Assembly (NCBI GenBank): GCA_947455865.1
Contig: CANGQZ010000010.1
Span: 1 to 32,911, forward strand
DNA length: 32,911 nucleotides
Source of the DNA: Sphingomonadaceae bacterium
Lineage (GTDB): Bacteria; Pseudomonadota; Alphaproteobacteria; Sphingomonadales; Sphingomonadaceae
Direction of reading: 5' to 3'
Below, piece after piece: positions 1-32,911 of this stretch; position 1 is the stretch's first letter, and every line of letters begins with the position of its first letter. The notes under the pieces were generated by a model that was not told the DNA's origin, made no database searches, and saw only the letters and a program-made list of their open reading frames with translations. Made by a program: the position numbers and the translations under genes.

Positions 1-156
1 AAAGCGACCGGGGCCGCACTGTGGGAGGGCCGCGCCGACGTGCTGACCCGCGAAGGCGATGAAAAGTGGAGCGACGGGGTGGTGGCGGCCAAGCTGGCAG
101 CAGCCCTGTTCGACGGGTTCCCCGGCACATCAGGCGAGGGCTATTCCGGACGCTGA
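1..156 (+). CDS. DUF4136-like protein, C-terminal fragment (runs off the left edge)
   Basis: The first 52 codons of the window are open in frame 1 and end at a TGA. The ORF track misses this because no start lies inside the window. The tail contains ALWEGRA and, after a spacer, AAKLAAALFDGFPGTSGE. These closely match TLWEGRA and [18 protein letters not shown] near the end of the DUF4136-like lipoprotein at 15180-15794, so the two are probably paralogues. DUF4136 proteins are small, usually lipid-anchored envelope proteins of unknown function. The N-terminus, and therefore any lipobox, lies outside the window. Reading frame and paralogy are seen directly; the family name is inferred through the paralogue. 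Confidence 0.7.
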   Translation, partial: KATGAALWEGRADVLTREGDEKWSDGVVAAKLAAALFDGFPGTSGEGYSGR

Positions 157-166
157 GGCGCTGCGA

Positions 167-1207
167 TCAAGCCACCGTTTCCGCCGCGATTACCGCAACG
201 AAGATCACCAGCGCGATGAGCGAAAACAGCAGCAGCGCCGCGGTGCGCAGCAACGCGCCGATCCGCGAAACGCCGTAGGCGCCGCGCAGCTGGCGGTACA
301 TGTGCAGCGGCGGGGCAATCCCGAACAGGGCGGCAAAGCCAGGGGCGCCGAGCGCGCCAGCGATCATCACGAACACTGCCAGCAGGGTCATGAAACTCAG
401 CGAATAAGTGACGAACACGGCGTGATCGTAGAGATGGAAGCGGTAGCTGAACGGGAACAGCAGCCACAGGAACGGCACCGAGATCGGGATCATCGCCCAG
501 CTGTACTTGTAGGCGTGGCTCTGCAGTTTGTAGGCCGTGAGCGCCGGGTTCGCGCCGGCCTTTTCGATGGCGTTATCCAGCACGGTGATTCCGATTGTCG
601 GCAGCTTCTCGTCCGACCTGCCAGCTTTGATCCGCCGCATTATCGCGATGGCGCTTTGCGCGTCGGAAATCCGATCATCGACATCGGCGGTATCGCCGCC
701 GCTGCGCACGATCTGGGCGCGCTCTGCGGTCAGTTTGGCGAGTTCCTGTTCGCTTTCGGCCAGACCCGAGACAATCCCGCTGGCAGCCTGGCTTTGCGCC
801 TCGGCCGCGAATTCGGGCTTGCCGGCGGTTTCCTGGATCACCGCGAACATCAGGAACACGCTGAACAGGAACAGTGCGAGCGGCGAAACAAAGCTGGCGC
901 GCTGGCCGGCAATGTAGCGGCGGGTCAGTTCGCCCGGGCGCCACACCACCATCGGCAGCGTACGCCAGATCTTGCCCTCGAAATGGAACACGCCGTGCAG
1001 CAGATCGTGAAAGAACGCGCTGAGCGTGCGGTGGACGTGCGCGGCCTGTCCGCAGGCGTGGCAATGCGCGCCGATCAGCGGGGTGGCGCAGTTGAGGCAG
1101 GCGCTTTCATGGGTATGGCCGGGATCACTCTCCCCGTGCGCCGGCTCGACCGCGCGCGCGGTGAGCGCGCCTTGCGCGATTTCGGCGACACCTTCGGCAT
1201 GCCTCAT
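167..1207 (-). CDS. DUF3667 family zinc-ribbon membrane protein
   Basis: The protein is about 346 aa. Near the N-terminus is a zinc-ribbon-like CLNCATPLIGAHCHACGQ with two CxxC pairs. It is followed by the family-typical stretch around HDLLHGVFHFEGKIWRTL and a set of hydrophobic helices: one after SPLALFLFSVF and several in the C-terminal third. The middle (about 130-190) is a charged helical segment probably outside the membrane. This arrangement is characteristic of DUF3667, an inner-membrane family of unknown function. The track starts at a TTG (1228). I prefer ATG at 1207 because GGGGG lies about 8-12 bases upstream. It is convergent with the DUF4136-like tail, and the rpoZ terminator lies just upstream of its start. 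Confidence 0.8.
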   Translation of the reverse strand: MRHAEGVAEIAQGALTARAVEPAHGESDPGHTHESACLNCATPLIGAHCHACGQAAHVHRTLSAFFHDLLHGVFHFEGKIWRTLPMVVWRPGELTRRYIAGQRASFVSPLALFLFSVFLMFAVIQETAGKPEFAAEAQSQAASGIVSGLAESEQELAKLTAERAQIVRSGGDTADVDDRISDAQSAIAIMRRIKAGRSDEKLPTIGITVLDNAIEKAGANPALTAYKLQSHAYKYSWAMIPISVPFLWLLFPFSYRFHLYDHAVFVTYSLSFMTLLAVFVMIAGALGAPGFAALFGIAPPLHMYRQLRGAYGVSRIGALLRTAALLLFSLIALVIFVAVIAAETVA

Positions 1208-1255
1208 CAGCTTGACCCCCGTAGACAAGCCAGCCTAACGGCGAATGCACGCAAG

Positions 1256-1283
1256 AAAAAGGCCCCGGGGTGCCGGGGCCCTT
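1256..1283 (-). terminator. Rho-independent terminator of rpoZ
   Basis: On the minus strand, an 8-bp perfect stem (GGCCCCGG / CCGGGGCC) with a 4-nt loop is followed directly by five T residues (AAAAA at 1256-1260 on the plus strand). It lies about 25 bases after the rpoZ stop codon and before the DUF3667 start, so it should separate the two leftward genes. Confidence 0.85.
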
Positions 1284-1307
1284 TCGCGTCAGCCGGGGCG
1301 GAAAGCC

Positions 1308-1652
1308 TCAGCCTTCGTAATCGCCGCCCAGCGACGTATTGCGCACCGGCGCGGCAGCGGTGATCCGCAGCGCTTCGGCCTGCTGGCTGAGCGAACCGAT
1401 ATCATCGACCTCGTCATCATCCTCGGGCTGGACGCGCTGCAGCGAGCCGATCACCGATTCCTTCAGGAGGGCGGGACGGACGGTTTCCTCGGCGATTTCG
1501 CGCAAGGCAACGACCGGGTTCTTGTCACGGTCCCGATCGATGGTGAGTTCGGCGCCGCCCGAAATCTCGCGCGCGCGCTGCGCAGCGAGCAGGACGAGAT
1601 CGAAGCGGTTGGGGATCTTGTCGACGCAATCTTCAACGGTTACGCGCGCCAT
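1308..1652 (-). CDS. rpoZ: DNA-directed RNA polymerase omega subunit
   Basis: The protein is 114 aa. It begins [33 protein letters not shown], the conserved core of RpoZ that folds against the C-terminal tail of the beta-prime subunit and helps RNA polymerase assemble and bind ppGpp. The [16 protein letters not shown] segment is typical of alphaproteobacterial omega. The C-terminal 50 residues form a variable acidic tail ([10 protein letters not shown]), as in other sphingomonads. A CGGAG ribosome site lies about 9 bases before the ATG. The gene sits downstream of dnaB on the same strand with an 82-base gap and ends at a strong terminator. Confidence 0.95.
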
Positions 1653-1734
1653 CGGGCACTCCGGGAATTGAGGCAGAAGCTTGGGAAGAGGCGGCAGCTA
1701 GGGCGGACCGGGGGGAAAGTCAAGGAAATGCCCG

Positions 1735-3258
1735 TCAATCCGCGTAGCGGTCCGCCAAGGCATCGTCGGCCAGATCGCTGAACTTGGTGATGCGCGGTTC
1801 GAAGCGCAGGCGTACCTTGCCGGTGGCGCCGTGCCGCTGCTTGCCGATGATCAGTTCGGCGAGGCCATAGACCCGCTCCATCTCCGCCATCCATGCCGCG
1901 TGGGCATCGTGGGTTTTGGCATCGTCGGTTTCCACCGGACGCTTGGGCTCCTTCGCGGCGACATAATAGTCCTCGCGGTAGACGAACCAGACCATATCCG
2001 CGTCCTGCTCGATCGAGCCCGATTCGCGCAGGTCCGAAAGCTGCGGGCGCTTGTCCTCACGCTGTTCGACCGCGCGGCTGAGCTGCGACAGCGCGATCAC
2101 CGGGACCGAGAGTTCCTTCGCCAGCGTCTTCAGCCCGCGCGAGATTTCCGAAATCTCGTTGACCCGGTTGTCGCTGGCGCGGCCGGTGCCCTGCAGCAGC
2201 TGGAGATAATCGACCACGATCAGCCCCAGCCCGTGGCGACGCTTGAGCCGGCGGGCGCGGGCGCGCAGCGCGGCGATGCTGAGCGCCGGGGTATCGTCGA
2301 TGTAAAGCGGCAGTTCGGCCAGTTTCTGGCTGGCAAACGACAGCGCCTGAAAATCGTCACGGCTGATCTTGCCCATCCGCAGCGCTTCCGAGCTGATCCC
2401 CGACTGTTCGGCGAGGATACGGGTGGCGAGCTGATCGGCGCTCATTTCAAGGCTGAAGAAGGCGGTAGCGGCGCCGACCGACTTTTCCGCCGGGATGCCG
2501 TCAGCCAGATCGCGGCGCAGCCGGTCCGCCGCGTTGAAGGCAATGTTGGTGGCAAGTGAGGTCTTGCCCATGCCGGGGCGCCCGGCGAGGATGATCAGAT
2601 CGCTGTCATGCAGCCCGCCGACTTTCTCGTTGAGCGAGGTGAGCCCGGTGGTCTTGCCCGAAACGTGCCCGCCCGAGAGCAGCGCCTGTTCGATCATGCC
2701 GAGCGCGGTCTTGGTCGCGTCGGCGAAATGCTGCGCCTCGCTGCTGGCCGAGGCCCCTTCGGCCACCTGATATAGCGCGGCTTCGGCCAATTCGATCTGC
2801 GCCAGCGGGGCGACGCTTTCCGACGTATCGAGCGCGGCCTCGACCAGGTTGCGCCCGACGCTGACCAGTTCGCGCAGCAGCGCCAGATCGTAGATCTGCT
2901 CGGCCAGTTCGCGCGGGGCAAGCAGCCCCTGCCCGTCCGCAGTGAGCCGCGCGAGGTACGTCACCCCGCCCAGCGCCTTGAGCGCGTCGTCCGCCTCGAA
3001 ATAGGGTTTTAGCGTGACCGGGGTAACGATCGCCTTGCGATCGAGCAGTTGGGTGATTCGCTCGTAGATGCGCTCGTGCACCGGTTCGAAGAAATGCGCC
3101 GGGCGCAGCGGGGTGTTAAGTTCCTCGATCACCCGGTTGTCGATCAGCACCGCGCCGAGAAACGCTGCCTCTGCTTCGATATTGGCGGGGAGTGCGCGCA
3201 GCGGCGGGGCACCGGGGGCCGCATCGTGCGTGGTGATAAGGAAGGTATCGTCAGCCAT
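1735..3258 (-). CDS. dnaB: Replicative DNA helicase DnaB
   Basis: The protein is about 507 aa, normal for DnaB. The N-terminal domain starts at LPANIEAEAAFLGAVLIDNRVIEEL. The RecA-like C-terminal domain has Walker A GRPGMGKTSLA, the ATPase segment LIVVDYLQLLQG, ALSQLSRAVEQR and the arginine-finger region LSDLRESGSIEQDADMV. It unwinds DNA ahead of the replisome as a hexamer. No intein or insertion interrupts it. The track opens at 3315, but ATG at 3258 (MADDTF) begins the recognisable protein and has GGAT about 8 bases upstream; ATG at 3273 is the alternative. It is divergent from the UPF0262 gene, with about 140 bases between the two starts. Confidence 0.95.
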   Translation of the reverse strand: MADDTFLITTHDAAPGAPPLRALPANIEAEAAFLGAVLIDNRVIEELNTPLRPAHFFEPVHERIYERITQLLDRKAIVTPVTLKPYFEADDALKALGGVTYLARLTADGQGLLAPRELAEQIYDLALLRELVSVGRNLVEAALDTSESVAPLAQIELAEAALYQVAEGASASSEAQHFADATKTALGMIEQALLSGGHVSGKTTGLTSLNEKVGGLHDSDLIILAGRPGMGKTSLATNIAFNAADRLRRDLADGIPAEKSVGAATAFFSLEMSADQLATRILAEQSGISSEALRMGKISRDDFQALSFASQKLAELPLYIDDTPALSIAALRARARRLKRRHGLGLIVVDYLQLLQGTGRASDNRVNEISEISRGLKTLAKELSVPVIALSQLSRAVEQREDKRPQLSDLRESGSIEQDADMVWFVYREDYYVAAKEPKRPVETDDAKTHDAHAAWMAEMERVYGLAELIIGKQRHGATGKVRLRFEPRITKFSDLADDALADRYAD

Positions 3259-3396
3259 GAAGCGGCGATCCATGCGCCGGTTGGGGCGGCCTCGCAAGCC
3301 GGCAGCAGCGGGCAATTAATCCACAGCATGTGGATTGTCGCGCCGGCAACTCAAGGCTTGCCCGCGCGCCCGGCATTTGCGAAAGCTGCCGCCCCC

Positions 3397-3879
3397 ATGG
3401 CGGACCCGCGCATCTCGCATATTGAACTCGACGAGGCGACGATCCTGTGGCGCAACGCCGATATCGAACAGGAACGGCGGATCGCGATCTTCGATCTGGT
3501 GGAGGAGAACACCTTCAAGCCGCTGCGGGCCTTTGCCGCTGGGCATGAAGGGCCGTATCGCCTGCGCCTGTCGGTGCAGGACGGGCGGCTGCAGCTGGAT
3601 GTATCGGGCGAGGACGGCGCGCTGCTGGAAACCCAGATCCTTGGGCTCGGCCGCTTCCGGCGGCACATCAAGGACTATTTCGCGATCTGTGATTCGTATT
3701 ATCAGGCGATCCGCAAGGCCACCGCGAGCGAGATCGAGACGATCGACATGGCCCGCCGTGGAGTTCACAACGAAGCGGCCGACCTGCTGCTCGAACGGCT
3801 TGAAGGTAAGATCGAAACCGATTTCGCCACAGCGCGGCGACTGTTCACCCTGATCTGCGTGCTGCATATCAGGGGCTGA
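3397..3879 (+). CDS. UPF0262 family protein
   Basis: From ATG 3397 the product is 160 aa, the usual length for UPF0262. It begins MADPRISHIELDEATILWRNADIEQERRIAIFDLVEEN and ends DFATARRLFTLICVLHIRG; both ends are strongly conserved in this alphaproteobacterial family. No signal peptide or membrane helix is visible, so it is probably cytoplasmic. The function is unknown. The ORF track extends it to 3049, but that upstream part is antisense to dnaB and does not resemble the family. The GH25-like gene follows after 23 bases, suggesting one transcript with it and cytidine deaminase. Confidence 0.88.
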   Translation: MADPRISHIELDEATILWRNADIEQERRIAIFDLVEENTFKPLRAFAAGHEGPYRLRLSVQDGRLQLDVSGEDGALLETQILGLGRFRRHIKDYFAICDSYYQAIRKATASEIETIDMARRGVHNEAADLLLERLEGKIETDFATARRLFTLICVLHIRG

Positions 3880-3902
3880 ACCAGAGGCGGGACGCGGCAA
3901 CC

Positions 3903-4607
3903 ATGGCACGAGCGAAGGGCAGCGCATCGCGCTGGCGGCTGCGACTGGCCGCAGTGGCGCTGTTGCTGGCACTGGTGGGCGGGGCGATGCTGTGGTGGCA
4001 CTTGCGCCACTGGACCCCGCCGCGCGCCGCCTTCAGCTCGCAGGGGGTCGAAGTCGGCACGGCCGAGGGCCCGATCGACTGGACCGCGCTAAAGGCGGTC
4101 GGCGCGGACTTTGCCTATCTCGATGCCAGTGTCAGCGTGTTCGCCCGTGATCCGACCTTCGTGAAGAATCTGGAGGACGCGCGCGCCGCGAAACTCAAGG
4201 TCGGCGCGGTACACCTCTACGATCCGTGCCAGCCAGCCGACGAGCAGGCGGCCAACTTCGTGACGGTGGTGCCGCGCGATGTGGCGCTGCTGCCGCCAGC
4301 GGTCGAGCTGGACCGGCTGGCCGACGATTGCCCGGTCAAAGTGTCCGACGCGGCGGTGGAAAGCGAGCTGATGACGTTCCTTAACCAGATCGAGGCGCAT
4401 AGCGGCAAGGCGGCGATCCTCAAGGTTTCGCCCCGGTTCGAGACCAAGTACCATGTCGCGCGCGCGATCGACCGCAACGTGTGGCTGGTGGGCGACCGCT
4501 TTCAGCCCGACTATGCCGGGCGGCCGTGGACGCTGTGGACCGCCAATGCCCGGCTGATGACCGACGCCAGCGAAGCGCCGCTGCGCTGGGTGGTGCTGCA
4601 GCGATGA
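3903..4607 (+). CDS. GH25 lysozyme-fold membrane-anchored protein, catalytic acids altered
   Basis: The protein is 234 aa. One membrane helix (about 13-33) is followed by a domain resembling glycoside hydrolase family 25: QGVEVGTAEGPIDWTALKAVGADFAYLDAS matches the family opening (G-I-D-V-S...IDW..VK..G..FAYIKAS), and NLEDARAAKLKVGAVHLYDPC the next strand-helix. GH25 enzymes cleave the peptidoglycan glycan strand using acidic residues in GID and in DxE after LPP. Here the first is E50 and the second motif reads PPAVELD (E135, D137), so the acids are exchanged or shifted. Activity is doubtful; it may only bind peptidoglycan. The stop overlaps the start of cdd by ATGA. Confidence 0.72.
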   Translation: MARAKGSASRWRLRLAAVALLLALVGGAMLWWHLRHWTPPRAAFSSQGVEVGTAEGPIDWTALKAVGADFAYLDASVSVFARDPTFVKNLEDARAAKLKVGAVHLYDPCQPADEQAANFVTVVPRDVALLPPAVELDRLADDCPVKVSDAAVESELMTFLNQIEAHSGKAAILKVSPRFETKYHVARAIDRNVWLVGDRFQPDYAGRPWTLWTANARLMTDASEAPLRWVVLQR

Positions 4608-5035
4608 GCGGCGGCCCCACGCAGGCGGCACTGATCGCCGCGGCAAACGCTGCGATGGCGCACGCCTATGCGCCTTATTCGGGCTTTCGCGTCGGCGCGG
4701 CGCTGGGTTTTGCCGATGGCTCGGTGGTGATCGGGGCCAATGTCGAGAACGCGAGTTACGGCCTCTCGCTTTGTGCCGAGACGGTCGCGGTGGCGACGGC
4801 GATGGCCGGCGGGGTGCGCGGCGGACTGGTGGCGGTAGCGGTGACGGGCGGCCCCGGCGGCGCGCCGGGAAGCGATCCGGTGACACCGTGCGGGCGCTGC
4901 CGCCAAGTGCTCTGCGAACTTGCCGAATTGGGCGAGACCGATCCGGTGATCTGGTGCGCGGGCGCGGACGAAGTTCTCGAAACCCGGCTGTCCGCACTGC
5001 TGCCCCACGCCTTCGGGCCGAGATCGCTGCGCTGA
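4604..5035 (+). CDS. cdd: Cytidine deaminase
   Basis: The product is 143 aa, the size of the tetrameric zinc-dependent cytidine deaminases that convert (deoxy)cytidine to (deoxy)uridine in pyrimidine salvage. Visible motifs are YAPYSGFRVGAAL, the substrate-contacting NVENASYGLSLCAE (C57 zinc ligand, E59 proton shuttle) and PCGRCRQV (C96, C99 zinc ligands). The ATG overlaps the GH25-like stop by four bases, which implies translational coupling. The longer ORF in the track (from 4481) is only the open frame upstream. A gap of 114 bases follows before the SIR2-like gene. Confidence 0.93.
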   Translation: MSGGPTQAALIAAANAAMAHAYAPYSGFRVGAALGFADGSVVIGANVENASYGLSLCAETVAVATAMAGGVRGGLVAVAVTGGPGGAPGSDPVTPCGRCRQVLCELAELGETDPVIWCAGADEVLETRLSALLPHAFGPRSLR

Positions 5036-5051
5036 GGCTGCTTTTCGCGAG

Positions 5052-5090
5052 GCTGAACATTCTTGGTTAAGTATTTATCTCTAGTTCAGC
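5052..5090. promoter_or_regulatory. Inverted repeat around an AT-rich core upstream of the SIR2-like gene
   Basis: GCTGAAC and its complement GTTCAGC are 7-bp perfect arms separated by 25 bases that are strikingly AT-rich (TTGGTTAAGTATTTATC) in an otherwise GC-rich region. The element lies between cdd and the SIR2-like gene and is the likeliest place for the latter's promoter. Function as promoter or operator is inference; no confident -35/-10 pair was fixed. Confidence 0.4.
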
Positions 5091-5149
5091 GGCGGGGGTG
5101 AGCCGCGCTGCGGCGGCCCGGCAATGAACAGGCAGCCGCACACAGGGCC

Positions 5150-6178
5150 ATGATCCGCACCAAGACGACCTTCATTCTCGGGGCAGGGGCTAGCGCGGAA
5201 CTGCACATGCCCGGACCGGTGGAAGTGCTGGAGCGGATCGCTCAGGCGCTGGACTTCTCGCGCACTGGCACCAACCAGCTGACCCGCGATACGGCCGCGA
5301 TCCTGCGCCACATAGGCAAGCTGGCGGAGCGGATGAACCGTACCGAGGAAGCGCTCTACCGCGCCGGACAGCGGATCCATCAGGCCGCCAAGATCGGCCG
5401 GTCGATCGAACAGGTGATCGAGCAAAACAACGACGATCCGCTGGTCGAGGCGTTCGGCAAGCTCGCCATCGCGGTGTTCACCTTGCAGGCGGAAAGCCGT
5501 TCGTCGCTGCGCGCCACTCCGCAGCCCAATGCCGCACTGCCGCTGCAGACCGGGGATTACTGGCTGATCGAGCTAGGCAAGCTGCTGACTGCCGGGCTCC
5601 CGCGTTCGAAGGTTGAAGCGGGTCTGGGCGATATCTCGATCGTATCGTTCAACTATGACCGTTCGGTTGAGCACTTCCTGCCCTTTGCCCTCGCCACGGC
5701 TTACGGGATGACCTTGCAGGAAGCCCAGCGGATCGTCGCCACGCGGCTCCGATTCTTCCATCCCTACGGCTTGGTCGGCCGCCTGCCGTGGCAGAGTGGC
5801 GAACTGCCCGATGTCGATTGGGGCAACGAGCAGCCGTGGAACATGTCGGCCCTGTCGGGCCAGCTGCGCACGTTCGATCAGGCGATGGCGGATCGCAAAG
5901 GGGTGGCCGACTTGCGCGCATGCGTGGCGCAGGCCAAGCGGATCGTGTTCCTCGGGTTCGACTTCTCGCCCCGCTCGCTCGATCTGCTGATCGACGCCAG
6001 CCTTTCGCATAACCCCGAGATCGTGGTCTCGGTCAACGGCATGTCCGGCCCCAACCTTGCCGCCGCGATCCGGCTCCTGAAACGCAAGACCGGCAACGAG
6101 CGCGACGACCGGCTGATGATCTGCGAAGGCCGCTGCCTCGATGTGCTGAAGGACTACAGCCTGATGCTGGAAACCTAG
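5150..6178 (+). CDS. SIR2-like (putative NAD-binding/NADase) protein
   Basis: The protein is 342 aa. It opens with the Rossmann-type nucleotide-binding motif FILGAGAS (8-15), then a long helical region (about 22-115). Later come SIVSFNYDRSVEHFL (the SFNYD motif, 166-170), FFHPYGLVGRL (H204 in a position like the SIR2 catalytic His) and RIVFLGFDFSPRSLD. GAGAS, N-x-D, HxxG and LGF/LGxS in this order are the signature of SIR2-like domains. Several of these act as NAD-depleting effectors in phage defence rather than deacetylases. There is no adjacent partner gene: cdd lies upstream and an oxidoreductase downstream. The ATG has CAGGG just upstream. Fold assignment is fairly safe; function is unknown. 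Confidence 0.65.
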   Translation: MIRTKTTFILGAGASAELHMPGPVEVLERIAQALDFSRTGTNQLTRDTAAILRHIGKLAERMNRTEEALYRAGQRIHQAAKIGRSIEQVIEQNNDDPLVEAFGKLAIAVFTLQAESRSSLRATPQPNAALPLQTGDYWLIELGKLLTAGLPRSKVEAGLGDISIVSFNYDRSVEHFLPFALATAYGMTLQEAQRIVATRLRFFHPYGLVGRLPWQSGELPDVDWGNEQPWNMSALSGQLRTFDQAMADRKGVADLRACVAQAKRIVFLGFDFSPRSLDLLIDASLSHNPEIVVSVNGMSGPNLAAAIRLLKRKTGNERDDRLMICEGRCLDVLKDYSLMLET

Positions 6179-6274
6179 AGCCAGTATCTTGGCGAATGCG
6201 GACATGGACTCCGCTTGCGAACTCGGCTCTTGTCTTCGCTCTCTCGGCGCAAAACCGGATGCGAGGACAGACCA

Positions 6275-7282
6275 TTGCAGCAGATCACGATCAAGGCGCC
6301 CGGCGGGCTGGACAACCTCACGCTTGCCGAGGTGGCGGATCCCGCCGCGCCCGGGCCCGGCGAAATCACGGTCAGGGTCCGTGCGAGCTCGCTCAACTTC
6401 CACGACTATATCGTGGCGAGCACGCCGGGATCCGCCTTTGATGGCCGGATTCCGATGGCCGATGGTGCCGGCACGATCGAAGCGATCGGCAGCGGCGTTG
6501 ATGGCTTTGCCGTCGGCGATCAGGTCGTCTCGTGCTTCTTCCCGGACTGGCAGGACGGTGACGCGCGGCCGTGCGATTTTGCGCGCACGCCGGGCGACGG
6601 TATCGATGGATTTGCCCGGGAACGGGTGACCCTTCCGGCAAGCTGGTTTACGCACGCCCCCCGCGGATGGTCACACGAAGAAGCCGCGACGATCACCACC
6701 GCCGGCCTCACCGCATGGCGTGCACTCGTAGTCGATGCGCAGATTAAGGCCGGTGACACGGTGGCCGTGCTCGGAACGGGCGGCGTATCGATCTATGCCC
6801 TGCAGCTGGCGAAGGCCATGAGGGCGAAAGTTATTGCCACCTCATCCTCTGACGCCAAGCTGGCCCGCCTGCGTGATCTCGGCGCAGATCACGTCATCAA
6901 TTATCGCACGAACCCGGCGTGGGGCGAGGAAATGCAGCGGTTAACCGGCGGCCGCGGGGTGGATATCGTGGTTGAAGTCGGCGGCCCGGTCACGCTGGCG
7001 CAGTCGATCATCGCCGGACGGCCGGGCGCACATATTGCCCTGATCGGCGTCCTCACCGGCCTCAGCGGCGAAGTTCCCACGGTGAACCTGATGGTGCGGC
7101 AGCAACGTCTGCAGGGATTGATCGTCGGCTCGCGCAAGCATCAAGATGATTTCGTCCGGGCCCTCGATGTCATGGGCCTGCGTCCCGTCATCGATAGCAG
7201 CTTTGCCTTAGCGAACCTCGCCGATGCCTTCCGCCATGAGGCCAGCGGCACGCATTTCGGCAAGATCTGCGTTACGATCTGA
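6275..7282 (+). CDS. Zinc-type MDR superfamily alcohol dehydrogenase / quinone oxidoreductase-like
   Basis: The product is about 335 aa. The N-terminal GroES-like part contains PGPGEITVRVRASSLNFHDYIV and ADGAGTIEAIGSGVDGFAVGDQV. The Rossmann part contains VAVLGTGGVSIYALQLAKAM and GADHVINYRTNPAWGEEMQRLTGGRGVDIVVEVGG. This is a medium-chain dehydrogenase/reductase using NAD(P)H. I do not see the four-cysteine structural zinc cluster, and LNFHD is usual for the NAD(P)-dependent 'alcohol dehydrogenase/quinone oxidoreductase' subgroup. No ATG is available. TTG at 6275 has AGGA seven bases upstream and begins the conserved sequence, so it is preferred over TTG 6215. The substrate cannot be told; it appears monocistronic. 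Confidence 0.85.
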   Translation: MQQITIKAPGGLDNLTLAEVADPAAPGPGEITVRVRASSLNFHDYIVASTPGSAFDGRIPMADGAGTIEAIGSGVDGFAVGDQVVSCFFPDWQDGDARPCDFARTPGDGIDGFARERVTLPASWFTHAPRGWSHEEAATITTAGLTAWRALVVDAQIKAGDTVAVLGTGGVSIYALQLAKAMRAKVIATSSSDAKLARLRDLGADHVINYRTNPAWGEEMQRLTGGRGVDIVVEVGGPVTLAQSIIAGRPGAHIALIGVLTGLSGEVPTVNLMVRQQRLQGLIVGSRKHQDDFVRALDVMGLRPVIDSSFALANLADAFRHEASGTHFGKICVTI

Positions 7283-7474
7283 CACCGGGAACGATGGATC
7301 AGGGCAAGCGACGATCATCGGCAATGTCGGCGCAATTGTCGTGTCCGGAACGGCTGCTCCTGAATCCAATTTCATGTTTTCAGTGACGCACCGGTCAGCC
7401 GGGCGAGCTTCACGTGTGCCGCGTTCGCACCTTTGCCGCCCCCTCCGGATCCCGATGCGAAGCTGCCAGCCGCG

Positions 7475-8257
7475 CTAAACCGATCCGTCGTTCACCAACG
7501 TCACGCTATCCTTGCGCGCCAGCACCCACAGGCTCAGCCCCGCCGCATGCGCCCGTTCCACCGCGAGTGAGGTCGGCAGCGAGACGGTTACCAGCGTGGT
7601 CGCGCCGCAACGCACCGCCTTTTCGACGATCTCGTAGCTGCACCGCGCGGTCGAGAGCACGAAGCCGCCTGCGAGTTCCCATTCGGCGCGTGCCATCGCC
7701 CCGATCAGCTTGTCGAGCGCGTTGTGGCGGCCGACATCCTCGCGCAGTTCGGCGATCCGGCCCGATGGGGTGCACCATGCCGCAGCATGCGCCGCGCCGG
7801 TTCGGCGATTGAGCTCCTGCCGCTCGGGTAGTTCTTCCAGCGCGGCGAAGATTGCATCGGGGTCGATGGCCGCATGCGGTGCCACCGGGGGCAGAGGCCG
7901 CGCCACAGCCGCCAGATTCTCGATGCCGCACAGCCCGCAGCTCGATTCGGCGACCCGCGCGCGTACCCGCTCCGTCAACTGGGCGATCCCTAGCCCGGCG
8001 AGAGTCGCGCGCACGATCCAGCCTTCGGCCACTTCGGCGATGCCGAGTTCGCCAAGATCGTCGGCCGATGCGATCAACCCTTCGCTCAAGGCAAAGCCGG
8101 TAGCAAAATCGGCGAGATTGGCCGGGGTCGCCATCATCACCGCATAGGCCAGCCCGTTGAATTCAAGCGCCACCGGCGCTTCGGGCACCCATTGGCGGGA
8201 GAGGGCCGTTCGCGTCCCGTCAGGCGCGATCGCGACGGCTCCCATCCGCTTAGTCAT
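7475..8257 (-). CDS. fdhD: Formate dehydrogenase accessory sulfurtransferase FdhD
   Basis: The protein is 260 aa. The hallmark SSCGLCG (C107, C110) carries the cysteines that relay sulfur from IscS to the molybdenum cofactor. AELREDVGRHNALDKLIGA, STARCSYEIVEKAVRCG and SLPTSLAVERAHAAGLSLWV follow as in FdhD. The role is to sulfurate bis-MGD so that formate dehydrogenase-type molybdoenzymes become active. No formate dehydrogenase is in this window, so its client lies elsewhere. It follows the VOC gene after 12 bases on the same strand, likely one transcript. The ATG is at 8257; an internal ATG at 8245 is possible. Confidence 0.93.
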   Translation of the reverse strand: MTKRMGAVAIAPDGTRTALSRQWVPEAPVALEFNGLAYAVMMATPANLADFATGFALSEGLIASADDLGELGIAEVAEGWIVRATLAGLGIAQLTERVRARVAESSCGLCGIENLAAVARPLPPVAPHAAIDPDAIFAALEELPERQELNRRTGAAHAAAWCTPSGRIAELREDVGRHNALDKLIGAMARAEWELAGGFVLSTARCSYEIVEKAVRCGATTLVTVSLPTSLAVERAHAAGLSLWVLARKDSVTLVNDGSV

Positions 8258-8269
8258 TCAGGCGCGGCT

Positions 8270-8650
8270 TCAGGCCGGCCGGTGCAGCGCGCACCACTTG
8301 TTGCCGTCAGGATCGCGCAGATAAGCAAGGTACATCTTGCCGAACGCGCCATCGCGCCAGCCCGGCGGGTCTTCGCAGGTGGTGCCGCCGTTGGCGACGC
8401 CGGCCGCGTGCCAGGCATCGACCTGCTCGGGGCTGTCCATCGCGATACCCACCGTGCCGCCGTTGGCGTGGCAGGCCGGCTTGCCGTCGATCGGCTTCAC
8501 CGCCAGGAACATGCCGCCGTTATGGGTATAGAACAGGCGGTCTTCCATCGGGTACACCCCCGGAGCAGCGCCCAGCACCCCGAAGGTCGCATCGTAGTAG
8601 ATCTTGGATTTCGCCAGATCGTTGCTGCCGAACATCACGTGACTGTACAT
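8270..8650 (-). CDS. VOC family (glyoxalase/bleomycin-resistance fold) protein
   Basis: The protein is 126 aa, one vicinal-oxygen-chelate domain made of two beta-alpha-beta3 units: MYSHVMFGSNDLAKSKIYYDATFGVLG opens the first, and GGTVGIAMDSPEQVDAWHAAGVANGGT with YLAYLRDPDGNKWCALH forms the second. H4 and the FxAV / YLAYLRDPDG positions fit metal-binding sites of the family. The reaction cannot be deduced from the sequence. A GGGAGAG ribosome site lies about 8 bases before the ATG. It is the first gene of a pair with fdhD. Confidence 0.88.
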   Translation of the reverse strand: MYSHVMFGSNDLAKSKIYYDATFGVLGAAPGVYPMEDRLFYTHNGGMFLAVKPIDGKPACHANGGTVGIAMDSPEQVDAWHAAGVANGGTTCEDPPGWRDGAFGKMYLAYLRDPDGNKWCALHRPA

Positions 8651-8798
8651 TTTAAGACTCTCCCACTCACCATTCCATTGGCCGCCCCGCGGCCTGCCGA
8701 CGTTCTAGGCCATCGCGCCGGGCGGTCAACGCCAGTCCGATAGCATCGCCGCAATTTTGCAGGGCTGCGGTTCAGCTTGCCCGCGCTATGGAGCAGCG

Positions 8799-9191
8799 AT
8801 GGCTTTGCTGATCCTGACCGCCGCGCTCGCGCTGGCCGCCGCTCCTGCACCCCCGCGCCCGCTGAGCGCCGATGAACACGCCGCACTGCGCTGTTCTGCC
8901 GCGTTCGCGCTGGTATCCGCCGGGCAGGTGCGCGGCGATCCGGCGGCCGCGCAATACCCGCCGCTCAAGCTGCGCGGGCGCGAATTCTTTGTGGTTACCG
9001 CTGCACGGCTGATGGATGATGCCGGGCTGGATGAAGCCGGGATCAAGGCCGCTGCCGAGGCCGAGGTGGCGGCGCTGCGCGCCGATGGCACCGCGCCGCT
9101 GATGCCATTCTGCCTCGCCTTGCTCGATGCGAGCGCGCCATCCGCGCCGCCGCAAGGTTATGCACCGGAAAAAGCCGCGCCCGGCGGTTGA
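8799..9191 (+). CDS. Hypothetical exported protein
   Basis: The product is about 130 aa from ATG 8799, which has GGAG six bases upstream; the track's longer start (8757) lacks this. A short hydrophobic signal-like N-terminus (MALLILTAALALAAAPAPPRPL) is followed by a helical domain, LSADEHAALRCSAAFALVSAGQVRG ... RLMDDAGLDEAGIKAAAEAEVAAL. It has two cysteines (ALRCSA and MPFCLA) that could form a disulfide in the periplasm. I do not recognise a named family. The gene is rightward, just upstream of the GST, with a 21-base gap. Confidence 0.7.
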   Translation: MALLILTAALALAAAPAPPRPLSADEHAALRCSAAFALVSAGQVRGDPAAAQYPPLKLRGREFFVVTAARLMDDAGLDEAGIKAAAEAEVAALRADGTAPLMPFCLALLDASAPSAPPQGYAPEKAAPGG

Positions 9192-9212
9192 TCTTGCGGC
9201 CCCGGCTGCGCC

Positions 9213-9896
9213 ATGGACCCCATCATGTGGCAACTCTATCAGTTCCCGCTCTGCCCGTTCAGCCGCAAGGTCCGCCTGCTCCTGTCGGAGAAAGGCATCG
9301 GCTATGAGTTGTGGCGCGAAAACCCGTGGGAGCAGCGCGACGAATTCGTCGACATGAACCCGGCCGCGCGCACCCCGGTGATCCGCAATACCGAACGCGA
9401 CATCACGCTCGTCGACAGCCGGGCGATCTGCGAGTATTTCGAGGAAACCGTCGACAAGCTCCCGATGATCAACGGTACCGCCGCCAACCGTGCGGAAATC
9501 CGCCGACTGGTCGCGCTATTCGATGAGAATTTCTACGGCGATGTCACCGGGCCGCTGATCCACCAGCGGATGAAACAGCGCCTCGTCTACCGCCAATCAC
9601 CGGATAGCCGGATGCTGCGCGAATCGATGAAGCTGGCGCACGAGCACCTCTATTACATCGATTATCTGGTCGACACCCGGCCGTGGCTGGCAGGGGCGAC
9701 GATGAGCCTTGCCGATTTGGCTGCGGCTGCGCAGATTTCGGTGGCAGATTATCTCGGCGGGCTCGACTGGTCGGGACACGAGCAGGCCAAGAGCTGGTAT
9801 TCGGTGTTCAAGAGCCGGCCGAGCTTTCGTCCCCTACTGGCCGAACGGATGGAAGTGATCCAGCCGCCCAGCCATTATGCGGACGTGAACTGGTAA
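9213..9896 (+). CDS. Glutathione S-transferase family protein
   Basis: The protein is 227 aa. The thioredoxin-fold N-terminus contains WQLYQFPLCPFSRKVRLLLSEKGIGYEL, with CPFS at the active-site position, MNPAARTPVIRN (cis-proline loop) and DSRAICEYFEE (glutathione-binding Ser-Arg). The all-helical C-terminal domain contains RPWLAGATMSLADLAAAAQISVADYLGG, the conserved N-capping/hydrophobic staple region. It conjugates or reduces substrates with glutathione; the substrate is unknown. ATG 9225 (MWQLY) is an equally good start. It ends 16 bases from the convergent NDUFA9-like gene. Confidence 0.9.
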   Translation: MDPIMWQLYQFPLCPFSRKVRLLLSEKGIGYELWRENPWEQRDEFVDMNPAARTPVIRNTERDITLVDSRAICEYFEETVDKLPMINGTAANRAEIRRLVALFDENFYGDVTGPLIHQRMKQRLVYRQSPDSRMLRESMKLAHEHLYYIDYLVDTRPWLAGATMSLADLAAAAQISVADYLGGLDWSGHEQAKSWYSVFKSRPSFRPLLAERMEVIQPPSHYADVNW

Positions 9897-9912
9897 TCAC
9901 CTGCGTCCGGTA

Positions 9913-10866
9913 TTACCCGGCAAGCCCGCGCTTATCGCCGAAACGGCCGTGCTTGCGGAAACGGACCATCCAGCGATCGAGAAACAGGCCGAGCGGGCGC
10001 GCGGTGACGCCCAGTGCCTTGAGCCCGGGCAGGCCGGTGCCGACATTGCCAGCCTTAAGCAACGCCAGCTGATCGCGGCTGATGGGCGTGCCGGGCAGCA
10101 CCGCGATCAGGCCGGAAACCGCATCGGGCAGTTCAATGAACTGGCGATTGCGGCCTTGCGCGGCGGCGATCTGCTGGTTCAAGCCGAGCATCGTCACCAC
10201 TTCGGGGCCGACCAGTTCATAGGTCCTGCCACCGAACCGCCCGGGCTCGGCAATGGCGGCGGCGACGGCGGCGGCGGCATCGTCAACGAACACCGGCTGC
10301 AGCCTTGCCTCCGACGCGAACACCGGCAGCACCGGGAAGCCGGCGATGAGACCGGCGAACAGATTGATGAAGGCGTCATCCGGCCCGAAGATCACCGAGG
10401 GGCGCAGCACCGTTGCCGCAGGGAACGCGGCGAGCACTGCAGCCTCGCCCTCGGCCTTGGTCCTTGCATAATCGACCGGAGAATGGGTGTCGGCCCCGTT
10501 GGCCGAAACCTGCACGAACGCCGCCGCGCCCTCCGCCTGCGCTGCGGCGGCCAGTGCGGCAGGCGCTTTGACGTGAAGCGTGTCGAGGTTGCCGGCAAAG
10601 GCTCCCACCAGATTGACGACCGCATCGGCCCAGGAAACGATCAACGGCAGCCGTGCCGTATCGGTCAGATCGCCGCGAACCAACTGGAGCTGGCCCAGAT
10701 TGGCGAGCGTCTTCAGGCGATAGGCGCGCTCGGGATGGCGAGCGACGATCCGCAGACGCGCGCCGCGGGCCAGCAGTTCCTGCGCAATGTGGGCGCCGAA
10801 AAATCCGGTGCCCCCGAAAAGAACCACCAGCTTGCCTGAAAGTGCGGTGTTGTCGATGTCAGCCAT
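9913..10866 (-). CDS. Complex I NDUFA9-like NAD(P)-binding protein (atypical SDR)
   Basis: The protein is 317 aa. The N-terminal Rossmann motif GGTGFFGAHIAQELLARG is followed by RIVARHPERA, VRGDLTD and WADAVVNLVGAF. The active-site-like region reads VQVSANGADTHSPVDYARTKAEGE, and then VLRPSVIFGPDDAFINLFA. This matches the atypical short-chain dehydrogenases grouped as complex I NDUFA9 subunit / epimerase-like proteins. In alphaproteobacteria they are linked by homology to the 39-kDa accessory subunit of complex I. Whether this copy binds complex I cannot be told from sequence. The region just upstream holds three CATTGC/GCAATG-type repeats and a TATGAT that may be a -10 box. Confidence 0.85.
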   Translation of the reverse strand: MADIDNTALSGKLVVLFGGTGFFGAHIAQELLARGARLRIVARHPERAYRLKTLANLGQLQLVRGDLTDTARLPLIVSWADAVVNLVGAFAGNLDTLHVKAPAALAAAAQAEGAAAFVQVSANGADTHSPVDYARTKAEGEAAVLAAFPAATVLRPSVIFGPDDAFINLFAGLIAGFPVLPVFASEARLQPVFVDDAAAAVAAAIAEPGRFGGRTYELVGPEVVTMLGLNQQIAAAQGRNRQFIELPDAVSGLIAVLPGTPISRDQLALLKAGNVGTGLPGLKALGVTARPLGLFLDRWMVRFRKHGRFGDKRGLAG

Positions 10867-10976
10867 GGCTGCCTACCCTGCAAAATTCACCAGATCATAC
10901 CGCATTGCGGCGAAGCCCGCCCATTGCACGAAGTGCCGTGTGCGGCAATGCCCCGGCGATCGGATGCCAGTCTGCG

Positions 10977-11384
10977 CTAGATCGGCCCCAGCCCGAAATC
11001 CTGCCGGGCGCGATTGATGTAATCGCGGCATATGTCGCTCATCTTTAGGATGTAGACGGCCGGCGGCGCCAGATTGGTGTTCTGCGGGGCGCGGTAAGCG
11101 ATGGTGATGAGTTCGGACAGGCGGGAGGCGGTGATCTTCTGTTCGGCCAGGCAGGTCGTGCGACCGCGCTTGGCCAGGGCGTTGACCAGCGTATCGTCCA
11201 GAAACGTGTAGTTGAGGCTATCATTCAGCCCCTGCACGAAGCCGATCCGCGCTTCGGGCGTGAGTGCGGCCCAGCCGTTGGCATTGTTGACGTAGCCGCT
11301 TGCGCCGGCGGACGATGGCAGAGCAGCAGCGAGTGTTAGTGCGGCAAGGGTGGCGGCTTTGCCGGCCAGCTTGAGCCAATCCAT
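10977..11384 (-). CDS. Hypothetical exported protein, possibly Rap1a/Tai-like
   Basis: The protein is 135 aa with a clear signal peptide (MDWLKLAGKAATLAALTLAAALPSSAGA, cleavage near 28). The mature part has GFVQGLNDSLNYTFL, a central CLAEQKITASRLSELITIAYRAPQNT and a final MSDICRDYINRARQDFG. The pattern of an early GF.QGL.D, a middle Cys, a helix ending in a Tyr, and a late Cys near the C-terminus resembles Rap1a/Tai-type periplasmic proteins. The match is loose, so I do not assign it. It lies downstream of the autotransporter gene on the same strand but is separated from it by a strong terminator. Confidence 0.65.
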   Translation of the reverse strand: MDWLKLAGKAATLAALTLAAALPSSAGASGYVNNANGWAALTPEARIGFVQGLNDSLNYTFLDDTLVNALAKRGRTTCLAEQKITASRLSELITIAYRAPQNTNLAPPAVYILKMSDICRDYINRARQDFGLGPI

Positions 11385-11488
11385 AATGGCAGATTTCCCG
11401 GGCTATTTTACCAAGTGCTGCACCGACAGCCGGGGTGAAACAAGCCAAGGTCGGTCCGCTTTGGTGGAGATCGCCCCCATCGGAGCAG

Positions 11489-11520
11489 AAAAAGGGCGGG
11501 GCGCTTGTGCGCTCCCGCCC
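11489..11520 (-). terminator. Rho-independent terminator of the autotransporter gene
   Basis: On the minus strand, GGGCGGGAGCGC pairs with GCGCCCCGCCC (one bulged base) around an ACAA loop, followed by TTTTT. It starts 28 bases after the stop of the trimeric autotransporter and is the strongest intrinsic terminator in the window. Confidence 0.88.
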
Positions 11521-11547
11521 TTCGTTCAGGACACTATCGAGATTGCG

Positions 11548-12807
11548 TCAGAACTTGATGCTGGCCCCCACGCCGCCGCCAACGGCGTCTTCGGAGAAGC
11601 CAACATTGGCCCCGAAGCCAACACCGCTTTCAGTGACGAACTGCGCCTTGATCGCACCGGCCACTTCGCCCTGGAACACGCCGACGCCGGCGGCGATGCC
11701 CTTCTCACCGTTGGCGAGGTTAAGCGGCGCCGCGTTCATCGCGAAGCCCATCGCCACGCCTTGATAGGCCTTGGCGCGGACGTCGGCGACATTCGCCGCC
11801 AGCAGGTCGATCCGGGTGTTGGTGGCGAACAGCTGCGCGCCGGACACCGCCTCGGTCGAGGTGGCCGACAAGGTTGCCGGGGCCAGGCCCGAGATCTTGT
11901 TGGTGGTGCCGTTGATCGCGACCGTGCCAGCCTGGATCGTGCCGGTGCCAGTGATGATGTTGCCGGCGGTGGTGGTGTAATTGCCGGTCACTGCCACGTT
12001 GCCGCCCACAGTGGTATTGCCGGTCACCGCCAGCACGCCGGTGGTGGTGGTGCCGCCCACGGTGAGGTTGGTGCCGACGCTGGCGGTCCCGCTCGATACC
12101 AGTGCCGCACCGCTGACCGTGCCGGTCACCGTGGCATTGCCGCCAATTGTGGCATCGCCAGAAGTGGCAAGGGTGGTGGTGCTGATGGCGCCGGTGTTGG
12201 TCACGCCCGCCGAGGTCAGCGTGCCGGTAAGGGTGGTCGTGCCGGTCACGCCCAGATTTCCGCCGACTGTAGCCGCGCCGGTGGTGGCAAGAGTCGTGGT
12301 GCTGACCGCGCCGGTGTTGGTGATACCGTTTGAAGTCAGCGTTCCGCCAACGCTCGCGGCGCCGGTGGTGGCAAGGGTCGTGGTGCTGACTGCACCGGTG
12401 TTGGTGATCCCGTTCGAAGTCAGCGCGCCGGTGAGCGACGTGGTGCCGGTGACACCAAGGTTCCCGCCGACAGTGGCCCCGCCGGTGGTGGCGAGTGTGG
12501 TGGTGCTGACCGCGCCGGTGTTGGTCACGCCCGCCGAGGTCAGCGTGCCGGTGAGCGTGGTGTTGCCGGTGACCGAGAGATCGCCGGTCACTGCCGTGGT
12601 ACCTGTTACGGTAACATTGGTTCCGTCAAGCACGATGCTGGTCGCCGTGCTGCCGTCCTGAATGGTGAGTGTGGTGTTGCCGGTAACATCATCAGCAGTC
12701 ACTGATTGCGCAATTGCAGGTGCCGCATGCAGTGAAAGTGCCGAAACGGCTGCGCTTACCAGTAGTATATGCCGGGTGCGGTTCGAATGCATAGGACGTA
12801 AAAGCAT
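11548..12807 (-). CDS. Trimeric autotransporter (type Vc, YadA-like anchor) with tandem-repeat passenger
   Basis: From ATG 12807 (GAGGGGG six bases upstream) the product is 419 aa. A signal peptide (ending near AAPAIAQ) is followed by a passenger built almost only of Thr, Gly, Val, Ala, Ser and Asn, with repeats of the type G[VI]TNTGAVSTTTLATTGxATVGGNLGVTG. The last about 110 residues begin KISGLAPATLSATSTEAVSGAQLFATNTRIDLLA, the neck/coil typical of YadA-type proteins. They continue with AYQGVAMGFAMNAAP...GVGVFQGEVAGAIKAQF to a C-terminal Phe, the beta-barrel anchor that trimerises in the outer membrane. Classical head motifs (SVAIG) and a long coiled coil are missing. A surface adhesin role is inferred. 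Confidence 0.85.
   Translation of the reverse strand: MLLRPMHSNRTRHILLVSAAVSALSLHAAPAIAQSVTADDVTGNTTLTIQDGSTATSIVLDGTNVTVTGTTAVTGDLSVTGNTTLTGTLTSAGVTNTGAVSTTTLATTGGATVGGNLGVTGTTSLTGALTSNGITNTGAVSTTTLATTGAASVGGTLTSNGITNTGAVSTTTLATTGAATVGGNLGVTGTTTLTGTLTSAGVTNTGAISTTTLATSGDATIGGNATVTGTVSGAALVSSGTASVGTNLTVGGTTTTGVLAVTGNTTVGGNVAVTGNYTTTAGNIITGTGTIQAGTVAINGTTNKISGLAPATLSATSTEAVSGAQLFATNTRIDLLAANVADVRAKAYQGVAMGFAMNAAPLNLANGEKGIAAGVGVFQGEVAGAIKAQFVTESGVGFGANVGFSEDAVGGGVGASIKF
12088..12531 (-). repeat. Four coding tandem repeats in the autotransporter passenger
   Basis: Four consecutive units begin G[VI]TNTGA[VI]STTTLAT[TS]G. Three are 40 residues (120 bp) and the second is 28 residues (84 bp), lacking exactly 12 residues of the NLGVTGTT.LTG part. 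Similarity is high at DNA level as well, so copy number could change by recombination. Flanking sequence on both sides carries more degenerate VTGNTTxxG units. Confidence 0.8.
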
Positions 12808-13096
12808 TGATTCCCCCTCAAGTGGTGCCGGACAGATTGGGTTGGCTGTCCACTCGAAGGCTAGATCGATGGTTAACTGAAGCAATCAGGGTAACTACTT
12901 ATGAAACATCGGGTTTTAAAGGCTAAGGGATTGTGACAGTTTGAGATCGGCGAAATCTCTTGGATTTCGGTCAGGCCGGGGGTGTCGGAGATTCCGCCAA
13001 TTTCGCGCAATGCCCCGAAATTTTGCGTTCACTTCGGAGAGGATCGTTTCGCTAACGGACCTTTCGGGCATCGGCGCGCTTCGCAGTCTGCGGTTA
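12808..13096. other. Divergent intergenic region between the autotransporter and ftsH
   Basis: About 340 bases without a convincing gene separate the two divergent starts. It is AT-richer than its surroundings near 12890-12970 (GGGTTTTAAAGGCTAAGG), where the autotransporter promoter may lie. It also holds a 7-bp inverted repeat CGAAATC-tcttg-GATTTCG (12951-12969). The ORFs that the track shows here have no family resemblance. The ftsH promoter is listed separately. Confidence 0.5.
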
Positions 13097-13125
13097 GCTT
13101 GCCATTCAGACCTGCGCGCCTACAT
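13097..13125 (+). promoter_or_regulatory. Putative RpoH (sigma-32) heat-shock promoter of ftsH
   Basis: CTTG (13097-13100), 17 bases, then CCTACATT (13118-13125). This fits the alphaproteobacterial sigma-32 pattern CTTG-N17/18-CYTATNT with one mismatch. It is placed 26 bases before the ftsH ATG, with AAGGA between as ribosome site. ftsH is a classical sigma-32 target and FtsH degrades sigma-32 in enterobacteria, so the assignment is biologically sensible. The match is seen; function is inferred. Confidence 0.6.
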
Positions 13126-13150
13126 TGGATGACAGAAAGGATCCGCGCGC

Positions 13151-15088
13151 ATGAACGAGGAACAGCCCAACGGAAATCCCTGGCTCAAGAGCCTGCTGGT
13201 CTGGGGCGGCATTTTCATGGCCTTGCTGCTGGTCGTATCGATGTTCGGCGCGCGCACCGATGCCGGCGGCACGCCGGTGCCCTATTCCGATTTCCGCGGC
13301 AAAGTGTCGGAAGGCAGCGTCGCCGACGTGCAGATCGGCACCGAGCGGATCACCGGCCATTACAAGAACGGCGATCCGTTCAGCACCGTGCCGATCCCCA
13401 ACGATACCTCGCTCCCCGCGCTGCTGCAGGACAACGGCGTACGGTACGCCGGCAAGGCGCCCGAAGAGCCCAACGTGCTGATGTATATCCTCATCAATTC
13501 GCTGCCGTTCATGCTGATCCTCGGCGTCGCGTTCTTCGCGCTGCGCCAGGTGCAGAAGGGCGGCGGATCGGGCGCGATGGGCTTTGGCAAGTCCAAGGCC
13601 AAGCTGCTCACCGAACGTTCGGGCCGCGTCACCTTCAACGACGTTGCCGGCATCGACGAGGCGCGCGAAGAACTTGAGGAAATCGTCGAGTTCCTGCGCG
13701 ATCCGCAGCGCTTCTCCAAGCTGGGCGGCCAGATCCCCAAGGGCGCGCTGCTGGTCGGCTCGCCCGGCACCGGCAAGACCCTGCTCGCCCGCGCCATCGC
13801 GGGTGAGGCCGGGGTGCCGTTCTTTACCATTTCGGGCTCGGACTTCGTCGAGATGTTCGTCGGCGTAGGTGCGAGCCGGGTGCGCGACATGTTCGAGCAG
13901 GCGAAGAAGAATGCGCCGTGCATTGTGTTCATTGATGAAATTGATGCTGTAGGCCGACATCGCGGTCATGGCCTCGGCAACTCGAATGATGAGCGGGAAC
14001 AGACACTTAACCAGCTTCTGGTCGAGATGGACGGGTTCGAGGCCAACGAAGGTATCATCATCATAGCCGCGACGAACCGGCCCGACGTGCTCGATCCGGC
14101 GCTGCTGCGCCCGGGCCGGTTCGATCGCCAGGTGGTCGTGCCGATCCCCGATATCGACGGGCGCGAAAAGATTCTTGCCGTGCACATGAAGAAGGTGCCG
14201 CTCGCCCCCGATGTCAACCCGCGCACCATCGCGCGCGGTACGCCTGGTTTCTCGGGCGCGGATCTTGCCAACCTGGTCAACGAGGCCGCCCTCCTCGCCG
14301 CCCGCCGCAACAAGCGGTTGGTCGCGATGCAGGAGTTCGAGGACGCCAAGGACAAGGTGATGATGGGCGCCGAGCGCCGCTCGATGGTGATGACCGACGA
14401 CGAGAAGAAGATGACCGCCTATCACGAGGCCGGCCACGCGATCGTTTCGGTCAACGAACCGGCGTCCGACCCGATCCACAAGGCCACGATTATCCCGCGC
14501 GGCCGCGCGCTCGGCATGGTCATGCGCCTGCCCGAGCGGGACAGCTACTCGTATCACCGCGACAAGATGCACGCGAACCTGTCGGTGGCGATGGGCGGCC
14601 GCGTGGCGGAAGAACTGATCTTCGGCCACGACAAGGTCAGTTCGGGCGCTTCGTCGGACATCCAGTATGCCACCAGTCTGGCGCGGAACATGGTCACCAA
14701 GTGGGGCATGTCGGAAAAGCTCGGCCCGCTGCAGTACGAGGAGCAGTCCGAAGGCTATCTCGGCTACGGCGCGAACCAGCGGCTGATGATGTCGGATGAG
14801 ACCAACAAGCTGATCGACAGCGAAATCCGCGGTCTGGTCGATGATGCGCACGCCCGCGCCACCGGCCTGCTCAAGACCAACGAGGACAAGCTCCACCTGC
14901 TCGCGCAGGCGCTGCTCGAATACGAGACACTGACCGGCGAGGAGATCCGCCAGCTGCTCGAAACCGGGCAGATCGATCGGCCGGATAGCCCGGCCGGCGG
15001 CACCCCGCGGCCAACCGCGCAGCGCGGCTCGGCGATCCCCAAGGCTGGGCGCCGGCTGGGCGGCGATACCGCGCCGCAGGGCGCCTGA
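13151..15088 (+). CDS. ftsH: ATP-dependent zinc metalloprotease FtsH
   Basis: The protein is 645 aa, the full family length. It has two N-terminal membrane helices (about 14-32 and 110-130) flanking a periplasmic domain. The AAA+ domain has Walker A GSPGTGKT (203-210; the second residue is Ser where Pro is usual), Walker B IVFIDEID and the second region of homology [18 protein letters not shown]. The M41 protease domain has HEAGH (425-429) and [12 protein letters not shown]. It degrades membrane proteins and short-lived regulators at the inner membrane. Bases about 13920-14020 use unusually AT-ending codons. AAGGA lies ten bases before ATG. A heat-shock-type promoter precedes it; no intrinsic terminator follows. 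Confidence 0.97.
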
Positions 15089-15136
15089 GCGGAGCGGCCG
15101 CGACTGCGGCAATGGCCCGCGCTTGCAAATCGTCTG

Positions 15137-15160
15137 CCCGCGCCGCAAGTTCGGCGCGGG
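15137..15160 (+). other. Strong GC hairpin between ftsH and the lipoprotein gene
   Basis: CCCGCGCCG and CGGCGCGGG form a perfect 9-bp stem with a 6-nt loop. It ends just before the GGAGAGGA ribosome site of the next gene. No T-run follows, so it is not a standard intrinsic terminator; it may stabilise the ftsH 3' end or modulate translation downstream. Confidence 0.55.
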
Positions 15161-15179
15161 GGCGAGGAGAGGATTGGCA

Positions 15180-15794
15180 ATGCGCGTGAACCGCACTTTC
15201 GCACTGCTGCCGCTGGCCCTGCTGGCCGGCTGCGTGGCCCCGGTCGGCCCGGTCGAGGTTACCCGCTTTCATGTGCCCGATACCGCCGCGCTCGGCCACG
15301 GCACGATCGCGGTCGAGGCGGCACCCGGCATGGACCCGGCATCGCTCGAACTGCGCAGCTATGCTGCGGCAGTCGGGCAGGCGCTGCAGCGGATCGGCTA
15401 TAACGAGGCAGTCGCCGGCAGCGGCACGCAAATCGCCGAAGTGCGGATTGCCCGCCGCAGCTTTCGGCCCGAGCGCAATGGCAACCCGGTCAGCGTCGGG
15501 GTTGGCGGCTCGACTGGCAGCTATGGCTCGGGCGTCGGGCTCGGCCTCGGCTTCGATCTTTCCGGCCGCCCGCCGGAGATGACCGAAACCGAACTTGGGG
15601 TGATGATCCGCGACCGGGCCACGCGCGCCACGCTGTGGGAAGGCCGCGCCGCCTTCACCGTCCGCGCCGATTCGCCGCTCGCCACCACCCAGCTTGGCGC
15701 CGCCCAACTGGCTTCGGCGCTGTTCCGAGATTTTCCCGGCCGCTCGGGCGAGACGGTGCAGATCAAGCCCGATGCAGTGCCCGCCGCGAAATGA
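15180..15794 (+). CDS. DUF4136-like lipoprotein
   Basis: The product is 204 aa from ATG 15180 (GGAGAGGA upstream). The N-terminus [18 protein letters not shown] is a lipoprotein signal with lipobox LAGC, so Cys18 should be lipidated and the protein held on the periplasmic side of a membrane. The body has a Gly/Ser-rich stretch ([21 protein letters not shown]) and ends [16 protein letters not shown]...[16 protein letters not shown], the DUF4136-type C-terminus. The same ending occurs in the fragment at the left edge of the window. Function is unknown. Its stop overlaps the following carboxypeptidase start by ATGA, so the two are translationally coupled. Confidence 0.78.
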
Positions 15795-16921
15795 GCGATA
15801 TCCAGGTTCACGCGCAGTTCGATGCGGGCAACATCGCCGTGCTGGGCATCGATGGCGGCGAAGCGCGGCTGACGATCCGCAAAGACAACCAGTCCGATTT
15901 CTTCCAGTGGTTCCACTTCCGCGTCAGCAACGCCGCTGGGCGGATGCTGACCCTGCGCCTCACCGGACTCGCCGCCAGCGCCTATCCCGATGGCTGGACC
16001 GGCTATCGCGCCGCCGTCTCGGAAGACCGCGAATACTGGGCGCGCGCCGAAACCAAGTGGGAACGCGATGTGGCGGGCGGCACGCTCACCATCCGCTACC
16101 GGCCCGAAGGCGATTCCGCCTGGTTCGCCTATTTCGCGCCCTATCCGCTCGAACGGCATTACGATCTGATCGCCAGCGCGTCGCAGAACGAAGGCGTCAC
16201 CACCCGCTGCCTCGGCACCAGCCTTGATGGCCGTCCGATCGATTGCATCGAACTGGGCGAGGGCGAGTTTCAGGTCTGGCTCTATGCCCGCCAGCACCCC
16301 GGCGAGACGATGGCCGAATGGTGGATTGAGGGCGCGCTGGACTGGCTGACCGATCCCGCCGAGCCGTGGGCGCGAACGCTGCGCGAAAAATGCCGGTTCC
16401 ACATCGTCCCCAACGTCAATCCCGATGGCTCGGCGCGCGGGCACCTTCGGACCAACGCTGCTGGGGTCAATCTCAACCGCGAGTGGCATGAGCCCACGCC
16501 GGAACGCTCGCCCGAAGTGCTGGCGCTGCGCGGCGCGATGGACGAAGCCGGTGTCAACTTCGCGATCGACGTCCACGGCGACGAGGCGATTGCTTCGGTG
16601 TTCCTGGCCGGGTTTGAAGGCATTCCGGCGTGGACCGAGGCACAGGGCGCCGGCTATACCCGCTATCGCACGATCCTTGAGCGGCGCACCCCCGATTTCC
16701 AGACACGGCTTGGCTACCCGGTCGCGCGCGCCGGCCGGGCGAACCTTTCGATGAGCACCAACCAGCTGGCCGAGCGCTTCGGCTGCGTGGCGATGACGCT
16801 GGAAATGCCGTTCAAGGACAACGCCGATCTGCCGTGCCCGAAGCAGGGGTGGAGCCCAGAACGCAGCAAGCTGCTGGCGCGCGATTGCCTCGCCGCGCTG
16901 GGGGAGTGGCTGGAGGGGTAG
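15791..16921 (+). CDS. M14 family zinc carboxypeptidase (cytosolic carboxypeptidase-like)
   Basis: The protein is 376 aa. An N-terminal beta-rich domain ([39 protein letters not shown]) is the one found before the catalytic domain in CCP/Nna1-type M14 enzymes. The catalytic part shows the zinc ligands [12 protein letters not shown] (H169, E172), NVNPDG (210-213), the substrate-binding GVNLNREW, the third zinc ligand DVHGDE (H262) and the general base in MTLEMPF (E338). No signal peptide is visible, so it should act in the cytosol, removing C-terminal residues from a peptide or protein substrate that is not known in bacteria. The ATG overlaps the preceding lipoprotein stop. Confidence 0.9.
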
Positions 16922-17009
16922 GGCAGCTTTTGCTGACTACCAGCCGAAGGTGGCCGTTGCGGATGCGACGACGTTGCGGATGTCGCACGGCCCACGTAAT
17001 CTCGGCAGA

Positions 17010-17249
17010 ATGAAGCCACTTCCGACGAGCGCTGCTAGGCGGCGTGCTCGAAGTCAGCCAGTCAGAACCTTCATCGCATTGAGCGTGGTCGGAGGGCTGC
17101 TGAATTTCATAAGAAACGCTTTGTACGGCATCCCCCTTGTGCCAATTCGGACAGGGCTTACCCCATTGATCATGCTATCGTTACTTGGCGCGTGCTACTT
17201 TGTTGTGGTGGAAGGCCGGTTGCTGCTCCGCAGATTGCGAAGCCGCTAA
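17010..17249 (+). CDS. Possible small membrane protein (uncertain)
   Basis: This ORF of 79 aa from ATG 17010 (99 aa from 16950) lies in a 410-base stretch with no other gene. It has a basic N-terminus (TSAARRRARSQPVRT), two likely membrane helices (FIALSVVGGLLNFI and LTPLIMLSLLGACYFVVVEG) and a basic tail LLLRRLRSR. That topology is plausible for a real small inner-membrane protein. Against it: no good ribosome site, no recognisable family, and codon use that is AT-richer than its neighbours. Listed as tentative. Confidence 0.4.
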   Translation: MKPLPTSAARRRARSQPVRTFIALSVVGGLLNFIRNALYGIPLVPIRTGLTPLIMLSLLGACYFVVVEGRLLLRRLRSR

Positions 17250-17310
17250 CCCCAACAGTCCGTCATTCCCTTCGCGCGAAATGTTCTGGGCAAGCTGACC
17301 TTTATCCCAA

Positions 17311-17333
17311 AGCCGGGGCTGTCTGTGCCGGCT
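17311..17333 (-). terminator. Possible terminator at the end of metW
   Basis: On the minus strand, AGCCGG and CCGGCT form a 6-bp stem with an 11-base loop, followed by only three T residues. The stem overlaps the metW stop codon. The short stem and T-run make it a weak candidate. Confidence 0.3.
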
Positions 17334-17922
17334 AGCGCGAAATCAGGAACACCGCATGCTCCGCGCGCAAGTTGGCGGCGGCGGCGCTCGTCAGCCGATC
17401 TCCTTTCAAGAACCACGACTGTTCCATCGTGATCCCGCGCTCCTTCACCAGCGCGCGGAAATCGTCGACCGTCAGGTGGTGGATGTTGGGAGTTTCGTAC
17501 CAGGCCACCGGGATCAGCCGGGTGACCGGCATCCGCCCGCCGAACAGCAGCGCCAGCCGCACCCGCCAGTGGGCGAAGTTGGGGAACGAAACGAAGGCCT
17601 TGCGCCCAATTCGCAGCAGTTCATCCAGCACCTTGTCGGGGCGCTTGGTGGTCTGGAGGGTCTGGCTGAGGATCGCATAGTCGACCGCGCGGTCAGGGTA
17701 GAACGAGAGATCGGAATCGGCATCGCCCTGAATCACCGAAAGCCCGTTGGCGACGCAAGTGGCGACGTCGTGCGGATCGAGTTCCATGCCGCGCGCATCG
17801 CACCTCTTATCGCGCAGCGCGGCGAGCAGCACCCCATCACCGCAGCCGACATCGAGCACGCGCGTGCCCGGGGCGACATGTTCAGCGATGATCGCCAGAT
17901 CGGGGCGCAGCGCCGCGCTCAC
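17332..17922 (-). CDS. metW: Methionine biosynthesis protein MetW
   Basis: The protein is 196 aa with a class I SAM-dependent methyltransferase fold. Motif I is [16 protein letters not shown], followed by [27 protein letters not shown] and the MetW-typical [26 protein letters not shown] and [24 protein letters not shown]. MetW occurs with MetX in many proteobacteria and is needed for, or enhances, homoserine acyltransfer. It starts with GTG at 17922, overlapping the metX stop (GTGA), so translation is coupled to metX and the partners are probably made in fixed ratio. Confidence 0.95.
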
Positions 17923-19028
17923 TGGCTGAGGAACCCGGCCATCACCCGGTCGAGCGCGGGCACTTCGAGCAGGAAGGAATCGTGCCCGAACGGCGCAGCC
18001 AGTTCCATGAAGCTGACCGGCAAGCCGGCGGCGTTGAGCGCGTGGACGATATCGCGCGAGTTCTCGGTCGGGTAGAGCCAGTCGGTATCGAAGCTGACGA
18101 GGCAGAACCGCGCGGTGGCGCGGGCGAACGCCTCCGCCAAGCGCCCGCCGTGTTCCTCGGCCAGATCGAAGTAGCTCATCGCGCGGGTGATATAGAGGTA
18201 GGAGTTGGCATCGAACCGTTCGATGAAGCTCTCACCCTGATAGCGCAGATAGCTTTCCACCTGGAAATCGGCATCGAACCCGAAGCTCTTGGATTCGCGG
18301 TCTTGCAACCGGCGGCCGAACTTGGCACTGAGCGTCGCTTCCGACAGATAGGTGATGTGCGCCGCCATCCGCGCCACCGAAAGGCCAGCATCGGGCGCGC
18401 GGCCGGTGCCATAATAGGCCCCGCCCTGCCAATCGGGATCGGCCATGATCGCCTGCCGGCCGACCTCCTGAAAGGCGATGTTCTGCGCGGGCATGGCAGC
18501 GGTGGCGGCGATCACCATCGCCCGCGCCGCCCGTTCCGGCCAGTGCGCGGCAAGACTAAGCGCCTGCATCCCGCCCATCGAGCCGCCGACCACGGCATGG
18601 AGCCGGTCCACTCCGAGATGATCGAGCAGCGCGATCTGGGCGCGGACCATGTCGCGGATGGTGATGACCGGAAAGCGCATCGCATAGGGCTGGCCATCGG
18701 GGGCGAGGCTGGCCGGGCCGGTGGTGCCCATGCAGCTGCCCAGCACATTGGCGCAGATCACGAAGAAGCGGTCGGTATCGATCGGCTTGCCCGGGCCGAC
18801 CATCCGGCTCCACCAGCCGGGCTTGCCGGTGATTGGGTGCGGGCTCGCCACGTGCTGATCGCCGGTGGTGGCGTGGCACACCAAAACGGCGTTGTCCCGC
18901 GCCGGGCTGAGCGTGCCGTAGGTTTCATAGGCAATGCTCACCGCGCTCAGGCTCAACCCGCAATCGAGCGGGAGCGGCTGGGCCAGATCGAGCACGCGGC
19001 TCGCGGCAAGAAGCGGAGTGGAGGGCAT
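17919..19028 (-). CDS. metX: Homoserine O-acetyltransferase
   Basis: The protein is 369 aa of the alpha/beta-hydrolase fold. The nucleophile elbow is [12 protein letters not shown] (S150). The acid in SFDTDWLYP and the His in FGHDSFL complete the triad. [19 protein letters not shown] is the region conserved in MetX. It acylates L-homoserine as the first committed step of methionine synthesis. Family annotation is acetyltransferase, although some MetX enzymes use succinyl-CoA. The ATG at 19028 has only a weak ribosome site. I looked for a SAM riboswitch in the about 120-base divergent gap to hisC and saw none. Confidence 0.93.
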
Positions 19029-19147
19029 TGGCGGGGCGGGATTGCCGGGAAAGCCCCTGCGCTGTCAATGGCGCGGCGCGGGGCAGGCGCTGCACTGGCG
19101 GAACGGGCCATTGCGGGGCTGCGCTTCCGCTCCTAAAGCGGCGCGCC

Positions 19148-20260
19148 ATGACCAGCCTGCCCGAGAGCCCTGCCCCCGTTCCAAAGCCGTGGATTGCCGC
19201 GATCCATCCCTATGCGCCCGGCAAGTCGGCCGGGGCGGACGGGCGGCCGCTGATCAAGCTTTCGGCCAACGAAAACCCGCTTGGCACCAGCCCGGCGGCG
19301 CTGGCGGCGCGCGGCGCGGCGGCCGAGGCCAGCCGTTATCCCGATCCCGACAGCAGCGAGCTGCGCGCGGCGATCGGCGCGGTGCACGGGATCGATCCGG
19401 CGCGCATCGTGATGGGCACCGGTTCCGACGAACTGCTCAACCTTGCCGCGCAGGGCTATGCCGGGCCGGGCGACGCGGTGGTCTATGTACGCTATGGCTT
19501 TTCGGTCTACGATATCGCGGCAAGGCGCTGCGGGGCGGAGCCGGTGGTCGCGCCCGATGCGGATTATGGCACCGATGTCGATGCCCTGCTGGCGCTGGTC
19601 AATTACCGGACCCGCGTGGTTTTTCTGGCCAATCCGAACAATCCGACCGGCGGCTTCCTGCCCCGGGCAGAGCTGGCACGGCTGCATGCCGGGTTGCCGG
19701 CGGACGTGCTGCTGGTGGTCGATCAGGCTTATGCCGAATATGTCGCGCCCGAAGATGACGACGGCGGGCTGGCGCTGGCGGCGGCGCATGACAACGTGCT
19801 GGTCACGCGAACCTTTTCAAAGATTTATGGGCTGGCCGGCGAGCGCGTCGGCTGGGGCACCGGCGCGCCGGGAATCGTCGATACGCTCAACCGCATCCGC
19901 GGGCCGTTCAACGTGACCGCGACCGGACAGGCGATGGCGCTGGCCGCGCTCGGCGATCAGGACTTCGTGACAAGAGCGCGCGAACACAACGCCAGCGAAC
20001 GCGCCCGGTTCGTTACTGCTCTGGAATCGCTCGGCAATTTCGGGATCAGACCGCTGCCGAGCGAGGCCAATTTCGTCCTGATCCGCTTCACCGGCGCATT
20101 GAGCGCAGAAGCGGCTTACAACGGCCTTGCAAGCGCGGGGTATATCGTCCGCTGGCTGCCCGGACAGGGCCTGCCCGACGCGCTGCGCATCACCATCGGC
20201 ACCTCGCCGCAGATGGACGAAATCGCCGCGGTGCTGCGCCGGCTGGCGGAAGCGGCATGA
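19148..20260 (+). CDS. hisC: Histidinol-phosphate (and probably aromatic) aminotransferase
   Basis: The protein is 370 aa, a fold-type I PLP aminotransferase. It has [30 protein letters not shown] (phosphate-binding region), [25 protein letters not shown] and the Schiff-base lysine in [17 protein letters not shown]. The start is ATG 19148; the track's upstream extension is antisense to the metX leader. Its stop overlaps the prephenate dehydrogenase start (ATGA). In Zymomonas, also a sphingomonad, the equivalent pair is hisH-tyrC and the aminotransferase serves both histidine and tyrosine/phenylalanine synthesis. A dual role is likely here too. Confidence 0.93.
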
Positions 20261-21174
20261 GCGGGTTTCGCCATGTCGCCATCATTGGCCTGGGTCTGCT
20301 TGGCGGATCGATCGGTCTCGCGGTGCGCGAGTTCCTGCCGGGGGTGGTAAGCACCGGCTACGATGCCGATCCAGCCGCCCGCCAGCGTGCCGCCGAGCGC
20401 GGGCTGACCGGCATGGTCTGCGCCAGCGCGGCCGAAGCGGTGGCCGGCGCGGACCTGGTGATCCTGTGCGTGCCGGTGGGCGCGATGGGCGCGGCGGCGG
20501 CGGAGATCGCGGGCGCGCTCGCCCCCGGCGCGGTGGTGAGCGATGTCGGCTCGTCCAAGCGCACCGTGGCCGAGGCGCTGGCGGCGGCGCTGCCCGGCGC
20601 GGCGATCATCCCGGCGCACCCGGTGGCGGGGACCGAGCATTCGGGCCCGGACGCGGGTTTTGCCGCGCTGTTCCGCAAGCGCTGGTGCATCATCACCCCG
20701 CCGGACAACGCCGATCCGGCCCAGGTCGCGGCGCTCACCGCGTTCTGGGAAGCGCTGGGCGCCAAAGTGGAAACGATGAGCGCGGGGCACCACGATCTGG
20801 TGCTGGCCGTCACCAGCCACTTGCCACACCTCATCGCCTATACCATCGTCGGTACCGCATCGGACCTCGAGGAGGTGACGCGAGGCGAAGTGATCAAGTA
20901 TTCGGCCGGCGGCTTTCGCGATTTCACCCGCATCGCCGCCTCCGACCCGACGATGTGGCGCGACGTGTTCCTGTCCAACCGCGATGCGGTGCTGGAAATG
21001 CTCGACACCTTCAGCGCCGACCTCGACGCGCTGCGCACCGCCATCGTCAGCCGCGATGGCGACGCGCTGTTCGAGCACTTCACCCGCACCCGCGCGATCC
21101 GCCGCTCGATCATCGCCGAAGGGCAGGACGACGCCCGGCCCGACTTCGGACGCAGCGATCACGCGGGGGGGTAG
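20257..21174 (+). CDS. tyrC: Prephenate/arogenate (cyclohexadienyl) dehydrogenase
   Basis: The protein is 305 aa. The N-terminal NAD(P)-binding motif is [16 protein letters not shown]. It is followed by [24 protein letters not shown] and the catalytic-site segment [23 protein letters not shown]. The helical dimerisation part contains [25 protein letters not shown]. The enzyme oxidatively decarboxylates prephenate or arogenate toward tyrosine. No chorismate-mutase or ACT domain is attached. It is translationally coupled to hisC, which can supply the transamination step. The symbol follows the Zymomonas homologue; tyrA would be an acceptable alternative. Confidence 0.93.
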
Positions 21175-21234
21175 GTTGGCGTTGCGCGCGGGCACGCCGC
21201 GCCGTGATTGCCGGCAGAAACGATATGGAACCCA

Positions 21235-21507
21235 ATGACAGCGCCCACCACAACCCACGATCCGCGTGACCACTTTGCCCATTGCGTCCAGGTGCTGGGC
21301 GGGGTGACCACAGCCGCGCGGCGGCTCGGCATCGACGAACGGGCCATCCGGCGGTTTATCAACGGCGAGCGGCCGGTGAGCAGCGGTTTGCTGGAAGATA
21401 CCGCCAAAGCCCTGCGCGTTTTGATCGCGGAAGCGACGGCTGCGGAGGGGCAGATCGCGGCGCGGTTTGGGGCCTCGGGCGCGGCGGCTTCGACCGGCTC
21501 GGCCTGA
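21235..21507 (+). CDS. Small helix-turn-helix protein
   Basis: The product is 90 aa from ATG 21235, which has GGAA upstream; the track begins at a TTG (21208). The region HFAHCVQVLGGVTTAARRLGIDERAIRRFINGERPVSSGLLEDTAKALRVLI reads as a XRE/Cro-like helix-turn-helix: GGVTTAARRLGI as helices 1-2, DERAIRRFINGERPV as the recognition helix and turn. The C-terminus is a short Ala-rich tail. It could be a transcriptional regulator, but its target is unknown. It lies 60 bases after tyrC on the same strand and is convergent with the Nramp-like gene. Confidence 0.7.
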   Translation: MTAPTTTHDPRDHFAHCVQVLGGVTTAARRLGIDERAIRRFINGERPVSSGLLEDTAKALRVLIAEATAAEGQIAARFGASGAAASTGSA

Positions 21508-21529
21508 GCGGGCGTGGGAATGTGCTTCC

Positions 21530-22816
21530 CTAACTCACCAGAAACAGCACCCCCGCCGCCGTCATCACCAGCGTCGCCGCCCAGCCGCCGAGCTTGAGCG
21601 CGGGGCCTAGCGTCAGCCGGCCCATGATGCGCGGGTTGCTGGCGACGAGCATCGTCATCACCATCAGCGGCGGGGCGAGGAGGCCGTTGATGACGGCCGT
21701 CCAGTACAGCGCGCGCATCGGATCGATGTTCAGCAGGTTGAGCGCGATGCCGCCTGCCACGGCAACCGCGATCGCACCGTAGAACGCCTTGGCCTCGCGC
21801 GGCTTGCGGTCCAGCCCTTCGGCCCAGCCGAACGTTTCGGACAGGGCATAAGCGGCCGAGCCGGCGAGCACCGGCACCGCCAAGAGCCCGATGCCGATGA
21901 TGCCAATGGCGAACAGCAGGAAGCTGAACTCGCCCGCGATCGGGCGCAGCGCCGCCGCTGCCTGATCGGCCGAGGTGACCTGGGTGATGCCATGGGCGTG
22001 GAGCGTGGCCGAAGTGGCGATGACGATGGCCAGCGCGGTGATCGCGGTGACCGCCATGCCCAGCACGGTATCGTTGCGGATATGCGCCAGCCCCGGCCCG
22101 GCCTTGCGGGGGAACACGCCGAGCGGGTAGGTGTGCCGGCGGTGCTGCTCTTCCACCTCTTGCCCCGATTGCCAGAAGAACAGGTAGGGGCTGATGGTGG
22201 TGCCGAGCAGCGCAACCACCGCCATCGCCTCTTCCCGCCCGAAGCCGAAGCTGGGGACCAGCACGCCGCGCAGCACATCGGCAAAGTGGATGTTCGCCAC
22301 GAACGGCACCGCGATATAGGCCAGCAGCGAGAGCGCGGTCCATTTGAGGATCTGTTCGTAGCGGGCGTAGCTGAGGAACACTTCCAGCACGACGGCGACC
22401 AGCCCGAATGCGACCACCCAGACGAACACCGGGATATGCCATGCCGCCGGGATCAGCAGGTTGAGCGCCGCCGCCATTGCGCCGAGATCGGCCCCGAGAT
22501 TGATCGTGTTCGCCACCAGCAGCAGCAGCACGGCCAGCGCCAGCACCGAACGCGGATAGTGCCGGCGCAGGTTGTGCGAGATGCCGTGCCCGGTGACCGC
22601 GCCGATCCGCGCGCAGATCATCTGGATCGAAACGAGGAACGGATAAGTGAACACCATCGTCCACGCGAGGCTGTAGCCGAACTGCGCACCGACCTGGCTA
22701 TAAGTGCCGATGCCGCTCGGATCATCGTCGGCCGCGCCGGTGATGAGGCCGGGGCCGAGCACTTCGCCCCAGCTTCGATGATCGGGCTCGAGATGGCGGG
22801 AGGGTTCTTCGCTCAT
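21530..22816 (-). CDS. Nramp-superfamily divalent metal transporter, non-canonical metal site
   Basis: The protein is 428 aa with about 11 membrane helices and the LeuT-like layout of the Nramp/MntH family. TM1 carries DDDPSGIGTYSQVG (30-42) where classical transporters have DPGN. TM6 carries GTTISPYLFFWQSGQEVEE (205-223) where they have MPH. The DP is kept, but the TM6 methionine that selects transition metals is missing, so the substrate may not be Mn2+/Fe2+. It is the last gene of the ftsE-ftsX-ydcF-plsC run; its ATG overlaps the plsC stop (ATGA). Family is secure, ion specificity open. Confidence 0.85.
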   Translation of the reverse strand: MSEEPSRHLEPDHRSWGEVLGPGLITGAADDDPSGIGTYSQVGAQFGYSLAWTMVFTYPFLVSIQMICARIGAVTGHGISHNLRRHYPRSVLALAVLLLLVANTINLGADLGAMAAALNLLIPAAWHIPVFVWVVAFGLVAVVLEVFLSYARYEQILKWTALSLLAYIAVPFVANIHFADVLRGVLVPSFGFGREEAMAVVALLGTTISPYLFFWQSGQEVEEQHRRHTYPLGVFPRKAGPGLAHIRNDTVLGMAVTAITALAIVIATSATLHAHGITQVTSADQAAAALRPIAGEFSFLLFAIGIIGIGLLAVPVLAGSAAYALSETFGWAEGLDRKPREAKAFYGAIAVAVAGGIALNLLNIDPMRALYWTAVINGLLAPPLMVMTMLVASNPRIMGRLTLGPALKLGGWAATLVMTAAGVLFLVS

Positions 22817-23511
22817 GGGTTGAGCGCGTTGATTGCGGCGTGGACTTGTGCCTCGATTTCGGCGCGGGGCAGCCCGGCCGGAATCCGCTCACCAAAGCGC
22901 ACAGTGATCGTGCCGCGCCGCTTCCAGCGGCGGCGATAGGTCGCCCCGCTATCGACCGCGACCGGGACCACCGCCAGCGAGAGCAGCGAATAGACCCCGG
23001 CGAAGCCCGACATCAGCGGCGGATGCGTGCCGTGGGGTACGCGGGTGCCTTCGGGAAAGATCGCCAGCGGGCGATTTTCGGCCACCAGCGGGCGGGCCGC
23101 CTTGACCATCGCCCGCAAGGCGCGCGCGCCCTGATCGCGCTCCACCCCGATCAGGCCATAGGACCGCGCCGCGCGGCCCCACAGCGGCAGCTGCAGCAGT
23201 TCTATCTTGGCGAAGACGCCCGGATAAGTCAGCAGGTTGGGCAGATCGATCGCCTCGAAAAAGCTTTCGTGCTTGAGCGCGACCAGCACCGGCCCATCGG
23301 GAGGCATGCCCTCGATGCGGACCGCAATTCCGAGAATATGGGTAACGCACCAGCGGTGGAGACGGGTCCAGATATGGACGCCGTGGACAACCCCGCGGCC
23401 GGGCAGAGCCAGCTGGACCGTGACCAGCAGCGCCAGCACCCCGGTCATCCCGTAAAACACCGCGTAAAAGACGAGGCTGCGCAGCACCTCGCCCGGGCCC
23501 GCCCGGTTCAT
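22813..23511 (-). CDS. plsC: 1-acyl-sn-glycerol-3-phosphate acyltransferase
   Basis: The protein is about 232 aa. An N-terminal membrane helix (YAVFYGMTGVLALLVTVQLAL) is followed by the acyltransferase motifs: block I KHESFFEAIDLP (HX4E instead of HX4D), block II GLIGVERDQG, block III LAIFPEGTRVP and block IV VVPVAVDSG. It makes phosphatidic acid from lysophosphatidic acid at the inner membrane. I chose ATG 23511 because it overlaps the ydcF stop by ATGA, the recurrent arrangement here; ATG 23520 is possible. It sits in the division/envelope operon between ydcF and the Nramp-like gene. Confidence 0.88.
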   Translation of the reverse strand: MNRAGPGEVLRSLVFYAVFYGMTGVLALLVTVQLALPGRGVVHGVHIWTRLHRWCVTHILGIAVRIEGMPPDGPVLVALKHESFFEAIDLPNLLTYPGVFAKIELLQLPLWGRAARSYGLIGVERDQGARALRAMVKAARPLVAENRPLAIFPEGTRVPHGTHPPLMSGFAGVYSLLSLAVVPVAVDSGATYRRRWKRRGTITVRFGERIPAGLPRAEIEAQVHAAINALNP

Positions 23512-24038
23512 CCGCCCCATAACCGCTGGACCATCCGTGCGACGAGCTTGTGATACTCAAGGAACAGCGCGGCGAAGCTGGGCTGGGTGGGCACCCCATC
23601 CTCGATCACGGTGACGCCGGCAGGCGCGACTTGCGCCAAATCGAGCGCGGCGCGGCGCATGTGCCAATCGGCCGTGACCAGCCGCACCGAGGTGAAGTTG
23701 TTGGCCGCGATCCACCGCGACGCCTCGCGGGCGTTGCTGCGGGTATCGACCGATTCGTAGCCAAGCGTGATGCAGCAGGCGAGCAGGGCCGGGGCGATGC
23801 GATATTTCACGGCGAGTTCACGCGGGCGAACCTCGCGATCGACCCCGGAGACCAGCATTCGCCGGGCGAGCCCGGCGTTCAGCACTTCGAGCCCGTGATC
23901 GATCCGCCCTTCCGAGCCGGTGAGCACGACCACCGCATCAGTTTTCACCGCGCCGGCCGGTTGCGGCAGAAACACGGCGAACGCGAGGAAGCCCAGCGCC
24001 CAGAGCAGCAGAATCGAGGATGCGACGCGGCGGATCAT
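23508..24038 (-). CDS. YdcF/SanA-like DUF218 envelope protein
   Basis: The protein is 176 aa. One N-terminal membrane helix (SILLLWALGFLAFAVFL) precedes a DUF218 domain: DAVVVLTGSEGRIDHGLEVLNAGLARRMLVSGVDREV, a mid-part with SVDTRSNAREASRWI, and VRLVTADWHMRRAALDL. E. coli relatives (ElyC, SanA, YdcF) act in envelope and peptidoglycan-precursor homeostasis; the biochemical activity is not settled. It starts ten bases after ftsX and overlaps plsC, which supports a link to cell-envelope growth. Confidence 0.85.
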   Translation of the reverse strand: MIRRVASSILLLWALGFLAFAVFLPQPAGAVKTDAVVVLTGSEGRIDHGLEVLNAGLARRMLVSGVDREVRPRELAVKYRIAPALLACCITLGYESVDTRSNAREASRWIAANNFTSVRLVTADWHMRRAALDLAQVAPAGVTVIEDGVPTQPSFAALFLEYHKLVARMVQRLWGG

Positions 24039-24048
24039 CTGGACGTGA

Positions 24049-24998
24049 TCATAGCATGCCGCGCAGTGCCCGCATCACCGTCCAGCGCGCGGTGAGCATC
24101 GCCACCAACACCGCGACAATCGGCACCAGCAGCAGCTGCGCCCAATCGAGCAGGCCGAGCGCGGCGCCGCTGACGATCCCGGCCTGCAATGCTGAAAAAC
24201 TGCGTGCGAGGACGAAAATAGCGGCGACCGCGGCGAGGAAGCCGCCGACCGCGCCCCACGCCGCATCGATCGCGATCGAGCGCTGGAACAGCCGGGCGAT
24301 CTGGGTATCGGTGCCGCCGAGCAGGTGGACGATCTCGATCGTATCGCGGTTGTTGCCAAGCGCGGTGCGCGCGGCGAGCAGGACCGCCGCGCCGGTGGCG
24401 AATGCCAGCATCACGATCAGCGCCAGCGACAGCCATTGCAGCGAGGCGATCGCGCCGAACACTGGCTTCAGCCAGGTCGACTGGGCATCAACCCGCGCGC
24501 CGGGGGCGACTTTGCGCAGCACTTCCTGCAGCTTGGCGAGCCGGGCGGGCGCGAGCGAGCCGGCCAGCCGCGCATCGATCAGCGCCGGCACCGGAACATC
24601 GGCCGCCTCACCGGCAGCTGTGCCGAGCCACGGTTCGACCAGCGCATCGAGTTCATCCTGCGGCACGAGCTGCGCGGCGCGCACGCCTTCGACCCGGCGC
24701 AGCAGGGCTAGCGCGGCATCGGCCTGACGCGAGCGCTCTTCGGGCCGGGCTTCAACGATCTGGACGGTGATCCCGCCCGAGAGTTCGACTGCTGCGGCCT
24801 GCGCGGTGTTGCGCAGCGCGAGCCCGCCCGCCCCGGCTATGGTCATCAGCGCGACCATGATCGCCAGCACCCACGGGATCGGGCCGGAGAGGCGGGCCTG
24901 CGCGACCAGCTCGGCCTGGCGGCGCCCGCCGGCAAGACCGCGCCCGAAGAGGCCGCGCGAGAGGAATTCGGGAAGGCGCAGGCCGCCGCCGTTTTCGC

Positions 24999-25002
<4 letters not shown>
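24049..25002 (-). CDS. ftsX: Cell division protein FtsX
   Basis: The protein is 317 aa. A cytosolic N-terminus is followed by a first helix (IPWVLAIMVALMTIAGAGGLAL), a periplasmic domain of about 100 residues (starting AAAVELSGGITVQIVEA), and three C-terminal helices. The conserved NRDTIEIVHLLGGTDTQIARLFQRS lies between helices 2 and 3. FtsX is the membrane part of the FtsEX complex that activates peptidoglycan hydrolases at the division site. The ATG overlaps the ftsE stop by ATGA. The sequence diverges from enterobacterial FtsX, as usual in alphaproteobacteria, but gene order and the LLGGT motif are decisive. Confidence 0.92.
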
Positions 25003-25745
<743 letters not shown>

Positions 25746-25908
25746 CGGCTGATACTTGTCGTCACGGCGCTGATGGCTCCCCGGCCAGATGCGACCGACC
25801 CCGAGCAGGCTATAGCCACCTATCGATGTGGAAAAAAGAGGCGCTTACGCACACTTGCGCCGCTGCGGCCTTGTCCCTGCCGCGCCAAGCGTGCTTTATC
25901 ACCGCACA

Positions 25909-26679
25909 ATGATAATCGCCTGCCCAGCCTGCGCGACGCGCTATGTCGTCCCCGACAGCGCCATCGGTGTGGACGGGCGCACGGTACGCTGCGCCAAATG
26001 CCGCCACAGCTGGTTCCAGTCCGGCCCGGAATTGCCCGAGGCGCCGGCATCTGCTGCTGCGCCGGCTCCTTCCCCCCAACCTGCTCCGGCAGCAGCACCG
26101 GCTCCACCGGCAGCTGCCGCCACCGAAGCCCCTGTCCCGCCTTCGCTGCGCGACGAGGCGCGGCCCGCGGCAAGCTATACCGACGACAGCCTGGCGGGCG
26201 ATTTTGGCGAGGCCCCGTCGAGCTTCGATCACGCCCCGCCGTTCCGGCCGCGGCGCAACTGGCTCAAGCTCTACACCATCGCCGCCGGGGTATTCGCGGC
26301 GGTCTCGTTTGCGGGGATCGGCGCGGTGGCGTGGTACGGCCTGCCCGACTGGGCACCGCTGGCCCGGCCCACGTTCGCCGAGGCGCAGCCCGATCTGGTG
26401 CTCGAGTTCCCGCCGAACCGGCAGGACCGCCGCACCCTGCCCAACGGCGCCGAATTCTTCGGAGCGAGCGGCAAGGTTACCAACGTGGGGCGCGAGCGAC
26501 GGTCGGTGCCGCCGATCCTGGTGGTGCTGCGCGACAGCAACAACCGCATCGTCTATTCGCTCGATGTGGTGCCGGCCAAACGCCAGCTTGCCCCCGGCGA
26601 GAGCGTGACCGTCAACGAAGCCGTGACCGACGTGCCGCGCACCGCCAAATCCGCCGAAATCGGCTGGAAACCGGGCTAA
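25909..26679 (+). CDS. MJ0042-type zinc-ribbon membrane protein (DUF3426-like C-terminus)
   Basis: The product is 256 aa from ATG 25909; the track's earlier start (25828) lacks similarity. It opens with the zinc ribbon MIIACPACATRYVVPDSAIGVDGRTVRCAKCRHSW (C5, C8, C28, C31). A low-complexity Ala/Pro linker (about 43-85) follows, then a membrane helix (LYTIAAGVFAAVSFAGIGAVAWYG). The C-terminal domain, GAEFFGASGKVTNVGRERRSVPPILVVLRD...LDVVPAKRQLAPGESVTV, looks like the DUF3426 beta domain. Function is unknown. Divergence from ftsEX is a familiar arrangement in alphaproteobacteria and suggests shared promoter DNA or an envelope role. Confidence 0.85.
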   Translation: MIIACPACATRYVVPDSAIGVDGRTVRCAKCRHSWFQSGPELPEAPASAAAPAPSPQPAPAAAPAPPAAAATEAPVPPSLRDEARPAASYTDDSLAGDFGEAPSSFDHAPPFRPRRNWLKLYTIAAGVFAAVSFAGIGAVAWYGLPDWAPLARPTFAEAQPDLVLEFPPNRQDRRTLPNGAEFFGASGKVTNVGRERRSVPPILVVLRDSNNRIVYSLDVVPAKRQLAPGESVTVNEAVTDVPRTAKSAEIGWKPG

Positions 26680-26691
26680 GCGCGGCCAGAA

Positions 26692-27372
26692 TCAGCCGGT
26701 CAAAGAATCGCCGACGCCGACCATCTTGCCCCGCGTGATGTAGACCGGCGTACCGAGCTTCGTGATGCCGAACAGCTTCTTCGCGAACGGGGCGGGCACA
26801 CCGACGCAGCCGTGGCTGGCATAGCCGTTCTCGACCGTGGTGGCGTGGATCGTGATCCCATCGTTGGTCAGGCGCATCATGTAGGGCATCGGCGCGCCGT
26901 CATAGATGTTGGATTTGTGATCGGCGTTCTTCTCGGTGATCGGGAACAGGCCGGTGGGAGTGGGCTTTTCCTGTGTGCCGAGCAGCACCGCGGTCGCCGC
27001 GATCTCATAGCCGCCGCGGAACACCGAGAGTACCCGCGCATCGAGATCGACCGTGATAACCAGCGGCCCGGCGGGCACGCCGGCCTCATCCCAGTGCCAA
27101 TCGCCATAACGGATCGGGCCATCGATCGGGAGGATGCGCTTGATGACGAAGCGCTCGTCCTTGGCCGGCGCGGCGCTGGGAGCGGGGGCAGGCGCGGCAG
27201 CGACCGGCGCGGCCGAGCCGACCATTTCGGGGGCAACCTCGATCGCCAACGCGGGATCGCTCGCCGCAGCAGCGGGCGGCGGCCCTTTGCCGGCGATCAG
27301 GCTCGCGCCAACCAGCCCCAGCCCGGCCGCCACCGCCACCAGTCCGATCCAGCCCCGGGTTCTCAACTGCAT
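26692..27372 (-). CDS. L,D-transpeptidase (YkuD domain)
   Basis: The product is about 226 aa from ATG 27372 with AGAGG five bases upstream; the track's GTG at 27393 is less likely. One N-terminal membrane helix or uncleaved signal (GWIGLVAVAAGLGLVGASLIA) is followed by an Ala/Pro-rich spacer. The YkuD domain runs from LVITVDLDARVLSVFRGGYEI through KPTPTGLFPI to the active-site ITIHATTVENGYASHGCVGVP, with the catalytic His and Cys in place. Such enzymes make 3-3 peptidoglycan cross-links or attach proteins to peptidoglycan, using periplasmic tetrapeptide donors. The specific role of this copy cannot be told. Confidence 0.92.
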   Translation of the reverse strand: MQLRTRGWIGLVAVAAGLGLVGASLIAGKGPPPAAAASDPALAIEVAPEMVGSAAPVAAAPAPAPSAAPAKDERFVIKRILPIDGPIRYGDWHWDEAGVPAGPLVITVDLDARVLSVFRGGYEIAATAVLLGTQEKPTPTGLFPITEKNADHKSNIYDGAPMPYMMRLTNDGITIHATTVENGYASHGCVGVPAPFAKKLFGITKLGTPVYITRGKMVGVGDSLTG

Positions 27373-27473
27373 AGCCGCCTCTTGTGACCTCACCGTGCCT
27401 TGTCGCGCAAGTGCCGGCGAGTCGCCAGCGGCGCGGCGGCGGCGTCCCGTGGCGGGACTTGGGGGCCGGCAAA

Positions 27474-27501
27474 GGTTAAGGGTTGGCGGTTAAGGGGTGG
27501 C
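27474..27501. repeat. 14-bp tandem duplication at the maoC 3' end
   Basis: GGTTAAGGGTTGGC is followed immediately by GGTTAAGGGGTGGC, two 14-base copies with one mismatch. The second copy contains the maoC stop codon (TTA on the plus strand at 27490-27492). It looks like a small slippage duplication in the gap between the L,D-transpeptidase start and maoC. Confidence 0.6.
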
Positions 27502-27972
27502 GGGGCGGCGGGCGAAAAGCCAGCGCCACTCACCCTCGATCACCACGTCGTCCGCCCCGCGCACGATGGTGTAGGCGAACGTCACCTTGCCCTGCGGCTT
27601 GACCGCGTGCGGGCGGACCTCGGTGACTTCCAGTTCAAGCCGGACGGTGTCACCGAATAGCACCGGCGCCTTATAGCGGATAGTCTGCTCGATGATCGCA
27701 AGGCCGGTGCCCGCTGAAAGGCCCAGCCGCTCCATCAGCCCGGAGGCGATGGCGATGGTGGCGAGCCCCGGCGGAAACGCGCCGCCGAACAGGCCATGCT
27801 TGGCGGCATAATCATAATCGACGTGCATCGGGTTCATATCGCCGCTGAACATCGCCCAGAACAAGCCATCCGCCGCAGTGACCGTGCGGCCCTGCGTGAC
27901 GATACGCTCACCGACGGTGAAATCCTCAAGGTAGCGGGCGGCAGGCCCGATATAGCGCGGTTGGACAGTCAT
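27490..27972 (-). CDS. MaoC family hydratase/dehydratase
   Basis: The protein is 160 aa, a single hot-dog fold. It has RYLEDFTVGERIVTQGRTVTAADGLFWAMFSGDMNPMHVDYDYAAKHGLFGGAFPPGLATIAIASGL; the D-x-N-P-x-H hydratase 2 motif (GDMNPMHVD) supplies the catalytic Asp/His. TIRYKAPVLFGDTVRLELEV is the second conserved half. MaoC-type enzymes hydrate enoyl-CoA esters; the chain specificity cannot be read here. AAAAAGGA lies about eight bases before the ATG. It borders the AT-rich accessory block, whose operon is transcribed toward it on the same strand, so a functional link is possible but not shown. Confidence 0.9.
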   Translation of the reverse strand: MTVQPRYIGPAARYLEDFTVGERIVTQGRTVTAADGLFWAMFSGDMNPMHVDYDYAAKHGLFGGAFPPGLATIAIASGLMERLGLSAGTGLAIIEQTIRYKAPVLFGDTVRLELEVTEVRPHAVKPQGKVTFAYTIVRGADDVVIEGEWRWLFARRPATP

Positions 27973-28084
27973 GCGCGGCGTCCTTTTTCCCGTGACAGCG
28001 CCGGGGTTGCCCGTCGCAGGCAGGTTAGCGCAGTCACAGTGACAAGTGCAATTTTATTGCAATCGATTAATCATACAGATGATG

Positions 28085-28103
28085 CCGCCATATTTAATGG
28101 CGG
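28085..28103. repeat. Hairpin with AT-rich flank downstream of the accessory operon
   Basis: CCGCCAT and ATGGCGG are 7-bp perfect arms around ATTTA, followed on the plus strand by AAAAATTTTAATTT. It lies between maoC and the accessory operon. On the minus strand, where the operon would need to stop, no T-run follows, so it is at best a weak or rightward terminator. Confidence 0.45.
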
Positions 28104-28173
28104 AAAAATTTTAATTTATCAATTCGAGTCAATCTCATGATTCACTACCGACGTTTTATTTCGATGCTTTGGT

Positions 28174-28190
28174 GCAATAATAATTATTGC
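28174..28190. repeat. 17-bp near-perfect palindrome GCAATAATAATTATTGC
   Basis: The arms are perfect 8-mers around a single central A. It lies 21 bases beyond the stop of the small helical protein gene in AT-rich DNA. Symmetry of this sort is typical of a dimeric-repressor site, but the position after a gene end also allows a transcript-end hairpin. No regulator is identified. Confidence 0.5.
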
Positions 28191-28211
28191 CGCCTAATGA
28201 GATACTGCAAA

Positions 28212-28697
28212 TTACATATTGTCTGTAGAGTCGAAGCCATAGCCATAAAACAATTCGCGTTCACGCCCTGATTGAGCCTGTTCGAAAGCCAGTCCGGTGC
28301 GGACGGCGTATGAGGTGAATTCGGCGCGGCCGTCTTCGCTGGCCGCGTCGATCAAATGGCACACAGCGGCACTTAAGCTCGCAATTACATCACGTGACGG
28401 TACGTATCGGTCACTTCCACCGAGTACAGCCTTGAGCGCGGTTGCGGCCGACATCGTGGCGGCGCCACCATCGGCTTGGGCCGCCAAACCGGAACCAAGC
28501 TCGAAAATGGCGGCTTGATCAGTTGCCATCAATGGGCCGAGCTTGTCCAACTGGCCGGAGACGATCTTAAGGTGGCCAATGCTCAGTTGCGTCAGTTCTA
28601 TTGCCAGCTTGGCTTGTTCCGGCAAACTAGGGATTATGACCGCCTCCAGGGCCCGGGCGATGCTATCCAGCCGCTCTTCAACCGTGGGCAGGATCAT
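28212..28697 (-). CDS. Hypothetical helical protein paired with the APH-like kinase
   Basis: The protein is 161 aa, nearly all predicted helix: MILPTVEERLDSIARALEAVIIPSLPEQAKLAIELTQLSIGHLKIVSGQLDKLGPLMATDQ, then an Ala-rich middle and DVIASLSAAVCHLIDAASEDGRAEFTSYAVRTGLAFEQAQSGRERELFYGYGFD. No signal peptide and no motif I recognise. The ATG overlaps the kinase stop by ATGA, so it is made together with that enzyme and may be its partner or an accessory subunit. It is the last gene of the leftward accessory operon. Confidence 0.75.
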   Translation of the reverse strand: MILPTVEERLDSIARALEAVIIPSLPEQAKLAIELTQLSIGHLKIVSGQLDKLGPLMATDQAAIFELGSGLAAQADGGAATMSAATALKAVLGGSDRYVPSRDVIASLSAAVCHLIDAASEDGRAEFTSYAVRTGLAFEQAQSGRERELFYGYGFDSTDNM

Positions 28698-29866
28698 AAT
28701 TCCTCCAGCAGCAATCGAGTCAACTCAGATGCAAACATCGGAGTCGTAGCACCCATGTAAGTAAGCATTACATCTTGATGGCTGTGTTTACGCCGCGCCA
28801 CGGATAATCCGCTTGCAGCAACGACGATATAGGTTTTGAGCACAGCCAGTATCTCATAGAAACGAAGCGTTGCACGGTTTACTATCCTACCACTCGCCTC
28901 TTCATAAGCCACAATGAAATCTTCACGTTCATACAAGTCAACAGCAAAGAACTTTTTGTCCTCAAATACACCAAATAGGCGCATTAAAATCCAAGCTAAA
29001 TCTTCATGATAGTCACCAATTCGCGCCAGCTCCCAATCAAGGATAGCTGTTATTTCCGCACGATTCTCATCAAAGAGATAGTTCCCCGTCCTGTAGTCAC
29101 CGTGCGTAAACACTAAATCGCTGCAGGCGGGCAGCTTTTTTTCCAACCATCGCCAAGCGATGGTAACAACTGGTCGTTCCTCGATCTTGTCCAGCCGCCA
29201 TATCGCATCCCAGAAACCGATTGACCAGCGCGCGGCCTGATAAGGATCGCTATCCGGAACGTCGAAGCCGGGAAGGGGCAGCGACCGCCAATCGTAAGCG
29301 TGAATCGCCACAAGATATGTCATGAATTGACGCTTCATCCGGCTGCGAAGCGGCTCGCCCAGGCGTGTTCCAAGCCCCGAAACACGATCTTGCGAAACCG
29401 ATGGCTTGGTCACCCCACTGACAAAACGGGTAATCATTGCCGGCCGATTGAAATACGCCCCTGCGTGATCCAGCAAAACAGGCTCTGGTACCGGCACCCG
29501 CCCCTGCATCGCCGTCAATGCGGCAAATTCGCGCCGGCAATCAGTTTCGATGATCGGGCTTTTCGGATCGGTCCGTAGAACATAACGGCAAGATTTTTCG
29601 CCCCCGCCAGCCTCTGCGCGGTGATGCCAGTCGAACAGGAACTGCTCTTTGGACGCGCCGCCGCCCAGCCGGTTTACCGAACCAATCCGACCCTGCCACC
29701 CTTCGGCCACCAACATCCGCTCTAGGCAGACCGTTACATCGGCAACCGAAGCTAGTTGATATGGGGGTAAGGCCTGCGCGACCCGCCGACGTTCGACAAG
29801 ACCTGCCCAAGCCGGCTCCATATCGAACTGCCGCCGCAAGATTGCCGTCGGTTCAACTCTATTCAT
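28694..29866 (-). CDS. APH-fold phosphotransferase family protein (ACAD10/11-kinase-like)
   Basis: The protein is 390 aa. The N-lobe has VNRLGGGASKEQFLFDWH (nucleotide loop) and YVLRTDPKSP with REFAALTAMQGRVPVPEPVLLD. The C-lobe has the catalytic loop LVFTHGDYRTGNYLFD (HGDxxxxN) and metal-binding AILDWELARIGDYHEDLAWI. This is the choline/aminoglycoside-kinase superfamily, in the branch that includes the kinase part of ACAD10/11-type proteins, which act on hydroxy-acyl substrates, rather than typical resistance enzymes. The substrate is unknown. It starts nine bases after the CrtC/AttH-like gene and overlaps the helical protein. Codons are AT-richer than the chromosome around it. Confidence 0.85.
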   Translation of the reverse strand: MNRVEPTAILRRQFDMEPAWAGLVERRRVAQALPPYQLASVADVTVCLERMLVAEGWQGRIGSVNRLGGGASKEQFLFDWHHRAEAGGGEKSCRYVLRTDPKSPIIETDCRREFAALTAMQGRVPVPEPVLLDHAGAYFNRPAMITRFVSGVTKPSVSQDRVSGLGTRLGEPLRSRMKRQFMTYLVAIHAYDWRSLPLPGFDVPDSDPYQAARWSIGFWDAIWRLDKIEERPVVTIAWRWLEKKLPACSDLVFTHGDYRTGNYLFDENRAEITAILDWELARIGDYHEDLAWILMRLFGVFEDKKFFAVDLYEREDFIVAYEEASGRIVNRATLRFYEILAVLKTYIVVAASGLSVARRKHSHQDVMLTYMGATTPMFASELTRLLLEEL

Positions 29867-29875
29867 CAGAGTGTA

Positions 29876-30835
29876 TCACACGCGCACGTGGTTAGTCGGC
29901 CAGGCATCGAAATAGATGCCGTAACCGGGCTCGCTCAAATCGGGGCTCCACCACTTGGCCATTGCTAAGGCAGATGCACAGTTGCCATAAAGCTGCCAAG
30001 GATGATTGCAAACCATTGATCCTCGGATAATATGTTTCAGGTCGTCAACATCGATAAACTCTATTTCCGAGTAAATTGGCCATATGCCATTACGAATTGT
30101 GCGAACTGATCCGCCCTTCAGTCCGCGAACTCGGCCGTTTAACAATGCATATCCATGACGAAAGGTATGCTGTTCACCAATTTTTGCGTTTTGGTCGAAA
30201 TGAAATATCGAATGTATAACATAATCTTTGCTAAAATGCGCATTGATCCATGCCATCGGATGGTAATCATTCTCCCATCGCTCTCCCCAACTATGGTCCA
30301 TCGTCGAGATGCAGTCGATGGGGTAGTCAACTCCATTGATCGTTAGAGTTCCAGTAGCATGAACGCTCATGTCAAAATGGGACGCGTAAGCGGATCCAAA
30401 GCCGGAGTTTTGAATTGCGGTTGCCGCATCGATCGCGGCCATCGGATCCATTTCGGGGTCATGGATATCGTATGGAGGCATAAGCGCGTTCATGCGGACA
30501 TCGATCTGGACGCCGGACGAATCATATTTCAAGTGGTAGGCCGAAAGCGACAGCGCCTCGTAGGAGAGCCCTCCCGGCAAAGAAAAGCGGGACGCTTTCA
30601 CCGGGATCGGATTGTAATTAGTCACGTCAGAAAATAGGCAATCCTGAAACGAATCCGACCAACGATCTATGATCTCAACATGATATTCTGTTGCCCCTAC
30701 TCCTGCGCGATGGACGTAGTATATCCAAGCAAGGGTATTGTGTTCGGGAATGTAGAAAAAGAAGTATCCTGTTTCTGCCCAGCTGTGAGAAGGATTGGCA
30801 GGAGTATGGAACTCTATATCACGGTCAGATATCAT
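29876..30835 (-). CDS. CrtC/AttH-like (DUF7064/DUF7065-type) protein
   Basis: The protein is 319 aa with no signal peptide. The N-terminal half has SHSWAETGYFFFYIPEHNTLAWIYYVHRAGVG and the C-terminal half DYPIDCISTMDHSWGERWEND...MAWINAHFSKDYVIHSIFHF. The paired beta-barrel layout with D-H-S-W-G recalls the AttH / hydroxyneurosporene-synthase (carotenoid hydratase CrtC) superfamily and what I recall as DUF7064/DUF7065 proteins. Enzymatic or lipid-binding function is not established for this branch. GTGAGG lies a few bases before the ATG. It is the first gene of the leftward accessory operon, divergent from an AraC regulator. Codon use is clearly AT-richer than the flanks. Confidence 0.6.
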   Translation of the reverse strand: MISDRDIEFHTPANPSHSWAETGYFFFYIPEHNTLAWIYYVHRAGVGATEYHVEIIDRWSDSFQDCLFSDVTNYNPIPVKASRFSLPGGLSYEALSLSAYHLKYDSSGVQIDVRMNALMPPYDIHDPEMDPMAAIDAATAIQNSGFGSAYASHFDMSVHATGTLTINGVDYPIDCISTMDHSWGERWENDYHPMAWINAHFSKDYVIHSIFHFDQNAKIGEQHTFRHGYALLNGRVRGLKGGSVRTIRNGIWPIYSEIEFIDVDDLKHIIRGSMVCNHPWQLYGNCASALAMAKWWSPDLSEPGYGIYFDAWPTNHVRV

Positions 30836-31009
30836 TTTGCCTCACCCAGCAATAAGTGGCTGCAGGCTCAGCTCGCCAGGCAGCCCACACCTACATCAAA
30901 TGTAGGCATATCGGGGGGGCTTGCGCGGCGCTTTCGGATTTTTGCGAGTCTATCCAAATCTTGCTACCTTCCCAGAATAATGTCCGTGCGGTCACGGGGA
31001 AGGGAGAGG
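30836..31009. promoter_or_regulatory. Divergent control region with operator-like palindrome CCTACAT-caa-ATGTAGG
   Basis: If the AraC gene starts near 31015, about 175 bases separate it from the divergent operon. They contain a perfect 7-bp inverted repeat at 30890-30906 (CCTACAT, CAA, ATGTAGG). GTAGGCAT occurs at the right arm (30903-30910) and again at 31010-31017 next to the AraC ribosome site. This is a plausible site for the AraC protein or another regulator; binding is inferred. Confidence 0.45.
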
Positions 31010-31878
31010 TAGGCATTACATTACCGGCACTTGATGGCGTCCGCGCGCTTTCGTCTGCCACGCACACGGAGCCGCTGGCGCGCGCCAAACACGCCGATAC
31101 AGATATCTGCACTTGGGCCATCGGGCCGGACTCTTATGAGCACGAAGCAGTTCCGGATATTCTGATCGGCTTGCTGACCGACGGAGACGTCGCTTGGCGC
31201 TCTGCTGCGCTCGGCAGGCACGGGATCTTCAGGCATGGTTTTGCTGCCGTAATCCCGGCAGGCACTCGCCTGCGCATGGCGCCTGCCAGGCCGTTGACCG
31301 CCACGACCCTCCATATCTCGCCAGAGCGAGCCAATTGCATTTTCGCGATTGATGATGGTAGCCGCCTCCTGACGCAGGCTTCGCTTCGGATCGGGTGGAA
31401 TAATCCTCTGGTCAGCTCGAGCCTTGCTGCCTTGGCCGATGAAATTCGCCAACCGAGCATGAAAGGGTCGCTGTTTCTTGATTCTGTTATTGCGCTGGTG
31501 CTTCATCAAGCACTCTACGCACCTAGCGGGGATGGCGACCTCGCCGAGCAAAGGCGGCTTTCTGCAACAACCTTGCGCCTTATCGAAAATCATGTGCGCG
31601 ACCGGCTGGATGAACCTATAGGACTGCAGGATCTTTCACAGATGGCGGGCCTCAGCCAGTTCCATTTCAGCAAAGTGTTCAAAGCACAAACGGGACTTAC
31701 CCCGCATCAATATGTGGTCAGAGAGCGCATCGCGAGAGCCAAGACGTTATTGAGTGACCGGCAGCGGTCGATCACGGAGATCGCCCTCGCCGTAGGATTC
31801 TCCAGCCATTCCCACTTTTCGTCAGTGTTCAGGGCATACGTCGGTGTACCTCCACGGACGTTCCGGCAATCACGATGA
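30856..31878 (+). CDS. AraC family transcriptional regulator
   Basis: The last about 100 residues form two AraC helix-turn-helix motifs: IGLQDLSQMAGLSQFHFSKVFKAQTGLTPHQYVVRERIARAKTLL and SITEIALAVGFSSHSHFSSVFRAYVGVPPRTFRQ. The N-terminal domain (ALDGVRALSSATHTEPLARAKH...FAAVIPAGTRLRMAPARPL) is probably the effector-sensing barrel. The coordinates give the open frame from the first GTG, which has no ribosome site and leaves only 20 bases to the divergent gene. A strong GGGAAGGGAGAGG is followed five bases later by an in-frame ATT at 31015, and recognisable protein begins there. I think that is the real start. It likely controls the divergent operon. Confidence 0.88.
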   Translation: MAAGSARQAAHTYIKCRHIGGACAALSDFCESIQILLPSQNNVRAVTGKGEVGITLPALDGVRALSSATHTEPLARAKHADTDICTWAIGPDSYEHEAVPDILIGLLTDGDVAWRSAALGRHGIFRHGFAAVIPAGTRLRMAPARPLTATTLHISPERANCIFAIDDGSRLLTQASLRIGWNNPLVSSSLAALADEIRQPSMKGSLFLDSVIALVLHQALYAPSGDGDLAEQRRLSATTLRLIENHVRDRLDEPIGLQDLSQMAGLSQFHFSKVFKAQTGLTPHQYVVRERIARAKTLLSDRQRSITEIALAVGFSSHSHFSSVFRAYVGVPPRTFRQSR

Positions 31879-31999
31879 TCAAGCGGGTAACCGGCGGTTT
31901 TCGGCTCTATGCCACGCCGTCATGCAAACTGCGGTGATGCAGAATTCAGGCTTTCGATGGCTTGTAACCCAAACATCAGAAAATGGGCGCGGATCGACC

Positions 32000-32911
32000 C
32001 TACCCATGCGCCCCGAACTCATTGGCAATCGCCGTTGTGATGCGCAGCATCAGGCCATACGTCCGCTCGATCCGGTCGATGTAGTCGGTCTGGATCTGGG
32101 TGTAGCCGGTGGCGGCGCCGTCGGGGTAGTCGCTGGGTTCGTCGACCGAGAAATCGCCCACTGCCGGGAAGCTGGTGGGGAAGGCGCGGCGGAGCTGTTT
32201 GAGGGCGTCGTCGATCCTGAGGGTGAAGACCATTTCGAGGACGTCTTCGCGGCTGATGTCGTTCGCGCGGCTGAAGGCGGGGATCATCACCGCGCGCAGG
32301 AACATGTGCTGGAACAGCGCCAGCCGGATCGCCTGGAGCACGCCCATCGCCCGGCGCATGTGCTCGCGATCGGGCAGCGGGGCGGTATCGGGGAGGAGAT
32401 CCAAGAGGCGGTGGAGCTTCATTGCATCGACCCGCAGCCGCGAGGCGAGGCGGCGGAAGACGCCGGTGCGATCATCGACCGTGAGGTATTCGGCCAGCGC
32501 AAGGCAGGCCTGCGAAATGTGCTGTTCATCGCCGCGATAGGGCCGGCTGGCCCAGTAGGCCGAATTGAACAGTTCGCCGTGGGCCGCGACCGTCTTGATC
32601 GAGGCGAGCGCATTCGAGGCGCGCAGCAGGCGCACCATCTGGCGCCCGCGCTCGCTGCCGGCGAGGAGCGCGGCGAGTTCCTCGATATTGCCATCGGCCG
32701 CGGTGCCGAACCCGGCGATGACGTTGACCGGGTAGCCGAGCTGCTGGAGGATCGCGTTGTGCGGGATCGCGCGGATCTGGCGCAGGCTGAGCTGGCGATC
32801 GGCGGCTAGGTCTGACTGGCGGCGGGCCTTGCGGCTGCCGGTATCGTTGAGCAGGCCGAGCCCGAACGCGGTGACCGCGCGCGAATAGGTCGCACTGTTG
32901 AGGTGCTGCTG
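32000..32911 (-). CDS. Phosphoenolpyruvate carboxylase-like protein, C-terminal part (runs off the right edge)
   Basis: The frame stays open from the TAG at 32000 to the window end, 303 codons; the track shows only the part after an internal ATG. The visible portion starts QQHLNSATYSRAVTAFGLGLLNDTGSRKARRQSD, then LRQIRAIPHNAILQQLGYPVNVIAGFGTA, a segment typical of the alphaproteobacterial COG2352 proteins annotated as phosphoenolpyruvate carboxylase. The remainder is helical (SNALASIKTVAAHGELFNSAYW; LFQHMFLRAVMIPAF). The PEPC catalytic motifs lie N-terminal, outside the window, so activity cannot be judged. This lineage differs much from E. coli Ppc and may have another role. Codon use returns to the GC-rich norm. 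Confidence 0.7.
   Translation of the reverse strand, partial: QQHLNSATYSRAVTAFGLGLLNDTGSRKARRQSDLAADRQLSLRQIRAIPHNAILQQLGYPVNVIAGFGTAADGNIEELAALLAGSERGRQMVRLLRASNALASIKTVAAHGELFNSAYWASRPYRGDEQHISQACLALAEYLTVDDRTGVFRRLASRLRVDAMKLHRLLDLLPDTAPLPDREHMRRAMGVLQAIRLALFQHMFLRAVMIPAFSRANDISREDVLEMVFTLRIDDALKQLRRAFPTSFPAVGDFSVDEPSDYPDGAATGYTQIQTDYIDRIERTYGLMLRITTAIANEFGAHG

Follow-up and report, generated by a model that had tools for sequence, protein, structure and literature searches.

Which reaction could be served by three tightly packed genes that encode an AttH-fold protein, an APH-fold kinase and a small helical protein in a member of Sphingomonadaceae? We addressed this question for a stretch of 32,911 nucleotides (henceforth: the window), which is contig C10 of a draft genome (2.77 Mb, 257 contigs, 87% complete). 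A preliminary description made from the letters of the window had suggested phosphorylation and hydration or dehydration of a hydrophobic substrate. We retain the general idea and replace hydration by elimination of phosphate, based on the profile and fold similarity of the first protein to 25-phosphosteroid lyase (25-PSL). In our judgement the three genes probably form an ATP-dependent dehydration module, in which a hydrophobic alcohol is phosphorylated by the kinase together with its partner and then loses the phosphate through the action of the lyase. A hydrophobic molecule with an unreactive hydroxyl would receive the gamma-phosphate of ATP at that hydroxyl from the kinase (gene 2), which the helical protein encoded by gene 3 would hold or activate, and the AttH-fold protein (gene 1) would eliminate the phosphate to generate a C=C bond, available to later oxidation or beta-oxidation. 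These enzymatic activities are what we infer for genes 1–3 themselves. Our best guess for the substrate is a tertiary or branched terpenoid or steroid alcohol, either in free form or bound as a CoA ester; both a free terpenoid/steroid alcohol and a hydroxyacyl-CoA are possible. Precedents for ATP-driven dehydration are the steroid pathway and the repair of NAD(P)H in its hydrated form (PMC8449060).

Organization and origin of the locus

All three genes are intact and encoded on the minus strand: gene 1 (positions 29876–30835, 319 aa), gene 2 (28694–29866, 390 aa) and gene 3 (28212–28697, 161 aa). The 9-base spacing between genes 1 and 2 (29867–29875) and the 4-base overlap between genes 2 and 3 (28694–28697), both given in the preliminary description, are exact according to the coordinates of the open reading frames, and the co-production predicted from them is supported. 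Shine-Dalgarno-like sequences precede gene 1 (GGTGAGGCAAA-ATG) and gene 3 (GGAGGAATT-ATG). Pfam assigns gene 1 to DUF7065 (2e-7) and gene 2 to the APH family (PF01636, 4e-28), and finds no match for gene 3. Upstream of the operon and divergent from it we found a gene absent from the earlier account, which encodes an AraC-family protein (about 30982–31878, plus strand, Pfam HTH_18 2e-24; its start is uncertain, with a GTG at about 30982 and the longest reading frame running from 30856). This protein is likely to regulate the operon.

The GC3 of genes 1–3 and the AraC-family gene is 0.52–0.62 (0.62 in the latter), as compared with 0.81–0.88 in the flanking genes. The neighbors of the cassette, identified by eye, are an L,D-transpeptidase-like gene on the left (26692–27393) and a PEP-carboxylase-like gene on the right (32000–32911). 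They lie about 100–460 bp apart in three congeneric genomes (L141, L144, L146), whereas in the window they are 4.6 kb apart (27394–31999), and the segment between them is therefore regarded as an insertion, most likely acquired horizontally. The AraC-family gene is likely to belong to the same imported segment. The next gene in the direction of the operon encodes a MaoC-domain protein (27490–27972, minus strand, Pfam MaoC 1.5e-18), as previously reported, but its membership in the module is unsupported: it is separated from gene 3 by an AT-rich gap of 239 bp (27973–28211, GC 0.435), in which no terminator-like site was scored, and no other module that we mapped has an adjacent MaoC gene. Since its GC3 (0.81) resembles that of the backbone, even though it is situated within the inserted 4.6-kb interval, the MaoC gene may have a different origin from the cassette.

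The AttH-fold protein as a putative phospho-lyase

Gene 1 encodes a DUF7065 protein (DUF7064/DUF7065 family) with the AttH fold. The profile of its family, compared with the PDB, matched the structures of 25-PSL (9fzn, E = 3.2e-14; 9g2i, E = 3e-14; 9g4c, E = 2e-12) and only weakly AttH (2ich). Because the window sequence of gene 1 on its own found no PDB match at E <= 1, we classify it as a superfamily member rather than as 25-PSL itself. The AlphaFold2 model of gene 1 (mean pLDDT 92), used as a Foldseek query against the PDB, identified 25-PSL in the five best matches (E = 8.7e-12, TM-score 0.68, 13% identity), followed by kievitone hydratase, the pericyclases Phm7 and Fsa2, and AttH; the top entry contains the lyase with phosphate and desmost-1,4-diene-3-one. 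Judged by profile and model, gene 1 is best placed with 25-PSL at the superfamily level, as a putative phospho-lyase, and the fold alone leaves the reaction unfixed, because hydratases (kievitone hydratase) and pericyclases (Phm7, Fsa2) share it.

The sequence around the proposed active site of gene 1 reads D180-H-S-W-G-E-R186 (DHSWG at residues 180–184). In an alignment of 36 relatives D180 is the sole invariant column and G184 and R186 are nearly invariant, while the His residue following D180 varies among the relatives, with R, K, V, L or I in its place. When the two lyase structures 9g4c and 9fzn are compared in the alignment, they differ by a D to N substitution exactly at the position of D180. 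The former structure contains phosphate together with desmost-1,4-diene-3-one, the alkene product, and we take its Asn to mark a designed inactive variant. In the proposed mechanism Asp180 would be the key catalytic residue of gene 1, with Arg186 perhaps holding the phosphate. The PDB entries that carry the name 25-PSL became public in January 2026, and our literature search for DUF7064/7065, DUF6285, 9FSG and a dedicated 25-PSL paper returned only the steroid papers.

Gene 1 had been described as a DHSWG-type CrtC/AttH barrel. The motif and the AttH fold hold, and the CrtC type gives way to the 25-PSL superfamily. A CrtC/AttH-type hydratase accompanied by a separate kinase, in which gene 1 would hydrate a double bond and the kinase would phosphorylate the new hydroxyl, would explain the fold common to gene 1, AttH and kievitone hydratase, and the essential His-x-Trp motif of carotenoid 1,2-hydratase CrtC (PMC4717167) resembles H181-x-W183. 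However, it is D180 and not the replaceable His that is invariant, gene 1 has no match to the CrtC Pfam family (PF07143), inspection of the sequence did not find the Tyr-x-Asp of CrtC at the expected spacing of about 27 residues past H181-x-W183 (H181+27 is H208), and 25-PSL scores above the hydratases in both sequence and fold. We thus regard hydration, the reaction of CrtC, as improbable for gene 1, and prefer elimination of phosphate.

Such a two-step reaction has been described in Sterolibacterium denitrificans, where 25-hydroxysteroid kinase (25-HSK) phosphorylates a 25-hydroxysteroid and a lyase then eliminates the phosphate (PMC8449060, PMC11061730); the lyase gene was not known in 2021 and was called "putative" in 2024. 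The two systems share an APH-like kinase and an AttH-fold lyase of the gene-1 superfamily, with the D of DxSWGxR kept. They differ in that S. denitrificans has no lyase candidate near the kinase gene (PMC8449060), while here both are encoded in one operon together with a helical protein; that 25-HSK is a monomer (PMC8449060), as opposed to the partner proposed here; and that gene 1 is a distant relative, at 13% identity. The linked cassette, with gene 3 as an undescribed kinase partner, would be a departure from the known cholesterol kinase/lyase pair.

A closer relative of 25-PSL (E = 2e-28) is the gene-1 family member at a locus in another genome (L053), also encoded beside a kinase and a gene-3 homolog; the same protein belongs to the Rv3169 family according to NCBIfam. 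The adjoining kinase has 9fsg as its best match, and we suspect from the length and the neighboring deposition codes that 9fsg, 9ft5 and 9fu5 are 25-hydroxysteroid kinase. Rv3168-Rv3169 of Mycobacterium tuberculosis is, by family membership, a candidate kinase/phospho-lyase pair, with the lyase at L053 as a member of the Rv3169 family that is clearly related to 25-PSL. Like the cassette, this pair consists of an adjacent APH-like kinase and gene-1-superfamily protein (NF053593) in an operon with a divergent regulator (PMC5340868). The regulator is of the TetR family there and of the AraC family here, the model of the Rv3169 family gives gene 1 a score of 20.7 bits, where the cut-off is 150, and a helical partner is not described in the mycobacterial operon.

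The kinase and its proposed helical partner

The catalytic core of gene 2 is intact (H255-G-D257...N262, D277-W-E), and H255, D257, N262 and D277 are invariant among its relatives. Its structural relatives are 9o56, 3dxp, 3ats (which we take to be Rv3168), 9fsg and ACAD11. The APH domain detected by Pfam could suggest an antibiotic-modifying kinase, which would inactivate a drug with the assistance of the other two genes. We consider this very improbable, as all the curated resistance models score gene 2 far below their cut-offs (the best one, APH(3'), 44 versus 205 bits), the nearest structures are metabolic kinases, and the source genome encodes 18 kinase paralogs, several of them within catabolic clusters. 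The earlier placement of gene 2 in the ACAD10/11-like branch rather than among drug-resistance enzymes is upheld: it groups with ACAD11, Rv3168 and comparable metabolic kinases. In a tree of 73 kinases gene 2 belongs to a fully supported clade of 23 members, 22 of which are associated with gene 3, and this clade stands apart from the one associated with DUF6285. The type of partner is strongly clustered on the tree, with 7 changes compared with a mean of 32 after shuffling.

The AlphaFold2 model of gene 3 (pLDDT 95) comprises five helices and matched no fold in the PDB. Profile matches to spidroin and cytochrome c' were weak, and we attribute them to chance similarity of helical bundles. Comparison of the gene-3 profile with DUF6285 by hhalign yielded a probability of 92 and a score of 45.1 over 64 N-terminal columns, whereas the highest of 60 column permutations scored 16.2 and the reversed profile 13. 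Direct membership in DUF6285 was rejected for lack of a Pfam match and remote homology was retained; on the profile evidence gene 3 is best described as a remote, longer relative of DUF6285, which itself has no match anywhere in the source genome. The preliminary description regarded gene 3 as an orphan helical protein tied to the kinase; helical and kinase-tied it is, but no longer an orphan.

All 25 DUF6285 loci have an adjoining kinase, and at five of them (L104, L107, L108, L112, L120) DUF6285 shares one stop-free frame with an APH-type kinase. Such natural fusions strongly suggest that DUF6285 acts as a subunit of these kinases. Triads of lyase, kinase and DUF6285 are present in seven genomes, and given these triads and the adjacent or fused kinases, the gene-3 and DUF6285 families occupy the same slot. 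We infer that gene 3 forms a complex with the kinase encoded by gene 2. LvaB, from the levulinate catabolism of Pseudomonas putida, is presumably a DUF6285 protein. It is a 12-kDa protein that binds the APH-like kinase LvaA, and the two are required together for phosphorylation of 4-hydroxyvaleryl-CoA (PMC6692424). The parallel lies in a small partner required for the activity of an APH-like kinase, and in the remote homology of gene 3 to DUF6285; the differences are that gene 3 is longer (161 versus about 120 aa) and falls outside the Pfam model, and that the next step of the Lva pathway is carried out by the acyl-CoA dehydrogenase LvaC, not by an AttH-fold lyase. ACAD10 and ACAD11 have a related kinase domain and likewise combine phosphorylation with subsequent elimination of phosphate, but in these enzymes a fused acyl-CoA dehydrogenase performs the elimination, and the substrates are 4-hydroxyacyl-CoAs (PMC11342911).

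These systems suggest another route, in which the kinase and its LvaB-like partner would phosphorylate an acyl-CoA with a hydroxyl at position 4 or elsewhere, to feed it into beta-oxidation, and gene 1 would take over the elimination of phosphate from the acyl-CoA dehydrogenase. With respect to chemistry this is a sub-case of ATP-driven dehydration; with respect to substrate it is a rival. It agrees with the occurrence of the DUF6285 partner family beside such kinases, with the reactions of LvaA-LvaB and of ACAD10/11 (PMC11342911, PMC12440821), and with the enoyl-CoA hydratase and AMP-ligase genes that adjoin several modules. On the other hand, the closest characterized relative of gene 1 uses a free steroid phosphoester, and no acyl-CoA dehydrogenase gene adjoins the module in the window. 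We therefore consider the acyl-CoA route a tenable but less probable alternative.

Linkage of the three families across genomes

We mapped relatives of genes 1 and 3 in 337 genomes of a single class (Alphaproteobacteria), in which ends of draft contigs may hide some neighbors. Because the profiles were built from relatives of the window genes, the counts that follow hold for this branch only, and the related genomes are not independent. Relatives of gene 1 were found in 40 of the 337 genomes and relatives of gene 3 in seven; kinases of the gene-2 type were mapped in 30 of the 40 genomes with gene-1 relatives. A kinase lies within 1.5 kb of a gene-1 family member at 32 of 65 places, as compared with 0.48 expected, in 20 of the 30 genomes. 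A kinase adjoins all of the 18 gene-3 matches except a marginal one (E = 9e-4). In 12 genomes we found about 16 loci with sets of all three families, and the gene order is shuffled among these loci; Novosphingobium colocasiae KCTC 32255, for instance, has a set of lyase, partner and kinase (L004). The source genome has ten gene-3 relatives adjoining kinases and at least ten places with members of the gene-1 superfamily. The linkage of the three families, raised earlier as a matter for a gene-neighborhood search, is thus conserved, far above chance and non-accidental. About half of the gene-1 family places have no adjoining kinase of the gene-2 type; at three loci (L069–L071, in genomes G246, G355 and G445) two to four gene-1 relatives are arranged in tandem, about 1 kb apart, with no adjoining kinase.

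The sister modules are surrounded by genes for P450, desaturase-like proteins, ADH, ALDH, acyl-CoA ligase, enoyl-CoA hydratase, MmgE/PrpD and proteins of the size of TonB receptors, which indicates catabolism of a hydrophobic compound. An enoyl-CoA hydratase gene is found downstream of triads with gene 3 as well as of those with DUF6285. The window contains no catabolic neighbors of this kind.

With about even odds, in our estimate, the cassette represents a widespread and previously undescribed group of three-part ATP-dependent dehydratases, composed of an APH-like kinase, a DUF6285-related subunit and a lyase of the 25-PSL superfamily, which would have multiplied in Novosphingobium-like sphingomonads for catabolism of terpenoids or steroids and would have a two-part relative in Rv3168-Rv3169 of M. 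tuberculosis. If true, the reading of the cassette as a system for ATP-driven dehydration would provide a testable reaction for DUF7064/DUF7065 and the neighboring "aminoglycoside phosphotransferases", which are common families without an assigned function, as well as for the Rv3168-Rv3169 operon, and it would also account for a class of small kinase partners.

Several other arrangements were seen among the mapped loci. A single cluster in one genome (G029:C8; L041 and L042) combines five kinase/gene-3 pairs with three gene-1 relatives, surrounded by receptor-sized, acyl-CoA ligase, enoyl-CoA hydratase and old-yellow-enzyme genes. Genes of the Y_phosphatase3 family (PF13350) recur near kinase/lyase modules (L030:2713–3522 and L041:3290–4105), and their products might remove phosphate from dead-end phosphoesters. 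Finally, at L035 (9797–14528) a gene-1 relative and a kinase are accompanied by two genes that resemble, by eye, subunits of hydantoinase/oxoprolinase, a different catabolic setting.
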